A DNA stretch of 64,000 bases from Brucella daejeonensis (lineage in GTDB: Bacteria; Pseudomonadota; Alphaproteobacteria; Rhizobiales; Rhizobiaceae): contig NZ_JACIJG010000004.1 in the NCBI RefSeq assembly GCF_014199265.1, positions 1-64,000 on the forward strand, written 5' to 3'. This document shows, piece after piece, positions 1-64,000 of the stretch. Below the pieces are notes generated by a model. The model was given only the letters and a program-made list of their open reading frames with translations. It was not told the DNA's origin and ran no database searches. Position numbers and translations under genes: made by a program. Position 1 is the stretch's first letter. Every line of letters begins with the position of its first letter.

Positions 1-1041
1 GTCGCGCCAGAGCCAGAAGCCGTTGAATATGTCCGCGTCTGCGATGCTTACGGCGCTGGCTACTTCTACATCCCGGGCACCGAAACCTGCCTGCGCGTCC
101 ACGGCTATGTTCGTTACGACGCCAAGGGTGGTGACCGCGTTTACGCTCGTACCGCCGGTGATCTGGAACGCGATACCTGGGGCAAGAACGCCCGTGCGAC
201 GCTTCGCTTCTCGACCGCTTCGGAAACCGAGCTCGGCACTCTGAAGACCTTCACCGAGCTGCGTTACAACTGGAACGGCGGCGGTGACGGCGAAGAAGAC
301 GCATACGGTTCGAGCGAAAACAGCTCGCTGCGTTACGCTTACATCCAGCTCGGCGGCCTGCGCGTCGGTCTCGACGAATCGGCCTTCGTGACCTTCCCGG
401 GTTACTTCGGCAACGTCATCAACGATGACGTGATCCTCGCTGGCGGTTACCGCACCAACCTCATCAGCTACACCTTCACCGGCGGCAACGGCTTCTCTGC
501 CATCCTGTCGCTCGAAGAAGGCGGCAACGGTGACTCCGACGTCGACGTTACGCTTAACGACTACACGCCGCACATCGTTGGTGGCCTGAAGTACGCTGGC
601 GGCTGGGGTTCGGTCGTGGCTGTTGCAGCTTATGACGCCCGTAACGAAGAATGGGCCGGTAAGATTCGCGGCGACGTGAACATCACCGACCGTTTCTCGG
701 TCTGGGCGATGGGCGGCTACAAGTCCAACGACGACCATTACGCTTTGAACGACGCTGGCGAATCCTACCGCGTCATCGACTCGTTCTACGGCACCTGGGG
801 CGGCGACTGGGCCATTTGGGGCGGCGCAGCATTCAAGGCAACCGAAAAGGCTACCTTCAACCTGCAGCTCGCTTACGACGACTCGGAAACCTTCGAAGCG
901 ACTGCAAACGTTGCTTACCAGCTGGTTCCCGGCTTCACCATCACGCCGGAAGTCACCTACGTTCAGTGGAACGACAAGAACACCAGCCTCGACGGCGAAG
1001 ACGCCTGGCAGGGCATGGTCCGCTTCCAGCGCTCGTTCTAA
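1..1041 (+). CDS. omp2b: Omp2-family porin (5' truncated by window edge)
   Basis: The reading frame is open from base 1 and gives 346 residues to the TAA stop, so the signal peptide and first residues are missing. The visible part begins with the hallmark of Brucella Omp2 porins: a Cys-containing segment (VCDAYGAG, then [14 protein letters not shown]) followed by alternating beta-strand sequence, a central acidic stretch, and the ending RFQRSF with a terminal Phe, as expected for a protein inserted by the BAM complex. The family forms trimeric general-diffusion pores in the outer membrane. Brucella usually carries two divergent copies (omp2a and omp2b); which copy this is cannot be decided here, so the symbol is tentative. 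A strong terminator follows 25 bases after the stop. Confidence 0.9.
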
Positions 1042-1064
1042 TCCCTCGCGGATTGATCAGGAAG

Positions 1065-1095
1065 AACCCGGTAGCATCGCTACCGGGTTTTTTGT
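1065..1095 (+). terminator. Rho-independent terminator of the porin gene
   Basis: A 9-bp stem (AACCCGGTA / TACCGGGTT) with a 7-base loop runs directly into a T tract. It starts 24 bases after the porin stop codon. Confidence 0.9.
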
Positions 1096-1214
1096 TGCGT
1101 GATTTTCAGTGCGGCGTCTTCCCTTTCTGGATAAGGTCCTGATCCTGGTTATCTGGCGGGGCGGGGCTATTGTCCGCCACGCTCCGTAATGTTCTGAACC
1201 GGAGAAATGCGCAT

Positions 1215-1850
1215 ATGTTCAAATGGTTCTGGCCCGGATTGACGTGGACCGCAGCATTGACGGCTCTGGCGCTCTGGTTCGGCGGTGGCCGATTGGAGAG
1301 CGATATTGCCGGGCGCGGTGGTGAAGCGCTGGCACCTTATATATGGGCGAGTTTCGATGTGGACGGACGGGACGTTACGCTGAAAGGAGTGGCTCCAGAC
1401 CCCGGGAGCCAGACCGCAGCCCGCGCGGCGCTGGCCAATGTCTGGGGCATCGGGGCGGTGACGGATCTTACGAGCGTGTTGCCGCTCGTTTCTCCTTATG
1501 TTTTTCAAATTCAGAAAACCGGAGACAGCCTGATTCTTTCCGGCACCGTCCCGGACAACGATGCGCGCGACCGGATAATGGCGGCAGCCGAAGGGCTGAA
1601 TAGTGACGGAACGCTGGATGACGAAATGGCGGTCGGACGCGGCAGTCCGCAGGCGTTTGTCGAATCGGTAATGTTCGCCTTGCAACTCGCGGCAAGCTTG
1701 GACACCGGCGAGATAAAAATTTCCGATCTGACGATTTCCGTAAAGGGAACGGCGCTGAGTGAGGCGCGTTACGCTGCATTGCAATCGGTTCTGGGCGGCA
1801 CGCTGCCATTCGACCTGAAGACTGCAAGCGTCGAACTGACCGGGCCTTGA
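1215..1850 (+). CDS. BON-domain envelope protein, function unknown
   Basis: This 211-residue protein has one N-terminal membrane segment or uncleaved signal (about residues 5-22), then two repeats that look like BON domains (about 45-110 and 112-200), each with a V-x-L-x-G core such as VTLKGVAPD and LILSGTVPD. BON domains are lipid- or surface-binding modules of bacterial envelope proteins. In some proteins BON repeats precede an OmpA domain, but here the reading frame ends without one. The start at 1215 is chosen because GGAGAA lies 8 bases upstream and the segment before it is intergenic. It follows the porin and precedes two other small membrane proteins, so an envelope role is likely; the actual function is not known. 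Confidence 0.7.
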   Translation: MFKWFWPGLTWTAALTALALWFGGGRLESDIAGRGGEALAPYIWASFDVDGRDVTLKGVAPDPGSQTAARAALANVWGIGAVTDLTSVLPLVSPYVFQIQKTGDSLILSGTVPDNDARDRIMAAAEGLNSDGTLDDEMAVGRGSPQAFVESVMFALQLAASLDTGEIKISDLTISVKGTALSEARYAALQSVLGGTLPFDLKTASVELTGP

Positions 1851-2009
1851 TGGACATGAATCGAACCGCGTTGTAATCGTCCGGTCCAGTTTCTTGTTCG
1901 GAACTGACAGTCCGACTGTTCTGACGGGCGCTTTCTCTTTATGAAAGGAGCTGTGGACCATCCGGTTCGCAGCCATGCGTCGTCATTGGAACAGGAAGCG
2001 GACTTATCC

Positions 2010-2099
2010 ATGCTTTATCTTGCCGAATCATTTTGGCCCGTTCTGGCGATCGCGGTTTTGATTGGTGCGATTGTGGGCTGGCTGACGAGCGCGAAATGA
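2010..2099 (+). CDS. 29-residue single-span membrane microprotein
   Basis: A short frame from ATG to TGA encodes MLYLAESFWPVLAIAVLIG followed by AIVGWLTSAK. The sequence is one clean hydrophobic helix ending in a Gly-Trp-Leu segment and a positively charged tail, which is the normal orientation signal for an inner-membrane single-span peptide. A weak Shine-Dalgarno (AGGAAG) lies about 12 bases upstream. It sits between two other genes whose products begin with a membrane helix and points the same way, with no other gene competing for the space. That it is expressed is inference; no function can be given. Confidence 0.5.
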   Translation: MLYLAESFWPVLAIAVLIGAIVGWLTSAK

Positions 2100-2172
2100 G
2101 CTTCTGTCGTCTGCCTGGGCCGGTGCGGTTCCGTTAAAAGGCGCGTAATTTGGAGTACGAGGAAAGACCAAT

Positions 2173-2835
2173 ATGCCGTTGCTGATCGTTCAACTGGCTG
2201 TTCTCATCGCCATTGCTTTTGTGGTCGGTTGTCTGCTTGGCCGCTTCGTTCGGCGCAAAAGGCCGGCGACAAGCGATAATGAACGCACGATCATCGCCGC
2301 GGCTCTTGCGACGCCTCCAATCGATGAAAAGCCGGAAAAGCTGGAGCCGCCGAAAACTGTCGGCGCGGCGACCGCGGTTGCGAAGCCGGAGACACCTGTC
2401 GAGACGGATAAGGCCGAGGCCCCGAAAAAAGTTCCGGACGCCGAGGTTGTCGGCGGTGAATTGCCGTTGCAGAAGGGCGAAGCGAAGCCCGCTGCCGAAA
2501 CCGGACAGCCACAGTTTCTGGAAGCGCCGCGACAGGGGAAGGCCGACGATCTGACGGTCATCCATGGGATTGGCAGAGCGGTGGAAGCCATCCTTAACGG
2601 GCTGGGCGTGTTCCATTACGATCAGATTTCAGGCTGGAGCGACGATGAATCACGCTGGATCGAGCAGGCAATAGGCTTTCCGGGCCGGATCGGGCGCGAG
2701 AACTGGCGGGGTCAGGCTGCAAGATTCGTGAGCGCTTCTGCCAAGGGCAGGACCAGAAAGGCCGAAAAGCCCAAAAAAGCTCCCGCCAAAGCAGGAACGA
2801 GGCGGACGAGAAAGACGCCAAAGACCCCAAGCTGA
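2173..2835 (+). CDS. Membrane-anchored helix-hairpin-helix protein
   Basis: The 220-residue product starts with a single membrane helix (residues 1-22) ending in a basic stop-transfer run (RFVRRKR), then has a long Pro/Glu/Lys-rich linker (about 30-120). A compact domain of about residues 125-185 reads DDLTVIHGIGRAVEAILNGL and continues with a Trp-rich part. This resembles the helix-hairpin-helix extension found at the C terminus of NuoE and some L21 proteins in rhizobia. The end is very basic (Lys/Arg repeats), which suits binding to nucleic acid or an acidic partner. A good ribosome binding site (GAGGAAAG) precedes the ATG. The role is unknown. Confidence 0.7.
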   Translation: MPLLIVQLAVLIAIAFVVGCLLGRFVRRKRPATSDNERTIIAAALATPPIDEKPEKLEPPKTVGAATAVAKPETPVETDKAEAPKKVPDAEVVGGELPLQKGEAKPAAETGQPQFLEAPRQGKADDLTVIHGIGRAVEAILNGLGVFHYDQISGWSDDESRWIEQAIGFPGRIGRENWRGQAARFVSASAKGRTRKAEKPKKAPAKAGTRRTRKTPKTPS

Positions 2836-2855
2836 ATATTTCGGGCAAAGATGTG

Positions 2856-2931
2856 CTAGTGGTCCGATTCCGACATTTGCATCCCTCTGATACAGGCGCC
2901 GAGCAAATATCGGAATTGAAAAGACCACTAG
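2856..2931. repeat. 76-bp palindromic element, type 1 (CTAGTGG ends)
   Basis: The arms CTAGTGGTC-CGATTCCGACATTTGC and GCAAAT-ATCGGAATTG-AAAAGACCACTAG are imperfect inverted repeats, so the whole unit can fold into one long hairpin. It shares the CTAGTGG/CCACTAG ends with the neighbouring element at 2945 but not its interior. It lies between two convergent genes. Confidence 0.75.
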
Positions 2932-2944
2932 TAACTTTATGTAT

Positions 2945-3022
2945 CTAGTGGATTTTTCGAATTTGACGTTTGAAACAGCATCTCATTCAGTCGGGATTCA
3001 AACGTCAAATTCAATCCACTAG
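2945..3022. repeat. 78-bp palindromic element, copy 1 of 2
   Basis: The ends CTAGTGGA and TCCACTAG are inverted repeats, and inside them AATTTGACGTTTGAA pairs with TTCAAACGTCAAATT. The same 78 bp is present in the opposite orientation at 31773-31850 with only two differences by eye. If the outer TA is read as a target duplication, the element is about 74 bp, GTGG to CCAC. It could also act as a terminator between the converging genes on either side. Confidence 0.85.
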
Positions 3023-3027
3023 GCCCG

Positions 3028-5166
3028 TCAGCGGCGTCCATGGATCAGGTCGGCCTGAATGTCGGCGCTGCCTGTCAGGCGGGCTTTGTACACTTCGTAG
3101 TTTTCCATCACGCGTTGCACGTAATTGCGCGTTTCGGAGTAGGGAATGCGCTCGATCCAGTCGACCACCTCATCGACAGGCTTGCCGCGCGGGTCGCCAT
3201 ATTTCTCGATCCATTCCGAAGCGCGGCGGGGACCGGCGTTATAACCCGCGAATGTAAGCACATAGGAACCGTCGAAGCGGTCGAGCTGTTCTCCGAGGAA
3301 ATGCGCGCCAAGCGTTGCATTATAGCCTGCATCCGTCGTCAGGCGCGGGGCCGAAAAACTCATTCCGTTCCTTGCCGCCACGCTTCTGGCCGTTGCCGGC
3401 ATGAGCTGTAGCAGGCCACGCGCGCCGGCCTTCGATACGGCGCCGACGTTGAATTCGCTTTCCTGCCGGGCGATTGCATAGGCCAACGCCTTGCCCGACC
3501 CGCTGATATTCGCGCTGGCAGGAATGGCGCCGAGCGGATGTGAAAGCGCGCCTGTGTCGAAACCGCGTAGGGCTGCGGTCTTGCCGACCCGCAAGGCGAG
3601 ATAATGATTCTCGTTGCGCTCAGCCATGACGGCCAGCAAAGCCAGTTCGCCGACGCTATCCATCTCTTGCGAAAGCTGGCTGTAAAGTGCGGTGGCGCGA
3701 TTGCCGTATCCAACCTGCTCGAGGCGTTTGATGGCCTGTACCGCAGGGCGTCCGGCAAAACGGACGCGGTCGGCGTCGGTCGGTTTCGGATAGATGAACT
3801 CCGGGGCCTTCTCATGCAGTTTGGCGGCGGCTAGCTGTCCGTAGAAAGTGGTCCCGAAATGTGCCGAACGGCGATAATAGCTGCTGGCATCACCGCCGGA
3901 ACCCGCCTCGGCAGAGCGGCCGAGCCAGTAAAAAGCGCGCGATGCGGAGATCGGGCGCGAGGAAATTTCCGCGATCCTGGCGAAGTGTGAAGCCGCTGTC
4001 CCGGGCTGCTTCAAGGCCCGCAGCGCGTACCATCCTGCGTGGAATTCAGCCTCTGCGGCCATGCCGGGCGATTCTGCCGCGTGAGCGGCGACGAGCTTAT
4101 AGGCAAGCTGCGGCTTTCCGAGGTCGAGAAGCTCACGGGATAGAATACGGCGCTCGATCCACCAGGCATCCGCGTCGATCAGGGCAGGGGCCTGACGCGG
4201 GGCCTTCAGCATGAGGTCGGTGGCTTCACTGTAGCGTTCGGCACGGCGAAGATAGCGGATTTTCAGAAACAGATAGGCCAGGTTTCCCTGCCATGTGCTG
4301 TCAACGCTTGCAATTGCCTTGGCGGCATTCGGAGATTTTTGCGCGACGGCTGCAAAGGCATTGTAGAGCGACTGGGCCTGGGCCGGTCCAGCCAACAACT
4401 TTGCCGATTTCAGACGGTTATTATAAAGCGAGCGCAGAATGCGGCGCTGATGATCCTCGCGTGTCAGAACGCCGGAGAATTCCTTCAATACTTTCTGCTC
4501 GTCCTCGGTGGAAAGGCGTTGCGTCGACCACCACGGCGAAAGAAGTCCGCGGGCCTTGTTCGCGTTTCCGGTGTTCACATAGGCACGGGCAAGCAGGATC
4601 ATGCCTTCTGTCGTCAGGGGACGTGTGTTGCCAAATGCGGCAATCACCGTTCCCGGCGCGGGATTCTCCCTTGCCAGCGCCCGTTCCGAATTGCGGCGCA
4701 GGGCAGATAGTCCCGGCCAGCCGCGCAGTTCGGTCGTGGCGGCCGCGATTTCAGCGCTCGGCACGGCATCCAGCCCGGATGTAGCAATAGCCCAGCTCAG
4801 TATCTGCCGGTCAAGCGAGCCATTGGGCATTCCATTGCGCAATGCGATGGCGTTTGCGACGTCCCGCGAAGAAAGCGAATCGAGACCGCTCTTCAGCGTT
4901 CCGCCGATCACGGCGGGGGTCTCGAGACGGCTTACCGCCGACGTGACGACAGGATCGGATGTGGCGGGCCGGGGCGTCGGCGTAACCAGATTTATCGGCG
5001 ACTGGCGCGTCGCTGTCGGTGCGAAAGGGCGCGCGAGCGGTGTCGGCACGTCTGTCGACAGGGAAGACTGGGCAAGAGAAACGGAAGGCTGAACGGCAAC
5101 CGCAACGAGGCAACTCGCGAGAAGCGCTCTTGTCGTCATGGAAATTGCTGCGGCGTATTTAAACAT
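3028..5166 (-). CDS. slt: Soluble lytic murein transglycosylase (Slt70-like)
   Basis: This 712-residue periplasmic enzyme cleaves the MurNAc-GlcNAc bond of peptidoglycan with formation of 1,6-anhydro ends. An N-terminal signal peptide (hydrophobic run ending SLAQSS, about residues 1-35) is followed by a long alpha-helical superhelical region typical of Slt70. The C-terminal catalytic domain carries the motif ARQESEFN, with the catalytic Glu near residue 568, then KAGARGLLQLMP, and later TFAGYNAGP. An internal Met at residue 10 begins a more compact signal peptide and is an alternative start. The gene converges on the helix-hairpin-helix gene and is divergent from dapA. The length fits the family. 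Confidence 0.93.
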   Translation of the reverse strand: MFKYAAAISMTTRALLASCLVAVAVQPSVSLAQSSLSTDVPTPLARPFAPTATRQSPINLVTPTPRPATSDPVVTSAVSRLETPAVIGGTLKSGLDSLSSRDVANAIALRNGMPNGSLDRQILSWAIATSGLDAVPSAEIAAATTELRGWPGLSALRRNSERALARENPAPGTVIAAFGNTRPLTTEGMILLARAYVNTGNANKARGLLSPWWSTQRLSTEDEQKVLKEFSGVLTREDHQRRILRSLYNNRLKSAKLLAGPAQAQSLYNAFAAVAQKSPNAAKAIASVDSTWQGNLAYLFLKIRYLRRAERYSEATDLMLKAPRQAPALIDADAWWIERRILSRELLDLGKPQLAYKLVAAHAAESPGMAAEAEFHAGWYALRALKQPGTAASHFARIAEISSRPISASRAFYWLGRSAEAGSGGDASSYYRRSAHFGTTFYGQLAAAKLHEKAPEFIYPKPTDADRVRFAGRPAVQAIKRLEQVGYGNRATALYSQLSQEMDSVGELALLAVMAERNENHYLALRVGKTAALRGFDTGALSHPLGAIPASANISGSGKALAYAIARQESEFNVGAVSKAGARGLLQLMPATARSVAARNGMSFSAPRLTTDAGYNATLGAHFLGEQLDRFDGSYVLTFAGYNAGPRRASEWIEKYGDPRGKPVDEVVDWIERIPYSETRNYVQRVMENYEVYKARLTGSADIQADLIHGRR

Positions 5167-5547
5167 GATCTAACTTAAACAAAGACTTGGCTCTGGGGAA
5201 ATATGTTGATGAAATCCGGCTTTTCTTGGTCCATCCATTTTGGGGGGAACCATGACGGCAAGGATAGGATCGATGAATGAACCTATCCCTAATAAAGTAT
5301 TATCGATGCGATCCGCCCGGGTTCGGCCATTCGAGAATTAAGCGCTGTTCGACCACGGGTTCGGGAAATGGCGGTCGAGTAACCATTCGCTGCAATTTTA
5401 GTCGCAAAACTGCCGTAATCGAGCTGTTTTGCCGTTGCACCCCGCTTGCTCCGTTCGCGTGGCAAGACTATTGTGCAACGCCTCGACCGTTGGGCTATTC
5501 GATGCCCGCGGGTGAGAGGTTCCGTCCATTCATTCAGGAGTTCACTA
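5167..5547. other. 381-bp spacer between slt and dapA
   Basis: No protein-coding gene is seen here. The dapA frame stays open upstream to 5446, but there is no ribosome binding site until the one before 5548. The spacer holds a small hairpin (GGATAGG / CCTATCC, about 5264-5290) and the stronger dapA-leader hairpin listed separately. Promoters for both divergent genes must lie here but none could be assigned. Confidence 0.6.
5433..5480 (+). promoter_or_regulatory. Hairpin in the dapA leader
   Basis: CGTTGCAC (5433-5440) pairs with GTGCAACG (5473-5480), and inside it CTTGC pairs with GCAAG around a 12-base loop. It ends 67 bases before the dapA start. It has no T tract, so it is not a simple terminator. 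A regulatory role for the transcript is inference. Confidence 0.4.
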
Positions 5548-6429
5548 ATGCTGAAGGGCTCAATTACCGCACTCGTCACGCCGTTCGATTCCGAAGGAGC
5601 GTTCGACGAGAAAGCCTTTCGAGCGTTGGTGGACTGGCAGATAAAAGAAGGCACGAAGGGGCTGGTCCCGGTCGGCACGACCGGTGAAACGCCAACACTT
5701 TCGCATGACGAGCACAAGCGCGTCATCGAAGTGTGCATCGAGGTTGCCGCAGGTCGCGTTCCAGTGATCGCCGGTGCCGGTTCGAACAATACCGTTGAAG
5801 CCATCGAACTGGCCCAACATGCCGAAAAGGCCGGCGCCGACGCCGTTCTCGTTGTCACGCCCTACTACAACAAGCCGAACCAGCGCGGCCTCTACGAGCA
5901 TTTTTCGCGGGTGGCCCGTTCCATCTCGATCCCGCTCGTTATCTACAATATTCCGGGGCGTTCGATCATCGATATGACGCCGGAAACGATGGGCGCTCTC
6001 GTTCGCGATCACAAGAACATCGTGGGCGTCAAGGATGCTACCGGCAAGATCGAACGCGTTTCCGAACAGCGCGCGACCTGCGGCAAGGAATTCATCCAGC
6101 TTTCGGGCGAGGATGCCACCGCTCTCGGCTTCAACGCCCACGGCGGCGTTGGATGTATTTCGGTGACGTCGAATATTGCGCCGCGTCTTTGCGCCGAATT
6201 CCAGGATGCATGTCAGGCAGGCGATTTCGCCAAGGCGCTCGAATTGCAGGATCGCTTGATGCCGCTCCACAAGGCTCTGTTCATCGAACCCAATCCGTCG
6301 GGACCGAAATATGCCCTGTCACGCCTCGGTCGTGTGGAAAACATGCTTCGTTCTCCCATGGTAACGGTCGAAACGGCCACTGCCGAAAGGATCGATCAGG
6401 CAATGAAACACGCCGGACTTATCAACTGA
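5548..6429 (+). CDS. dapA: 4-hydroxy-tetrahydrodipicolinate synthase
   Basis: This enzyme condenses pyruvate with aspartate semialdehyde, the first committed step of the lysine and meso-diaminopimelate branch in the cytosol. The 293-residue TIM barrel has the usual family length and carries the GTTGETPTL substrate motif near residue 45, Tyr133 (YNIPGRS) and the Schiff-base Lys162 (VGVKDATGK), matching the E. coli positions closely. The start at 5548 follows CAGGAG by 7 bases, and the longer open frame upstream lacks family similarity. Because meso-diaminopimelate feeds peptidoglycan, its neighbourhood with a lytic transglycosylase fits cell-wall metabolism. A strong terminator follows. Confidence 0.96.
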
Positions 6430-6461
6430 CCTGTCGAATTTGACAGCTTACGCCGATTTTT

Positions 6462-6490
6462 ACGCTCCCGTTGCGCCGGGAGCGTTTTCA
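6462..6490 (+). terminator. Rho-independent terminator after dapA
   Basis: A perfect 9-bp stem (ACGCTCCCG / CGGGAGCGT) with a 6-base loop is followed by a short T-rich run. It lies between dapA and smpB, so smpB probably has its own promoter. Confidence 0.85.
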
Positions 6491-6521
6491 TTTCAGGCAT
6501 TGCACATTATATGGTGCCATC

Positions 6522-6998
6522 ATGAACAAGCCGAAGAATTCTCCTGCGCGCAAGATCATCGCGGAAAACCGCAAGGCGCGCTTCAACTATGAGATCATCG
6601 ACACACTCGAAGCCGGGCTCGTGCTCACCGGCACCGAGGTCAAATCCCTGCGCGCCAATCAGTCGAACATTGCCGAAAGCTATGCGAGCTTTGAGAATGG
6701 CGAGTTCTGGCTGATCAATTCCTACATTCCGGAATATACGCAGGGAAATCGCTTCAACCATGAGCCTCGCCGGCTGCGGAAGCTGCTGGTCAGCCGTCGC
6801 GAAATGTCTCGCCTGTTCAACTCCATTTCCCGCGAGGGCATGACCGTCGTTCCGTTGAAGCTTTACTTCAACGATCGCGGGCGTGCGAAGCTTGAACTTG
6901 CCCTGGCGCGAGGCAAGAAGACACACGACAAGCGTGAAACGGAAAAGAAACGCGACTGGAATCGGGAAAAGGCGCGTCTGTTGCGTGACCGTGGGTGA
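6522..6998 (+). CDS. smpB: SsrA-binding protein SmpB
   Basis: SmpB binds tmRNA and delivers it to stalled ribosomes for trans-translation. The 158-residue protein has the family's beta-barrel core, with [10 protein letters not shown] near the N terminus, [10 protein letters not shown], and the basic, disordered C-terminal tail ([15 protein letters not shown]) that enters the mRNA channel. The start at 6522 gives the conserved N terminus ([12 protein letters not shown]); upstream codons fall in the dapA terminator. The tmRNA gene itself is not in the window. A terminator that overlaps the end of the converging gene follows. Confidence 0.96.
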
Positions 6999-7024
6999 TC
7001 GCCTGTCGATGTCTCTGCAAATGG

Positions 7025-7048
7025 AAAAGGCGCGTCAGGCGCCTTTTT
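7025..7048. terminator. Bidirectional terminator between smpB and the UDG gene
   Basis: AAAAGGCGC (7025-7033) pairs with GCGCCTTTT (7039-7047) around a 5-base loop, with A and T tracts on both sides, so it can stop transcription in both directions. Its right half lies inside the last codons of the converging glycosylase gene. Confidence 0.85.
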
Positions 7049-7685
7049 GATTGAGGTAAGCGCGCGCATTTCTGAAAACATTGCGGAACATGGCATCTGT
7101 CAGCCTGCCCGTATTCGTATTGTACCGCGAGCAGTGGTAGCTGGAAAAAATGCGCAGGCTGCCGATGTCGCTTTCCCTCTCGTGACCGAAAGGATGTCGC
7201 GCGACCGGAGCGCCGAGGGCCCTAACCGTAGATTGATGGGCAATCGTTCCAAGAGTGACGACCGCGCGCAGCCGCGGAAAGCGTGTCAGCATTGGAGCAA
7301 GGAACTGGCGGCAATTATTGATTTCGGAGCCGACGGGTTTGTTTTCCGGGGGCACGCAGCGGACGGCGTTTACGATGCTGGCGTCGAGCAGTTTCAGGCT
7401 GTCGTCCGGGCGCGCCTCGAACTTGCCCGTGGCGAAACCGAACTCGCAAAGCGTGCTGTAGAGAAGTTCTCCGGCATAATCCCCGGTAAAAGGGCGGCCC
7501 GTACGGTTCGCGCCCCGAAGCCCGGGCGCAAGCCCGACAATGAGCAATTGCACATCCGTGTCATGAGCCGGGACGAACGGCGGCACGGGCGCATTATGCC
7601 ATTCAGGCTCCTTGTGCCGCCATTCCTGCAGGAATGCTTGCAGTCGTGGGCAGATAGAGCAATTCGCGGACGGTTCGAAAATCAT
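7035..7685 (-). CDS. Uracil-DNA glycosylase, family 5 (UdgB type)
   Basis: The enzyme removes uracil and related deaminated bases from DNA to start base-excision repair. Four cysteines for the iron-sulfur cluster are visible: C9 and C12 (CSIC) and one each in NAVRCVPPENK and NNCRQFL. The family 5 motif GLAPGLRGANRTGRPFTGD is present near residue 52, and the second active-site motif appears as SSYHCSRYNTNTGRLT. Motif 1 lacks the polar residue of family 1 and 4 enzymes, which is normal for family 5. At 216 residues it fits the family. It stands alone, converging on smpB. Confidence 0.9.
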   Translation of the reverse strand: MIFEPSANCSICPRLQAFLQEWRHKEPEWHNAPVPPFVPAHDTDVQLLIVGLAPGLRGANRTGRPFTGDYAGELLYSTLCEFGFATGKFEARPDDSLKLLDASIVNAVRCVPPENKPVGSEINNCRQFLAPMLTRFPRLRAVVTLGTIAHQSTVRALGAPVARHPFGHERESDIGSLRIFSSYHCSRYNTNTGRLTDAMFRNVFRNARAYLNQKGA

Positions 7686-7715
7686 GCTTCTGCATGAACC
7701 GGCTCGACGACGGCG

Positions 7716-8291
7716 TCAATAGCTGTCGTCGAAATCGTCGTCCTGACGACGCGGTGCTCTTTCCGATGGATCGCGGCCGATTTCAGCTTTCAGCGAGACC
7801 AGATCGATGAAATGGTCAGCCTGACGGCGCAATTCATCCGAAATCATGGCAGGCTGTGTCGTCAGCGTGGAAACGACGGAAACCTTGCGGCCCTTGCGCT
7901 GAAGCGCTTCCACCAGCGAACGGAAGTCGCCGTCGCCCGAGAAGATCACGAAATGATCGACTGTGTCGGTAAGCTGCATGGCATCGACCGTCAGTTCGAT
8001 ATCCATATTGCCCTTGACCTTGCGGCGGCCGGTGGAGTCCGTGAATTCCTTGGCCGCTTTGGTGACGACCTTGTAGCCGTTGTAATCGAGCCAGTCGATC
8101 AGCGGGCGGATCGACGAATACTCCTGATCTTCCACCAGGGCCGTATAATAATAAGCGCGAAGCAGATAGCCGCGCTTCTGGAACGCTTTTAAAAGCTTCC
8201 GGTAATCAATATCGAACCCCAAAGTTTTGGAGGCTGCGTATAAATTGGCACCGTCAATAAAAAGCGCAATCTTTTCACGAGAATCGAACAT
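7716..8291 (-). CDS. NYN-domain (LabA/DUF88) putative ribonuclease
   Basis: The 191-residue protein has the PIN-like NYN fold of predicted metal-dependent RNases. The acidic active-site motifs are in order: FIDGANLYA (residues 10-18), a central VKGNMDIELTVDAM (about 98-111), and FSGDGDFRSLVEAL (about 120). The C-terminal part ends in a charged tail (RRQDDDFDDSY). Family members are thought to act on RNA, but no substrate can be read from the sequence. It lies 30 bases upstream of the glycosylase on the same strand, so the two may be cotranscribed. A long AT-rich spacer separates it from rpoZ. Confidence 0.87.
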   Translation of the reverse strand: MFDSREKIALFIDGANLYAASKTLGFDIDYRKLLKAFQKRGYLLRAYYYTALVEDQEYSSIRPLIDWLDYNGYKVVTKAAKEFTDSTGRRKVKGNMDIELTVDAMQLTDTVDHFVIFSGDGDFRSLVEALQRKGRKVSVVSTLTTQPAMISDELRRQADHFIDLVSLKAEIGRDPSERAPRRQDDDFDDSY

Positions 8292-8684
8292 CGTGCAATA
8301 TATCCACCCTACGGCCGACCGGGAGTGGACCGGGAACCGCTTATTCAGTTTTGTTTTGCAAACGCGTATGGCAGCTAATTTACCAGGACCGTTTATTGCG
8401 TTCTAAGGCCATATTACAGAAAGACAAGCAACCAATGGTTGTTATTTGATAGTTCTAAATTACCTTGTGGCGAGTTTTCATTATATGATCGCAAGTAGGT
8501 TTGTAAATCACTGGTCGCGATTGAAATTTTTATGCGGTTTGTGGCGTGTTCAGGCTAATTTAAGGGCAATTATCAGTTTCAAAGGCTCCGAATACGGAAA
8601 ATTCCGCTTTTGCTTGTAATTTGGCTCCGCAAGCGCTATGTGGAGAAAAATCCGTTAAAACTTGAGAAATGAAAGGGACCGCGC
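8292..8684. other. 393-bp AT-rich spacer before rpoZ
   Basis: No gene is seen on either strand. The spacer is clearly AT-richer than its surroundings, contains a near-perfect 13-bp palindrome CAACCAATGGTTG at 8429-8441 and a short palindrome CGGAAAATTCCG shortly before rpoZ. Promoters for rpoZ and the divergent NYN gene are expected here; I could not assign -35 and -10 boxes with confidence. Confidence 0.5.
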
Positions 8685-9089
8685 ATGGCCCGCGTCACTG
8701 TTGAGGACTGCGTAGATAAGGTCGAGAACCGTTTTGAACTGGTTCTGCTGGCTGGTCACCGTGCTCGTCAGATTTCCCAGGGGGCGCAGATCACTATAGA
8801 TCGCGACAATGACAAGAACCCCGTCGTTGCATTGCGTGAGATCGCGGATGAAACCCTCTCTCCCGATGACCTGAAGGAAGATCTGATCCACTCGCTTCAG
8901 AAGCATGTGGAAGTCGACGAGCCGGAAGCCGCCGCACCTGCTCAGATCGCTTCCGCTTCGGACGAGCTTGCCGAAGGTATCGTCGAGGCCGCCGAGGAAG
9001 ATGTCGTTACTTTCGACCGCATGTCGGAAGAAGAACTGCTTGCCGGTATCGAAGGTCTCGTCGCTCCCGAGAAGAGCGACGATTTCTAG
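8685..9089 (+). CDS. rpoZ: RNA polymerase omega subunit
   Basis: Omega helps assemble and stabilise RNA polymerase by clamping the beta' subunit, and forms part of a ppGpp-binding site. The 134-residue product starts [20 protein letters not shown] and has the canonical RAR-type segment ([10 protein letters not shown]) near residue 28, followed by the acidic C-terminal extension typical of alphaproteobacteria. AAAGGGACC precedes the ATG. As in many bacteria it is followed on the same strand by the ppGpp synthetase gene; here the two are separated by a terminator. Confidence 0.96.
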
Positions 9090-9107
9090 TCGTCGCTGCG
9101 TTTTTGC
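9075..9107 (+). terminator. Rho-independent terminator overlapping the rpoZ stop
   Basis: AGCGACGA (9075-9082) pairs with TCGTCGCT (9090-9097), followed by GCG and five T. The 7-base loop contains the rpoZ TAG stop codon, so translation to the end would cover the stem. Confidence 0.75.
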
Positions 9108-9340
9108 CTTTTGACGTGCGCTGCGACCCCTGGTCGTGGCGCATGTTTTTATGCGCGTATCAGACGGCCCGGTTCGTCATGACGACGCGCAATTTCTGCC
9201 AGAGATTGATGAAATTAATATTGTCGGCAGAAAATTAAGCCTAAATGTCGAGAACTGTTCGATTATCGACGATTTTGGGTCACAATGGCCGATACGGTTT
9301 CGGACCGAGGCTTTTAGGCTTTTGAAGGGAGTTCCTGTAG

Positions 9341-11587
9341 ATGATGCGCCAGTATGAGCTTGTTGAGCGTGTGCAGCGATACAAGCCTGACGTGAATGAG
9401 GCGCTTCTCAACAAGGCATATGTCTATGCCATGCAGAAACATGGCAGTCAGAAACGCGCGTCCGGCGACCCCTATTTTTCCCATCCGCTCGAAGTCGCCG
9501 CCATTCTCACAGACATGCATCTGGACGAAGCGACGATAGCCATCGCGCTTCTGCACGACACGATCGAGGATACCACCGCCACCCGCCAGGAGATCGATCA
9601 GCTTTTCGGGCCGGAGATCGGCAAGCTGGTCGAAGGCCTGACCAAGCTCAAGAAGCTGGATCTCGTTTCCAAGAAGGCCGTGCAGGCCGAAAACCTGCGC
9701 AAGCTTCTCCTGGCCATTTCCGAAGATGTCCGCGTGCTTCTGGTCAAGCTCGCCGACCGTCTGCACAATATGCGCACGCTCGGCGTCATGCGCGAAGACA
9801 AGCGTCTGCGGATCGCCGAGGAAACGATGGATATCTATGCGCCGCTGGCTGGCCGCATGGGTATGCAGGACATGCGCGAGGAACTGGAGGAACTGGCTTT
9901 TCGCTATATCAATCCGGATGCCTGGCGTGCGGTAACGGATCGCCTCGCAGAGCTTCTGGAGAAGAATCGCGGGCTTTTGCAGAAGATCGAAAAGGATCTG
10001 TCCGACATTTTCGAAAAGCACGGCATCAGGGCGAGCGTCAAAAGCCGCCAGAAAAAGCCGTGGTCCGTTTTCCGCAAGATGGAAACCAAGGGCCTGTCTT
10101 TCGAGCAATTGTCCGACATTTTCGGTTTCAGGGTCATGGTCGATACGGTGCAGGATTGCTATCGTGCACTTGGCCTTATTCATACGACCTGGTCGATGGT
10201 GCCGGGACGGTTCAAGGACTACATCTCGACGCCGAAGCAGAACGATTACCGGTCTATTCACACGACCATCATCGGTCCGTCCCGGCAGCGTATCGAATTG
10301 CAGATCCGCACGCGTGAAATGGATGAGATCGCCGAATTCGGCGTGGCGGCCCATTCGATCTATAAGGATCGCGGCAGCGCCAACAATCCGCACAAGATTT
10401 CGACCGAAACCAACGCCTATGCGTGGCTGCGCCAGACCATCGAACAGCTTTCCGAGGGTGACAATCCCGAAGAGTTTCTGGAGCACACGAAACTCGAACT
10501 GTTTCAGGATCAGGTTTTCTGCTTCACGCCGAAGGGGCGTCTGATCGCCTTGCCGCGCGGCGCGACGCCAATCGATTTCGCTTATGCGGTTCACACCGAC
10601 ATCGGCGACAGTTGCGTCGGCGCCAAGGTCAATGGCCGCATCATGCCGTTGATGACGGAATTGAAGAACGGAGACGAGGTGGAAATCATCCGCTCCAAGG
10701 CACAGGTGCCTCCCGCGGCCTGGGAGTCGCTGGTGGCGACCGGCAAGGCGCGTGCCGCCATTCGCCGGGCAACGCGATCCGCCGTTCGCAAACAATATTC
10801 CGGCCTCGGTATGCGTATTCTGGAGCGCGCTTTCGAGCGTGCGGGAAAGCCGTTCAGCAAGGATATTCTGAAACCGGGCCTGCCGCGTCTTGCGCGCAAG
10901 GATGTCGAGGATGTCCTGGCAGCGGTCGGGCGCGGCGAACTGCCGTCCACGGATGTCGTCAAGGCTGTCTATCCCGACTATCAGGATACCCGCGTCACCT
11001 CGCAGAACAATCCTGCCAGGACCGGTGAAAAAGGCTGGTTCAATATCCAGAATGCGGCCGGCATGATTTTCAAGGTGCCCGAAGGCAGCGAGGACGCGAC
11101 CGCGGTCGGGCCGGATGCCGTGCCGAAACCCGGCAAGAAGGCCTTGCCGATCCGCGGCACGAATTCAGACCTGCCGGTGCGTTTCGCCCCGGAAGGCGCC
11201 GTGCCGGGAGATCGTATCGTCGGTATTCTCCAGCCGGGGGCGGGTATCACGATTTACCCCATCCAGTCACCGGCGCTGACCGCTTATGACGACCAGCCGG
11301 AACGCTGGATCGATGTCCGCTGGGATATCGATGAGCAGATGAGCGAGCGTTTCCCTGCGCGCATCACTGTCTCGGCGATCAATTCGCCGGGGTCTCTGGC
11401 GGAAATAGCGCAGATCGCTGCGGCCAACGACGCCAATATCCATAATCTCTCCATGGTGCGTACGGCCCCCGACTTCACCGAGATGATTATCGATGTGGAA
11501 GTCTGGGATCTCAAACACCTCAACCGCATCATCTCCCAATTGAAAGAAAGCGCGAGCGTCAGCGGCGCGAAACGCGTGAACGGATAG
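9341..11587 (+). CDS. rsh: Bifunctional (p)ppGpp synthetase/hydrolase Rsh
   Basis: The single long RelA/SpoT homologue of alphaproteobacteria makes and degrades (p)ppGpp and runs the stringent response; in Brucella it is known to matter for stress survival and virulence. The 748 residues show an HD hydrolase domain ([10 protein letters not shown], then LLHDTIEDT near residue 72), the synthetase domain (about 235-340, with [23 protein letters not shown]), a TGS domain (about 385-450, [20 protein letters not shown]) and a C-terminal ACT domain (about 668-745). The hydrolase motif is intact, so both activities are expected. GAAGGGA lies 11 bases before the ATG. pyrE follows after 7 bases. Confidence 0.96.
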
Positions 11588-11594
11588 GACCAAA

Positions 11595-12173
11595 ATGAAC
11601 ACCGAAGACGTGCTTGCCGTCTTCCGCGAAGCGGGAGCGATCCTTGAAGGCCATTTCATCCTGACTTCCGGCCTGCGCAGCCCTGTTTTCCTTCAGAAGG
11701 CGCGTGTCTTCATGCACGCCGACAAGACGGAGAAGCTCTGCAAGGCGCTTGCCGAAAAGATCGAGGCTGCCAATCTGGGCCAGATCGACTACGTCGTCGG
11801 GCCGGCCATCGGGGGATTGATCCCTTCCTATGAAACGTCCCGTCATCTGCGTGTTCCCTCGATTTGGGTGGAACGTGAAAACGGTGTGTTTCGCCTGCGC
11901 CGCTTCGAGGTGCCGAAAGGCGCGCGCGTCGTCATTGTGGAAGACATCGTCACGACGGGGCTTTCCATCCGTGAAACGATCGACTGCATGAAGGATATTG
12001 GCGTCGAAGTGGTGGCCGCTGCCTGTATCGTGGATCGCTCCGCCGGTAAGGCCGATGTCGGCACGAAGCTGATTTCGCTCGCCGAATATGAAGTTCCAGC
12101 CTATCCGGCCGACAATCTGCCGCCGGAGCTCGCAGCCATCCCGGCGATAAAGCCCGGAAGCCGGAACATTTAA
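11595..12173 (+). CDS. pyrE: Orotate phosphoribosyltransferase
   Basis: The enzyme joins orotate to PRPP to make OMP in pyrimidine synthesis. The 192-residue protein has the type I phosphoribosyltransferase fold with the PRPP loop [11 protein letters not shown] near residue 115 and a [11 protein letters not shown] segment near residue 75. It begins 7 bases after rsh, so it is probably read from the same transcript, linking pyrimidine synthesis to the stringent-response gene. REP-like hairpins begin 8 bases after its stop codon. Confidence 0.95.
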
Positions 12174-12180
12174 CGACCCT

Positions 12181-12313
12181 GAAGCATGTCTCCCAAAAGT
12201 GGGAACCGGTTTTGGGATAAAGACATGCGTAAAAACAAAAGTTTAAAGCGTGTTGCCTGAATACGATTGAACGCAACACGCTTTAAACCATGTCTCCCAA
12301 AAGTGGGAACCGG
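12181..12313. repeat. REP-like double hairpin with a partial second copy
   Basis: The first hairpin (12184-12229) has outer arms GCATGTCT/AGACATGC and inner arms CCAAAA/TTTTGG. The second (12241-12288) is a perfect 16-bp stem, GTTTAAAGCGTGTTGC with its complement, around a 16-base loop. The first 25 bases of the unit (CATGTCTCCCAAAAGTGGGA and on) recur as a direct repeat at 12289-12313. The same architecture, diverged, is found at 13308-13407. Confidence 0.8.
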
Positions 12314-12431
12314 ATTGCCGCCGCAGGCCCCCTGCGGCGAAATTCCGCTTTGCAGGGTGCGCCATAGTTACCTATTAAAGAGCTGGCGAGTGGACCTCCC
12401 TCCCGTCCGGCTGTCGCAATAGGAATTCGTC

Positions 12432-13181
12432 GTGAGTGTAACACCTGCCATTTTCGGTCAGAAATTGCCTTATCGGGCTCCATGCGGGGTGTGCGCCGAT
12501 TGTGATGTGCGCCGCATGGCGGTCTGCGCCGTGCTGGACGATGGCGATCTCGGCGCGCTCGAAGCGATCATGATATCCAGGCGTCTGGATGCGAATGAAA
12601 TGCTGGTGGAAGAGGGCGAGCCGAAGCGGCGCGTCTTCAGCCTGACTTCGGGTCTTCTGCGTATCTATACGTCGCTCCCGGACGGCCGCCGCCAGATCGC
12701 CGGTTTTCTTTTTCCGGGCGATTATCTCGGCCTCGCCGACGATGAAACCTATTCCCAATCGGCAGAGGCCGTTGTTCCCTCCGTTCTGTGCGCCTTTTCC
12801 GCGAAGGAAATGGACGAGCTGATGGAGCGTTTTCCGAAGCTGAAGGAACGTCTGCATCAGATGACGCGTGCGGCGCTTCGCACCGCGCGTGACAATCAGC
12901 TCGTTCTCGGCCGTCTGGCGCCGGTTGAAAAACTTGCAAGCTTCCTGCTGGTTCTTTCTTCCCGGGCGGAAAAACGCGGCGAGAAGCCCAATCCCGTCCA
13001 TCTCTTGATGAACCGGACCGATATAGCCGATTATCTCGGCCTGACGATCGAAACGGTCAGCCGCAGCTTTACCAAGCTGAAAACCCAGGGGCTTATTCAG
13101 TTGCTGGATGCCAATACGGTCGAAATTCTTTCACGGCGTTCGCTTGCCGCGGTTGCCGGAATGAACCTGGATAGCCTTTAG
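12432..13181 (+). CDS. fnrN: Oxygen-sensing Crp/Fnr-type regulator FnrN
   Basis: This iron-sulfur regulator turns on low-oxygen genes. An N-terminal Cys cluster (CGVCADCDVRRMAVC, giving C18, C21, C24 and C32) plus C120 supplies the [4Fe-4S] ligands; the C21-x2-C24-x7-C32 pattern is that of FnrN rather than enteric FNR. A cyclic-nucleotide-like barrel (about 40-150) is followed by a long helix and a helix-turn-helix whose recognition segment IETVSRSFTKLK has the E-x2-SR signature for TTGAT half sites. The start is GTG. A perfect TTGAT-N4-ATCAA box lies 38 bases past its stop, in front of hemN, a classic FnrN target. The 249-residue length fits. Confidence 0.93.
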   Translation: MSVTPAIFGQKLPYRAPCGVCADCDVRRMAVCAVLDDGDLGALEAIMISRRLDANEMLVEEGEPKRRVFSLTSGLLRIYTSLPDGRRQIAGFLFPGDYLGLADDETYSQSAEAVVPSVLCAFSAKEMDELMERFPKLKERLHQMTRAALRTARDNQLVLGRLAPVEKLASFLLVLSSRAEKRGEKPNPVHLLMNRTDIADYLGLTIETVSRSFTKLKTQGLIQLLDANTVEILSRRSLAAVAGMNLDSL

Positions 13182-13218
13182 GCCGGAAAAAAACGCTTCA
13201 AGTCCTGTTTCGCTGCCT

Positions 13219-13232
13219 TTGATTCAAATCAA
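13219..13232. promoter_or_regulatory. FNR/FixK box (anaerobox)
   Basis: TTGATTCAAATCAA matches the consensus TTGAT-N4-ATCAA at every defined position. It lies between fnrN and hemN, 351 bases before the hemN start. The E-x2-SR recognition helix of FnrN fits this box. The long distance is explained by the REP-like repeat lying in between. Confidence 0.85.
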
Positions 13233-13307
13233 TGCCGCAGATCGCCCATCGCCATATCTTCAAATCGTAAAACCGACGCAGTCCGGCTCATCGGCTGCTC
13301 GCGGTCA

Positions 13308-13407
13308 AAGCGCGTCCCGAAAAATGTGAAACGGTTTTCGGACAGGATGCGCGACGAAACGAATGGTTAGAGCGCCGATCTGGTTCAAGTCCGATCGAGG
13401 CGCGCTC
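13308..13407. repeat. REP-like double hairpin, diverged relative of 12181-12313
   Basis: The first hairpin has arms TCCCGAAAA and TTTTCGGA flanked by GCGCG-type ends; the second has arms AGCGCCGATC and GATCGAGGCGCGCT. Layout and spacing match the element after pyrE, and the core TCCC-AAAA-TGGAA-CGGTTTT-GGA pattern is shared. The second hairpin contains GGTTCAAGTCC, which looks like a tRNA T-loop by chance. Confidence 0.65.
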
Positions 13408-13582
13408 TGGAAATGGGGAGAACAGGTGCTGTTGTGGCTGGCAATTGCAATATCGGCTGTCATGCGTGCGGACTTCCCTGCCGCCTTATACCGTCTTGCC
13501 CCGCCGAATGTCGCTCCGGTTCCGGCATTCGCATTCCCGGCAGGGCATCGCCGGAACACCCGGCACCCAGGGTGGAAACGCT

Positions 13583-14917
13583 ATGCATGAGGAAGCGATA
13601 AGGCGTTACGCGGCGCTTGCCGTGCCGCGATATACGTCGTTCCCGACAGCTGCGGATTTCCTGCCCGTGAGCGGCGAAACCACGCATCGCTGGTTGCGGC
13701 AGATCGGCCCGGAAGAAGGCGTTTCGCTCTATATCCATGTGCCTTACTGCCGACAGCTCTGCCATTATTGCGGATGCCATGCAAAAATGGCCATTCGGGA
13801 CGACGTCATCGAAAATTTCCATACGGCATTGCTCAGCGAAATCGAGACCGTCGGCAAAAGCCTGACCGCCCGACCGAGTGTGGTGCGTATTCATTGGGGC
13901 GGCGGGACGCCCTCGATTTTGAACACGCGCCAGTTCACGGCCATTCTGGCAGCCCTGCGCTGCGCTTTCGATTTCGCGCCGGAGATGGAACACGCCATCG
14001 AGCTTGATCCGCGAAGCGTCACTTCCGAGCTTGCGCGCGCGCTGGCGCTCATGGGCGTCAACCGGGCAAGCCTTGGCGTGCAGGATGTGGATACTCAGGT
14101 GCAAAAGGCCATCGGTCGCATCCAGCCCATCGAAAAGGTGGCGGAGGCTGCGGGTCTTTTGCGGGAATTCGGCATAGAGCGCCTCAATTTCGATCTCATC
14201 TATGGTCTTCCCCTGCAAACCGTCGAAACATTGCGTGAGACATGCACGAAGGTCGCATCGCTCAAACCCAGCCGCGTTGCCTGTTACGGCTATGCGCATT
14301 TGCCGCAGCGTCGCGCCAACCAGCGTCTGATCGACACGAGCCTGTTGCCCGATGCCGACGCGCGCTTCGCGCAGGCGCAGGTGGTTGCCGAGAGCTTTGT
14401 CGGTTTCGGCTATGAACCCGTGGGGATCGACCATTACGCATTGCCGGACGACAGCCTCGCCGTGGCTTCGCGTAACGGAACCCTGCATCGCAATTTCCAG
14501 GGCTATACGGATGATCGCTGCCGGACGCTGATCGGGCTGGGTCCTTCATCCATATCGCAGTTTCCCGGCGGATACGCCCAGAATATCTCCGACGTGAAGC
14601 AATATGCAAAACGCGTCGAGGCGGGGGAACTTGCCACCGTTCGCGGTTATGAAATGCGGGAAGGCGACCGTATCCGCTCCGCAATCATCACGGCATTGAT
14701 GTGCAACTTCCGGGTTGACCTGAACGTGATGGCGCCGGGGATCGAATTTTCGGACGAACTGGCCTTGTTGCGCCCGTTTGTGGTCGACGGTCTGGTAGAA
14801 GTGAGCAATGGCGTCATCAACGCCACGGATGACGGCAAGCCGCTGATCCGTCTGGTGGCCGCCGCTTTCGATGAATTTCGCAGGGAGACGATGCACGGCT
14901 TCAGTTTTGCCGTCTGA
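13583..14917 (+). CDS. hemN: Oxygen-independent coproporphyrinogen III oxidase
   Basis: This radical-SAM enzyme converts coproporphyrinogen III to protoporphyrinogen IX without oxygen, allowing haem synthesis under micro-aerobic conditions. The 444-residue protein has the cluster motif C56-x3-C60-x2-C63 followed by C65 (YCRQLCHYCGCHAK), the GGGTPS motif near residue 112, and the C-terminal HemN domain. GGTGGA stands 8 bases before the ATG at 13583; the frame stays open to 13445 but that part overlaps intergenic repeat flank. The FNR box upstream and the adjacent fnrN gene indicate anaerobic induction. Confidence 0.95.
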   Translation: MHEEAIRRYAALAVPRYTSFPTAADFLPVSGETTHRWLRQIGPEEGVSLYIHVPYCRQLCHYCGCHAKMAIRDDVIENFHTALLSEIETVGKSLTARPSVVRIHWGGGTPSILNTRQFTAILAALRCAFDFAPEMEHAIELDPRSVTSELARALALMGVNRASLGVQDVDTQVQKAIGRIQPIEKVAEAAGLLREFGIERLNFDLIYGLPLQTVETLRETCTKVASLKPSRVACYGYAHLPQRRANQRLIDTSLLPDADARFAQAQVVAESFVGFGYEPVGIDHYALPDDSLAVASRNGTLHRNFQGYTDDRCRTLIGLGPSSISQFPGGYAQNISDVKQYAKRVEAGELATVRGYEMREGDRIRSAIITALMCNFRVDLNVMAPGIEFSDELALLRPFVVDGLVEVSNGVINATDDGKPLIRLVAAAFDEFRRETMHGFSFAV

Positions 14918-15002
14918 ATTTGCGACAACACAAAGAGATAGGGTTGAAAGCGCCCTATCAAGAGAATGCTGCTGCACCGGGCCGTCAAAAGGTCAGTAGC
15001 AT

Positions 15003-15043
15003 GGGAGCACCGCCGTTGGGGGACGTGCGGTGCTCCACCTTTT
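15003..15043. terminator. Terminator between hemN and the exporter gene
   Basis: A perfect 10-bp stem (GGAGCACCGC / GCGGTGCTCC) with a 13-base loop is followed by ACCTTTTTT. It lies between convergent genes and serves hemN; the reverse strand lacks a clear T tract. Confidence 0.85.
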
Positions 15044-15044
15044 T

Positions 15045-16256
15045 TCAGAGCTTCCGGCTCTTTTCCAGCTTGGGCAGGAATATCGTCAGCAGGCCGAGCA
15101 GGGGCAGGTACGAACAGATCGTATAGACATATTCGATGCCCTTATGGTCGGCGACAATGCCGAGAACGGCGGCCGCTATACCGGCCATGCCGAAGGCAAA
15201 GCCGAAGAACAGCCCTGACACCATGCCGACACGCCCCGGCAGCAATTCCTGCGCGAAAACCACGATTGCCGGGAAGGCGGAGGCGAGGATCAGCCCGATG
15301 ATCACCGTCAGGACGGCGGTCATTTCAAGATTTGCATAGGGCAGGGCAAGCGTGAAAGGCAGAACGCCGAGGATCGATGCCCAGATCACCTTGCGCGCTC
15401 CGATCCTGTCTCCAATCGGGCCGCCGATGATCGTGCCCGCTGCGACGGCGCCGAGGAACAGGAACAGAAGCAGTTGCGATGTCTGCACCGTCACGCCGAA
15501 ATGGTTGATGGTGTAGAACGTGTAATAGCTCGTCAGGCTGGCCATGTAGATATATTTGGTAAAGACCAGCAAGGCCAGAACCACGACGGAAGCCAGAACC
15601 TTGCTGCGCGGCAGCGGCAGGGTCTTGTCCGGTTTCGCCTTGTTCGCATTTGCGATCCGGTAGCGGTTGTACCAGTTGCCGACATACCAGAGCAGCATCA
15701 TGCCGATCAGGGCTGCAACGGAGAACCACGACACGCTGATCTGCCCGAAGGGAAGCACGATGAAGGCTGCCAGCAGAGGGCCGATCGACGAGCCGAAATT
15801 GCCGCCCACCTGAAACAGCGACTGCGCGAAGCCGTGGCGTCCGCCGGAAGCGAGCCGGGCGACGCGGGCCGCTTCCGGGTGGAAGACGGACGAGCCGAAG
15901 CCGACAAAAGCCGCTCCCAGAAGCAGGATCGAATAGTGATGCGCGGTTGCCAGAAAGACGAGGCCGACGAGCGTGCAGCCCATGCCGAAGGGCAGGGAAT
16001 AGGGCATCGGCCTGCGGTCGGTGTAGATTCCCACGAGGGGCTGGAGGATCGACGCCGTCATCTGGAATGTGAAGGTGAGAAGACCGATCTGCCAGAAAGA
16101 CAGGCTGTAATTGTCCTTCAGCATCGGGTAGATGGCCGGAAGGAGCGACTGCAGCATGTCGTTCAGGAAATGGCCCATGCTTGTGGCCAGAATAATGGCA
16201 AGGACGGTACTTTCCGCGCCGCTGTTTGATGGCTGCTGTGCAGCACTCATGCTCAT
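15045..16256 (-). CDS. MFS exporter, fosmidomycin-resistance (Fsr) type
   Basis: The 403-residue membrane protein shows about twelve hydrophobic segments and a strong match in character to Fsr: MGHFLNDMLQSLLPAIYPML at the first helix and the FHPEAARVARLASGGRHGFAQ segment near residue 125, which is diagnostic for the subfamily. Members export fosmidomycin and other small compounds in exchange for protons at the inner membrane. The natural substrate here is unknown. It is divergent from an AraC-type gene, with a palindrome before that gene, so the pair probably forms a regulated export module. Confidence in the family is high, in substrate low. Confidence 0.88.
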   Translation of the reverse strand: MSMSAAQQPSNSGAESTVLAIILATSMGHFLNDMLQSLLPAIYPMLKDNYSLSFWQIGLLTFTFQMTASILQPLVGIYTDRRPMPYSLPFGMGCTLVGLVFLATAHHYSILLLGAAFVGFGSSVFHPEAARVARLASGGRHGFAQSLFQVGGNFGSSIGPLLAAFIVLPFGQISVSWFSVAALIGMMLLWYVGNWYNRYRIANANKAKPDKTLPLPRSKVLASVVVLALLVFTKYIYMASLTSYYTFYTINHFGVTVQTSQLLLFLFLGAVAAGTIIGGPIGDRIGARKVIWASILGVLPFTLALPYANLEMTAVLTVIIGLILASAFPAIVVFAQELLPGRVGMVSGLFFGFAFGMAGIAAAVLGIVADHKGIEYVYTICSYLPLLGLLTIFLPKLEKSRKL

Positions 16257-16506
16257 ACTGGTGCTCCGAAGATGAAAAGCCGGTCTTCAGTCATGTTTTC
16301 CGCAGTGTTACCGGGCCGCTGGAAACGAGACATTCATGGCAGTTACGGTTGCTGATGTGAAACCATTGGAACTTAAAAACTTAACGCCCGAACATCCGGG
16401 CCGTCCCCGAGAAGGTTCAAGCGTCAAATCCATTCCGCCAGCGAATGTCGCGATCATTCCCAGCTCGCTATTAATAGGACTATTGCCTGTCGCCCGCTTT
16501 CGTGAT

Positions 16507-16535
16507 TTGGTCCACTACTTTCGAGAGTGGGCCAA
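16507..16535. promoter_or_regulatory. Inverted repeat before the AraC-type gene
   Basis: TTGGTCCAC (16507-16515) and GTGGGCCAA (16527-16535) are 9-base arms with one mismatch, spaced by 11 bases. The spacing is close to one helical turn plus arm length, as for a dimer-binding operator, and the repeat ends 3 bases before an ATG. It could instead be an RNA hairpin that hides the start region. Confidence 0.4.
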
Positions 16536-16538
16536 ACA

Positions 16539-17420
16539 ATGCGTGAGACAGCGATGAAACCCAGGTCGCCGCGAGGGCTTTTACTGCCCGGAAGCGAGGA
16601 ATTGCAGCAGTTCCATGAGCAGCGTATCGCCATGCTCGAGCAGATGAGCGGCCCCGTGATCGCCTTGCCGACGCGCTATCCGGACGGGTATTTCGTGCCG
16701 CGCCATCGTCATAGCAGGGCGCAGCTTCTCTGCGCCTCGCGAGGGGTGGTTCTGGTAACCACCGACGCCGGTCGCTGGATGATTCCCAGCGACCACGCCA
16801 TGTGGATACCTGCCGGTGTCGAACATTCGGTGGAGATAGTCGGCGAGGTCTTCATGCGCTCGATCTATATCTGCGTCGGTGCGATATCGGGTGTGCCGGA
16901 CTATCTCCACGTCGTCGGGCTTACCGACCTCATGCGATGCCTCATCACCGACGCGACCGCGCATGACAGCACACCTGAGCCGGATAGCCGTGATGCGCTG
17001 GTGATCGAGCTTATATTGCGCGACCTTCACACATTGCCGCAACGTCCTCTCGGACTGCCTTTCCCGTCTGATCCGCGCTTGCAGAAACTATGCCGTGAAT
17101 TCGTGAAAAAGCCTTCTTCGCGCGTCACCATAGATGAGTGGGCGGACAAGATGGCCATGAGCCGCCGTTCGTTTACCCGGCATTTTCAGCGGGAGACCGG
17201 CGTGAGCCTCTCGGTCTGGCGTCAGCAGGCCTGTCTGTTCGCTGCCGTTCCGCGCCTTGCCGAAGGCGAGGCGGTGACGAGTGTGGCGCTGGATTTGGGA
17301 TATGACAGCGTTTCGGCCTTCACGACGATGTTCCGGCGGATGCTCGGGGTTTCGCCGCGGTTTTATCTGCCGAGACTGGACATTGTTCCGTTCGAACGCA
17401 GCGACAGCCTCGCTGTATAA
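16539..17420 (+). CDS. AraC-family regulator with cupin sensor domain
   Basis: About 293 residues: an N-terminal cupin-like sensor (residues 45-110, with the metal- or ligand-type pattern PRHRHSRAQLL and WIPAGVEHSV) and a C-terminal AraC double helix-turn-helix (about 190-285, with MSRRSFTRHFQRETG and DLGYDSVSAFTTMFRRMLG). The start is uncertain: GTG at 16527 lies inside an inverted repeat, and ATG at 16539 or 16554 are more plausible. It is divergent from the Fsr-like exporter and is likely its local regulator; the ligand is unknown. Cupin-AraC proteins of this type often control a neighbouring MFS gene. Confidence 0.85.
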   Translation: MRETAMKPRSPRGLLLPGSEELQQFHEQRIAMLEQMSGPVIALPTRYPDGYFVPRHRHSRAQLLCASRGVVLVTTDAGRWMIPSDHAMWIPAGVEHSVEIVGEVFMRSIYICVGAISGVPDYLHVVGLTDLMRCLITDATAHDSTPEPDSRDALVIELILRDLHTLPQRPLGLPFPSDPRLQKLCREFVKKPSSRVTIDEWADKMAMSRRSFTRHFQRETGVSLSVWRQQACLFAAVPRLAEGEAVTSVALDLGYDSVSAFTTMFRRMLGVSPRFYLPRLDIVPFERSDSLAV

Positions 17421-17461
17421 TAACAATTGTTTCTGCGATGAGAGCGCATTATTAGGGCCAC

Positions 17462-18031
17462 ATGCTGTTTCAACGCCGCACCCCTCCGACCAGAAAAGAG
17501 CGTCTAAGGCTTCTGGTCTGGCCGCGTCGCTCCTTTTCCCGTTCCCTGCGTTACGGGGGAAAGCGGATTCTGCGCATCACGGCGTCGCCACATGCGGTCG
17601 CTGCGGGGCTGGCGGTTGGCGTTTTTTCTGCGTTCACCCCGTTTTTCGGTTTCCATCTCATCATTGCAATCGTGCTGGCCTATTTCCTCGCTGGAAATCT
17701 GGCCGCGGCAGCACTCGGCACGACATTTGCCAATCCGCTGACGCTGCCCTTCATATGGGGCAGTACCTTCGAGCTAGGCCGTTTCATCATGAACGGCAGC
17801 TTCGACCAGGCGCCGCCGGTTCATCTGGGGCGCGCGCTTGAAACCCTGCATTTTGACGAGATATGGACGCCATTATTGAAGCCGATGTTATTCGGTTCCA
17901 CTGTTCTGGGCGCCGTTTCCGCCGTGGTGGTCTATTTTATCACCCGTTTCGCCGTTTCGGCTTTTCGCCGACGGCGTATAGAGCGTCTTGCCGAGAAATA
18001 CCGCCAGCAATGCGAACAGGAGTCCCGGTGA
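17462..18031 (+). CDS. DUF2062 membrane protein
   Basis: The 189-residue protein has the DUF2062 layout: a basic N terminus, the segment [24 protein letters not shown] (membrane helix, about 40-62), a second helix (about 64-85) and a third near the C terminus (about 140-165). The [10 protein letters not shown] motif after the second helix is typical of the family. The function of DUF2062 is not established. Its stop overlaps a possible GTG start of acpS, so the two are probably cotranslated. AGGG precedes the ATG. Confidence 0.82.
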
Positions 18032-18033
18032 GC

Positions 18034-18438
18034 ATGATCGTGGGAATCGGAAGCGATCTTATCGATATTCGTCGTGTCGAAAGTACCCTGGAACGGCATG
18101 GCGACCGTTTCCGCAACCGGGTCTTCACCGAGATCGAACAGAAGAAGTCGGAAGGGCGCAAACAACGCGCCGCATCCTATGCAAAGCGCTTTGCGGCCAA
18201 GGAAGCTTGTGCGAAGGCGCTTGGAACAGGCATAGCCCAGGGCGTCTTCTGGCGCGATATGGGTGTGGTCAATGCCCCTTCGGGAAAGCCTACCATGCAG
18301 CTCACGGGCGGAGCCGCCAGACATCTCCGCAAGTTGCTGCCCGCCGGTATGCGCGCTGCCATACATCTGACAATTACAGATGATTTTCCTCTTGCGCAGG
18401 CGTTCGTCATCATCGAGGCCCTGCCTGAGACGGAGTAA
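18034..18438 (+). CDS. acpS: Holo-[acyl-carrier-protein] synthase
   Basis: AcpS moves phosphopantetheine from CoA to acyl carrier protein, which activates fatty-acid synthesis. The 134-residue protein begins [16 protein letters not shown] with the metal-binding Asp at residue 8, and contains the second motif [15 protein letters not shown] with its Glu near residue 58. An in-frame GTG at 18028, which overlaps the previous stop codon and is better spaced from AGGAG (18018-18022), would add two residues. The gene heads a run of membrane and RNA genes with lepB, rnc and era. Confidence 0.95.
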
Positions 18439-18442
18439 TTGT

Positions 18443-18472
18443 GATTATGACAGGCAACTCCTGCTCATAATC
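18443..18472 (+). other. Strong hairpin between acpS and lepB
   Basis: GATTATGA-CAGG pairs with CCTG-C-TCATAATC around the loop CAACT, giving 12 pairs with one bulge. No T tract follows, so it is not a clear terminator. A processing site (for example for RNase III, encoded two genes downstream) or attenuation is possible. Confidence 0.5.
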
Positions 18473-18559
18473 GTGCGATAACCCGGCGTTCTGCCGGCGG
18501 CCTGATTGCTTCATGCATTCATAGTCGTTATTAGATCGCGTATTGGAAGCGGAGATACA

Positions 18560-19342
18560 ATGAGCGTGTCCAGCAAGAGTGAAACAAAAAAATCCGGTGG
18601 CCTTGGCGAAACCATCAGCGTTATCATACAGGCGCTACTGCTGGCACTGGTCATTCGCACCCTTCTTTTTCAGCCTTTCAGCATACCGTCGGGGTCCATG
18701 CGCCCCACGCTTCTGGAAGGCGATTACCTTTTCGTTTCGAAATATGCCTATGGCTATTCGCGCTATTCGCTGCCTTTCGGTCCAAATCTGTTTTCGGGCC
18801 GTATCTGGAGCGCCGAACCCAAGCGCGGCGATGTCGTGGTGTTCAAACTGCCGAGCGATCCCTCCGTCGATTATATCAAGCGCGTGATCGGGCTTCCCGG
18901 CGACCGGATCCAGATGCGCGGCGGCGTACTTTATATCAACGAGCAGCCGGTCAAGCGCGAACGGGTCGGCACGATCGACAACCCCGATGTCACCGAAGTG
19001 AACCGCCCTGTCGAAGTCTATCGCGAAACGCTGCCTGACGGCGTGACCTATGACACGCTGGACCTCTCTCCGAATTCCATCGGCGACGACACCCGCGTTT
19101 TCGAAGTCCCCGCCGGTCATTATTTCATGATGGGCGACAATCGCGATAACTCGCTCGATAGCCGTTTCGGCGTCGGATATGTGCCGTTCGAGAACCTCGT
19201 GGGCCGTGCGAACATCATCTTCTTCTCGATTGCCGACAAGGCGAGCCCGCTGGAAATCTGGAAATGGCCGACCGACGTTCGCTTCGGCCGCTTGTTCAGC
19301 TCCGTCGGCGGTGCCCCGCACACGGCCGTAACCGGGAATTGA
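18560..19342 (+). CDS. lepB: Signal peptidase I
   Basis: LepB removes signal peptides from exported proteins at the outer face of the inner membrane. The 260-residue protein has one membrane helix (about 18-38), the catalytic Ser46 in PSGSMRPTL and the catalytic Lys107 in YIKRVIGLPGDR, and the later box GDNRDNSLDSR near residue 195. GGAG precedes the ATG at 18560 by 5 bases; the frame is open to 18506 but that extension adds no family sequence. rnc begins one base after its stop, so the pair is tightly coupled. It processes exported proteins such as Omp25 and Slt in this window. Confidence 0.96.
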   Translation: MSVSSKSETKKSGGLGETISVIIQALLLALVIRTLLFQPFSIPSGSMRPTLLEGDYLFVSKYAYGYSRYSLPFGPNLFSGRIWSAEPKRGDVVVFKLPSDPSVDYIKRVIGLPGDRIQMRGGVLYINEQPVKRERVGTIDNPDVTEVNRPVEVYRETLPDGVTYDTLDLSPNSIGDDTRVFEVPAGHYFMMGDNRDNSLDSRFGVGYVPFENLVGRANIIFFSIADKASPLEIWKWPTDVRFGRLFSSVGGAPHTAVTGN

Positions 19343-19343
19343 A

Positions 19344-20048
19344 ATGACTTCCGCAGTTCAGGCCGCAGCAATTCTTGAGGAGCGCACAGGACACCGTTTT
19401 CTTGATCTGAAGCGGCTGGATCGTGCGCTCACCCATTCAAGCGTACAGGCGCCATCGCGCGCGAATTATGAACGACTGGAATTCCTTGGAGATCGCGTTC
19501 TCGGGCTGACCGTCGCGGAAATGCTGTTCGATGCCTTTCCCGAGGCATCCGAGGGCGAATTGTCGGTCCGGCTCAACGCGCTGGTGAATGCGGAGACCTG
19601 CGCGGCCATAGCCGATGAAATGGGGCTCGCCGAGCTCATCCATACCGGTTCCGATATCAAGTCCCTCAATGACAAGCGTCTGTTGAATGTGCGCGCCGAC
19701 GTGGTAGAGGCACTGATCGCCACGATCTATCTCGATGGCGGGCTGGAAGCCGTGCGCCCCTTCGTGAAACGCTATTGGAAGAAGCGCTCCCAGCAGACCG
19801 GAGCGGGGCGGCGCGACGCCAAGACAGAATTGCAGGAATGGGCACACCAGCAGGGCAATGTCCATCCGTCCTATGCCATCGTCAGTCGCTCCGGCCCGGA
19901 CCATGATCCGCTGTTTACCGTGGAAGTGACGGTCAAGGGGTTCGCGCCCGAGACGGGGCAGGGGCGCTCCAAGCGGATAGCTGAACAAAGCGCCGCTGAA
20001 GCGATGCTGTATCGCGAGGGCATCTGGAAGCGTGACAATTCCGCTTGA
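19344..20048 (+). CDS. rnc: Ribonuclease III
   Basis: RNase III cuts double-stranded RNA and matures rRNA and many messages. The 234-residue protein contains the signature ERLEFLGDRVLGL with Glu46 and Asp50, the second catalytic pair Asp119 and Glu122 (NVRADVVEALIA), and a C-terminal double-stranded RNA-binding domain (about 158-228, ending in RIAEQSAAEAML). All metal ligands are intact. It lies between lepB and era, the common order. Strong hairpins before lepB and after rnc could be substrates for self-control of this transcript. Confidence 0.96.
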   Translation: MTSAVQAAAILEERTGHRFLDLKRLDRALTHSSVQAPSRANYERLEFLGDRVLGLTVAEMLFDAFPEASEGELSVRLNALVNAETCAAIADEMGLAELIHTGSDIKSLNDKRLLNVRADVVEALIATIYLDGGLEAVRPFVKRYWKKRSQQTGAGRRDAKTELQEWAHQQGNVHPSYAIVSRSGPDHDPLFTVEVTVKGFAPETGQGRSKRIAEQSAAEAMLYREGIWKRDNSA

Positions 20049-20093
20049 CGCAAGAATTGGCGTTATTTGAAACGGGATCGGATATAATCAGTC

Positions 20094-20131
20094 GATACGA
20101 TTGTCGCTTTAATAAGCGGTTTCGTCGTATC
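20094..20131 (+). other. Hairpin between rnc and era
   Basis: GATACGA (20094-20100) pairs with TCGTATC (20125-20131), and inside CGCTT pairs with AAGCG around TAAT. The inner loop is TTGT against GTTTCG. There is no T tract. TATAAT at 20083-20088 just upstream may be a -10 box, with TTGGCG at a loose 20-bp spacing, so a separate era promoter is possible. Confidence 0.45.
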
Positions 20132-20194
20132 TGAAATGTCGTGCGCGGGGGACGGCGGCATTCTGCAAGCACATATCGTCTGGAAGGATAAAGA

Positions 20195-21130
20195 ATGAAT
20201 AATCGGACGACGCCGGCGGACGGCGAAAATGAGACAGGGCAGACCCGGTCAGGATTTGTGGCGCTGATTGGAGCGCCCAATGCAGGAAAGTCGACGCTGG
20301 TCAACCAGTTGGTGGGGACAAAGGTTTCCATCGTCACGCACAAGGTGCAGACGACGCGCGCCCTCGTGCGCGGTATCTTCATTGAAGGGCCGGCGCAGAT
20401 CGTTCTGGTCGATACGCCCGGTATTTTCCGGCCCAAGCGCAGGCTCGACCGCGCCATGGTCACGACCGCCTGGGGCGGCGCCAAGGACGCGGATATCATC
20501 CTCGTGCTGCTGGATTCCCAGGGCGGCCTGAACGAGAACGCCGAAGCGCTTCTTGCAAGCATGAAGGACGTGCGGCAGAAGAAGGTTCTGGTGCTGAACA
20601 AGGTTGACCGGGTGGACCCGCCGGTCCTGCTCGACCTTGCCCGGAAGGCCAATGAGCTTGTTGCCTTCGACCAGACTTTCATGGTTTCGGCATTGAACGG
20701 GTCGGGCTGCAAGGATCTGGCGAAATATCTTGCCGAAAACGTTCCGAACGGCCCGTGGTACTACCCGGAAGACCAGATTTCCGACATGCCGATGCGGCAG
20801 CTTGCTGCCGAGATTACCCGCGAGAAGCTTTATCTGCGCCTGCACGAGGAGCTTCCTTACGCTTCGACTGTGGAAACGGAACGCTGGGAAGAGCGCAAGG
20901 ATGGATCGGTTCGCATCGAACAGGTGATCTACGTCGAGCGCGAAAGCCAGAAGAAGATCGTTCTGGGCCACAAGGGCGAGACCGTGAAAGCTATCGGGCA
21001 ATCGGCGCGCAAGGAAATTTCCGAGATACTCGAACAGACGGTCCATCTCTTCCTTTTCGTGAAGGTGCGCGAAAACTGGGGCAACGACCCGGAACGCTAT
21101 CGCGAGATGGGGCTTGATTTTCCAACCTGA
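20195..21130 (+). CDS. era: GTPase Era
   Basis: Era binds the 3' end of 16S rRNA and supports 30S subunit maturation. The 311 residues show all GTPase motifs in order: GAPNAGKST (residues 24-32), the switch segment with VQTTRALVRG, DTPG (about 73-76), NKVD (about 137-140) and SALNGSG (about 166), then a C-terminal KH domain (about 225-300, with VILGHKGETVKAIG-type sequence IVLGHKGETVKAIGQSAR). The start has a usable ribosome site (GGAAGG). The spacer of 146 bases after rnc carries a hairpin and a possible promoter. recO follows after 18 bases. Confidence 0.96.
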   Translation: MNNRTTPADGENETGQTRSGFVALIGAPNAGKSTLVNQLVGTKVSIVTHKVQTTRALVRGIFIEGPAQIVLVDTPGIFRPKRRLDRAMVTTAWGGAKDADIILVLLDSQGGLNENAEALLASMKDVRQKKVLVLNKVDRVDPPVLLDLARKANELVAFDQTFMVSALNGSGCKDLAKYLAENVPNGPWYYPEDQISDMPMRQLAAEITREKLYLRLHEELPYASTVETERWEERKDGSVRIEQVIYVERESQKKIVLGHKGETVKAIGQSARKEISEILEQTVHLFLFVKVRENWGNDPERYREMGLDFPT

Positions 21131-21148
21131 TCGATAAGACTGGCGATC

Positions 21149-21892
21149 ATGGAATGGCGCGATGAAGGTATAATTCTCGGGACACGACGCCATGGCGAAA
21201 CGAGCGCCATCGTGGAAGTGATGACCCGTGAGCATGGCCGCCACATGGGCATGGTTCGCGGCGGGCGTTCCCGCCGTATGCAGCCTCTGTTGCAGCCGGG
21301 CAATCATGTGGACCTCACATGGTGGGCGCGGCTGGACGAACATATGGGCAGCTTCACCATGGAGCCGCTTGGCTTCGCCGCGGCCCGTCTCATCGAAACG
21401 CCGGTGGCGCTTTACGGCATTCAACTGGCTGCGTCCCATCTGCGCCTTTTGCCCGAACGCGACCCGCACCGAGGACTCTACGAGACCTTGCGCCTGATCA
21501 TCGAACATTTCGACGATCCGCTGGCTTCAGGCGAATTGTTGTTGCGTTTTGAAGTCATGATGCTGGAAGAACTGGGGTTCGGACTGGACCTCAAGGAATG
21601 CGCGGCAACCGGTTCGCACGAAGACCTGATCTATGTGTCGCCCAAATCGGGCCGCGCCGTCTGCCGCGATGCGGGCGCACCCTGGGCCGACAGGCTTCTG
21701 GCCCTGCCGGGCTTCGTCAACAATACGGCTATCCGCGCGGCTTCCTACGACGATATCGATCAGGCTTTCACGATGACCGGCTATTTCCTGATGCGGCATG
21801 TGTGGGAGCCGCGCGCCGTGACGCCGCCCGACGCACGGGGCGGCTTTTTGAACGCGCTTGGACGGGCGATCAGTCTTCAAGAGGCAGGCTGA
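21149..21892 (+). CDS. recO: DNA repair protein RecO
   Basis: RecO helps RecR load RecA onto single-stranded DNA coated by SSB, in the RecFOR pathway. The 247-residue protein begins MEWRDEGIILGTRRHGETSA, the N-terminal OB-fold of the family, followed by the alpha-helical C-terminal domain. The alphaproteobacterial type has no full zinc motif, though cysteines occur at CAATGS and CRDAGAPW. It follows era by 18 bases, as in many proteobacteria. Its last 23 bases overlap the end of the opposing phosphatase gene. Confidence 0.94.
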   Translation: MEWRDEGIILGTRRHGETSAIVEVMTREHGRHMGMVRGGRSRRMQPLLQPGNHVDLTWWARLDEHMGSFTMEPLGFAAARLIETPVALYGIQLAASHLRLLPERDPHRGLYETLRLIIEHFDDPLASGELLLRFEVMMLEELGFGLDLKECAATGSHEDLIYVSPKSGRAVCRDAGAPWADRLLALPGFVNNTAIRAASYDDIDQAFTMTGYFLMRHVWEPRAVTPPDARGGFLNALGRAISLQEAG

Positions 21893-22379
21893 AGACCTCT
21901 CCTTCGAAGGCGTCCGCTCCGCGTCCTATTGCACGTATCGCCGCGATCATCCGCCCATTTCGTCCGAGCATTTCATCTGCAACCGATATCAGGCGAATAT
22001 TGGGAGTAGCGGCAGACGATAATCGTCGCAGGCGTGCGGCAAGCTCGACTTCGTCGAGTGATGGATCGAGCGCCAGCGCCATGACATAGGCGGCGGCGGT
22101 GGAGCGCGATATTCCAGCATAGCAGTGAATGAGCAATGGTGCCTTCATCGGCCAGATTTTCGCGAAATCCAGAAGTTCCCGCACATGACTTTCGTCCGGC
22201 GCGACCAGTCCTTCTCGCGGTTCGGCAATATCGTTGAACGTCAATGAAAGGCGAATGGCGCTGTAGCCATCGGGCAGGGCTTCGGGAACCCCGCTTCCAA
22301 GCGTGACGACATGGCTTGGCCGGTGCCGGGCAAGTTGCACGGCCAGTTGCGACAAGGGCGAAACGACGATTCGGCTCAT
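21870..22379 (-). CDS. Protein tyrosine / dual-specificity phosphatase-like protein
   Basis: The 169-residue protein has the cysteine phosphatase signature C-x5-R as HCYAGISRST (Cys86, Arg92), with an upstream FNDIAEP loop that may hold the general acid (Asp50). The fold matches small dual-specificity phosphatases. The substrate is unknown. Its ATG overlaps the stop of the HD gene upstream by 4 bases (22376-22379), and that gene in turn overlaps ygfZ by one base, so the three are one translational unit. The 3' end overlaps recO tail to tail by 23 bases, which may matter for mRNA stability. Confidence 0.82.
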   Translation of the reverse strand: MSRIVVSPLSQLAVQLARHRPSHVVTLGSGVPEALPDGYSAIRLSLTFNDIAEPREGLVAPDESHVRELLDFAKIWPMKAPLLIHCYAGISRSTAAAYVMALALDPSLDEVELAARLRRLSSAATPNIRLISVADEMLGRNGRMIAAIRAIGRGADAFEGEVFSLPLED

Positions 22380-22996
22380 CGGCCCGATCGCGCCTTGTCC
22401 AATGCCGCGAAACGCCGGAGGAAATCCGTCTGCACCTCCTGCGTCGGACGCGGCGTGATATCCAGTCCGGCTGGGTCGAAGCCACGCGGCCGTCCGAAAT
22501 ATTTCACGGCTTCGGTTTCGGTAAAACCGGCAAGCCGCGTCGCTTCAAAAAAGGCGGCGACCTGATCGGCCCGTTTGATCAGCGTCTTGAGCTGGACCGG
22601 TACGGAGGCCGGCAGGGCGAAACGAAGGTGAATGGCATGTTCCAGCCGTGTCTCTATCGTTTTGTAATTGCCGCCCATCACCGCCTTGAAAGGCGAGATC
22701 ATGTCTCCGATCACATATTCCGGCGCATCGTGCAGAAGGGCAAGCAACTGCCACTCGACACTGGCATCGGGCACCAGCCGATTGAATATCTGATCGACGA
22801 GCAGCGAATGCTGGGCGACCGAAAAAGCGTGCTGGCCGATTGTTTGTCCGTTCCATCGGGCAACGCGTGCAAGACCATGGGCAATATCTTCGATTTCGAT
22901 ATCGAGAGGCGAGGGGTCCAGCAGGTCCAGGCGACGTCCCGACAGCATACGCTGCCAGGCGCGCATTTTTCCGGAAGAGTGGTCGGCGCTTGCCAT
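22376..22996 (-). CDS. HD-domain hydrolase (YfbR-like 5'-nucleotidase family)
   Basis: The 206-residue protein carries the HD metal-binding pattern: IGQHAFSVAQHSLLV (residues 53-67) and LLALLHDAPEYVIGDM (about 85-100), then a distal Asp (KRADQVAAFFEA). This is the layout of YfbR, a deoxyribonucleoside 5'-monophosphatase of the HD superfamily. Whether it acts on nucleotides here is inferred from family. It is the middle gene of the ygfZ-HD-phosphatase operon, with 1- and 4-base overlaps on each side. Confidence 0.82.
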   Translation of the reverse strand: MASADHSSGKMRAWQRMLSGRRLDLLDPSPLDIEIEDIAHGLARVARWNGQTIGQHAFSVAQHSLLVDQIFNRLVPDASVEWQLLALLHDAPEYVIGDMISPFKAVMGGNYKTIETRLEHAIHLRFALPASVPVQLKTLIKRADQVAAFFEATRLAGFTETEAVKYFGRPRGFDPAGLDITPRPTQEVQTDFLRRFAALDKARSGR

Positions 22997-23859
22997 CAGG
23001 CGTTTCCTGTTTCTGCTTCGGGAAAGCCGAAGCCTACATGCGGCGGCAGGGAGAGTGTGACCGGCGCTTCGCCCGCGAGGATGACACTGCCGGAATCCAT
23101 AGCCTCCTTGACGCGATCAATGCGCATCAGGGCAATCCCGACCGTGTTGGCGGAACTGCCCATTGCGCCGATCTCGCGCCCATTCACGGTAATCGGCGTC
23201 CCCATCGGAGGAAGAAGGGTCTCGGAACGTGCCACGAGCACGCGTCGCCGCGCCGTGCCGCGATGCTGCATCCGGGACACGACTTCCTGCCCGATGAAGC
23301 ACCCCTTGGGAAATGAAACGCCGCCGGTCTGGTCGAAGTTGACGTCATGAGGGAAGACGTCGTTATAGGCGAAATCCGCTTCGCCTTCCGCTATTCCGTA
23401 CTCTGCGCGAAGTCTCGTCCAGGCTGAAATATCGGCGCTGCCGGCGGTCTGGCCATAGATTCTCAGAACATTCAGTTCCGTGGGAAAGCGGCGGTCATGC
23501 CTGATTGAATCGGTTTGTGAGGAAGGTGAATCGGTTTGCCAGCAAACGCCGACAAGTGATTCCGGCAATTGCACAATTTCCGCTTTCGCCCTCAGCCTGT
23601 AGAGCGTGATACGCTTGACGAAATCGGCGGCAATGCTCGCGGGCAGATCGAAGCGCAGCCCGCCCTCAATGCGGGAGACAAGAAAATCGAACAGGATTTT
23701 GCCTTGCGGTGCAAGGAGCGCGCCCGGCTTGAGATCGTCCGGCCCAAGCTTGTCCAGATCGGTGGTGATCACGGCCTGAAGGAATTTTTCAGCCTCTTCA
23801 CCCGTGATGTGAACCAATGTCCTGTTGGAAAGATTTATCGTTTGAGCTGCCGTCGTCAT
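22996..23859 (-). CDS. ygfZ: Folate-binding protein YgfZ
   Basis: YgfZ (IBA57 family) supports the assembly or repair of iron-sulfur proteins with tetrahydrofolate. The 287-residue protein has the family signature FPKGCFIGQEVVSRMQHRG near residue 180, with the conserved Cys, and the related aminomethyltransferase fold. The start at 23859 (MTTAAQTINLSNRTLVH) is preferred over an upstream Met at 23991, since AAGGAC lies 7 bases before it and the longer N terminus would overlap the divergent dihydroorotase gene. It may serve the haem and iron-sulfur enzymes seen nearby, such as HemN and the Mo oxidoreductase. Confidence 0.92.
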   Translation of the reverse strand: MTTAAQTINLSNRTLVHITGEEAEKFLQAVITTDLDKLGPDDLKPGALLAPQGKILFDFLVSRIEGGLRFDLPASIAADFVKRITLYRLRAKAEIVQLPESLVGVCWQTDSPSSQTDSIRHDRRFPTELNVLRIYGQTAGSADISAWTRLRAEYGIAEGEADFAYNDVFPHDVNFDQTGGVSFPKGCFIGQEVVSRMQHRGTARRRVLVARSETLLPPMGTPITVNGREIGAMGSSANTVGIALMRIDRVKEAMDSGSVILAGEAPVTLSLPPHVGFGFPEAETGNA

Positions 23860-23944
23860 CGCTTCGTCCTTGCCTTTCGCGCCCTCGTTACGTAAGCCCC
23901 ATTGGAAAGGCTCGCAAGTCCCATCAAGATGGCAGGAGACAACC

Positions 23945-25279
23945 ATGGCCGAGACATTCGATACGATCTTGAAAGGCGCAACCATCGTCAATCATGACGG
24001 CATCGGGCAGCGCGACGTCGGTATTCGCAATGGACGCATCGCCGCCATAGGGTCTCTCTCCGCAAGTTCTGCCGATGAGATCGTCGACTGTACGGGCCTG
24101 CACATTCTTCCCGGCGTGGTGGATAGTCAGGTCCATTTTCGCGAACCGGGACTGGAGCACAAGGAAGATCTCGAAACCGGATCTCTGGCCGCCGTTCTGG
24201 GCGGGGTGACGTCCGTTTTCGAAATGCCGAACACCAAGCCGCTGACTACCTCGGCGGAAGCGCTGGAAGACAAGGTGCGCCGTGGCCGTCACCGTATGCA
24301 TTGCGATTTTGCATTCTGGGTGGGTGGCACGCGCGACAATGCCGGGGATGTTGCCGAACTGGAACGCCTGCCGGGCGCTGCCGGTATCAAGGTGTTCATG
24401 GGATCGTCTACCGGCGATCTTTTGGTCGAGGATGATGAAGGCGTGCGGTCGATCCTGAAGAACACGCGTCGCCGCGCCGCCTTCCACTCGGAAGACGAAT
24501 TCCGCCTCGAAAAGCGCAAGAACCTGCGTGTCGAAGGCGACCCGTCGAGTCATCCGGTGTGGCGCGACGAGATTGCCGCCCTTCAATGCACGGAACGGCT
24601 GGTGGGCATCGCGCGCGATACCGGTGCGCGCATTCATGTGCTGCATATCTCGACTGCGGAAGAGATCGACTTTCTGAAGAACCACAAGGATGTCGCGACC
24701 TGCGAGGCAACGCCGCATCATCTCACCCTGTCGGCGGACGACTACAAGACCCTCGGCAATCTCATCCAGATGAACCCGCCCGTGCGCGACAAGCGCCACC
24801 GCGATGGCGTGTGGAAGGGGATCGACCAGGGCATCGTCGACGTTCTGGGCTCGGACCATGCGCCGCATACGCTGGAAGAAAAACAGAAGTCTTATCCGGC
24901 TTCCCCGTCCGGCATGACCGGCGTGCAGACGCTGGTGCCGATCATGCTGGATCACGTCAACGCCGGCAAGCTTTCGCTGGAGCGCTTCGTTGATCTTTCG
25001 AGCCACGGTCCGAACCGGATTTTCGGCATGGCCCGCAAGGGACGTATCGCTGTCGGTTACGATGCCGACCTGACGATTGTGGACATGAAACATCGCGAGA
25101 CCATCACGCACGAGCAGGCCGGTTCGAAAGCCGGATGGACGCCTTATCACGGCAAGACCGTCACGGGCTGGCCGGTCGGAACCTTTGTGCGGGGCATCAA
25201 GGTGATGTGGGAAGCCGAGATCGTGAACCCGAACAAGGGCGAGCCTGTGGAATTTCTGGAAGCGCTGCCGCGCCAGTGA
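23945..25279 (+). CDS. pyrC: Dihydroorotase-family amidohydrolase
   Basis: The 444-residue TIM-barrel protein belongs to the class I dihydroorotase family, which closes carbamoyl-aspartate to dihydroorotate in pyrimidine synthesis. Metal-site features: VDSQVHFREPGLEHKEDLE near residue 60, FHSEDE near 182, HVLHISTAEE near 234, and VLGSDHAPH near 304. The usual HxH is QxH here (Gln62, His64), so one metal ligand differs. AGGAGAC precedes the ATG. Brucellaceae may carry a second dihydroorotase with pyrB, so a related amidohydrolase activity is possible. It is divergent from ygfZ. Confidence 0.85.
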   Translation: MAETFDTILKGATIVNHDGIGQRDVGIRNGRIAAIGSLSASSADEIVDCTGLHILPGVVDSQVHFREPGLEHKEDLETGSLAAVLGGVTSVFEMPNTKPLTTSAEALEDKVRRGRHRMHCDFAFWVGGTRDNAGDVAELERLPGAAGIKVFMGSSTGDLLVEDDEGVRSILKNTRRRAAFHSEDEFRLEKRKNLRVEGDPSSHPVWRDEIAALQCTERLVGIARDTGARIHVLHISTAEEIDFLKNHKDVATCEATPHHLTLSADDYKTLGNLIQMNPPVRDKRHRDGVWKGIDQGIVDVLGSDHAPHTLEEKQKSYPASPSGMTGVQTLVPIMLDHVNAGKLSLERFVDLSSHGPNRIFGMARKGRIAVGYDADLTIVDMKHRETITHEQAGSKAGWTPYHGKTVTGWPVGTFVRGIKVMWEAEIVNPNKGEPVEFLEALPRQ

Positions 25280-25293
25280 CCGGAGGCTTACCG

Positions 25294-25581
25294 ATGTTTA
25301 TTGTTAATCTGACCTATATCAAACCTCTTGAAGAGATTGAGGTGCATCTTGAAGCGCATCGGGAGTTTCTCGATCGGCAATATGCTGCAGGCATTTTTCT
25401 CGCGTCTGGACCGAAAAACCCTCGCGACGGTGGCATCATTCTTGTGAGCGGTGAGGTGAGTAGAAGCGAACTCGACAAGATGTTGAGTCGCGATCCTTTC
25501 TGGCAGCATCAACTGGCAAGGTATGAGGTTACTGAGTTCATGCCGGTGAAGTATGCGTCTGGCTTGGGTGAATTCCTTTAA
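25294..25581 (+). CDS. YciI-family protein
   Basis: The 95-residue protein has the YciI ferredoxin-like fold: MFIVNLTYIKPLEEIEVHLE, then HREFLDRQYAAGIFLASGPK with the conserved His and the ASGP segment, and RDGGIILVSG. Family members are small dimers, some acting as dechlorinases or enzyme accessories, but most are uncharacterised. GGAGG lies 7 bases before the ATG. It starts 14 bases after the dihydroorotase gene and is likely cotranscribed. The function is unknown. Confidence 0.88.
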   Translation: MFIVNLTYIKPLEEIEVHLEAHREFLDRQYAAGIFLASGPKNPRDGGIILVSGEVSRSELDKMLSRDPFWQHQLARYEVTEFMPVKYASGLGEFL

Positions 25582-25697
25582 GTTCGTTTCTGGATTACAG
25601 TTGGCGTGATTTGTCCGCTCTTTGTCCGTAAGTTGCCTTTCGGTCAGTGTTGCAAGGGTTATTCTCTCCCTATAGTCTTTTTAAAGGGAGAACAAAA

Positions 25698-26264
25698 ATG
25701 TCCGCTCACGATACGGCTTTGCTGGTCATCGATGCTCAGGAATCCTTTCGTCACCGTCCTTATTATCGGGACGAAGAGGTCACGGCCTATATCGAGCGCC
25801 AGCAGGCTTTGATCGACGGTGCGAAGCGCGCCGGCATTCCGGTAGTGCAGATTTTTCATGTCGAGAATGAAGGTCCGTTCTCTGAAGCCTCAGGTCTGGT
25901 GAAGCCGCTTGCGCCGCTGTCGATCGAACCCGACGCGGTTTTCCGCAAGCGCCGCCACAGTGCGCTGGTCGGAAGCGGGCTGGATGTCTGGCTGGTTTCA
26001 AATGGCATCCGCCGCGTGATCGTTTCGGGGATTCGCACGGAGCAGTGCTGCGAAACCACCACGCGGCAGGCATCGGATTTCGGATATGCAGTCGATTTTG
26101 TTGGCGAAGCGACGCTGACATTTCCGATGACCGACGCCACGGGACGCGAATGGAGCGCTGCGGAAATTCGGGCGCGGACGGAACTGGTTCTGGCTAATCG
26201 CTTTGCCCGTATCGTAACCGTCGAGCAGGCCCTGGCGGCATCGGGAGAACGGAAGGCTGCATGA
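25698..26264 (+). CDS. Isochorismatase-family cysteine hydrolase
   Basis: The 188-residue protein has the cysteine hydrolase pattern of the family: LLVIDAQESF with Asp11, a Lys after FRK (residues near 80), and VIVSGIRTEQCCETTTR with the nucleophile Cys near residue 117. Such enzymes hydrolyse isochorismate, nicotinamide or other amides; the substrate is not evident. Strong ribosome site (AAAGGGAG). Its stop overlaps the GlxA-type regulator start by 4 bases, so the two are one unit, and a metabolite handled by the enzyme probably signals to the regulator. Confidence 0.87.
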   Translation: MSAHDTALLVIDAQESFRHRPYYRDEEVTAYIERQQALIDGAKRAGIPVVQIFHVENEGPFSEASGLVKPLAPLSIEPDAVFRKRRHSALVGSGLDVWLVSNGIRRVIVSGIRTEQCCETTTRQASDFGYAVDFVGEATLTFPMTDATGREWSAAEIRARTELVLANRFARIVTVEQALAASGERKAA

Positions 26265-27262
26265 ACCGCCCAATCGACAGCATCCGGTCAATTCCGGTCT
26301 TTGTCGTCATCCCGCCGCGCCTGCTTCTGCTCGACGTGGCCGGGCCGCTTGAGGTTTTGCGCAAGGCTGATCTTGAGCAGCAAAAGGTGCGGTTCGACGT
26401 TCATTATGTCGGACCGGACCAAACCGTGCTCAGCTCCATAGGTCTGCCCGTTACCGGTGTCGAGCCGCTGCCTCGATCATTGCCGGACCGCGCTCTCGTC
26501 ATCGTTTCCGGCACTGCGGATGTCCCGCTGGGCCATGCGGAAACGGACCGCGCGGGTGATGCCGTTGCGGAAAAAGAGATTGTGGCGTGGCTTCGCAGCG
26601 CTGTTCGTCCAGGTGTCCGGCTGGTAACGATCTGCTCCGGTGCATTGCTGGCGGCGCGCGCAGGCTTGCTCGACGGCTATTCCTGCACCACGCACCACCT
26701 GACAATCGGCGAACTGGAGCGATTGGCTCCCGCCGCCCGCGTGCATGAGAACAGGCTTTTCGTGGAAGATGGCGAGCGATTGACCAGTGCTGGCATCACC
26801 GCCGGGATCGATCTGATGCTCCACATCGTTGCGGGTTTGACCGACCACGCCACCGCGCTGGCCGTTGCGCGCTATCTGGTTGTCTATCTCAGGCGCAGCG
26901 GCAACGACCCGCAACTATCGCCATGGCTCGAAGGGCGAAATCATGTGAACCCTGTCGTGCATCGCGCACAGGATGCCATCGCGCACGATCCGGCGGCGGA
27001 TTGGTCGGTGGAACGGCTGGCGGGCATTAGCGGGGCCAGCCCGCGCAATCTTTCCCGCCTTTTCAACGAATATGCCGGAATGAGCGTGACGGATTACGTC
27101 AACCGCCTCAAAATCAGTCTTGCCCGCGAAATGCTTCTGAATTCGGATATGGATATCGAAAATGTTGCGGCACGGGCTGGATTTGCATCGGCACGGCAGT
27201 TTCGGCGTGTCTGGCATCGGCTCTACGATGAACCGCCGAGCCGCTTGCGTGCCCTTGTCTGA
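26261..27262 (+). CDS. GlxA-family regulator (DJ-1/PfpI plus AraC helix-turn-helix)
   Basis: The 333-residue protein joins an N-terminal DJ-1/PfpI amidotransferase-like domain (about 10-200, with the elbow TICSGALLAARAGLLDG near residue 125) to a C-terminal AraC domain (about 230-325, with RLAGISGASPRNLSRLFNEYAG and GFASARQFRRVW). GlxA-type regulators sense nitrogen-containing small molecules. It overlaps the isochorismatase gene by 4 bases and likely controls that operon. The Cys at the elbow is present, but catalysis is not expected in these regulators. Confidence 0.9.
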   Translation: MNRPIDSIRSIPVFVVIPPRLLLLDVAGPLEVLRKADLEQQKVRFDVHYVGPDQTVLSSIGLPVTGVEPLPRSLPDRALVIVSGTADVPLGHAETDRAGDAVAEKEIVAWLRSAVRPGVRLVTICSGALLAARAGLLDGYSCTTHHLTIGELERLAPAARVHENRLFVEDGERLTSAGITAGIDLMLHIVAGLTDHATALAVARYLVVYLRRSGNDPQLSPWLEGRNHVNPVVHRAQDAIAHDPAADWSVERLAGISGASPRNLSRLFNEYAGMSVTDYVNRLKISLAREMLLNSDMDIENVAARAGFASARQFRRVWHRLYDEPPSRLRALV

Positions 27263-27288
27263 CTATTCGCCGCCAGACAGGAACCGCT

Positions 27289-27555
27289 CTATTGCAGGAT
27301 GCGCTGGGGCAGGAAGGTTCCCGCCACGATCTGCTCGCGCATTTTCTCGATGAGTTCCAGCGCGCAGTCGTCGCCAGCCTCGCGGATAAGCTCGGTGAGC
27401 GCCGTCGTGAAAGCGGCCTCTGCAAGAATTTCCGGCTCGATACCCTCGGAAATACCGTCTGCCCAGGCCTCGTTATGATATTCGATTGCGACGAGCTTTT
27501 TCTCGCGGGCAATCATTTCGTCCAGATCGGCCGGTGCGTGTTCCATAGGTTTCAT
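27289..27555 (-). CDS. Small conserved acidic protein, function unknown
   Basis: The 88-residue product is helical and acidic: DEMIAREKKLVAIEYHNEAW at the front and ELIEKMREQIVAGTFLPQ near the end. There is no signal peptide or membrane span. A second Met (residue 4, MEHAPADLDEM) at 27546 may be the true start. It converges on the GlxA-type gene, 27 bases away. The codon pattern looks coding and no other frame competes. I do not recognise the family. Confidence 0.65.
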   Translation of the reverse strand: MKPMEHAPADLDEMIAREKKLVAIEYHNEAWADGISEGIEPEILAEAAFTTALTELIREAGDDCALELIEKMREQIVAGTFLPQRILQ

Positions 27556-27710
27556 CCTGGCTTTCGCCTTTCTGCCGCATGACTGTGTCTCACCGTTATC
27601 CGGGAGCGCAACCGCCTTGCGACGTGACTGCTTTTTAAGACAGTGTTAACAGATTATCACGGATTTGAACGACACTATTCCTCGCAATCCGCACAAGAGT
27701 GAATGATTGG

Positions 27711-28118
27711 TTAATTTCCATAGCGCGAGATGATCTCGTTCGACAAGTCCCCGCCTTCCTTCATGTAGCGATCGATCGCCGCAAGCGCCGAGGGCGTGCA
27801 GCGCGTATAGTTGTCGCCAAACACCCGATACCCATGGTTGAAGCTTGATACGAGCCTCACCCGTTCGGCTTCGGAAGGCTTTTCAGCCGTTATGATGGCA
27901 TCCATCCGGTCCCGCCATTCGCTGCCAGCTTCGCCGCACAGATTGCGCAGATAGTGAAGCGAGCCGAGAATTTCGGCGAGCCGCAACATCTTCCCTTCAT
28001 AGGGGGCGTCCTGAGCGGAAGCCGGAAACGCCACCCCGACCCATAAAGCGATCGAGGCGCGGACAGCCAGCCGAACAAACGGCCGAACAAACGGCCGAAC
28101 AAGCGGAATGCCTTTCAA
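27711..28118 (-). CDS. TIGR02301-like exported protein
   Basis: The 135-residue product has an N-terminal signal peptide (hydrophobic core near residues 17-35, ending PASAQDAPYEGK), then a helical domain with LGSLHYLRNLCGEAGSEWR and FNHGYRVFGDNYTRC, two cysteines that may form a disulfide. This matches the rhizobial TIGR02301 family as I recall it; function unknown. The N terminus, LVRPFVRPFVRLAVR, is stretched by three 12-bp tandem repeats that add four residues each. The periplasm is the likely location. Confidence 0.75.
   Translation of the reverse strand: MKGIPLVRPFVRPFVRLAVRASIALWVGVAFPASAQDAPYEGKMLRLAEILGSLHYLRNLCGEAGSEWRDRMDAIITAEKPSEAERVRLVSSFNHGYRVFGDNYTRCTPSALAAIDRYMKEGGDLSNEIISRYGN
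28071..28106. repeat. Three 12-bp tandem repeats inside a signal-peptide region
   Basis: The unit CCGAACAAACGG occurs twice and then once as CCGAACAAGCGG. Being a multiple of 3, copy-number change would add or remove (V/L)RPF blocks without breaking the frame of the gene read on the minus strand. Confidence 0.85.
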
Positions 28119-28181
28119 TCGAAAACCCTCTCACCTGACAATAAGCTATTCTCCGAATAGGGGCGGCTTCAAGGCAGATCG

Positions 28182-28640
28182 CTAAACAAGATTAATCTCG
28201 GAATGCCCGTCTTCGCTTTCGGCCACCGCGCGGGCGACATCAAGGGTACTGTCCGTCACTTTTGCCGAAATCATCTCCTCCACCGTCAGCCAATGGATGG
28301 AGGCGGCGTCATCTCCCGCCGCTTCCTGACCGGAAATCCTCATCGCACGAAAGACAGAGAGATAGTAGCTCCTGTCATATGCCTTGCCTTCAAGGGCGAG
28401 ATCAACGGTGATGACATGAGACAACTGCCGGGCCTCGAGCGCCGTTTCTTCCCGGAGTTCGCGGATGGCGGCTTCTTCGGGCGTTTCGCCGGCTTCGATG
28501 CCGCCGCCCGGAAAAGCGAGCCAGCCTTTCCACGGTTCCTTTCCGCGCTCGACCAGAAGGAAACGTCCTTCGCGCCGGCAGATCAGCGAGACGCCGTGAA
28601 CCTTCGCAGGGATCGGAAATACGGGAACTGTTTTCATCAT
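28182..28640 (-). CDS. Nudix hydrolase
   Basis: The 152-residue protein carries a complete Nudix box, G-x5-E-x7-REUxEExGU, as GGGIEAGETPEEAAIREL followed by REETAL (about residues 45-68). Nudix enzymes cleave nucleoside diphosphates linked to other groups, often as house-cleaning enzymes; the substrate here is unknown. It lies 54 bases before the divergent SRAP gene, and both could serve genome upkeep. The length is typical. Confidence 0.9.
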   Translation of the reverse strand: MMKTVPVFPIPAKVHGVSLICRREGRFLLVERGKEPWKGWLAFPGGGIEAGETPEEAAIRELREETALEARQLSHVITVDLALEGKAYDRSYYLSVFRAMRISGQEAAGDDAASIHWLTVEEMISAKVTDSTLDVARAVAESEDGHSEINLV

Positions 28641-28694
28641 GCTCCGACTGTTTCACACTTTTCGGGATGTGTTCATAGCTATAACATGCCCACC

Positions 28695-29474
28695 ATGTGT
28701 GGACGTTTTTCATTGACCGCAAGCCGGGACGAACTGGAAGCCTTCGCGGCGGCACTGATCGCCGAGGATTTTCCTCCGCGCTACAATATTGCTCCAACCC
28801 AGCCGATCCTGTCGATCCTGGGCGGTGAAACGCCTCCGCCGGGGAGCAACCGGCCCGACCGGATGGGTGTGCTCGTGCGCTGGGGCTTCGTTCCTTCATG
28901 GGTCAAGGACCCGAACCAATGGCCGCTGATGTTCAACATCCGGTCTGAAACGGCAGCCGAGAAAAATTCATTTCGCGCAGCCCTCAATCACCGTCGCGCC
29001 CTGATACCTGCGTCGGGCTTTTACGAGTGGCGTCGTGAAGGGAAGAACAAGTCGCAAGCTTACTGGGTGCGCCCGCGCAGGGGCGGCATCGTGGCTTTTG
29101 GCGGCCTGATCGAGACATGGAGCAGCGCCGACGGCTCCCAGATCGATACTGGAGGCATATTGACGACGAGCGCGAACGGCTTGCTCAGGTCGATCCATGA
29201 ACGGATGCCGGTGGTCGTACAGCCGGAGGATTTTGCGCGCTGGCTCGATTGCAAGCGCCATCTGCCGCGTGAAGTCGCGGACATCATGCGCCCGGTTCAG
29301 GATGATTTTTTTGAAGCAGTTCCCGTGTCGGACAAGGTCAACAAGGTGGCCAATACCACGCCCGATCTACAAGAGCGCGTAGAGGAACAGGTTCCTTCGC
29401 AGAACGCAGCACCGAAGCGAAAGTCGAAGCCCGAGTCCGATGACGGGAACGATGGGCAGCTTTCGATGTTCTGA
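28695..29474 (+). CDS. SRAP (HMCES/YedK) abasic-site-sensing protein
   Basis: SRAP proteins crosslink to abasic sites in single-stranded DNA through Cys2, shielding them during replication. Cys2 needs to be exposed after Met1 removal, so the start at 28695 (MCGRFSL) is preferred over ATG 28686 (MPTMCGRF), though neither has a clear ribosome site. Other expected parts are present: the NIAPTQ segment near residue 34, the Glu of SGFYEWRR near residue 110 and the His of IHERMPV near residue 170. The 259-residue protein ends in a basic and acidic disordered tail (about 225-259). It is divergent from the Nudix gene. Confidence 0.9.
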   Translation: MCGRFSLTASRDELEAFAAALIAEDFPPRYNIAPTQPILSILGGETPPPGSNRPDRMGVLVRWGFVPSWVKDPNQWPLMFNIRSETAAEKNSFRAALNHRRALIPASGFYEWRREGKNKSQAYWVRPRRGGIVAFGGLIETWSSADGSQIDTGGILTTSANGLLRSIHERMPVVVQPEDFARWLDCKRHLPREVADIMRPVQDDFFEAVPVSDKVNKVANTTPDLQERVEEQVPSQNAAPKRKSKPESDDGNDGQLSMF

Positions 29475-29578
29475 CAGTGACCGCCAGTCTTGCTGGACTG
29501 GCGCTATTTTTTACGCATCCACCCACTCAGAGCGCCAGACCTGCGCGGCGCTCTCGGTGCTGAACGATATCAGCTTCT

Positions 29579-29746
29579 TCAGCCGGTCTTCTTGATGGCG
29601 AGAATGGAGCGGCGGCGATTGTCGTTACGACCGTCGGTCGTGCGCCGCGTTGCGTTCAGCAATGCTGCAACAAGCACGGCAGGCCCGATCTCGCGGTATT
29701 TATCAACCAGTCGGTCTTGGCGGGGTTGCAGTTCATTCTTAGACAT
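29579..29746 (-). CDS. Small basic protein, 55 residues, function unknown
   Basis: The frame from the ATG at 29746 reads MSKNELQPRQDRLVDKYREI then GPAVLVAALLNATRRTTDGR and a basic end RRRSILAIKKTG. AAAGGA lies 7 bases before the ATG. It has a helix-rich middle with no clear membrane span. The frame stays open upstream to 29869, but that part has no ribosome site. I do not recognise a family, but the composition and ribosome site suggest a real gene. Confidence 0.55.
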   Translation of the reverse strand: MSKNELQPRQDRLVDKYREIGPAVLVAALLNATRRTTDGRNDNRRRSILAIKKTG

Positions 29747-29886
29747 CGGTCTTTCCTTTCGATAATGCCTGATCACCATTCTGTGATTGATTGAGACCGA
29801 ATGAAGGCTGATTGGAGCCGGTTTTGCGGTTTTCCGGTTAACGGTGCGGTGTGGATAAGTTGGTTGCAAAAATACAACAGGCGCTG

Positions 29887-30024
29887 GGGTCTAAACCCAA
29901 TTAGGATTTTGCCCCTGAATGCGTCGAAAAGTCCTCGTGGTGGGACACACCACGAGGACTTTTCTCCTGTTCAGGAACAAAATCCGGCTCACGCCACGCC
30001 CGAAACCTGATTGAGTTTAGACCC
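29887..30024. repeat. 138-bp nested palindromic element
   Basis: Outer arms GGGTCTAAAC and GTTTAGACCC, middle arms ATTTTGCCCCTGAA and TTCAGGAACAAAAT, and a perfect 16-bp core stem AAAAGTCCTCGTGGTG with its complement around GGACA (29927-29963). The right side has about 20 extra bases unpaired. The core is preceded by A and followed by T-rich sequence, so it could also terminate transcripts in both directions. Confidence 0.85.
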
Positions 30025-30258
30025 TAAACCATCAGCCTGTCGGCGAAAGTTCTTGACGGAAGTGCTTTCGCTGAGGATAAGTGCTGGCATGAAAACGCCG
30101 ACCACGAACATTTGTATTTGTGCGATTATTATTGGCTAGCAGCTTGCTGGCCCGGCCGTTTTCGTCTCCCTTTCCTGAAAATTGGATGATAACGCCCCGG
30201 TCAGTCGGCTGCGGTTAGTCGCGCATCGATTTTGCAGGTCTTTTGGGGAATATTTACA

Positions 30259-31776
30259 ATGGCTTATGCGCCGCAACTGCGTTTGTACAACACGCTGACC
30301 CGCACGAAAGAGGAGTTTTCTCCCATCGATCCGAACAATGTGCGCATGTATGTCTGCGGGCCGACCGTTTACGATTTCGCGCATATCGGCAATGCCCGTC
30401 CGGTGATCGTGTTCGACGTGCTGTTTCGCCTGTTGCGCCATGTCTACGGCGCGGAGCATGTCACCTATGCGCGCAACATCACGGATGTCGATGACAAGAT
30501 CAACGCTCGCGCCGCGCGCGATTACCCCGATTTACCGTTTAATGAAGCCATTCGCCGGGTGACCGAAAGCACCAATGCGCAGTTTCAGGCCGATGTGACG
30601 GCACTCGGTAATCTCCAGCCGAGCGTTCAGCCGCGCGCGACCGAGCATATGGACGAGATGCGCGCCATGATCGACCGTCTCGTCAGGCTGGGCGTCGCCT
30701 ATGTGGCCGAGAACCATGTCCTCTTCTCGCCTTCCGCCATGAACGAACGCAAGGGGCCGCGCTATGGCGCTCTCGCTCGCCGCTCGCTTGACGAGATGCT
30801 GGCCGGCGCGCGCGTCGACGTGGCTTCCTACAAACGGGACGAAATGGATTTCGTTTTGTGGAAACCGTCGAAAGAGGGTGAGCCGGGCTGGCCTTCTCCG
30901 GCAGGGATCGAGGTGCTCGGTCGTCCGGGCTGGCATATCGAGTGCTCCGCCATGTCGATGGCAAAGCTGCTTGAGCCTTTTGGCGGCGGCCTGAAATGCG
31001 ACGACCCGCTCAGGAACCAGTTCGATATTCACGGCGGCGGCATCGATCTGGTCTTTCCGCATCACGAGAACGAGATCGCACAGTCATGCTGCGCGCTGGG
31101 CACCGAGCTGATGGCCAGCATCTGGATGCATAACGGCTTCTTGCAGGTCGAAGGGCAGAAAATGTCGAAATCGCTCGGCAATTTCATCACCATTCGCGAC
31201 GTGCTGAACGATGGCCTGCCGCAATTGGGCGAGTGGGAAGACCGCGACGCACACGACCGCTGGGTCGGCCTTGCCGCACGGCTGTCGATGCTACAGACGC
31301 ATTATCGCGAGCCTATCAACTGGACGGCGCAGCGCCTGATGGAATCCGCCGACGAATTGCACCGCTGGTACGGCCTGTTGCGTGACAGGAATTTCGTCGC
31401 GCCGCAGGTGCTCACCGCTGCTGGAGAAGTCGTTGAAGCACTTTCCGACGATCTGAATAGCTGGACGGCGATCACGGCATTGCGCAAGGCGTTCAAGGCG
31501 AAAGACGTTGCCAGTCTGGGCGAGGGCATGGCGCTTCTGGGCCTGTTCGATCCCTATTTCGTTGAGACGGCGGACGTGCCGGTCTTTGCCAGGGCAGAGG
31601 TGGACAGTGAAGCGATCGAAAAGCGCGTCGCGGAGCGCCTTCGTTTCATTCACGAGAAGAACTGGGCCGAGGCCGACCGCATTCGCGACGAGTTGCTCAA
31701 GGAGGGCATCCAGCTCAAGGATGGCAAGGACCCCGAGACGGGCGAGCGTATAACAAGTTGGGATGTGGTAGGTTAG
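30259..31776 (+). CDS. cysS: Cysteinyl-tRNA synthetase
   Basis: CysRS charges tRNA-Cys. The 505-residue protein has the class I motifs: HIGN in [12 protein letters not shown] near residue 40 and KMSKSLGN near residue 304. The zinc ligands are visible as the Cys in [10 protein letters not shown], the Cys in WHIECSAMS and HHENEIAQ. The start at 30259 ([11 protein letters not shown]) follows GGGGAA and gives the conserved N terminus. The stop codon TAG is formed at the edge of the palindromic element at 31773, so the natural C terminus may have been slightly altered by insertion. Confidence 0.96.
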
Positions 31777-31850
31777 TGGATTGAATTTGACGTTTGAATG
31801 CCGACTGAATGAGATGCTGTTTCAAACGTCAAATTCGAAAAATCCACTAG
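31773..31850. repeat. 78-bp palindromic element, copy 2 (inverted)
   Basis: This is the reverse complement of 2945-3022 with two differences by eye (T for C at the first base, and one internal base). The ends are TTAGTGG and CCACTAG, with TA on both sides. Its first bases provide the TAG stop of cysS at 31774-31776, and it lies 29 bases before the next gene. Confidence 0.88.
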
Positions 31851-31879
31851 CTGAAGTCCGGATCAAGGGAGGGGATGAC

Positions 31880-32368
31880 ATGACGCTCGATAACAGACCG
31901 ATCTATACGGGCGGTTGCCAGTGCGGTGCGGTCCGCTTTCGTGTCGAAGGCGCGTTGGGGTCGGCATCGATCTGCCATTGCCGCATGTGCCAGAAGGCTT
32001 TCGGCAATTTCTACGCACCGCTGGTGTCCTTGAGGGAAGCCAAACTCGAATGGACGCGAAACGAGCCGAAGCGTTTCCAGTCGTCCAATCATGTGAAGCG
32101 CGGCTTCTGTCCCGAATGCGGCACGCCGCTCACCTATGAAGCGCCCGACGGGATCGCGCTTGCCATCGGGGCTTTCGATGCGCCCGAGGAAATTGAACCG
32201 ACCATTCAGTGGGGGGTCGAAAAACGGCTGCCCTATCTGGATGAACTTGCAAATCTTCCCGGCTACAATACGGAGCGCGACCCGGAGAGTATCGAGTTCG
32301 TAAGGACGATGATTTCCTACCAGCATCCCGATTACGATACTGAAAGCTGGCCGCAACAGCAAGGTTGA
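31880..32368 (+). CDS. GFA-type (glutathione-dependent formaldehyde-activating-like) zinc protein
   Basis: The 162-residue protein has the GFA (CENP-V/Gfa) zinc pattern: GGCQCGAVRF (C-x-C), CHCRMCQKAFG, then FCPECGTPLTYE (C-x2-C). The Gfa enzyme joins formaldehyde to glutathione, but most family members are untested. Start at 31880 follows GGAGGGGAT; the longer frame upstream is inside the palindromic element and so is not original. The gene ends 31 bases before the duplicated cimA start. Confidence 0.85.
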   Translation: MTLDNRPIYTGGCQCGAVRFRVEGALGSASICHCRMCQKAFGNFYAPLVSLREAKLEWTRNEPKRFQSSNHVKRGFCPECGTPLTYEAPDGIALAIGAFDAPEEIEPTIQWGVEKRLPYLDELANLPGYNTERDPESIEFVRTMISYQHPDYDTESWPQQQG

Positions 32369-32399
32369 CCGGACCGCACACCCACCGACAGGCAGGCAA

Positions 32400-32600
32400 A
32401 TGACACGCGAGCGCATCTATATCTACGACACGACCCTCAGGGATGGACAACAGACGCTCACCGTCCGCCCGCAGCCGCGAAGCGTGCGAGGACGGACAGA
32501 ACTGAAATCAGCCACCCGCCCGCAGCCGCGAAGCGTGCGAGGACGGACAGATGTTGGAACGGGCGGTTGTTGTCCAGCCAGAATGCGGGGAGCAAGATAA
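32400..32600 (+). CDS. Leader ORF made of the duplicated CimA N terminus
   Basis: This 66-codon frame encodes the first 19 residues of CimA (MTRERIYIYDTTLRDGQQT) and then runs in a different frame through the two REP units, giving arginine-rich sequence with the repeat RPQPRSVRGRT. Its TAA stop shares its last base with the ATG of cimA (TAATG), so ribosomes finishing it are placed on the real start. It is not expected to have enzyme activity. It may be a relic of the duplication or may act as a translational coupler; which cannot be decided from sequence. Confidence 0.55.
   Translation: MTRERIYIYDTTLRDGQQTLTVRPQPRSVRGRTELKSATRPQPRSVRGRTDVGTGGCCPARMRGAR
32465..32551. repeat. Two identical 36-bp REP units, 51-bp period
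   Basis: Copies at 32465-32500 and 32516-32551 are identical. Each with its flank can fold into a hairpin (GTCCGCCCGCA against TGCGAGGACGGAC). They lie between the duplicated cimA starts. Confidence 0.85.
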
Positions 32601-34213
32601 TGACACGCGAGCGCATCTATATCTACGACACGACCCTCAGGGATGGACAACAGACGCCCGGCGTTGACTTTTCTGTAGAAGACAAGAAAGCGATCGTCGT
32701 GCTGCTCGAAGAGCTTGGTGTTGATTATGTCGAGGGCGGCTATCCGGGCGCCAATCCGACCGATACGGCCTTCTTCAAGCGCCGCCAGACTGCGCGGGCC
32801 AAATTTGCCGCTTTCGGCATGACAAAGCGCTCGGGCGTTTCGGCTTCGAACGATCCCGGCCTGTCCAGCCTGTTGCAGGCCTCCGCCGATGCCGTGTGTT
32901 TTGTGGCGAAGAGCTGGGATTACCATGTCCGCCTCGCACTCGGCTGCACCAACGAGGAAAATCTGGAATCGATCACGGCCTCCGTCACCGCCGCGCGCAT
33001 GGCGGGGCGGGAAGCACTGGTCGATTGCGAACATTTTTTCGACGGTTACAAGGCCAACCCGGAATATGCGCTCGCCTGCGCCAAGGCCGCTTATTCGGCC
33101 GGAGCGCGCTGGGTCGTGCTCTGCGATACGAATGGCGGCACGCAGCCTTCGGAGATCGCAGAAATCGTCGGCGTGGTCAAAGCGGTCGTTCCGGGAGAAA
33201 GCCTGGGTATTCATGCCCATAACGACACCGAACAGGCGGTAGCCGTTTCGCTGGCGGCAATCGACGCCGGCGTTCGTCAGGTACAGGGAACGCTCAACGG
33301 TATTGGCGAACGCTGCGGCAATGCCAATCTCGTTTCGCTGATCCCGACGCTGGCGCTGAAGCCTTACTGGGCCGAGCGTTTCAAACTGGGGATCAAGCCC
33401 GGTGCCTTGAAGAGCATCACGCGCATTTCGCGCGCGTTCGACGATGTTCTGAACCGTCTCCCGACGGAGCAGGCGCCTTACACCGGTAGCTCCGCTTTTG
33501 CGACGAAGGCCGGAATTCATGCCTCGGCGCTGCTCAAGGAACCGCAGACCTACGAGCATGTGCCGCCGGAATCGGTCGGCAACAACCGGCGCGTCATGGT
33601 GTCGGATCAGGGCGGAAAGTCCAATTTCATCGCGGAACTGGAGCGTCGGGGCATTCGTGTCGCCAAGGACGATGTGCGCCTCGATACGCTGATCGCTCTG
33701 GTCAAGGAGCGCGAGGCCGAAGGCTATGCTTACGAGGGGGCGGATGCGAGTTTCGAGCTTCTTGCCCGCAATATGCTGAATCCGCAGCCCGAATTCTTCA
33801 AGGTCGACTCTTTCCGCTGCCTCGTCGAGCGCCGTTTCGATGCCAACGGCATGTTGAAGACCGTGTCCGAAGCCGTCGTCAAGGTCGAGGTCGATGGCGA
33901 AGTGCGCATGTCGGTGGCAGAAGGGCATGGCCCGGTCAATGCGCTCGATATTGCGCTGCGCAAGGATCTCGGGCGCTATCAGGCGGAAATCGAGGATCTC
34001 GAACTCGTCGACTTCAAGGTGCGTATCCTCAATGGCGGCACGGCTGCCATCACGCGCGTCCTGATCGAATCCGGCGACGTGACCGGCGCTCGCTGGCGGA
34101 CGGTCGGTGTGTCCGACAATATCATCGATGCGTCTTTCCAGGCATTGATGGATTCCGTCAATTACAAACTGATGAAGAACCGCGCCATGGCCGGACTGGC
34201 CGCCGCCGAATAA
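32600..34213 (+). CDS. cimA: (R)-citramalate synthase
   Basis: CimA joins acetyl-CoA and pyruvate to citramalate, a threonine-independent route to 2-oxobutanoate for isoleucine. The 537 residues match the long cimA-type of the isopropylmalate synthase family: IYDTTLRDGQQTPGVDF at the N terminus, a TIM barrel with HAHNDT near residue 210 as metal ligands, an internal linker and a C-terminal regulatory domain (about 400-530). A family homocitrate or isopropylmalate role cannot be fully excluded. GGGGAG lies upstream, and the ATG overlaps the leader ORF stop as TAATG. The duplication upstream is discussed separately. Confidence 0.9.
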   Translation: MTRERIYIYDTTLRDGQQTPGVDFSVEDKKAIVVLLEELGVDYVEGGYPGANPTDTAFFKRRQTARAKFAAFGMTKRSGVSASNDPGLSSLLQASADAVCFVAKSWDYHVRLALGCTNEENLESITASVTAARMAGREALVDCEHFFDGYKANPEYALACAKAAYSAGARWVVLCDTNGGTQPSEIAEIVGVVKAVVPGESLGIHAHNDTEQAVAVSLAAIDAGVRQVQGTLNGIGERCGNANLVSLIPTLALKPYWAERFKLGIKPGALKSITRISRAFDDVLNRLPTEQAPYTGSSAFATKAGIHASALLKEPQTYEHVPPESVGNNRRVMVSDQGGKSNFIAELERRGIRVAKDDVRLDTLIALVKEREAEGYAYEGADASFELLARNMLNPQPEFFKVDSFRCLVERRFDANGMLKTVSEAVVKVEVDGEVRMSVAEGHGPVNALDIALRKDLGRYQAEIEDLELVDFKVRILNGGTAAITRVLIESGDVTGARWRTVGVSDNIIDASFQALMDSVNYKLMKNRAMAGLAAAE

Positions 34214-34357
34214 AATTGTCTGTTCACTGCAATTGATGCTTCGATCAGTTTAATTGAATGGATTTTATGAGTCGTTGAGCGCATAGCGGAGAAAGTGTTG
34301 TGGTCCGTGTGCCAGCCGTGGCAGGCGGACGCTTTCAGTTTTGCCGAGGAGAGAGGC

Positions 34358-35278
34358 ATGTCCGATCAGACCATCACCGATATGCGCCTTTCCGATGGCG
34401 TACGCGGATTTCTGATGGCTCTTGGAGCATATGGGCTCTGGGGCGCGCTGCCTTTTTATCTCAAGACCCTCAGTCATGTACCGGCGATGGAGGTGGTGTC
34501 CCACCGCGTGATCTGGTCGGTGCCGGTTGCGCTTCTCCTGCTGGTTGCCCTTGGGCAGTTCCGGGACATTCTCAATGCGGTGCGCCAGCCGCGTATGCTG
34601 GCCATGGCTGCTTTGACAGCCGGTCTCATCACCGCCAACTGGTCGGTTTATGTCTGGGCGGTTGCGCATGATCAGGTGATGGGGGCGGCGCTCGGCTACT
34701 ATATCAATCCCCTGTTCAACGTCATTCTTGGTGGCCTGTTTCTCGGTGAAAGACTGACCAGGGTCCAGTATGTGGCCGTCGGTTTCGCTTTTGCCGCCGT
34801 TCTTTTGCTCACCGCCGACGCAGGCGGACTGCCCTGGGTTTCCTTGGCTTTGCCGCTGACATTCGGTCTCTATGGCTTCTTCCGCAAATCGCTGCCGATG
34901 CCGCCGCTCCAGGGTTTCACGCTCGAAGTGCTGATCCTGTGCATTCCGGCGCTTGGCTATGTGTTCTGGCTGGCGGCGACGGGACAGGACCATTTTTCCA
35001 CCGGACCGGCCTTCAACGTGACGATGCTGCTTCTCGCCGGTCCGTTCACGGCCATTCCGCTGATCCTCTACGCTGGCGGCGCCAAGCTGCTGCGTTACAC
35101 CACGCTCGGTCTCATGCAGTATATGACGCCGACGATGCTGTTCGTCTTCGCGATCTTCATTTTCCATGAGCCGTTTTCCGCCGCCCAGCTCGGCGCCTTT
35201 GCCCTGATATGGGCGGGTCTGGCGCTCTATACCTGGTCGATGCTCGCGGAGCATCGGCGTAGCCGAGCCAAGGACTGA
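34358..35278 (+). CDS. rarD: RarD-type EamA transporter
   Basis: The 306-residue membrane protein has about ten hydrophobic helices in two EamA halves, with the RarD features GAYGLWGALPFYLKTL near the N terminus, ISHR-like VVSHRVIWSVP, and LGYYINPLFNVILGGLFLGERL near residue 115. The ATG at 34358 follows GAGGAGAGAGG. RarD members are predicted drug or metabolite exporters of the DMT superfamily; the substrate is unknown. It lies downstream of cimA with 144 bases between, so it may or may not be cotranscribed. Confidence 0.88.
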   Translation: MSDQTITDMRLSDGVRGFLMALGAYGLWGALPFYLKTLSHVPAMEVVSHRVIWSVPVALLLLVALGQFRDILNAVRQPRMLAMAALTAGLITANWSVYVWAVAHDQVMGAALGYYINPLFNVILGGLFLGERLTRVQYVAVGFAFAAVLLLTADAGGLPWVSLALPLTFGLYGFFRKSLPMPPLQGFTLEVLILCIPALGYVFWLAATGQDHFSTGPAFNVTMLLLAGPFTAIPLILYAGGAKLLRYTTLGLMQYMTPTMLFVFAIFIFHEPFSAAQLGAFALIWAGLALYTWSMLAEHRRSRAKD

Positions 35279-35406
35279 ACATCACGATCTGTGAACGGGG
35301 CGCTCTTCCGGTGGATAGTCTGCCGGAAGACATATTTTGGCCGCTGTTTTTATCAATCTCCCGCCAGTAATCCCACAAGCAATCCTGCGGCGGAGAATTG
35401 TTCGGC

Positions 35407-37113
35407 ATGGTCTTCTGGTCAACGCAGGCAAGCGAGCCGCTTTCACCCGGAAGCCTGAATCCCTTTCGGCGGGTCCGTTTTTCCCTGCGAACCCATTTGC
35501 GATTTTGTCTCGCACTCGCCACCGCGACGGTTTTGGCCGGGAGCGGGCTTTTATTTACCACCGGGCGGCTCGTCCCGCATGGCCACGCGGCGCAGCCGGT
35601 GACGGTCGATCCGGCCCTATTGATCCGGCATCATGCCGCTGCGAGAGAAGCCCGATTGATACCCGAAGCAAGGGGTGGGGCGGGCGGCGGCGTATCGAGA
35701 CGCATCGACATTGCGGAAGGCGTCGATGACGGCGATGCTCGTCTTTATACCTATCAGCATGTTGTTCTCGACCTGAAAGGGTCGAAGCCGGTTGCGGCCA
35801 ATGATGGTTTCCTCGACGCAAACCCCGCGCCTGAATCTCCTTTCGGGCGACCAGAAAAGAAGTTGGAACGAGGCGTTCCCATCAATGTGAGCCTCGCCAG
35901 ACCCGTCGGGGGCAAGGGGGCCAAAGTCCACGAGATCGTCGTCGCTCCGCAATCGCGCGAGCGGCTCGGAGCCTTGTTGCAGGCGGCCGGCATTGCCGAA
36001 GAAGACAGCAGGCGTCTTGAAGAAGCGCTGGCAAGGACCGAACTCGTGCCGGGCGACAATCTGGAATTGCTCGTGGACAGGTCTCACAGGGGCGCCGACG
36101 ATAACGGAGATCGGCATATCGCGCTTGCCCGCTTCGAACATGGCGATTTTGACAAGGCCGTCTACGGACGCGCCGACGACGGCGTATTCCGCGCGACCGG
36201 CAATGAGCGCCTGTTTGCGCGGCTTTCACGCGATGCGATGCTGACGGCTCATCGGTCGCAAGGGAACACCGACGGCGATGGCTCCATCCCGTCCCGGCTC
36301 AGGCAGGCCGGTGCTCCTCGTGAAATCGTCGGGGAGGTCGAAAAACTGGCTTCCCGGAACGGAATTTCGCTTGCCGGTGGGCAAAACGCGCCGGATCTGA
36401 TCGATCTTCTTTTCCGCAGAAGTGCCGGGTCCGAGCCGGAACTGGTTTTTGTCGCGTTTACCGCGAACGGGAAAAGCCGCCGGCTATACCGTCACGAGAG
36501 GAGCGGCAGAGCTGAATACTTCAACGAAGACGGCTCCTCCATGACCAAATATCTGATGCGGAAGCCCCTGCCGAATGGCCGTCTCAACGATGGTTTCGGC
36601 TGGCGCATCCATCCTGTCCTGCACGTCCGCAAGCATCATAACGGTGTCGATTACGATGCGCCCATAGGATCACCGATCGTTGCGGCGGGCGACGGTACGG
36701 TTGAGCTGATTTCCTACCAGAAGGGATATGGAAAATATGTCCGCATTCGCCATCAGGGCGGTTACAGCACGACCTATGCGCACCTGTCTGCGGCGAGAAA
36801 AGACCTGAAAGTCGGCGATCATGTCAAGCAGGGCGAGGTGATCGCTTATGTCGGATCGACCGGCTATTCGACCGGGCCGCATCTCTATTATGAGCTTAAG
36901 GTCGGCGATCGATATGTCGATCCGCTGACGGCCCATCTCAATGCCGGTGAAAAACTGACGGGATCGTCATTGAGCAGTTTCCGCGAGGAAATCGACCACG
37001 TGGGATATATCGTCAACGAAATGAAGCTGCCGCCCGTCGCCAGCCATTCCGAGACGGCGAAACCGGGATCGGGGAAAAGCGCCCGTCGCACCGGTCATTT
37101 TGCCGGGCGATAG
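35407..37113 (+). CDS. M23 (LytM-type) peptidoglycan endopeptidase
   Basis: The 568-residue protein has a membrane anchor or signal (about 35-60), a long middle region (about 130-380) that may be LysM- or G5-like, and a C-terminal M23 domain. Its zinc motifs are all visible: [10 protein letters not shown] (H-x3-D) near residue 418, TTYAHLS, and GPHLYYEL (H-x-H type with YAHLS). So activity is expected: cleavage of peptide crosslinks in the wall. The start is ATG 35407; an in-frame TTG at 35398 is closer to GGAG but less likely. The last 19 bases overlap the converging rsmA gene. Confidence 0.88.
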
Positions 37114-37931
37114 GCCTTTGCCAGCGCAACGAACTCCTCGACGCTCAGGGTTTCCGCCCGCCGGGTTCCGTCGATGCCGGTCTTCTCAAGCAATTCGGCT
37201 CCGCCCACCGGTTTCAGGCTTTGCCGCAGCATCTTCCTTCGCTGGCCGAAGGCGGCCTGCGTGATCTGTCCCAGTGCCGTCGCATCGCAGGGCAGGGGAT
37301 TTTCACGCGGGACGATGTGAACGACCGACGACATGATTTTGGGAGGCGGCGTAAAGGCCTGCGGCGGCACATCGAAACTGATCTTCGACACGGTTCTCCA
37401 GCCCGCGAGAACACCCAGCCGGCCGTAATGATTGCTGCCGGGCGCGGCCACGACGCGTTCGGCGACCTCACGCTGAAACATCAGGGTCATGGACGAATAG
37501 AAAGGTGGCCATGGCTCCGTGAGCAGCCAGTTGACCAGTAATTGTGTGCCGACATTATAGGGCAGGTTCGCCACGATGCGCGGCTTTGGCCCATCGGGAA
37601 ACAAGGCCTGGAAATCCTGTTCCAGCGCATCGCCGGAAATAATGCGCAGGCGGCCCGGATAATATGCTTCGATTTCCGCCAGGGCGTCGAGGCAGCGTTC
37701 ATCGCGTTCGATGGCGGTGACAAGCGCGCCCTGGGCAAGAAGCGCCCGTGTCAGACCGCCCGGACCGGGACCGACTTCGATCACGGGCTGATCGGCAAGA
37801 TTGCCCGCCTGACGAGCGATCTTCGAGGTCAGATTGAGATCGAAAAGAAAATTCTGGCCGAGCGATTTCTTCGGCATCAGATCGTGCCGCTCGATCACTT
37901 CGCGTAGCGGAGGAAGATTATCTATGCTCAT
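37095..37931 (-). CDS. rsmA: 16S rRNA (adenine1518/1519-N6)-dimethyltransferase
   Basis: RsmA (KsgA) dimethylates two adjacent adenosines in helix 45 of 16S rRNA late in 30S assembly. The 278-residue protein has [11 protein letters not shown] near residue 22, the SAM loop [16 protein letters not shown] near residue 50, and the catalytic NLPYNVG motif near residue 121. Its ATG overlaps the pdxA stop by 4 bases (ATGA). It is the last gene of the lptF-lptG-lptD-surA-pdxA-rsmA operon, an order shared with many proteobacteria. The 3' end overlaps the M23 gene by 19 bases. Confidence 0.95.
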
Positions 37932-38986
37932 GCGTGTCCGTTCGCTGCGTTTTCCGCCAATTGCCGCGCAAGACGGATAGCCGCCACGAGGCTGTCGGGG
38001 CGGGCAATGCCTTTCCCCGCAATATCGAAAGCCGTGCCGTGATCGGGCGATGTTCGGATAAAGGGAAGCCCCAGCGTCACATTGACCGTTTCATCGAAAG
38101 CCAGCGCTTTGGCGGGGATGAGAGCCTGATCGTGATACATGCAGATCGCCGCGTCATAGCTTGCGCGGGCCGATGGATGAAACATCGTATCGGCGGGCAG
38201 GGGGCCGCGTGCATCCACCCCTCTGCGACGCAATTCTTCGATTGCCGGCAGAATGATTTCGTCGTCTTCCTTGCCCATGGCGCCGCCCTCACCGGCGTGC
38301 GGGTTGAGGCCGGAAATCGCCAGACGCGGCGACGGGATTGCGAAACGCTCGCGCAGTTCGTCAGCCGTTATCCGCGAAACATCGACTATGTCTTTCGTGT
38401 TCAGGCGAACTGGCACTTCGGAAAGCGGAATATGTATCGTGACCGGTACCGCGCGAAGCTCAGGCCCCGCCAGCATCATGACGGGCGTTACCGGCCTGCC
38501 GAGATGGCTGCTCGCAAGTTCGGCAAGATATTCGGTATGGCCCGGATGGGGAAAACCGGCTTCATAGAGCGGCTTTTTGGCAATCGGGCAGGTGACGACC
38601 GCGGAAGCTTCACCCTCAAGGGTGAGGGCAACCGCGCGCGAGATTGCCTCGATCGTGCCGTCCGCATTTTCGGGCATTGGCTTGCCCGGAGCTTCCACAT
38701 GGCTGTTTTGCAGCGGGAGGACAGGCAGCGTCGTGCGAAACGCATCGGAGGCTTCGGAAATGGCCGAAATCGTCTTGATCGGAACCGCAAGCCCCAGATG
38801 ACGCGCGCGCTTTTCAAGCTGGGATGGATCGGCAATCAGCACGAAGGGCGGCAGGGAAAGTTCGTCACGCCGCAGCCAGGCAGCAAGGGCGACATCCGGT
38901 CCTATGCCGGATGGGTCGCCGATACTCATGGCCAAGGGAGGGGCCAAGGGAGGGATACGCTTTGCGCACATATTCGATGGTCCCAT
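37928..38986 (-). CDS. pdxA: 4-hydroxythreonine-4-phosphate dehydrogenase
   Basis: PdxA oxidises 4-phosphohydroxythreonine in the DXP-dependent pyridoxal phosphate pathway. The 352-residue protein starts the family core with [19 protein letters not shown] and has GHTEYLAEL near residue 155 with a metal-site His, LNPHAGEGG near residue 230 and [12 protein letters not shown] near residue 285. The first Met (38986) has no ribosome site; the second (38971, MCAKRIPP) follows GGGA and is equally possible. A short in-frame duplication (PPLAPPLA) lies near the N terminus. It is translationally coupled to rsmA. Confidence 0.93.
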
Positions 38987-39024
38987 AAAAATGGGGAGCA
39001 GGAGGAGGCGAATGCCGGATCGGC

Positions 39025-39984
39025 TTAGCGATTGACGATCTTCGCCTTTTCGCGCAGCTCCTGCAGATATTTGTTATTCAGTTCGTCGGCCTTCTTTTCC
39101 TGCCCCTCGGCGGAGTCGGCCCCTTCCATGGAGAACACGAGCTGGGCCACACGGTCATCCGAAACCTGACGGGTCGAGCAGACGGCGAGGAATTCCACGC
39201 CTTTTTCCGTGTCCTGCGGTGGCGTCGTCCTGCCCACGGGCGTCGATTTGACGGCCTTGGACCATTCGTTCGGCAATTGCTGCTCAAGGATGCGCCCCAG
39301 ATCGCGAACGGTCACATCGATGATGCCTCTGGCCTGCTGGCGGGTGGCGTCACAGTTTTGAAAACGTGAGCGCAGCGCATTGGCTTCCTGCTTGCGCTTG
39401 GCGAGCAGGGCAGACGAGCGCTTCGCGGCGGGCACGACGAAAATGACCTGCTGAAGGCGATATTCGGTCGCGACGGGCTTCTTTCCGCCGTCCTTGAGCA
39501 TACGCTGAACGGCTTCCTGCTCGCTGATCATGCCTGTGGCCCGGAAACGGGCGCTTACAAGACGGCCCCAGCCCATCTGGACCATGATATATTTCTTGAA
39601 ATGATCGGGCGTAACGCCGGACTGGTTCATCACCTTATTGAGCTGAGCGAGGCTCATCTTGTTACGCGATGCAAAACCGGCATAGGCCTCATCGACCTGC
39701 CGGTCGGAAATGTTGATGCCGCGAGACTTCATCTCGATGCGTTTCAGCATTTCGTCGGTCAGTTCTTCACGGGCCGTCGTGGTGAGGTTCCCGCCCTTGC
39801 GCTGAAGTTTCAGGAACGCGACGCGATGCTGGATGTCGCTGTTGGTAATGGCATTGCCGGAGACGATGATTTTGACTTCCGACCCCGCACCTGCGGCAAA
39901 AGCCGGGTTCGCAACCGTTCCGAGCGTGGCCGCAAAGACAGCGGCGCTCAGCATGGAGGCGAAAAGAGGTCTTGCAAACATCAT
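39025..39984 (-). CDS. surA: SurA N-terminal-domain chaperone
   Basis: SurA escorts outer-membrane proteins across the periplasm. The 319-residue product has a signal peptide (ending [10 protein letters not shown], about residue 31) and a SurA N-terminal domain (about 35-165) with [20 protein letters not shown] and [16 protein letters not shown]. The later part ([11 protein letters not shown] onward) looks like a degenerate parvulin domain without a strong peptidyl-prolyl isomerase signature, as is usual in alphaproteobacteria. It sits between lptD and pdxA in the operon, linking it to outer-membrane assembly. Confidence 0.85.
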
Positions 39985-40245
39985 CTTTCTTTCCCATTCC
40001 TACCGGCCGACACAAGGCCCCCGCCGGATGTAAACCACTCTGGCCAAAGCTGTCTCTGCGCCAATCAGGCAGTCATATCAGCAGCCAATCGCAAGTTGCC
40101 TGTATAGATGAGCCAGTGCGGCGAAACAATGACCCCAGAGCTTTGCAATGAAAAATCGTTTAAATTGAGGTCCGCGAGGCGGATTTCCTTGTTTGTGGAA
40201 CAGCAAGACGCCGAAAGCGGTCTTAATGCTTTCGGCGGCAGAATT

Positions 40246-42645
40246 TTAGAAGGATTGTGAGCCACTGCCAATATCACCCAGCGTACGCAGCGATATGTTG
40301 AAGCTGATGCTATGCGATGGGTCGTTGTCTCTGCCATCGCGCCTCGGATTACGTGTCTGTACGTAAGCCATCGAATAGGTGAAGCACTCGTCGTCATAGG
40401 CCAATCCGGCCGATCCCCGGACCAGCGTGTCGGAAACCAGGTCGTAGGTGCTCGAACCGAATACGCGCCAGTTTGTGTTGATCTTGGCGGTGGCTTGACC
40501 GGTCACTTCCTGACGAAGGTCGTTGTACCCATAGGCCGGTTGAGGCGCGATATAGGCGTACCGAGCCGAGACAGTCAGCTTTTTCCAGCTTTGCTGCGCT
40601 TCCAGCTCGCCGCGCTCGATATCGAAGCTGTCCTTGTCGAAGCGACCGCGAGCGGCAAGCGCAAGGCCAGTCGAATTGGACGTTCCGATCATTGCAACAT
40701 AATCGGAACGGGCATCTTCAAGACCGGAATCCGCGCCGATGTTCAGGAAGTCGCTGGTGCCAAAGGAATTGACGCCGCCGAGCTGGAACGATTGGCCGCC
40801 GAGCGCATAGAGCGCCCAGTCGCTATTGTCGAAATTGCCTGAATAGCGCAGGCCGAGATTGGCGCGCGTTCCGCCTTCGACGCGGTCATAACCGGAAAAC
40901 TTGTCACGCGAGAACAGATTGGTCGCATCGAAGACGAAGCTCTGGGCGTCTTCATTCGGCAGTTCGCCCGCATAACGTTCGTTGTTTCGAATATAGAGCT
41001 GGGCAATCGGTTCGATGATATGCGTCGAACTGGTGCTCGAAAACAGGATCGGCCAACGCAGTTCAAGCCCTGCCGTCGCCATGGCGCGGAGCGCTTCGGA
41101 GCGGACCAGCGCATCCGTATAACCCGCATCGATCAGGTTGAAGTTCGAATTGGCGCTAATCGCATCACCGCGCAAGGCCAGCAACGGCGTGATGACCAGA
41201 CCCGCAGGCGTAATGAACGTGCGCTTCCATTCGACTTCGCTGGTGAGCCGGACATTGGTTCCATCGAAACCGGGGACGCGAGGATAGGCCGGACCGATGA
41301 GATTGTTGTTTTTATCTCGGACCGCCGGCGTATAATTGGCATTCCGGCGATACAGAACCTGGAGGTTGCTGGTGAAATTCAACTCGCCGCCATAGACCGG
41401 ATCGGGCAGCGTGTAGGAATAATCCAGGCTGGGGAATACCCAGGGCTGCTTCGAGTGCATCTCGCGGAGATTGTCCGACAGCAGGGATTCCTGCACGTTG
41501 AAGCGGTAGAAGTTCAGGTCGAAATAGTTTCGATTATTGATGCCGCGCAGATAAATCTTCGAGACCTGGGTCCCGCTGTTATAGCCTTCGATATTGTAGG
41601 TCCGGCTGAAATTGCGATCCGTCTGGGCCATGATGTCCCAGCCAAAACGCCAGCGCGAATTGATCTCGAAGTCGCCCTTGGAAGCGACCATGCCGCGATT
41701 GTCTTCTTCGCGATCGACCGTATTGACGTCGAATTCTTCCGGCTTGTTCTGATGAATGCCGGCAATGCGGAAATCATAGGTCCCGTTCTCGAGACGATGA
41801 CGCCATTCGGCTTCGGTCAGGAAGCCCTGCTTCATGTAGGCGGTTGTGGACAGCGTCACATCGTAATTCGGGGCCAGTGCCCAGAAATAGGAATTCTTGA
41901 TGCCGAAGCCCAGATCGTCCTTGTAGGAAAAACCCGGGAACAGGAAGCCGCTCTTGCGCTTCACCGTCGGGTCAGCCATTTCGAAGGCCGGGAAATAGGC
42001 GAGCGGCATACCGAACAGCTCGAAACGTCCGCGTTCGAAGCGAACCGTCTTGGTCGCGCTGTTCCAGATGATCTTGCGCGCCTTGATCTGCCAGAGAACA
42101 GGCTTGTCCGGGTTCTTGGCGCAGGGTTCGCATGCCGTATAGACGCCGTTGTTGAACGTGGTGATTTCGCCGTTGCTGCGCTCGGCGCTTTCCGCCGCGA
42201 AGCGTGTATTGTCCGTTGTCTCGACGCGAAGGCCATTGACGAAGCCATCGCGGAAACTGTCGGTCACATCGATGTGATCCGAGTAGATCCTGTTGCCGTC
42301 ACGCTCGACAATCTCGACATTGCCGGTCGCGGTCATGCGGCGGGTCTGCTGGTTATAGGTTACCTGATCCGCCACGAGACGATTGCCGTCATATTCGATG
42401 CGTACCTGGCCTTTCGCGGTGACGACATTGACATCGCGGTCATAGACAAGCTCGTCCGCCTGCAAAAGCATCCGGGCATTGGGATCGCTCTTGTAGTTTG
42501 CGGCGAGGGCATCCTGAGCCAGTGCAGGCGAGGGCAAAGCTGCGACAGAAACGAAAGGTAAAGCAAGGACACACGCCAAAGCCGTCCCGCGCGCAAGTCG
42601 CGAGAACGAATGGGGCAATACCATGCGGGCGTTACTCAAACCCAC
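40246..42645 (-). CDS. lptD: LPS-assembly protein LptD
   Basis: LptD forms the outer-membrane barrel that places lipopolysaccharide in the outer leaflet. The 799 residues show a signal peptide (ending ALAQDALA), an N-terminal OstA/LptA-like jellyroll (about 55-200, KGQVRIEYDGN and NVEIVERDGN) and a long beta-barrel domain. Cysteines in CEPCAKN could serve the disulfides seen in LptD proteins. The start is GTG at 42645, with AAGGAGG 9 bases upstream, overlapping the lptG TAG by one base. It is the third gene of the lpt operon and is followed by surA after 261 bases. Confidence 0.95.
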   Translation of the reverse strand: MGLSNARMVLPHSFSRLARGTALACVLALPFVSVAALPSPALAQDALAANYKSDPNARMLLQADELVYDRDVNVVTAKGQVRIEYDGNRLVADQVTYNQQTRRMTATGNVEIVERDGNRIYSDHIDVTDSFRDGFVNGLRVETTDNTRFAAESAERSNGEITTFNNGVYTACEPCAKNPDKPVLWQIKARKIIWNSATKTVRFERGRFELFGMPLAYFPAFEMADPTVKRKSGFLFPGFSYKDDLGFGIKNSYFWALAPNYDVTLSTTAYMKQGFLTEAEWRHRLENGTYDFRIAGIHQNKPEEFDVNTVDREEDNRGMVASKGDFEINSRWRFGWDIMAQTDRNFSRTYNIEGYNSGTQVSKIYLRGINNRNYFDLNFYRFNVQESLLSDNLREMHSKQPWVFPSLDYSYTLPDPVYGGELNFTSNLQVLYRRNANYTPAVRDKNNNLIGPAYPRVPGFDGTNVRLTSEVEWKRTFITPAGLVITPLLALRGDAISANSNFNLIDAGYTDALVRSEALRAMATAGLELRWPILFSSTSSTHIIEPIAQLYIRNNERYAGELPNEDAQSFVFDATNLFSRDKFSGYDRVEGGTRANLGLRYSGNFDNSDWALYALGGQSFQLGGVNSFGTSDFLNIGADSGLEDARSDYVAMIGTSNSTGLALAARGRFDKDSFDIERGELEAQQSWKKLTVSARYAYIAPQPAYGYNDLRQEVTGQATAKINTNWRVFGSSTYDLVSDTLVRGSAGLAYDDECFTYSMAYVQTRNPRRDGRDNDPSHSISFNISLRTLGDIGSGSQSF

Positions 42646-43733
42646 TAACCATCCTCCTTATGCAACAAAAAGGAGACACCGAAAAACGTCGCGATGACAA
42701 CCGGAACCCAGGCAGCCACGAACGGCGGGACGAATCCCGCATTCCCGAATGCCTTTACCAGCACCGAAACGACATAAAGCATGAAGCCTGCAATAACGCC
42801 ACCCAGAATCATTGCGCCGGACTGACCAAATCGCACAAATTTCAGGGACACTGTTGCAGCAATGAGAGTCATCGCCATCAGAAGCGCGGGCAACGCCAGA
42901 AGCGACTGGTATTGCATGTCGAATGCGTTTGCCGAATAACCGAATGACCGCGCCACTTCGATCTTGTGGCGCAACTGCGTGAAGGGAATCGTGTCGGGCG
43001 TGGCGAGCTTTTCCTCAACATATTCGGGGCGAAGCTGCGTCGCGATCTGGACCGAGTCCAGTTTCTGCGGCTCCTCGCCGCGTGCGAATCGCGTCACGTC
43101 GGTCAGTTCCCAGTGACCGTCCTCCAGACGCGCGGTGCGGGCGTCGTAACGGTCCTTGATATTCTTCTTTTCATCGAACTGGATGAAGGTCGCGTCGGCC
43201 AGCCTCGCGCCCTGATCCAGTATGCTCTTTGCGCCGATGATGGTCTCGCCTTCATCGGTTTTCTGGCGGAGCCATGGATCGCGCAGGGCCGAAACGTTCG
43301 TAACCTTGCCGTTCTTCCACGTCGCCGCGATCTCGTCTGCCTTGGAAAAGCCGTAAGCTGCAAACGGGTTGAGAATGAAAATCGTTGCAAGCCCGAACAG
43401 ACACGCACCGAAACACGCGGGCAGAAGGAACTGCCACGCCGAAACGCCGACGGAGCGCGCAACAACAAGCTCATATTTGCGATTGAGCGAAATCAGGGTC
43501 GCCATGGCCGAGAACAGGGCGACGAATGGAATCATCTGCTGCATGATGAACGGGACGCGCATGGCCGAGAGGCCCAGCGCCGCCCACACGGTATAATCCG
43601 GCAGATTGGAGAGCTTGCTCGCATTTTCGGTGAAGTCGAGCAGCAGGGCGAGCGCGAAGATACCCAGCAGAAAATAGAGGGTGATCTGCACATAGCGGAT
43701 GAAGAAATAGCGCCCCAGCGTCCAGCCGATCAT
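42645..43733 (-). CDS. lptG: LPS export permease LptG
   Basis: LptG and LptF form the inner-membrane pair of the LptB2FG transporter that takes LPS from the inner membrane. The 362-residue protein has six hydrophobic helices (three near the N terminus up to about residue 115, three near the C terminus from about 270) around a periplasmic jellyroll domain, the hallmark of the family. It overlaps lptF by 4 bases at its start and lptD by one base at its end, so the three are translated together. Confidence 0.94.
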   Translation of the reverse strand: MIGWTLGRYFFIRYVQITLYFLLGIFALALLLDFTENASKLSNLPDYTVWAALGLSAMRVPFIMQQMIPFVALFSAMATLISLNRKYELVVARSVGVSAWQFLLPACFGACLFGLATIFILNPFAAYGFSKADEIAATWKNGKVTNVSALRDPWLRQKTDEGETIIGAKSILDQGARLADATFIQFDEKKNIKDRYDARTARLEDGHWELTDVTRFARGEEPQKLDSVQIATQLRPEYVEEKLATPDTIPFTQLRHKIEVARSFGYSANAFDMQYQSLLALPALLMAMTLIAATVSLKFVRFGQSGAMILGGVIAGFMLYVVSVLVKAFGNAGFVPPFVAAWVPVVIATFFGVSFLLHKEDG

Positions 43734-44935
43734 GCCTTGCCTCCCGCATTGCGTGAGCGATTGGCGATACGGGCGTAGACTTCGGAAAAGCGTCTCTTCA
43801 GCCGGTCGAAATTATCGAGAAGGAAATCGTTCCACCGGTCGGGCAGGCCGACGCGCCGCCCGGTCATCAGCGCAAAACCGGTAACGAGAATCACCGCCAG
43901 CGGCACCAGGTACATGATAATCATATAGGTCTGGTCCTTATCGGCGCGATCGGACGAGAAATAGCCCGCCCAATAGACGAGAAGGGCGGTGCTGATCGCG
44001 GAGAAAGACGCGGAAACGCGCGCTTCGCGGTGCGAGCGGGAATCGCCCGCAAATGCAAGCGCGATCATGGCAAAGACGACCGGATAGAGCCATTGCGTCA
44101 GGCGCCGGTGCAATTCGGCCCTGTATCGCAACGGTCGGGTTTGCAGGATCGGATCGTTGGGATCCGGGTTCAGCAGATAGGAAAGCGGACGGTCCTTGGC
44201 ATAGATGACGAAGTCGTCGCCGGCCGAAGCGAATTGGCTGAGATCGAACGCATAGGAGTTGAATTTGATGATCGAGACGGTCCCGTCCGATACGTCGCGG
44301 CGTTGAACTTCACCGTTGCGCATCAGCAGCATGTCGCCGTTAGGCGTCGAAGCGATTGCACCGTCGGCGGCATAATAGATGAGATCGAGCGACGGGTCGC
44401 GGGAATCGGCGATGAAAAGACCGCCGATGCTTCCGTCGGCGCGTCGTTCCGCCACCTGAATATAGAGATTGTCCGCCAGTTTCCGGAAATTGCCTTCCTG
44501 AATGATGACGTTCATGAGATCGGCGCTGGCATCGGCAATCATGGCGCGCATGTTCATGCGCGCATAGGGATCGACATAATTGGCCACCAGGAACGACACC
44601 ACGGAGATGACGGCCGCCAGAATCAGAATTGGCCGCATGACGGCGCTTCGCGGCGCACCGGATGCGTTGATCACCACGAGTTCGGAGTCCTGATTCATCG
44701 TCGAAAGCGTCTGCGTGATCGCGATGATCAGGGCGAATGGCATGACAAGCGGAATTGCGGAGGGAATCAACAGGGAGCTGAACTGGACGATCGTCTGGAA
44801 AGTCTGGCCGCTGGTTGTCAGGAAGTCGATGCGCTGAAGCACCTGCACCGTCCATGTAATGCCCACCGCTGCGCCAAGCACCGCAAGAAACATGACCGCC
44901 ACTCGGCGCAGGATGTACAGCTCTATCAATCGCAT
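43730..44935 (-). CDS. lptF: LPS export permease LptF
   Basis: The 401-residue partner of LptG has the same six-helix, central periplasmic domain plan. It begins MRLIELYILRRVAVMFLAVL and has the family segment SSLLIPSAIPLVMPFALIIAITQTL near residue 52. Its stop overlaps the lptG start by 4 bases. As the first gene of the operon it must carry the main promoter; the 681-base spacer upstream holds a CtrA-like sequence and a MITE-like element. Confidence 0.94.
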   Translation of the reverse strand: MRLIELYILRRVAVMFLAVLGAAVGITWTVQVLQRIDFLTTSGQTFQTIVQFSSLLIPSAIPLVMPFALIIAITQTLSTMNQDSELVVINASGAPRSAVMRPILILAAVISVVSFLVANYVDPYARMNMRAMIADASADLMNVIIQEGNFRKLADNLYIQVAERRADGSIGGLFIADSRDPSLDLIYYAADGAIASTPNGDMLLMRNGEVQRRDVSDGTVSIIKFNSYAFDLSQFASAGDDFVIYAKDRPLSYLLNPDPNDPILQTRPLRYRAELHRRLTQWLYPVVFAMIALAFAGDSRSHREARVSASFSAISTALLVYWAGYFSSDRADKDQTYMIIMYLVPLAVILVTGFALMTGRRVGLPDRWNDFLLDNFDRLKRRFSEVYARIANRSRNAGGKA

Positions 44936-45051
44936 AGGTGGAGTCTACATCCCGGTTCCGTTGAGGGGGGCACGCGCCAGCAATTGGAACGATGCACCCG
45001 ATAATGACTGAATTTAATAACGTCTGGCTAACATTGACCCAATAAACCTAG

Positions 45052-45067
45052 TTAACAGATTACTAAC
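45052..45067. promoter_or_regulatory. CtrA-like site before lptF
   Basis: TTAA-N7-CTAAC is one base short of the CtrA consensus TTAA-N7-TTAA(C). It lies 117 bases before the lptF start. CtrA binding is only an inference from the pattern. Confidence 0.25.
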
Positions 45068-45085
45068 CGGGCCATCAAGGCGCTA

Positions 45086-45362
45086 GGGTCAGGACCTGTC
45101 AATTTGGTGGAAATGGTGTGAGGCCATCCGTCTGGATACGAGGAGAAAAGGCGAAGGAAATGTGGTTCATTTTCGAGACTTTACGACAAAGTAGCCGGGC
45201 GGATGGACCACATCCTTCGGACACCGAAAGGCCAAGGCCGGAAATTGGCGATCTGCGGCGTCAAGCCGCTCGACCGGGGGAGCCACCCCGTTTTCCGCGT
45301 CTTTCCTTGCAGCTCTTGTCATTTCAGGTGCCATTTCCATCACATTAACAGGTCCTGACCCT
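45086..45362. mobile_element. MITE-like element with TA-flanked terminal inverted repeats
   Basis: The ends are GGGTCAGGACCTGTCAATTT and, on the other strand, GGGTCAGGACCTGTTAATGT; the similarity extends about 30 bases to GGTGGAAATGG and TGATGGAAATGG. TA stands directly outside both ends, as expected for IS630/Tc1-mariner-type insertion. The 277-bp interior has no plausible transposase; short frames on both strands have no ribosome site. The family cannot be named without a search. Confidence 0.8.
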
Positions 45363-45437
45363 ATCCCCATTGTTCCAGTAATGCGATTGTGATGTGTGAG
45401 GCAACTTTTTTGCGCTCGGGACGTGTGTCAAAAAAAT

Positions 45438-45470
45438 AAAGCATGTTGCTTGAGTATGATTGAACTTAAA
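45438..45470. repeat. Degenerate fragment of the REP second hairpin
   Basis: AAAGCATGTTGCTTGAGTAT and GATTGAACTTAAA match the left half of the hairpin at 12245-12272 (AAAGCGTGTTGCCTGAATAC) with several changes. The right arm is lost. Confidence 0.5.
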
Positions 45471-45560
45471 ACTGAACAATCTGGCATCAAACCCTTGCTG
45501 TTTCGCCATATTCGTCTCACATGAGTGAGGAAAAATCGCGACGCAACTGTGTCATTCCTT

Positions 45561-45600
45561 AACCGGCCTCAACCAGCCTCAACCGGCTTCAATCGGTCAC
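45561..45600. repeat. Four 10-bp tandem repeats before pepA
   Basis: The units are AACCGGCCTC, AACCAGCCTC, AACCGGCTTC and AATCGGTCAC, head to tail, ending 16 bases before the pepA ATG. Confidence 0.8.
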
Positions 45601-45616
45601 CAAGTCTGGAGTTATC

Positions 45617-47110
45617 ATGTCTAAACGTCCTTCGATTTCTTTTGGCGAGTTCACAACGCCGGAAAAAGGCATCTCGATCGTTCTGGTCGCCAAGGGCGGC
45701 GATTTCGCGGACGAGGCGGCGAAGGCAGCCGGCGGCGCCGACAAGATCAGGCGTATCGCCGAAGTTTCGGGTTTCACCGGTGCGCTGGGGAAAACCGCCG
45801 AAGCGATTGAAACCGCTGCCGGCGGCGTGGACAAGATCGTTCTGGTTGGCGTCGGCGAGCCGGGCAAGCTTGGCAATGACGACTGGCTGAAGATCGGCGG
45901 CGCGGCGTTCTCGCGCATCGGCAAGGCGGAGCGCGCGACGGTAACGCTGGCCCTGCCGGAAACGACGATTGCAGGCGACGAAGCCGCCGACATGGCGCTG
46001 GGCATGATTCTGCGTTCCTACAAGTTCGACCGCTACAAGACACGCAAGAATGAGGAAAATGACGATCCGAAGCGCGCCGCCAAGATCAATATCTGTGTGG
46101 CGGACACGCATACCGCGAAGCGCGCCTTCGAGGTCGCCGAGGCCGTGGCAGACGGCGTTGTTCAGGCCCGTAACCTTGTAAACGAGCCATCTAATGTTCT
46201 CGGACCGGTCGAATTCGCCGAAGAAGCCGAAAAACTCGCAAAGCTCGGTGTGAAGGTCGAGGTTCTTGGCGAAAAGGAACTGAAGAAGCTTGGCATGGGC
46301 GCGCTTCTGGGCGTCGCGCAAGGGTCCGTTCGCCCGCCGCGCCTGGTGGTGATGGAGTGGCAAGGCGCGAAAGCCAAGGAAAAGCCGGTCGCTTTCGTCG
46401 GCAAGGGTGTGGTGTTCGACACTGGCGGCATTTCGATCAAGTCCGCCGCGGGCATGGAAGACATGAAGGGCGACATGGGCGGAGCCGCTGCCGTTACGGG
46501 TCTGATGCGCGCTTTGGCGGGCCGCAAGGCCAAGGTCAATGCCATCGGCGTGATCGGCCTTGTGGAAAACATGCCTGACGGCAATGCGCAACGTCCCGGC
46601 GACATCGTGACCACCATGTCGGGCCAGACGATTGAAGTCATCAACACCGATGCGGAAGGCCGCCTCGTTCTGGCCGATGCGCTGCATTATACGAATGATC
46701 GCTTCAAGCCGCGCTTCATCGTCAATCTCGCGACGCTCACGGGGGCTGTCATGGTGGCGCTGGGCCAGTACCATGCGGGCCTGTTCTCCAACGATGACGA
46801 ACTGGCCGACCAGCTTTACGATGCGGGTCAGTCGAGCGGTGAAAAGCTGTGGCGTCTGCCGCTCGGTGCCGAATACGACAAGATGATCGATTCGAAATTC
46901 GCCGACATGAAAAACAGTGCCGGTCGACATGCCGGCTCCATCACGGCGGCGCAGTTCCTGAAGCGCTTCGTGGGCGAAACGCCATGGGCGCATCTGGATG
47001 TCGCGGGCACGGCAATGGGTTCGCCCGCAAACGAATATAGCCAGTCGTGGGCGTCGGGATATGGCGTACGCCTGCTCGACCGTCTTGTCCGCGATCATTT
47101 CGAGAGCTAA
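45617..47110 (+). CDS. pepA: Leucyl aminopeptidase
   Basis: This cytosolic M17 enzyme removes N-terminal residues from peptides and uses two metal ions. The 497-residue protein has the signature [14 protein letters not shown] near residue 343 and the metal-binding segment [32 protein letters not shown] near residue 263-293. GGAG lies 8 bases before the ATG. In some bacteria PepA also binds DNA; nothing here shows that. It heads the pepA-holC pair, common in proteobacteria. Confidence 0.96.
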
Positions 47111-47180
47111 ATTTTTAGCAAACAATAGGATGGATGGAGAAGCTGAATCGGTTTCTCCATCCTGTCAGAACGGGCAGGGC

Positions 47181-47630
47181 ATGGCGGAAATACTCTTCTA
47201 CCATCTGACGGAATCGACGCTGGACGAAGCATTGCCCGGCCTTGTGGAGCGTTCCCTGGGGCGTGGCTGGCGCGTCACGGTCCAGACTGTCAGTGAAGAA
47301 AGGCGGGATGCCCTGGACAACCTGCTATGGACCTTTTCGGATACGTCCTTCGTGGCGCATGGCACCGACAGGGAGTCCAACCCGGAACATCAGCCGGTCC
47401 TCCTGACCACCACGGAAGCCAATCTCAATGGCGCGACCGTCCGCTTTCTCGTCGAAGGTGCAACGCTGGAGCGGGCCGGAGACTATGAGCGGCTCGTGGT
47501 GATGTTCGACGGACATGATCAGGACCAGCTCGATATTGCCCGCACCCAGTGGAAGAGGTTCAAGGCGGAGGACCACGATTTGACCTATTGGCAGCAGACG
47601 CCCGACCGGCGCTGGGAGCGCAAGGCGTGA
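47181..47630 (+). CDS. holC: DNA polymerase III chi subunit
   Basis: Chi links the clamp loader to SSB at the replication fork. The 149-residue protein starts MAEILFYHLTESTLDEALPG and has the family core LLWTFSDTSFVAHG and ATLERAGDYERLVVMFDG. The ATG at 47181 follows GGCAGGG; the longer frame upstream overlaps pepA. Position after pepA matches other proteobacteria. Its stop overlaps a GTG start of the next gene by 4 bases (GTGA). Confidence 0.93.
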   Translation: MAEILFYHLTESTLDEALPGLVERSLGRGWRVTVQTVSEERRDALDNLLWTFSDTSFVAHGTDRESNPEHQPVLLTTTEANLNGATVRFLVEGATLERAGDYERLVVMFDGHDQDQLDIARTQWKRFKAEDHDLTYWQQTPDRRWERKA

Positions 47631-48193
47631 TACGGGCGGTTCTGTTCTTGATGATTGCCGCCGGCATCGCGCTCGGCCTCGGCTATCCCTGGTACATGCG
47701 CCATTTCACCGGCAGCGAGATCGGTCGCTGGACCGTGCTCGAAAACCGCCAGAGCGGCTTCAGGGTTCAGGAAGTGCGGCTTGCCGCAAGCGATGCGCCG
47801 GTTCGCGTTTTCATCGACGCGACGCCTTTGCCGGGCTATATGCCCGCCGAACGCCGTTCCGCCGTCACGCTCGCTGTCAGCCGCGACGGGATGCCGGTTC
47901 TCTCGCAGGGGCTCGATTTCGTTTCGACAAGCGGTTCGATCAACACGGATCGTCCGCAGGATGGCGGCGTGTTGCGCCAGAGCGCGGGCGATATCGATCC
48001 CGTCATTCCGGGATCATACGCTTTCCGGCTGGTGCAGGGAAACACGGACGGGCTTCAGCTTTCCAGGGCCGAACTCGTTCTCAGGCGCGGCGCGGAAACC
48101 CCGAACGAAACCTATACGACCATCGGACTCGTCCTTGGTGTGCTCGGCCTCTATGGCCTGATGCGCACACGGCTGCGGCGCCATCAAGGGTGA
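47627..48193 (+). CDS. Double-membrane-span protein with extracytoplasmic domain, function unknown
   Basis: The 188-residue product has an N-terminal hydrophobic helix (about 3-22), an extracytoplasmic beta-rich domain (about 25-155, with VQEVRLAASDAPVRVFIDAT and PVIPGSYAFRLV) and a C-terminal helix (about 162-178) ending in RTRLRRHQG. The GTG start at 47627 overlaps the holC stop; ATG at 47651 is an alternative inside the helix. It is the third gene of the pepA-holC run and is followed 3 bases later by another membrane gene. Not recognised. Confidence 0.7.
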   Translation: MIRAVLFLMIAAGIALGLGYPWYMRHFTGSEIGRWTVLENRQSGFRVQEVRLAASDAPVRVFIDATPLPGYMPAERRSAVTLAVSRDGMPVLSQGLDFVSTSGSINTDRPQDGGVLRQSAGDIDPVIPGSYAFRLVQGNTDGLQLSRAELVLRRGAETPNETYTTIGLVLGVLGLYGLMRTRLRRHQG

Positions 48194-48196
48194 ACC

Positions 48197-48475
48197 ATGA
48201 CAACCGTTCGCGCCTTTCTGGATCGCCTGCTATTATTGCTGCTTTCTGCGCTTGCGGCGTTCTTCGCACTGTTCCCGTTGGAAAGGCTGGGTGTCTTCGG
48301 CTCGTCCTTCGAAGGGCAGAGCGGTTACGCGGCTGTCTTTTTCGGCTTTCCGATCCTGACCGTCATTTTCGCCGTTATGGCGGTCCGTTTCACGCCGCGC
48401 CCGCTACCCATGGCGGTAAGAATTCCGGGATGGGCGATTCTGGCCATCGCGGCGCTACTGATTCTTGGGGGATGA
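48197..48475 (+). CDS. Small membrane protein, function unknown
   Basis: The 92-residue protein has three likely helices: about 8-26 (LLLLLLSALAAFFALF), 43-63 (GYAAVFFGFPILTVIFAVMA) and 75-91. It starts 3 bases after the previous gene and is probably translated with it. Its end converges on the ABC-F gene, 11 bases away. I do not recognise a family. Confidence 0.68.
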   Translation: MTTVRAFLDRLLLLLLSALAAFFALFPLERLGVFGSSFEGQSGYAAVFFGFPILTVIFAVMAVRFTPRPLPMAVRIPGWAILAIAALLILGG

Positions 48476-48486
48476 AGCGTGGCGGC

Positions 48487-50370
48487 TCAGTCCGCCATCG
48501 CTTCCTCATATTCGGTTGAAAGCTCCAGCCATTTGTCTTCGGCCTGCGCCAGCGCGGACCTGGCGTCGCTCATGTCCTTATTGATACGAACCGCCTTTTG
48601 CGGCTCCTTTTCATAAAGGGCCGGGTCTTCCAGTTGTGTGCTGAAGGCTTGAATCTGTTTCTGCAGTTTTTGCATCAAGGTCTCGGTTTCCTTGATCTTT
48701 TTCTGCAAGGGAGCGAGGGCTTCGCGCCTTTGTGCCGCGAGCTTGCGCTGTTCGGCCTTGTTGACCTTCGGTCCTTCGTCGCGATCGGCGGCGGGTTCGC
48801 CCCTGGCATCCGCCAGAACGATCTGGCGATATTCGTCTAGATCGCCCTCGAACGGTTTCACGCCGCCCTCGCGCACCAGCCAAAGGCGTTCCATCGTTGC
48901 TTCGATCAGGTGGCGGTCGTGCGCAATCAGGATGACCGCACCGTTGAAGTCATTGAGCGCGTGCACCAGCTCCTCGCGGCTGTCGATATCCAGATGGTTG
49001 GTCGGCTCGTCGAGGATAAGCAGGTTCGGGCCATGGAACGTCGCAAGGCCCATGAGAAGGCGAGCCTTTTCACCACCCGACAGATCGCGGGCAGGTGTCA
49101 GCATCTTTTCGGTCGAAAGGCCCATCTGCGCCACGCGGGCACGAACCTTGGCTTCCGGTTCCGTCGGCATCAGCTGGCGCACATGCTCGATGGCATTGTC
49201 GTCGGGCACCAGATCGTCGAGCTGGTGCTGCGCGAAAAAGGCAACCTTCAGATTGGGTGAAACGGTAAGCCTGCCGTTTTCCGACGCCAGCCGCCCGGCA
49301 ATCAGCTTGGCAAGCGTCGATTTGCCGTTACCGTTCGAGCCGAGCAGCGCAATGCGGTCGTCATTGTCGATGCGCAGCGTCACATTGCGCAAAACGGGCT
49401 TGCCCGGCACATAGCCGACATCGGCATTGTCGAGCGCGATAATCGGCGAGGCGGCCTTCTTCTCCGCGTCGGGAAAACGGAATGGCTGCACATGGCTCTC
49501 GACATAGAGTTCGATGGGCTTCAGCTTTTGCAGCGCCTTGAGGCGTGATTGCGCCTGCCGGGCCTTGGTCGCCTTGGCGCGGAACCGCTCTACGAAGCTT
49601 TCCATATGCTTGCGGTGGGCTTCCTGCCTGGCATGGGCCTTCTGCTGCAATTCCAGCATCTCGTGGCGCTGTCGTTCGAACTGATCGTAATTGCCGCGCC
49701 AGAAGCTGATTTTCTTCTGGTCGAGATGCATGATCGAGCTTGTTGCCGAGTTCAGGAGATCGCGGTCGTGGCTGATGATGATGACCGTGTGCGGATAACG
49801 CTTCACATAATCCACCAGCCACAACACGCCTTCGAGATCGAGATAGTTGGTCGGCTCGTCGAGAAGAAGCAGGTCGGGTTCGGCGAAGAGAACGGCGGCG
49901 AGCGCCACGCGCATACGCCAGCCGCCGGAAAAATCGGAAGCGGGGCGGCGCTGCGCTTCCGCATCGAATCCGAGGCCGGACAGGATGGCGCCTGCGCGCG
50001 CTTCCGCCGAATGGGCGTCGATATCGGCCAGGCGGGTGTGGATTTCCGCGATCCGGTGCGGATCTGTCGCGGTTTCGGCTTCTTCGAGAAGCGCCGCGCG
50101 CTCCTTGTCCGCCTTCATGACGATTTCGATGAGCGCTTCCCCGGTGCCGGGCGCTTCCTGCGCCACCTGACCGATGCGCGTGTTCTTCGGCAGCGAGATG
50201 CTGCCGGTCTCCGGCGCAAGATCGCCCGTGATTACCCGGAACAGCGTGGATTTGCCGGTGCCGTTGCGGCCGACAAAGCCCGTCTTCGAACCCGCGGGCA
50301 GCGTCACGCTGGCGTGGTCGATCAGAAGGCGTCCGGCAATTCGTACGGAAATATCGTCAAGAATAAGCAT
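48487..50370 (-). CDS. ABC-F family ATPase (Uup/YheS type)
   Basis: ABC-F proteins have two ATPase domains and no membrane part, and act on the ribosome during elongation or in antibiotic protection. The 627 residues show Walker A GRNGTGKST (near residue 35) and GSNGNGKST (near 339), the signature pairs SGGWRMRVALAAVLF and LSGGEKARLLMGL, the linker with many charged residues (about 225-300), and a C-terminal coiled-coil extension (about 520-627). The start at 50370 (MLILDDISVRIAG) is preferred over 50409. The C-terminal coil suggests a Uup/YheS-like member rather than EttA. Confidence 0.92.
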   Translation of the reverse strand: MLILDDISVRIAGRLLIDHASVTLPAGSKTGFVGRNGTGKSTLFRVITGDLAPETGSISLPKNTRIGQVAQEAPGTGEALIEIVMKADKERAALLEEAETATDPHRIAEIHTRLADIDAHSAEARAGAILSGLGFDAEAQRRPASDFSGGWRMRVALAAVLFAEPDLLLLDEPTNYLDLEGVLWLVDYVKRYPHTVIIISHDRDLLNSATSSIMHLDQKKISFWRGNYDQFERQRHEMLELQQKAHARQEAHRKHMESFVERFRAKATKARQAQSRLKALQKLKPIELYVESHVQPFRFPDAEKKAASPIIALDNADVGYVPGKPVLRNVTLRIDNDDRIALLGSNGNGKSTLAKLIAGRLASENGRLTVSPNLKVAFFAQHQLDDLVPDDNAIEHVRQLMPTEPEAKVRARVAQMGLSTEKMLTPARDLSGGEKARLLMGLATFHGPNLLILDEPTNHLDIDSREELVHALNDFNGAVILIAHDRHLIEATMERLWLVREGGVKPFEGDLDEYRQIVLADARGEPAADRDEGPKVNKAEQRKLAAQRREALAPLQKKIKETETLMQKLQKQIQAFSTQLEDPALYEKEPQKAVRINKDMSDARSALAQAEDKWLELSTEYEEAMAD

Positions 50371-50412
50371 GGTGAAAGCGCTTTTGCACGGCTTGAAGCG
50401 TTTCCGCAAGTA

Positions 50413-50925
50413 TCATGCGAAACGGCGGCCGTCTTCGGTACGCTGAAATCGTGAGAGGTCGAGCGACGGAGCGTCGGCGCCGAGCCGCGTCAATGCTGTG
50501 TGGACCTGCCCACGATGGTGGGTTTGATGATTGAACAGATGCGCCAGGGATGGCGCCAGCCGCTGACTGATCGTGCGCATGGAACTCAGCGGGGTGTAAG
50601 TGTAGCGCCCCGACAGCTTCTGCGCGTCCAGCTCGTCCGTAAAGCGGCAGATGCGATCGTCTTCTGCCTGACGCTTCTCGCGCAACGCAATGAAATTGTC
50701 GGAGATGATGGCATCCAGCGCCTTCGGATGGTCGCCTTCACCGGTGAAGCGCTTCATCCAGATGCGGTCCGCGACCAGTATGTGATTGAGCGTGCGATGG
50801 ATGGACCCGAAGAACAGGCCGAGATCGAGACGATATTCTTCATCGCTCAACTGGGCGGCGGCCTGGTAGAGCAACGCGTTGGCCCATTTGTTGTAATAGG
50901 CGAACATCTGAAAATGCTGTTCCAT
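50413..50925 (-). CDS. DinB-family putative metal-dependent enzyme
   Basis: The 170-residue four-helix protein has the DinB triad: His in RTLNHILVADRIW (near residue 48) and two in HLFNHQTHHRGQVHT (near residue 133-141). Members of this fold bind a divalent metal and use thiols such as mycothiol or bacillithiol in other phyla; the role here is unknown. It lies upstream of the ABC-F gene on the same strand with 42 bases between, so cotranscription is possible. Confidence 0.86.
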   Translation of the reverse strand: MEQHFQMFAYYNKWANALLYQAAAQLSDEEYRLDLGLFFGSIHRTLNHILVADRIWMKRFTGEGDHPKALDAIISDNFIALREKRQAEDDRICRFTDELDAQKLSGRYTYTPLSSMRTISQRLAPSLAHLFNHQTHHRGQVHTALTRLGADAPSLDLSRFQRTEDGRRFA

Positions 50926-51096
50926 CGTGGCCCCGCTATCCGATAGATTGAATCAGAGTGGCATCATCTATGCCTTCAATTTTCTGCCGTCTCAAGCGGC
51001 TAAACAGGCCGTGACGTTCGCTGCCCCTTGGCAATTTGGCCTATCGACGGTATAGAGCCTCACCTTCCTGAATTTCCCATCAAACAAGGTGTCATA

Positions 51097-51519
51097 ATGG
51101 CAATCGAACGTACCTTCTCCATGATCAAGCCCGACGCAACCCGTCGCAATCTCACCGGCGCCATCACTGCCAAGCTTGAAGCAGCCGGCCTGCGCGTTGT
51201 CGCGTCGAAGCGCGTCTGGATGAGCCTGCGTGAAGCTGAAGGCTTCTATGCTGTTCACAAGGATCGCCCCTTCTTCGGCGAACTGACCGAATTCATGTCT
51301 TCCGGCCCGACGATCGTTCAGGTTCTCGAAGGCGAGAACGCAATTGCCAAGAACCGTGAAGTCATGGGCGCGACCAACCCTGCCAATGCCGATGAAGGCA
51401 CCATCCGCAAGGAATTCGCCCTGTCGATCGGTGAAAACTCCGTGCACGGTTCGGACGCCCCGGAAACCGCTGCCGAGGAAATCGCCTACTGGTTCTCGGG
51501 CACCGAAATCGTCGGCTGA
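51097..51519 (+). CDS. ndk: Nucleoside diphosphate kinase
   Basis: Ndk equalises nucleoside triphosphate pools by a phospho-histidine mechanism. The 140-residue protein starts [18 protein letters not shown], has the catalytic His117 in [15 protein letters not shown], and the family length. The ATG at 51097 gives the usual N terminus; CAAGGTG is the only ribosome-site-like sequence, so initiation may be weak or leader-assisted. A strong terminator follows. Confidence 0.96.
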
Positions 51520-51538
51520 TCCCTTCTGCCGATAAAAG

Positions 51539-51568
51539 AAAAAGCCCGGTTTGCGCCGGGCTTTTTTG
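51539..51568. terminator. Terminator after ndk
   Basis: AAAGCCCGG (51541-51549) pairs with CCGGGCTTT around TTTGCG, followed by six T. A runs on the other side suggest it also serves the converging META-domain gene. Confidence 0.9.
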
Positions 51569-51570
51569 TT

Positions 51571-52374
51571 TCAAAGGCTCTGTGCAAGCCTTGCGATTTC
51601 TTTCCCCTCCTGATCGAACAGGACCAGTTTGCCCATATCGATCTTGTAAGACCGCGTCTGGCCCAGAACATCGAGGAATTTGCGCTCCTGGTTCATGAGC
51701 GCCGGCGGGCATTGCATGTAGGTCGAGCCGATATCGGCGAACGAGATTTCATCGCCCGCAACGGTTGCCTTGCTGAAATAGCGATTGCAGCCGCCCGATC
51801 CGTTCACCGCGCCGTCAGTCGCGACCGTCAGCGTGGTCTGCGCATTGTCGATCACGCCACCGCCCTGAATATCTTCCGCAAGCCAGTCCTTGCCTTCGAT
51901 GCCGATGGCCGCGCCGTCGTCGGCGCTCTTGCGCACCATGACGACGCGAATTTCCGCCGGGGCGCCGGGATTCTGCGGATCGATCGTCAGGCGTTCGTCA
52001 TTCACGAACCAGAGCGTATCGCCCGCCGAAATACGCGCCTGTAACGCGTAGGTGTGGTCCGGCTCGATCTGGCCCGTGTCGAAATTGATGGCAAAGGGGA
52101 TTGGCGAGCCTTGAACGGATTCGATTCGTGTTTCGCCGACGACCCTCGACGGTGCGTCCGCAAGGGAAACATCGGAAAGCTGGACGGTGAGGCTGGCTTC
52201 CGGCGGAAGCGCGATCCGCTCACGATACATGACCATGCCGCTAATTGTCTTTTCGGCAGCCATGCTGGTTGTCGGCATGGACGTGGTCAGGAACAGGGCC
52301 GCGCCGCCGAGCGCGCCAATGCCGACCGCAAGCGCAGCCGCAATTGAAAGGGTTTTCGCAAGTCCTTTTCGCAT
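51571..52374 (-). CDS. YbaY plus META-domain envelope protein
   Basis: The 267-residue product has an N-terminal signal or anchor (about 8-38), then a YbaY-like beta domain (about 42-145, ISGMVMYRERIALPPEASLT and VQLSDVSLADAP) and a META/HslJ-like domain (about 155-260, LAEDIQGGGVIDNAQTTLTV and SGGCNRYF). Both domains are known from envelope stress and heat-induced proteins; functions are unclear. No lipobox Cys is seen at the signal end, so it may be soluble or anchored by its helix. A perfect CtrA-like site lies 201 bases upstream. Confidence 0.82.
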   Translation of the reverse strand: MRKGLAKTLSIAAALAVGIGALGGAALFLTTSMPTTSMAAEKTISGMVMYRERIALPPEASLTVQLSDVSLADAPSRVVGETRIESVQGSPIPFAINFDTGQIEPDHTYALQARISAGDTLWFVNDERLTIDPQNPGAPAEIRVVMVRKSADDGAAIGIEGKDWLAEDIQGGGVIDNAQTTLTVATDGAVNGSGGCNRYFSKATVAGDEISFADIGSTYMQCPPALMNQERKFLDVLGQTRSYKIDMGKLVLFDQEGKEIARLAQSL

Positions 52375-52639
52375 CGTAAGCCTGAAACTTCCGTTCCCGC
52401 ACGCACTGTTTTGGTCGAGACAGACGACGCTGATGCGGTTTCCTGCCTGTCTCTCATCGCCGCCAGTCGAGCGCTTGATTCATATCACCGACATTAGCGG
52501 GATTTTCATGTGAAAATTGTGGCGATGCAAGAAAGCACCAGCCAAATTAGCCAATATTTTAGGGGGTTAAATAGTTAATTCACGATTAAAATAAAAAAGG
52601 CGCCTCGTTCGGTAAAGGGAAAACAAGAAAAAGCGCAAG
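52375..52639. other. Spacer between META-domain gene and moaE
   Basis: No gene is seen. The right half is strongly AT-rich and contains TTAA-N7-TTAA at 52575-52589. A rho-independent terminator for moaE is not obvious. Confidence 0.5.
52575..52589. promoter_or_regulatory. Perfect TTAA-N7-TTAA (CtrA-like) site
   Basis: The full consensus core of CtrA sites is present, but in an AT-rich stretch where chance matches are not rare. It lies 201 bases before the META-domain gene start, a long but possible distance. Confidence 0.3.
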
Positions 52640-53110
52640 TTACCAGCGGTTGCGGCGCTCTTCATCTTCGGTTTTGGACGACACCCAGCCGCCGACCGAT
52701 CCATCCGCCAAATGCTCCCGCTTCCAGAACGGCGCATCGGTTTTCATATAGTCCATCAGGTAGGATGCGGCTTCGAAAGCCGCCTGCCGGTGGGAGGATG
52801 CCGCCGCGACCAGCACGATATTATCCCCCGGCTTTATCAGCCCGTAACGGTGAATGACCGTAACACCCGTCAGCGGCCAGCGTTCCGCAGCCTGCCGTGC
52901 GATACGGGTGATTTCCGCTTCGGCCATGCCCGGATAATGTTCCAGTTCGAGAGCGGACAGCCTGCCGCTTTCATCGCGGCACAGGCCCGTGAAAGTGACG
53001 ATGGCGCCAATATCCGTGCGGCCTTCGCCCAGTTTGCGCAATTCCGTTGCGATGTCGAAATCTTCGCTTCTGATGCCGACAAAAAGGGGGCACATGCCTT
53101 GCCCGCCCAT
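52640..53110 (-). CDS. moaE: Molybdopterin synthase catalytic subunit
   Basis: MoaE transfers sulfur from MoaD to precursor Z to make molybdopterin. The 156-residue protein has AIVTFTGLCRDESG near residue 36, GVTVIHRYGLIKPGDNIVLV near residue 82 and the catalytic Lys in YMKTDAPFWKREH near residue 121. The ATG stands one base after the moaD stop, so the pair is translated in series. It supplies the cofactor for the Mo oxidoreductase at the right edge of the window. Confidence 0.95.
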   Translation of the reverse strand: MGGQGMCPLFVGIRSEDFDIATELRKLGEGRTDIGAIVTFTGLCRDESGRLSALELEHYPGMAEAEITRIARQAAERWPLTGVTVIHRYGLIKPGDNIVLVAAASSHRQAAFEAASYLMDYMKTDAPFWKREHLADGSVGGWVSSKTEDEERRNRW

Positions 53111-53111
53111 T

Positions 53112-53369
53112 TCAGCCTCCCGTCATGGGCGGGAAGAGGGCAACCTCGTCGCCGTTGCGCACGAACTCGCCATGTTCGGCGTGTTCCTGATTGATCGCGG
53201 CGCGAATGACATGCTCGTGTTCGAAAGCGGCCTCATATTCGTCGCCGCGCGACTTCAGGTGGCCGATCAGATCGCCCACGGTTGTCTTGGGCGAGGGAAG
53301 CTCGATAATCTCTTCACCCTTGCCGATTTTCTCGCGAACCCACGCGAAATAGACGAGTTTTACAGTCAC
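53112..53369 (-). CDS. moaD: Molybdopterin synthase sulfur-carrier subunit
   Basis: The 85-residue ubiquitin-like protein ends in FPPMTGG, the double Gly that carries the thiocarboxylate used by MoaE. The N terminus (MTVKLVYFAWVREKIGKGEE) is typical. It begins 4 bases after the pgsA stop on the same strand, an unusual link between a phospholipid gene and cofactor genes that is nonetheless common in rhizobia. Confidence 0.95.
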   Translation of the reverse strand: MTVKLVYFAWVREKIGKGEEIIELPSPKTTVGDLIGHLKSRGDEYEAAFEHEHVIRAAINQEHAEHGEFVRNGDEVALFPPMTGG

Positions 53370-53373
53370 CGTA

Positions 53374-53958
53374 TCAATCCATAACGTGTTTCAGGCCCGC
53401 CTTGAAATAGTCCCAGCCCGTATAAAGGGTCAGGAGAGCGGATACCCACAGCAGGGCAATGCCCATTTCCGTAACATAGGGCACGATCTTGTCACCGGCA
53501 GGGCCTGCGAGCAGAAAAGCGAGCGCGATCATTTGCGCGGTCGTCTTCCATTTGGCAAGGCGCGAAACGGGAACGCTGACCTTCAGTTCGGCGAGATATT
53601 CGCGCAGCCCCGAGACGAGGATTTCGCGGCACAGGATGATGATTGCCGCCCATAGCGTCCAGCCGGCGATTGTTCCGTCGGCGGCGAGAAGCAGCAGAAT
53701 GGCGGATACGAGAAGCTTGTCGGCAATCGGGTCGAGCATACGGCCGATAGTGGAAGTCTGCTTCCATATGCGGGCGAGATAGCCATCGAAAAAGTCGGTG
53801 ATGCTGGCAATGACGAACAATCCCAGAGCTGTCCAGCGGGCGAAATCGCTCGATTCCAGCCGCCCCTCGACAAAGAAGCACAACACCACAAGCGGAACGG
53901 CGATGATCCGGCCATATGTGAGGATATTGGGCAAGGAGAGAGTGTGTTTTTTCTGCAT
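53374..53958 (-). CDS. pgsA: Phosphatidylglycerophosphate synthase
   Basis: PgsA makes phosphatidylglycerol phosphate from CDP-diacylglycerol and glycerol-3-phosphate in the inner membrane. The 194-residue protein has about four hydrophobic helices and the CDP-alcohol signature D-G-x2-A-R-x8-G-x3-D-x3-D, seen as DGYLARIWKQTSTIG then RMLDPIADK near residues 58-82. The length is typical. moaD follows after 4 bases and uvrC lies upstream by 119 bases on the same strand. Confidence 0.95.
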   Translation of the reverse strand: MQKKHTLSLPNILTYGRIIAVPLVVLCFFVEGRLESSDFARWTALGLFVIASITDFFDGYLARIWKQTSTIGRMLDPIADKLLVSAILLLLAADGTIAGWTLWAAIIILCREILVSGLREYLAELKVSVPVSRLAKWKTTAQMIALAFLLAGPAGDKIVPYVTEMGIALLWVSALLTLYTGWDYFKAGLKHVMD

Positions 53959-54077
53959 GGTTCCGCCGCGTCATTCGTTTGCGCACATCATCAGGGATGA
54001 CACATAAAATCAACACCTGCGAATATGTTCTGCCGGGACCTAATGACGCTTGCACGTAAATCCCGGACAAAATTACG

Positions 54078-56153
54078 TCATCGATCCCGGAAATGGTCGT
54101 GAATCGTCCGGGCCATCGCTTCGGAAATGCCGTCAATCTGCATGAGATCCTCCATCGCCGCGCGCGAAACGGCCTTTGCGGTCCCGAAATGGTGCAGCAG
54201 GGCGCGTTTGCGCGACGGGCCGATTCCCGCAATTTCATCGAGCGGGTTCTTGACCATTTCCTTCTTGCGCCGCGCTCTATGCGTGCCGATGGCGAAACGG
54301 TGCGCTTCGTCGCGCAGGCGCTGGATGAAATAGAGCACGGGATCGCGCGGCGGCAGCGTGAAGGGCAGCTTGCCTTCGACGAAGAAGCGTTCGCGTCCCG
54401 CCTCGCGGTCGACGCCTTTCGCAATGCCGATGGCATTGACGAGATGCGCAATGCCCATTTCTGCCAGCATCTGGCGCACGACGCCGACCTGGCCCTGACC
54501 GCCATCGATCAGAATCACATCGGGCCATGCCGGAAACGTATCGTTCGCTTCCGCGTCGGTCGGTTCTTCCGGCGTGCCGTGTTCCTTCACCAGTCGCGAA
54601 AACCGCCGCTCGATCACCTCGCGCATCATGCCGAAGTCGTCGCCCGGCGTAATGTCGGTTGAGCGGATGTTGAACTTGCGATACTGGTTTTTGACGAAGC
54701 CTTCCGGCCCGGCGACGATCATGCCGCCGACAGCGTTCGTGCCCATGATGTGCGAATTGTCGTAGACTTCGATCCGGCGCGGGGGGCGGGCAAGGCCGAA
54801 TGTCTCGGCCATGCCTTGCAGAAGACGGGCCTGCGAGGATGTTTCGGCGAGACGCCGCCCGAGCGCTTCGCGCGCATTGGTCAGCGCATGATCAACGAGG
54901 TCTTTCTTTTCGCCGCGCTGGGGCACGCTGACCTGAACCTTATGGCCGGTGCGCGTCGAAAGCGCTTCGGCGATCAGCGACTGTTCTTCCACCGTTTCCG
55001 ATAATAGGACGAGGCGCGGGCATGGTTTGTCGTCGTAGAACTGGGACAGGAACGCGCCCAGGACTTCCGCGGGCCCGAGCGAACTGTCGGCTTTCGGAAA
55101 ATAGGCGCGGTTGCCCCAGTTCTGGCCGGTGCGGAAGAAGAAAACCTGAATACAGGTCATGCCGCCTTCCTGATGGATGGCGAATACGTCGGCTTCTTCG
55201 ACCGTTTGCGGATTGATGCCCTGATGCGACTGGACATGCGAAAGCGCTGCCAGGCGGTCCCGGTAGACCGCCGCATGTTCGAAGTCGAGATCGGCGGATG
55301 CCGCCTGCATGGCGCTTGCCAGATGATCCTTCACCGACTGGCTCTTGCCCGAAAGAAACGCCTTGGCCTCGCGCACGAGCTCCGCATAGTCCGCGTCGCT
55401 GATTTCATGCGTGCAAGGACCGGAACAACGTTTGATCTGATAGAGGAGGCAGGGGCGTGTCCGCGTTTCGAACACCGAATCCGTGCAGGTTCGCAGCAGG
55501 AATGCGCGTTGCAGGGCATTGATGGTGCGGCCGACCGCGCCCGCCGAAGCGAACGGGCCGAAATAGTCTCCCTTGCGCGAGCGCGCGCCCCTGTGCTTGA
55601 AAATGCCGGGCGCACGATGGTCGCCGGTCAGGAGAATATAGGGGAACGACTTGTCGTCCCGCATGAGCACGTTGAAGCGCGGACGCAACCTCTTGATGAG
55701 ATTGGCTTCCAGCAACAGGGCTTCGGTTTCCGTCCGGGTGACAACAAACTCCATCGTCACCGTTTCACGGATCATCCGCGTGATGCGATTCGAATGGCCG
55801 ATCCCGCGCGCGTAGTTCGAGACGCGCTTCTTGAGGTTGCGGGCCTTGCCGACATAAAGCACGTCGCCGTCGCCGTTGAACATGCGATAAACGCCCGGAT
55901 TGTTAGGCAGGCGCTTCACGAAGGCATTGATGATGTCCTGGCCGCTCAGGCCCGCAATATCCGGCAGGCCGTCCGACGAATCCCACTGAATGGAATCGGC
56001 AGGCGAAGGCGAGGCGGGTGCGGCGGCAATATCGTCGCTGTCGTCATCGTCTTCGGTTTCCGCTTCACCGATGATAATACCGGCCACCTCCTGCTCGTCG
56101 TCGGACGGCAGGCTGGCTGCGATATCTTCATGGTTCTTGCGGTTTCCGGTCAT
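54078..56153 (-). CDS. uvrC: Excinuclease ABC subunit C
   Basis: UvrC makes both incisions during nucleotide-excision repair. The 691-residue protein has an acidic N-terminal extension (about 1-75), the GIY-YIG nuclease ([25 protein letters not shown] near residue 80-105), a UVR motif region (about 270-310), the RNase-H-like domain with [16 protein letters not shown] near residue 470, and C-terminal helix-hairpin-helix motifs. The start at 56153 ([13 protein letters not shown]) overlaps the SDR gene stop as ATGA and is preferred over 56186. The long acidic extension is common in rhizobia. Confidence 0.94.
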
Positions 56154-56974
56154 TCGGTGATTCCTGCAATATCCGGGGTTTCCCATGCCAGGTGCTGCCC
56201 GCCGTCAAGCGCGATCATCTGGCCCGTGACGGAGCGGCTTTCCCAGAGATAGCGAACAGTACGCCCAAATTCAGACAATTCCGGTGCACGCCGCAAAAGC
56301 AGCTTCCCGACCTGCCGCTCGAAATCGCCCGGCCTTTGCCGCTCGCTCGGCAATGTCGGGCCGGGCGCGATCGCATTGACCCTGATATGCGGGGCAAGCG
56401 CCTGCGCCATCGTCTGGGTGGCGTTCCACAGCGCCGTCTTCGAAAGCGTGTAGGAAAAGAAGTTCGGATTGGGCTTCCACACGCGCTGGTCGATCACATT
56501 GATCACGAGCGCATCTTCTCCCTTGGGCAAGGTTCCGGCCATCCCTTCCGCCAGCAGGACGGGCGCCTTGAGGTGGATGGCAAAGTGCTTGTCCCACAGC
56601 CCCATGTCCAGATTGCCCATGCGGTCGTCCTGGAACAGCGAGGCATTGTTGACCAGAAGCCGGATCGGGCCGATCTGGCGCGACGCATCTTGCACGAGAT
56701 TGCGGACGTCGGCCTCGGATGAAAGGTCCGCGCGCACGACGCAGGCCGTGCCGCCGCTGTCCGTGATGGCGCTCGCAAGGGCCGCCCCTTCGTCTGCCGA
56801 GTGATTGCAATGTATGGCGACCGGGAAGCCATGGGCGGCAAGGTCTTCGACGATGGCCTTTCCGATGCGCCGCGCGCCGCCCGTCACCAGAACCGGGCAT
56901 TTTGCAAGCAGGCGTGGCTCGTGATCGTTCAACACGGTAAACACTTTCTTATCGAGATTCTTCGGTCTTTTCAT
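56150..56974 (-). CDS. SDR-family oxidoreductase
   Basis: The 274-residue protein is a short-chain dehydrogenase: [18 protein letters not shown] (nucleotide loop, near residue 28), NNAS near residue 109, the active-site YTLSK near residue 176, and the ending DGGQHL. The ARRIG loop with Arg after the Gly motif suggests NADPH use and is seen in pteridine reductases and FolM, so a reductase of pterin-like substrates is possible; this is inference. Its stop overlaps the uvrC start by 4 bases. There is a basic N-terminal extension of about 25 residues, so the true start may lie further in. Confidence 0.85.
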
Positions 56975-57312
56975 GCCATTTCGCCCGGAAAATTGCAGCT
57001 AAAAACCGAGCAGGGGCCATTCATAACTGACAAATTTGTAGGAAATTCAGCAGCTTCGTCATATCTCGCCGTCTGTCCGGGGCACTATGACGGCGCATCC
57101 CCCACCATATAGGAGGTCGAATCCGCCGTTGCGATAATGCAACATCGTATTTTTGCCACCTTCTCGACAGCTTCTCTCCACAGAAGCGGGCATTTCATGC
57201 CGCAATTACCGCCGATATGTCGGTCCTGTCAGCGCGGCATGGACGATTTTCTCCCAACGCCGTCCGCCCGATAAGGGACCGCGCTAAAGGTAATTTGTGT
57301 AAGGAGAATGCT
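56975..57312. other. 338-bp spacer between the SDR gene and omp25
   Basis: No gene is seen. It contains the inverted repeat GTTGC-GATAAT-GCAAC at 57128-57143 about 170 bases before omp25. The omp25 promoter should lie in the right half; I could not assign it. Confidence 0.5.
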
Positions 57313-57954
57313 ATGCGCACTCTTAAGTCTCTCGTAATCGCCTCGGCTGCGCTGCTGCCGTTCTCTGCGACCGCTTTCGCTGCCGACGCCATTCAGGAAC
57401 AGCCTCCTGTGCCTGCTCCGGTCGAAATGGCTCCGCAGTATAGCTGGGCTGGCGGCTACACCGGTCTGTATCTCGGCTACGGCTGGAACAAGGCCAAGAC
57501 GGATTCCGTCGGCACCATCAAGCCTGATGACATGAAGGCTGGCGCATATGCCGGCTGGAACTTCCAGCAGGACCAGTTCGTATACGGTGTTGAAGGTGAC
57601 GCAGGTTACTCCTGGGCCAAGAAGTCCAAGAACGACCTGGAAGTCAAGGAAGGCTTCGAAGGCTCGCTGCGTGGCCGTCTCGGCTACGACCTGAACCCGG
57701 TCATGCCGTACATCACGGCCGGTGTTGCCGGCAAGCAGGTCAAGCTCGACAACGGCTTTGACGACGAAAGCAAGTTCCGCGTTGGCTGGACTGCCGGTGC
57801 CGGTATGGAAGCCAAGCTCACGGACAACATCCTGGGCCGCATTGAATACCGTTACACCCAGTTCGGTAACAAGACCTACGACCTCGGCAACGATTCGGTC
57901 CGCAACAAGCTCGACACCCACGACATCCGCGTCGGCGTCGGCTACAAGTTCTGA
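57313..57954 (+). CDS. omp25: Outer-membrane protein Omp25
   Basis: Omp25 is a small eight-stranded barrel of Brucellaceae outer membranes, linked to virulence and membrane structure. The 213 residues begin [20 protein letters not shown], a signal peptide ending TAFAADA (about residue 23), then [40 protein letters not shown], and the last strand IRVGVGYKF with terminal Phe. The start at 57313 has AAGGAG 6 bases upstream. The length equals that of Brucella Omp25, though sequence differs at many sites. It is signal-peptidase- and SurA-dependent in principle, both encoded in this window. Confidence 0.95.
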
Positions 57955-57974
57955 TTATCCGATAATCGAACACG

Positions 57975-58005
57975 AAAAACCGGGCAGTCACCTGCCCGGT
58001 TTTTT
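57975..58005. terminator. Bidirectional terminator after omp25
   Basis: AAAAAACCGGGCAG-type arm at 57975-57987 pairs with CTGCCCGGTTTTTT. It has A and T tracts on both sides and lies 36 bases from the end of the opposing GST gene. Confidence 0.9.
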
Positions 58006-58040
58006 GTTGTCTTCATTCGACGCTTAAAGACCTGACGCGG

Positions 58041-58640
58041 TCAGCCGCGCGGCAGGAGTTCCACCAGTTCGGGATGCAGTTCCTGGAAACGCTTCATCCA
58101 CCGCTTGAGCTTCGGACGGTTACGCTCCCACTTGCCTTCGAAACGCAGCGCCAGATAGCCGAGCGCGGCTGCGACCGCGACATGGCCGACATGAAGCTTG
58201 CCCGCCAGACGCGGCGGCGCTTCGTTCAGGAGGTCGAGCGTACGCTCGGCCTTGCGCCATTGCAGATCCAGCCAGGGCTGGTGAACTTTTTCTTCCGGGC
58301 GCATACGCCGTTCGTAGACATGCGCCAGAAGCGCGTCGCAAAGGCCATCGGCCATGGCTTCGTAGCGCTCCGCATCTGTGCGCTTTTCGGCATTGCGCGG
58401 GAACAGTTTGTTGCCCGAAACACGATTGAGATACTGCGTGATGGCGCGGCTGTCGAAAACCGGTTTGCCGTCGTCCGTCACCAGCGTCGGAATTTTTCCG
58501 AGCGGGTTGACGTGGGTGAGGTTCTCCGGTTCCGCGGCAGTGTTGACGACGACGCTTTCGAAGGGAATTCCTGCATGGTGAGCAGCCATTCGGACCTTCG
58601 CGCTATAGGGTGAGGCGGGCGCGTAGAGAATCTGTGTCAT
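58041..58640 (-). CDS. Glutathione S-transferase family protein
   Basis: The 199-residue protein has an N-terminal thioredoxin-like domain with ILYAPASPYSAKVRMAAHHAG (Ser at the usual catalytic position), the cis-Pro segment VNPLGKIPTLVTDDGKPVFDSRAI near residue 48, and the helical C-terminal domain. It fits the GST superfamily; the substrate is unknown. It is 22 bases downstream of the RNase T2 gene on the same strand and may be read from the same transcript. Confidence 0.88.
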   Translation of the reverse strand: MTQILYAPASPYSAKVRMAAHHAGIPFESVVVNTAAEPENLTHVNPLGKIPTLVTDDGKPVFDSRAITQYLNRVSGNKLFPRNAEKRTDAERYEAMADGLCDALLAHVYERRMRPEEKVHQPWLDLQWRKAERTLDLLNEAPPRLAGKLHVGHVAVAAALGYLALRFEGKWERNRPKLKRWMKRFQELHPELVELLPRG

Positions 58641-58662
58641 CTTCTGTTCCTGATAAAGAGGA

Positions 58663-59340
58663 TCATCGTGTTGCGGGCATCATGACGGAGCGGCTGCGGC
58701 AGGCATTGGCATCCACCTCTCCGCAGGCTCGAAACCGGAGGTCTTTCGTCAGGCAGATGCGGATTTCCTGAAGATAGTTCCGCTTGCAACTGACGGAAAT
58801 ACCGTTGGGTTTCATGCCGGGATTGGCCGCGACGAAGGCTTTCTCGACGAGAAGGGGATCGACACGCCGTCCGCTCGCCGGATTACGCAGGCTTGGCGGA
58901 ATATTGACCTGGTCGAAGGCATTGCGAAGCGTGGAAAAATAGTCGTTCTGCGACAGGCCGGAGCAACTGCCGTGCTTGCGCCATTCATAGGCGGCGAGTC
59001 CGGTCGAGGGCATGATACCCTTCAGGCTGGACAGAATCTGGCGGGGGACATAACTGCCGCGGCCGCGGCTGTTGTCGAACCGGCAGTTTGCCGGATAGCC
59101 CCTTTCGTTTTGCGGCCACAGGCCATGCACCACGAAGCCGAGCGGGCGATCTGATCCGCATTGCTGCCTGTCGGCGCGGGAACCTTCCATCGCGCAATAG
59201 CTGGGCGACCAGGAGAGGGAGAGGACATAGAAGTCGAAATCGCCAGGCGTATCGTCCGCCCTGACCGGCGATACCGTCATCATGCCCGCAGTTGAAATCG
59301 CGAGCAGCGCAATTGCCGCCGCTTGAAGCTTACGCAGCAT
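58663..59340 (-). CDS. Periplasmic ribonuclease T2
   Basis: The 225-residue protein has a signal peptide (to about residue 29, VRADD) and the two T2 active-site motifs: FVVHGLWPQN near residue 68 and EWRKHGSCSG near residue 127. Six or more cysteines fit the disulfides of the family. It would degrade RNA in the periplasm. GGAGG precedes the ATG at 59340; upstream Met at 59478 overlaps the neighbouring gene. It may feed nucleotides or act on foreign RNA. Confidence 0.92.
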   Translation of the reverse strand: MLRKLQAAAIALLAISTAGMMTVSPVRADDTPGDFDFYVLSLSWSPSYCAMEGSRADRQQCGSDRPLGFVVHGLWPQNERGYPANCRFDNSRGRGSYVPRQILSSLKGIMPSTGLAAYEWRKHGSCSGLSQNDYFSTLRNAFDQVNIPPSLRNPASGRRVDPLLVEKAFVAANPGMKPNGISVSCKRNYLQEIRICLTKDLRFRACGEVDANACRSRSVMMPATR

Positions 59341-59389
59341 ATGTCCTCCACTCAATGGCTGCCGGTTGCGCTCACCCGGCTTCAGGCAC

Positions 59390-59857
59390 TCAGCGAAGAA
59401 CGCGGCACTTGGCGTCGTAAACATACCAGCGATCGAAACCGTCGACGCAGAATTCGACATTTCGGCCCATGGAGGCAAAACCCTGGCCTTCTTCGATCAT
59501 GTACCAGACCGAGCGATACTGGCCGTCGCTCAGAACGGCTGTCGCCTTGCAATAGGTACGCTCGATTTCAGCCGGATTGGTCTTCGGTTCATAGCGCGTC
59601 AACTGGACATCGCTCATGGCCGAGATGCCGACCTGCGGCAATTCCGGGACATGGCGCACCTGATAGCCGAAATCGGAAACCACGGAGCGCAAAACGCTCT
59701 GCTGGCTACATGCGCCCGCATCGGCAACACCCGCGGGAGCCGGAGCAAGATAATCTGCGGCGCCGGCCGGCAGGGACGCGAGCGTCAGGGGAAGGACGGC
59801 TGCGGCGAAAGCGGCTGCGCGTGAAAACTGTCCAATGCGATCCAGGGTTCGTTGCAT
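59390..59857 (-). CDS. Exported cysteine-containing protein, function unknown
   Basis: The 155-residue product has a signal peptide (hydrophobic core about 12-30, ending PAGAADYLAPAP) and a mature domain with four cysteines: ACSQQSV, ERTYCKATAVL, VEFCVDGF and AKCRVLR. The spacing suggests two disulfides. A tryptophan-tyrosine segment (YRSVWYMIEEGQGF) is conserved in character. I do not recognise the family; it is likely a periplasmic protein. It lies 49 bases upstream of the RNase T2 gene on the same strand. Confidence 0.7.
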   Translation of the reverse strand: MQRTLDRIGQFSRAAAFAAAVLPLTLASLPAGAADYLAPAPAGVADAGACSQQSVLRSVVSDFGYQVRHVPELPQVGISAMSDVQLTRYEPKTNPAEIERTYCKATAVLSDGQYRSVWYMIEEGQGFASMGRNVEFCVDGFDRWYVYDAKCRVLR

Positions 59858-59952
59858 ATCTCTATCCTGTCCGAAATTGCGAGCCAGCTCGCTATTTTTT
59901 GTGATGGCCGTAGTGACGTTGAGGTGCAGTTTCTGTCACCAGTTCACGCGGG

Positions 59953-60825
59953 TCAAGTGCGATCCGTCTCGCCGCGCACCCACTTGATACTGAAATTGCT
60001 CCCCTTTTCCTCGGCCAGAAGCTTGGTAAGGCAGGGAAGCAGGGTTTGCATCTCACTTTCGAGTGTATAAGGCGGGTTGACTACGATCATTCCCGTGCCA
60101 TCGAGGCGTGGTTCTGTGGAAGGCGCGCGAATCGCAAGCTCGATCTGCATGATCTTTGGAATGCCGGTTTCGCGCAATTGCCGGGTGAAGCGCTCCGTTT
60201 CCCTGCGGTCCTTCACCGGATACCAGAGCGCATAGGTTCCACCGCTGAAACGCTTGTGCGCCTTGACGAGGCCATCGACGAGCCGGTCGAATTCGCCCTC
60301 TTTCTCGAATGGCGGGTCCACAAGCACCAGTCCGCGTTTTTCCTTCGGCGGAAGGTGGGCGCCAAGCGCAAGCCAGCCATCCAGTTCGGTCACGCGAACC
60401 TGATAGTCGCCCTCGAAGAGTTTCGATAGTTTCACGACATCGCGCGGATGCAGTTCGAGCGCGGAAAGACGGTCCTGCTTGCGCAGAAGATGCCGAACGA
60501 GGAGGGGCGAGCCGGGATAATGACGCAGCTTTTCGCCTTCGTTGACGGCGCGAACGGCATCGAGATAGGGCGCCAGCAGCTCCAGCGCAGGCTCTTCGAT
60601 CTGCCCCTTCCGCACCGCTTCCATGACGCGGTCGATCCCGCCGGTCCATTCCCCCGTCTTGCCCGCCTCAACGCCCTTGAGATCGTAAAGACCGATACCC
60701 GCATGGGTATCGATGACGCGGAAGGCCTGATCTTTCCGTTTCAGATATTCGACAAGGCGCGTCAGGATGACGTGCTTGACGACATCCGCGAAATTTCCGG
60801 CGTGATAGGCGTGACGATAATTCAT
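59953..60825 (-). CDS. rlmJ: 23S rRNA (adenine2030-N6)-methyltransferase
   Basis: RlmJ methylates A2030 of 23S rRNA. The 290-residue protein begins MNYRHAYHAGNFADVVKHVI, the family start, and has the methyltransferase motif with VIDTHAGIGLYDL near residue 38 and the catalytic DPPFE near residue 166 (VLVDPPFEKEGEF). The ATG at 60825 fits the family length. It lies 95 bases upstream of the unknown exported gene on the same strand, and is divergent from the EamA gene. Confidence 0.93.
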   Translation of the reverse strand: MNYRHAYHAGNFADVVKHVILTRLVEYLKRKDQAFRVIDTHAGIGLYDLKGVEAGKTGEWTGGIDRVMEAVRKGQIEEPALELLAPYLDAVRAVNEGEKLRHYPGSPLLVRHLLRKQDRLSALELHPRDVVKLSKLFEGDYQVRVTELDGWLALGAHLPPKEKRGLVLVDPPFEKEGEFDRLVDGLVKAHKRFSGGTYALWYPVKDRRETERFTRQLRETGIPKIMQIELAIRAPSTEPRLDGTGMIVVNPPYTLESEMQTLLPCLTKLLAEEKGSNFSIKWVRGETDRT

Positions 60826-60962
60826 GGGCCGCTTGTTTCATGCCGGACAGTTTTCGGCAAGAGGGGCGATGGGGAAAGGCGAAAACGCTTCGGTATCCCT
60901 GCCGTCACAAATGTGACATACAACCTTCAACAACCGCTCCTTACCCTTGAGTCGAGTCCCGA

Positions 60963-61808
60963 ATGTCTGGTGGCGTCCTTCTGATCGTCCTCTTTGGCGC
61001 GTTTCTCCACGCGAGCTGGAACGCAATCGTCAAGGGGAGCGGAGACAAATTCTTCGGCGCGGCCAGCGTAACCGGCGCCGCCGGGACTATCGCTCTTTTC
61101 ATCCTGCCTTTTCTGCCGCTGCCAAACCCCGCAAGCTGGATCTACATGCTTTCATCGACGGTCACGCAGACCTTTTATATGTCGCTGGTGGCTGCGGCCT
61201 ATAAATCGGGCGATATGAGCGAAGCCTATCCCATCATGCGCGGCACACCGCCCCTGCTGGTGGCGCTGGCGAGCGCTCCGCTTGTCGGTGAGATCATGGG
61301 CTGGCAAAGCTGGCTTGGCATCATCCTGATCTGCTCTGGCGTCCTGGCCATGGCGCTGGATGCCCGCCGCAGGAATGGCGGCGCTTCGAGCCGCACCGCG
61401 CTGCTTGCGCTCGCCAATGCCGGGTTCATCGCCAGCTATACGATCATCGACGGTCTTGGCGTCCGCGTGTCGGGCGAGCCTCTGTCCTATACGCTGTGGC
61501 TCTTTTTGATGAACGCCATTCCGCTTGGCGGTTGGGCTTTCTATCGTGAGCCGGACCGCTTCATCCATTATCTGCGCAATCGCTGGCGTCCGGCCCTGAT
61601 CGGCGGGGCGGGCACGCTCGGCTCTTACGGTCTGGCGCTCTGGGCGATGACAATGGCGCCCATTGCCGTCGTGGCGGCGCTCCGCGAAACGGCGATACTT
61701 TTCGGCGTCCTCATCTCTGCGCTGGTGTTGAAGGAAAAAGTCGGATTGCCGCGTTTTATCGCTGCGGGTCTTATTGTTCTCGGTGCGATTTCGCTGCGCT
61801 TGTCTTGA
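60963..61808 (+). CDS. EamA-family transporter
   Basis: The 281-residue membrane protein has about nine or ten hydrophobic helices in two halves. The first begins MSGGVLLIVLFGAFLHASWN, a form typical of the EamA/DMT group with the ASWN element, and SEAYPIMRGTPPLLVALAS near residue 83. The substrate is unknown. GAGT precedes the ATG. It is divergent from rlmJ. The next gene on the strand is the Mo enzyme, 77 bases away. Confidence 0.88.
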   Translation: MSGGVLLIVLFGAFLHASWNAIVKGSGDKFFGAASVTGAAGTIALFILPFLPLPNPASWIYMLSSTVTQTFYMSLVAAAYKSGDMSEAYPIMRGTPPLLVALASAPLVGEIMGWQSWLGIILICSGVLAMALDARRRNGGASSRTALLALANAGFIASYTIIDGLGVRVSGEPLSYTLWLFLMNAIPLGGWAFYREPDRFIHYLRNRWRPALIGGAGTLGSYGLALWAMTMAPIAVVAALRETAILFGVLISALVLKEKVGLPRFIAAGLIVLGAISLRLS

Positions 61809-61885
61809 AAATTTATTTCGTCACAGTGACAATCTTCCGGCAGAATTTCGTTTCTGCAAAGAACGGCTTGAGCTAATAAACTTCT

Positions 61886-64000
61886 ATGAACCGGCCCGCT
61901 CCCATTTCGAATATCAAGATCGGTCATTCGGCCTGTCCGCATGACTGCCCGTCAACCTGCGCGCTCGATGTTGAGATTCTCGACGAGCGCACCATCGGCC
62001 GCGTGCGCGGCGCGAAGGACAACAGCTACACGGCTGGCGTCATCTGCGCCAAGGTGGCGCGCTATGCCGAACGCGTCCACCATCCCGACCGGCTGAAACA
62101 TCCGTTGGTTCGTGCCGGTGCGAAGGGCGCGGGGCAGTGGAAGCAAGCGTCGTGGGATGCGGCGCTTGATTTGATCGCCGAGCGATTCCTGAAAGCCGAG
62201 CAGGACTATGGCAGCGAAAGCGTCTGGCCTTATTACTATGCAGGCACGATGGGGCTGGTGCAGCGCGACTCGATCAACCGTCTGCGCTTTGCCAAGCGCT
62301 ATTCCAACCAGTTCGACAGTTTCTGCACCAATATGGCCTGGACCGGCTATTTTGCCGGAACGGGAAGCCTGACCGGCCCCGATCCGCGCGAAATGGCCAA
62401 GGCCGATGTGGTGGTCATATGGGGCACCAATGCCGCCGCCACGCAGGTCAATGTCATGACCCATGCCGTGCGGGCGCGCAAGGAGCGCGGTGCCAAGATC
62501 GTCGTCATCGACGTTTACGCCAATGCAACCGTCCGGCAGGCGGATATGGGCATTGTGCTGAAACCGGGAACCGATGGCGCCTTTGCCTGTGCGGTCATGC
62601 ATGTGCTGTTTCGAGACGGTCTGGCCGACTGGGATTATCTCGAACGCTATACCGACGACCCGAGGGGACTTGAGAAGCATCTTCAGACCCGTACGCCTGA
62701 ATGGGCTTCCGCCATCACCGGTCTGACGGTGGAAGAGATCGAGGCTTTCGCCCATCTCGTCGGCAAGACCAAACGGACCTATTTCCGCCTCGGCTATGGT
62801 TTCACCCGCCAGCGCAACGGCGCGGTCAATATGCACGCCGCCGCTTCGATTGCCTGTGTCACAGGCGCCTTTCTTCATGAAGGCGGCGGAGCGTTCCATT
62901 CGAACGCTGGCATCTTCAAGATGGACAAGCGCGAGATCGAAGGGCGCGCCATGCAGGATGTCGGCATCCGTTTTCTCGACCAGTCGAAGATCGGACGCAT
63001 CCTCACCAATGATGCGCAAGCGCTCTATGGCGGCCCGCCCGTCATGGCGATGTTGATCCAGAACACCAATCCGGCGAATGTTACGCCGGAACAGCGTCTG
63101 GTTCGCAAGGGTTTTGCGCGCGAGGACCTTTTCGTCGCCGTGCACGAGCAGTTCATGACCGATACGGCGAAGATGGCCGATGTCGTCCTGCCCGCGACGA
63201 CATTCCTCGAACACGACGATATTTATCGCGGCGGCGGGCAGCAGCACCTGGTGCTTGGTCCGAAGTTGATCGAACCTCTCGCCGATGCGCGCCCGAACAT
63301 CTTCGTCATCAACGAACTGGCAAAGCGTCTCGGTGTCGGCCATCTGCCCGGCTTCGATCTCGACGAGCGCACGCTGATCGACAACATGAATGCCAATAGC
63401 GATCTGCCGCATTTCGACGAATTGAAGGAAAAGCGGTTTGTCGATTTGCAGCCGCCCTTCGAGGAAGCGCATTACATCGACGGTTTCAAATGGCCGGACG
63501 GCAAATTTCGCTTCCGCCCCGACTGGACCGGAAGCCCTTCGCCGAACAAGCCGCCGGAAGTCATGGGACTTCAGGGGCCGTTCGGCTCCATTCCGCAGTT
63601 CCCGGACCATTGGGACGTCATCGAAGCTGCGGATATGGAACATCCATTCCGTATGACGACCTCACCGGCGCATAATTTCCTGAATTCGACCTTTGCCGAG
63701 ACACCGACTTCGCTCGCGAAGGAAATCCGGCCCGAATTGCTCATTCATCCCGACGATGCGGCAGAGCTTGGCATCGAGGACGGCGAGCGGATCGAGATCG
63801 GCAACCATCGCGGCGAACTGGTGCTTCATGCCGTTCTGCGCGCCGGGCAAAAGCGAGGCGTGGTCGTGTCGGAAGGCATTTTCCCGAATTCGGCATTCGA
63901 GCGCGGCGAGGGGATCAACATATTGATAGGGGCCGAACCCGCCGCCCCCTATGGCGGGCTTGCGGTGCATGACACCAGGATCTGGATTCGCAAAATAGAC
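61886..64000 (+). CDS. Molybdopterin oxidoreductase (3' end outside the window)
   Basis: The frame is open from 61886 to the window edge, 705 codons, near the full length of the family. An N-terminal iron-sulfur motif C-x3-C-x3-C reads ACPHDCPSTC, with the fourth Cys in VICAKV. The molybdenum domain has FCTNMAWTGYFAGTG near residue 148, a Cys that may bind the metal, then GTNAAATQVNV, and the C-terminal domain includes SPAHNFLNSTF and GIEDGERIEIGNHRGELVL. The enzyme belongs to the DMSO reductase family with unknown substrate; no signal peptide is seen. The cofactor could come from MoaD and MoaE. Confidence 0.9.
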   Translation, partial: MNRPAPISNIKIGHSACPHDCPSTCALDVEILDERTIGRVRGAKDNSYTAGVICAKVARYAERVHHPDRLKHPLVRAGAKGAGQWKQASWDAALDLIAERFLKAEQDYGSESVWPYYYAGTMGLVQRDSINRLRFAKRYSNQFDSFCTNMAWTGYFAGTGSLTGPDPREMAKADVVVIWGTNAAATQVNVMTHAVRARKERGAKIVVIDVYANATVRQADMGIVLKPGTDGAFACAVMHVLFRDGLADWDYLERYTDDPRGLEKHLQTRTPEWASAITGLTVEEIEAFAHLVGKTKRTYFRLGYGFTRQRNGAVNMHAAASIACVTGAFLHEGGGAFHSNAGIFKMDKREIEGRAMQDVGIRFLDQSKIGRILTNDAQALYGGPPVMAMLIQNTNPANVTPEQRLVRKGFAREDLFVAVHEQFMTDTAKMADVVLPATTFLEHDDIYRGGGQQHLVLGPKLIEPLADARPNIFVINELAKRLGVGHLPGFDLDERTLIDNMNANSDLPHFDELKEKRFVDLQPPFEEAHYIDGFKWPDGKFRFRPDWTGSPSPNKPPEVMGLQGPFGSIPQFPDHWDVIEAADMEHPFRMTTSPAHNFLNSTFAETPTSLAKEIRPELLIHPDDAAELGIEDGERIEIGNHRGELVLHAVLRAGQKRGVVVSEGIFPNSAFERGEGINILIGAEPAAPYGGLAVHDTRIWIRKID

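What the first reader, a model, noticed from the sequence alone, without database searches (positions are those of the whole stretch)
32399..32657. Duplicated cimA start creates a leader ORF coupled to the real gene by TAATG
Fifty-nine bases, from one base before the ATG through codon 19, occur twice and are identical, offset by 200 bases. The upstream copy opens a 66-codon ORF that leaves the cimA frame, crosses two REP units, and stops with TAA sharing a base with the true ATG. The upstream copy sits at the position expected for the original start, 31 bases after the previous gene. Either a duplication rescued a REP insertion in an essential biosynthetic gene, or the leader tunes CimA translation. 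Intact coupling geometry after such an event is noteworthy.
Basis: partly seen in the sequence, partly recalled or inferred. Interest (0 to 1): 0.7.

Follow-up and report, generated by a model that had tools for sequence, protein, structure and literature searches.

The report
Duplicated gene start forms coupled leader
In some relatives of Brucella the first 19 codons of a biosynthesis gene are present twice, and the extra copy, with a small hairpin behind it, makes a short upstream reading frame that ends exactly on the real start codon; the same layout recurs at a second gene.

Summary
Nine of 35 genomes of the genus carry the leader at cimA: 49 codons in eight, 66 in the window through an in-frame 51-nt tandem repeat; in all nine a TAA or TGA stop shares its last base with the cimA ATG. 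The other 26 have one start.

Segment 32560-32580 is complementary to cimA codons 14-21 and covaries with them, suggesting a helix that hinders the start until the leader is translated. The hairpin is no dispersed REP: in the genus I found it at two loci only, cimA and glyQ-glyS. At glyS, four of 34 genomes also have a duplicated gene start with a 37-codon leader ending in TGATG.

Best reading: a palindromic insert with gene-start duplication made a self-derived leader cistron, kept in frame because cimA then depends on translational coupling, and often lost again between its direct repeats. Coupling, occlusion and loss are inferred from sequence, folding and trees; no expression data were available, and no regulating signal was found.

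The parts
31880..32368 (+). gfa, glutathione-dependent formaldehyde-activating enzyme family, the gene before the leader
   Evidence: Pfam PF04828, E 2.2e-23
32382..32397 (+). conserved block CCACCGACAGGCAGGC before the ancestral start (here before copy 1)
   Evidence: 9 of 9 carriers before copy 1, 24 of 26 non-carriers before the only start
32399..32457 (+). copy 1 of the cimA start, identical to 32599-32657
32400..32600 (+). leader ORF, 66 codons, TAA overlapping the cimA ATG; 49 codons in eight relatives
32463..32497 (+). hairpin unit 1 (GTCCG...CGGAC), read in the leader as VRPQPRSVRGRT
   Evidence: 37-nt unit folds at -19.4 kcal/mol; one pair U-A in four and C-G in four of nine rows
32514..32548 (+). 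hairpin unit 2, from an in-frame 51-nt tandem duplication seen only in this genome among the nine; its two outer pairs are broken
32560..32580 (+). I2, segment complementary to cimA codons 14-21
32587..32592 (+). Shine-Dalgarno-like GGGGAG before cimA (recognised by eye)
   Evidence: the nine upstream stretches are printed
32598..32602 (+). TAATG: leader stop and cimA start share one base
32600..34213 (+). cimA, citramalate synthase, 537 aa
   Evidence: NCBIfam TIGR00977, 591 bits against a cut-off of 450
32640..32660 (+). D3, cimA segment that pairs with I2

Best explanation
A small palindromic insert, accompanied by duplication of the first 19 codons, turned the original cimA start into a leader cistron made of cimA's own beginning, the hairpin, a segment complementary to cimA, and a new Shine-Dalgarno-like sequence. 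Ribosomes start at the old site (copy 1), translate the leader, open the helix between I2 (32560-32580) and cimA codons 14-21, stop at TAATG/TGATG and restart or hand over at the shared ATG. CimA is then made only, or mainly, by translational coupling, so frame and spacing are kept by selection while the insert is present. Recombination between the direct repeats can remove it without a scar, which would explain its patchy survival. The same hairpin with the same kind of start duplication occurs at glyS. Shown: the anatomy, its conservation, the covariation, the scatter, the second locus. Inferred: that the leader is translated, that coupling drives CimA, that the helix hinders the start, that losses went through the repeats, and the order of events.
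For: Stop overlapping ATG2 in 9 of 9 carriers, by TAA in four and TGA in five; ATG1 to ATG2 149 nt in eight and 200 in the window. Insert open in the leader frame in 9 of 9, while each of the nine has a stop in at least one other frame. Copy 1 across genomes differs mostly synonymously: pairwise N 27, S 172, neutral N:S 3.03; own copy 1 against copy 2 N 4, S 32, plus 2 codons with several changes. Hairpin plus I2:D3: 91.5% of 306 cells paired against 31.0-39.2% when slid; 17 cells with both sides changed against 7.3 in shuffles, 0 of 500 as high; 6 pairs with such a change against 3.7, 16 of 500 as high. In I2:D3, 11 G-U cells and 1 A-C cell, with 22 other mismatches in 189 cells. Own-genome I2:D3 pairing beats swapped: -35.8 against -30.9 kcal/mol, permutation 0.0002, within clades 0.048. 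The consensus fold keeps 14 of the 21 I2:D3 pairs and pairs the GGG of the Shine-Dalgarno-like stretch with bases at the 3' end of I2. Mean opening energy of -20..+19: 17.2 free, 12.1 with the leader held open, 11.6 in the 26 non-carriers. Insert distances follow cimA (r 0.78) and gfa/cysS (r 0.86). glyS: hairpin in 8 of 34 genomes, all 8 with a stop overlapping the glyS ATG, against 17 of 26 without the hairpin; four have the duplicated start at 113 nt and a 37-codon leader.
Against: No expression data. The occlusion is a folding prediction, nearly absent in two of nine genomes including the window (G000 12.5 against 12.2, G020 16.0 against 15.1); the start codon lies in a loop of about 59 nt rather than inside the helix. 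In one search the number of further pair types does not exceed shuffles (13 against 13.2, 367 of 500). The swap test with longer slices is weaker within clades (0.165). I2 also matches copy 1 at 15-17 of 21 positions (18-19 with cimA), and copy 1:I2 pairing is better within clades than swapped (0.006), so a rival pairing with copy 1 is open. Covariation inside an inverted repeat can come from template-switch correction (PMC8794818, abstract and start of introduction seen). Hairpin codons show no amino-acid constraint (N 57, S 33, neutral 2.09) and the tail little (N 111, S 122, neutral 2.82). I2-like pairing is weak at glyS (shuffle fraction 0.007-0.23 in eight genomes). Two non-carriers, G029 and G018, show upstream pairing near carrier strength (-32.1, -27.7). 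26 of 35 genomes do without the leader.
Confidence: 0.62

Rival explanations
1. Tolerated insertion: the hairpin and start duplication bring no benefit. Frame and TAATG are kept only because breaking them would silence an amino-acid gene, and the insert is lost whenever a deletion between the repeats occurs. (This is compatible with the coupling mechanism above and differs only on benefit.)
For: 16 (rpoB tree), 11 (cimA) or 15 (gfa/cysS) losses if there was one gain; nine label changes on the rpoB tree, 500 of 500 shuffles as low. A like pattern at an unrelated gene, glyS. Hairpin and tail codons little constrained.
Against: I2:D3 covariation with 11 G-U against 1 A-C cell suggests upkeep of a structure, and survival with divergence like the neighbours' is hard for a pure burden.
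Confidence: 0.45
2. Signal-responsive attenuator: a ribosome stalled on copy 1, which contains two Ile codons, changes which of the alternating direct and inverted segments pair (D1:I1, I1:D2, D2:I2, I2:D3), so that CimA answers to isoleucine or another signal.
For: Segments can pair in alternative ways; I1:D2 swap test over all nine 0.009. CimA starts an isoleucine route (recalled).
Against: D1:I1 and D2:I2 swap tests give no signal (0.36 and 0.11). I2:D3 dominates in energy. Copy 1 repeats the normal cimA start and is not enriched in Ile. glyS shares the layout but not the pathway.
Confidence: 0.12
3. The pairing and its covariation are by-products of DNA template switching between inverted repeats, without RNA function.
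For: Template switching can create and mend inverted repeats (PMC8794818, abstract and start of introduction seen). Hairpin and cimA start resemble each other in some genomes.
Against: 11 G-U against 1 A-C cell (cells share ancestry) is not expected from DNA-level correction, and mismatches persist at the same columns. The resemblance of hairpin and cimA start varies from 0 to 440 of 500 shuffles as good for the direct and 7 to 471 for the inverse match.
Confidence: 0.2
4. Assembly artefact of one strain.
For: None found.
Against: Nine genomes with diverged copies.
Confidence: 0.01

Closest known systems
Translational coupling of overlapping genes, RNA-unfolding and scanning/reinitiation models (PMC12548453: abstract and section 8 read)
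   Same: One-base stop/start overlap; a structure around the downstream start that upstream translation would open.
   Different: The upstream cistron is a copy of the downstream gene's own start, apparently made by an insertion with duplication.
Leader genes adjacent to structural genes that raise translation by reinitiation (PMC4833913: passages read)
   Same: A short leader close to the start, no regulatory codon bias needed.
   Different: Leader genes there do not overlap the structural gene; here the leader overlaps by one base, is homologous to the gene and carries a hairpin.
REP and Rickettsia palindromic elements found in frame in genes (PMC3733652: passages and section 15 read)
   Same: A short palindrome read in frame inside coding sequence, as in the glyQ tail and the leader.
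   Different: Found at two loci only in this genus and tied to duplicated gene starts. The paper says CGTC repeats are missing in Brucellaceae, and that untagged REP-like families exist in Brucellae.
Translational attenuators such as ermC (recalled) and mgtQ-mgtB (PMC8092293: outline with short abstract seen)
   Same: A short ORF and alternative stem-loops before a regulated start.
   Different: No signal, stalling motif or supported switch between structures here.

Membership tests
Translationally coupled gene pair | Stop and start overlap or lie very close on the same strand | tested here: met
   9 of 9 carriers overlap by one base; that they share a transcript was not tested
Translationally coupled gene pair | Downstream start hindered by structure that upstream translation opens (one of the models) | tested here: inconclusive
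   Predicted mean opening energy 17.2 against 12.1, but nearly no difference in two of nine genomes
Translationally coupled gene pair | Downstream expression depends on upstream translation | not testable with these tools
   No expression data
REP / CGTC-tagged palindrome | Many dispersed copies in a genome | tested here: not met
   Own genome, up to 3 mismatches: long form only at cimA, short form only at glyS. Exact-arm pattern over 35 genomes: 14 places, all at these two loci. More diverged copies are not excluded
REP / CGTC-tagged palindrome | Unpaired CGTC tag at one end (as described in PMC3733652) | tested here: not met
   CGTC stands at the 5' end in one sequence type, but its GTC pairs in the predicted fold; the other type reads CGCC
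Rickettsia palindromic element-like in-frame insert | Palindrome read in frame within a coding sequence | tested here: met
   glyQ tails PSARSEARTD or PSDRSEART in G004, G006, G007, G024, G028; leader VRPQPRSVRGRT or ARPQPRSVRGRA. Homology to the Rickettsia elements was not tested
Amino-acid attenuator leader | Run of codons for the regulating amino acid | tested here: not met
   Nine leader peptides show two Ile inherited from the cimA start and no run; judged by eye
Rfam families | Match to a described RNA family | tested here: not met
   0 matches at E up to 1 for 32300-32760

The most novel reading that the evidence does not exclude
A class of palindromic inserts in the Brucella group duplicates the start of its target gene and so installs a self-derived leader cistron that captures the gene's translation through TAATG/TGATG coupling. 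It has happened at two unrelated genes (cimA, glyS). At cimA a complementary segment has then evolved that makes the gene depend on the leader, and the whole can be excised exactly between its own direct repeats.
Probability: 0.4. Interest if true: 0.75.

Novelty: new variant of a known kind. Interest (0 to 1): 0.6.

Why it matters
It suggests how an insertion at the very start of an important gene can survive: the copied start becomes a leader and the true gene is reached by coupling. If right, leader ORFs and coupled cistrons can arise in few steps from a gene's own sequence, and presence or absence in close relatives offers natural pairs to measure what coupling does. It also warns that annotated starts of such genes may be misread.

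Tried and rejected
Rejected: a dispersed REP family; a known RNA family; a known leader-peptide family (the leader gives only matches below cut-off, mostly the first strand of the synthase fold); an Ile attenuator. The cimA layout in other genera: of 80 named cimA loci (the best 80 of 584), 79 have no second YDTTLRDG-like motif within 700 nt upstream; the one that has it, L047, lies on a contig of the length of G023's. At least four of the 80 (L047, L048, L049, L052) match contigs of the genus by length. Hairpin in order samples: long form 4 of 397 genomes, three of them with 3 mismatches and not looked at; short form 1 of 397, the own genome. Model R1 hit 6 of 385 class genomes; the five outside the own genome are marginal (E 0.003-0.008), and the one aligned (L176) does not keep the hairpin. 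At most 10 candidates per genome were scored there, so misses are possible; 9 exact core sites, all at glyQ-glyS, and 23 one-mismatch sites, about as many as the backward control; I looked at eight of the 23 and saw no left arm. A scan of 468,301 bases of the own genome for gene starts duplicated at 60-319 nt gave cimA, glyS (that stretch was chosen because of the model hit) and one low-complexity repeat.

Weaker or redone steps: opening energy over -18..+12 gave a smaller contrast. Segment slices cut I1 too short and were redone. One search used a cimA frame off by one and was redone. Script 66 stopped with an error after two of five loci; one search did the rest. The notes written hold a hand count of 17 losses (16 on rpoB) and a wrong 'cimA 9 genomes' for (8 there, as G007 has a variant arm). 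G013 is missing from the rpoB and glyS sets; G001 and G006, assemblies with broken-up genes, were kept.

Papers: the listed rows of ten searches (where more papers matched, only the first 10-12 were listed) show no paper on a cimA or glyS leader or a start-duplicating insert. That speaks only for those searches of an open-licence library.

Full report
What is there. Between gfa and cimA the first 19 codons of cimA occur twice, identical over 59 bases, offset 200. Copy 1 opens a 66-codon frame whose TAA shares its last base with the real ATG at 32600. Gene names rest on family models: citramalate synthase, the gfa family, cysS upstream. Between the copies lie two tandem hairpin units (51-nt period), a 21-nt segment complementary to cimA codons 14-21, GGGGAG and TAATG.

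Conservation. Among 35 genomes of the genus, nine carry the arrangement. In eight carriers ATG1 to ATG2 is 149 nt and the leader 49 codons; the window has one extra in-frame 51-nt unit. All nine have the one-base overlap, four by TAA and five by TGA. The other 26 have one start, 29-50 nt after the end of the gfa match in 24 and 78 and 132 nt in two. The ancestral block marks copy 1 as the old position.

Age and scatter. On an rpoB tree of 34 rows the nine carriers need nine changes (shuffled mean 8.2); on the cimA and gfa/cysS trees seven each (98 and 90 of 500 shuffles as low). With one gain, 16 (rpoB), 11 (cimA) or 15 (gfa/cysS) losses are needed. Insert distances follow those of cimA (Mantel r 0.78, 0.0002) and gfa/cysS (r 0.86, 0 of 5000). 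The two insert types fall in the two main rpoB clades. I read this as an old insert, carried along with its neighbours and lost many times; exchange between species is not excluded, as the local trees differ from rpoB in places.

Constraint. Copy 1 varies mainly at synonymous sites (N 27, S 172 pairwise), the hairpin codons do not (N 57, S 33), the tail is in between (N 111, S 122). This may reflect selection on the peptide, on the initiation region, or past exchange with copy 2; pairwise counts are not independent. The complementary segment fits cimA better than copy 1 (18-19 against 15-17 of 21 positions), the difference lying mostly where it pairs with codons 20-21, beyond the duplicated part. 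One column pair shows A-U, C-G, U-A and U-G. Pairing is better within genomes than when swapped, though less clearly within clades. G-U exceeds A-C 11 to 1. The number of pair types does not exceed shuffles. Holding the leader open lowers the predicted cost of opening the cimA start from 17.2 to 12.1 kcal/mol on average, close to the 11.6 of the 26 genomes without the insert, but hardly in G000 and G020. The start lies in the loop of the helix, so the strength of occlusion is uncertain; the consensus fold pairs the Shine-Dalgarno-like GGG locally.

A second locus. A covariance model of the insert found one more place in the own genome, at the start of glyS; glyS and glyQ are named by NCBIfam. 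There G000 has the glyQ stop, a copy of the first codons of glyS, a shorter form of the same hairpin, a tail, TGATG and glyS. Over 34 genomes (no match in G013), eight carry the hairpin at this junction. Four of them (G000, G004, G021, G032) have the duplicated start at 113 nt with a 37-codon leader; four others (G006, G007, G024, G028) have glyQ extended in frame through the hairpin. All eight overlap the glyS ATG by one base, against 17 of 26 without the hairpin. G004 has two hairpins: glyQ-hairpin-tail-start copy-hairpin-tail-glyS. That suggests a path: hairpin at a junction, tandem duplication of hairpin plus start, then loss of the first hairpin. In G031 and G011 the tail exists without the hairpin, so at glyS the element may be the hairpin alone. 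The glyS hairpin shows no pair with both sides changed. A strong complementary segment is a feature of cimA and not clearly of glyS. Both loci carry a hairpin in two genomes only, G000 and G007.

Mechanism. The most likely working is translational coupling from the old start through the leader. The review PMC12548453 (abstract and section 8 read) describes unfolding and scanning models for such pairs; I cannot tell them apart here. I found no support for a signal-responsive switch. Whether the leader benefits the cell or is only tolerated is open; I put these near even.

Verdict. The leader idea is supported in outline; the REP idea needs correction, and the strain-specific rescue idea gives way to an old, patchy feature of the genus with a sister case at glyS.

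Noticed in passing
L181 1927-2040 (G000 contig C34 13426-13539): Second case of a duplicated gene start with hairpin and TGATG, at glyS; related states at the glyQ-glyS junction of seven other genomes.
   Followed up: yes
window 31774-31849: Long inverted repeat beginning at the cysS stop codon and ending about 30 nt before gfa; seen by eye, not tested.
   Followed up: no
L015 about 1369-1500 (G014): The gfa-cimA gap of this non-carrier is 132 nt from the end of the gfa match and holds a different palindrome-like stretch, seen by eye.
   Followed up: no
window 12185 and 12289: 25-nt exact direct repeat at spacing 104.
   Followed up: no
L218 and L225 (G031, G011), glyQ end: glyQ tails ending DAEGVR or DAEGVV with TAATG or TGATG but no hairpin: either the pre-insert state or remnants of loss.
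   Followed up: partly
L016 and L020 (non-carriers G018 and G029), upstream of cimA: The stretch upstream of cimA pairs with cimA codons nearly as strongly as in carriers (2 and 3 of 200 shuffles as low); unexplained.
   Followed up: no
L234 minus strand, about 3592-3700: Low-complexity tandem repeat picked up by the start-duplication scan.
   Followed up: partly
L013, L019, L165, L166 (G006, G001): cimA and rpoB matches broken into pieces in these two assemblies, perhaps sequencing frameshifts; kept in the counts.
   Followed up: no
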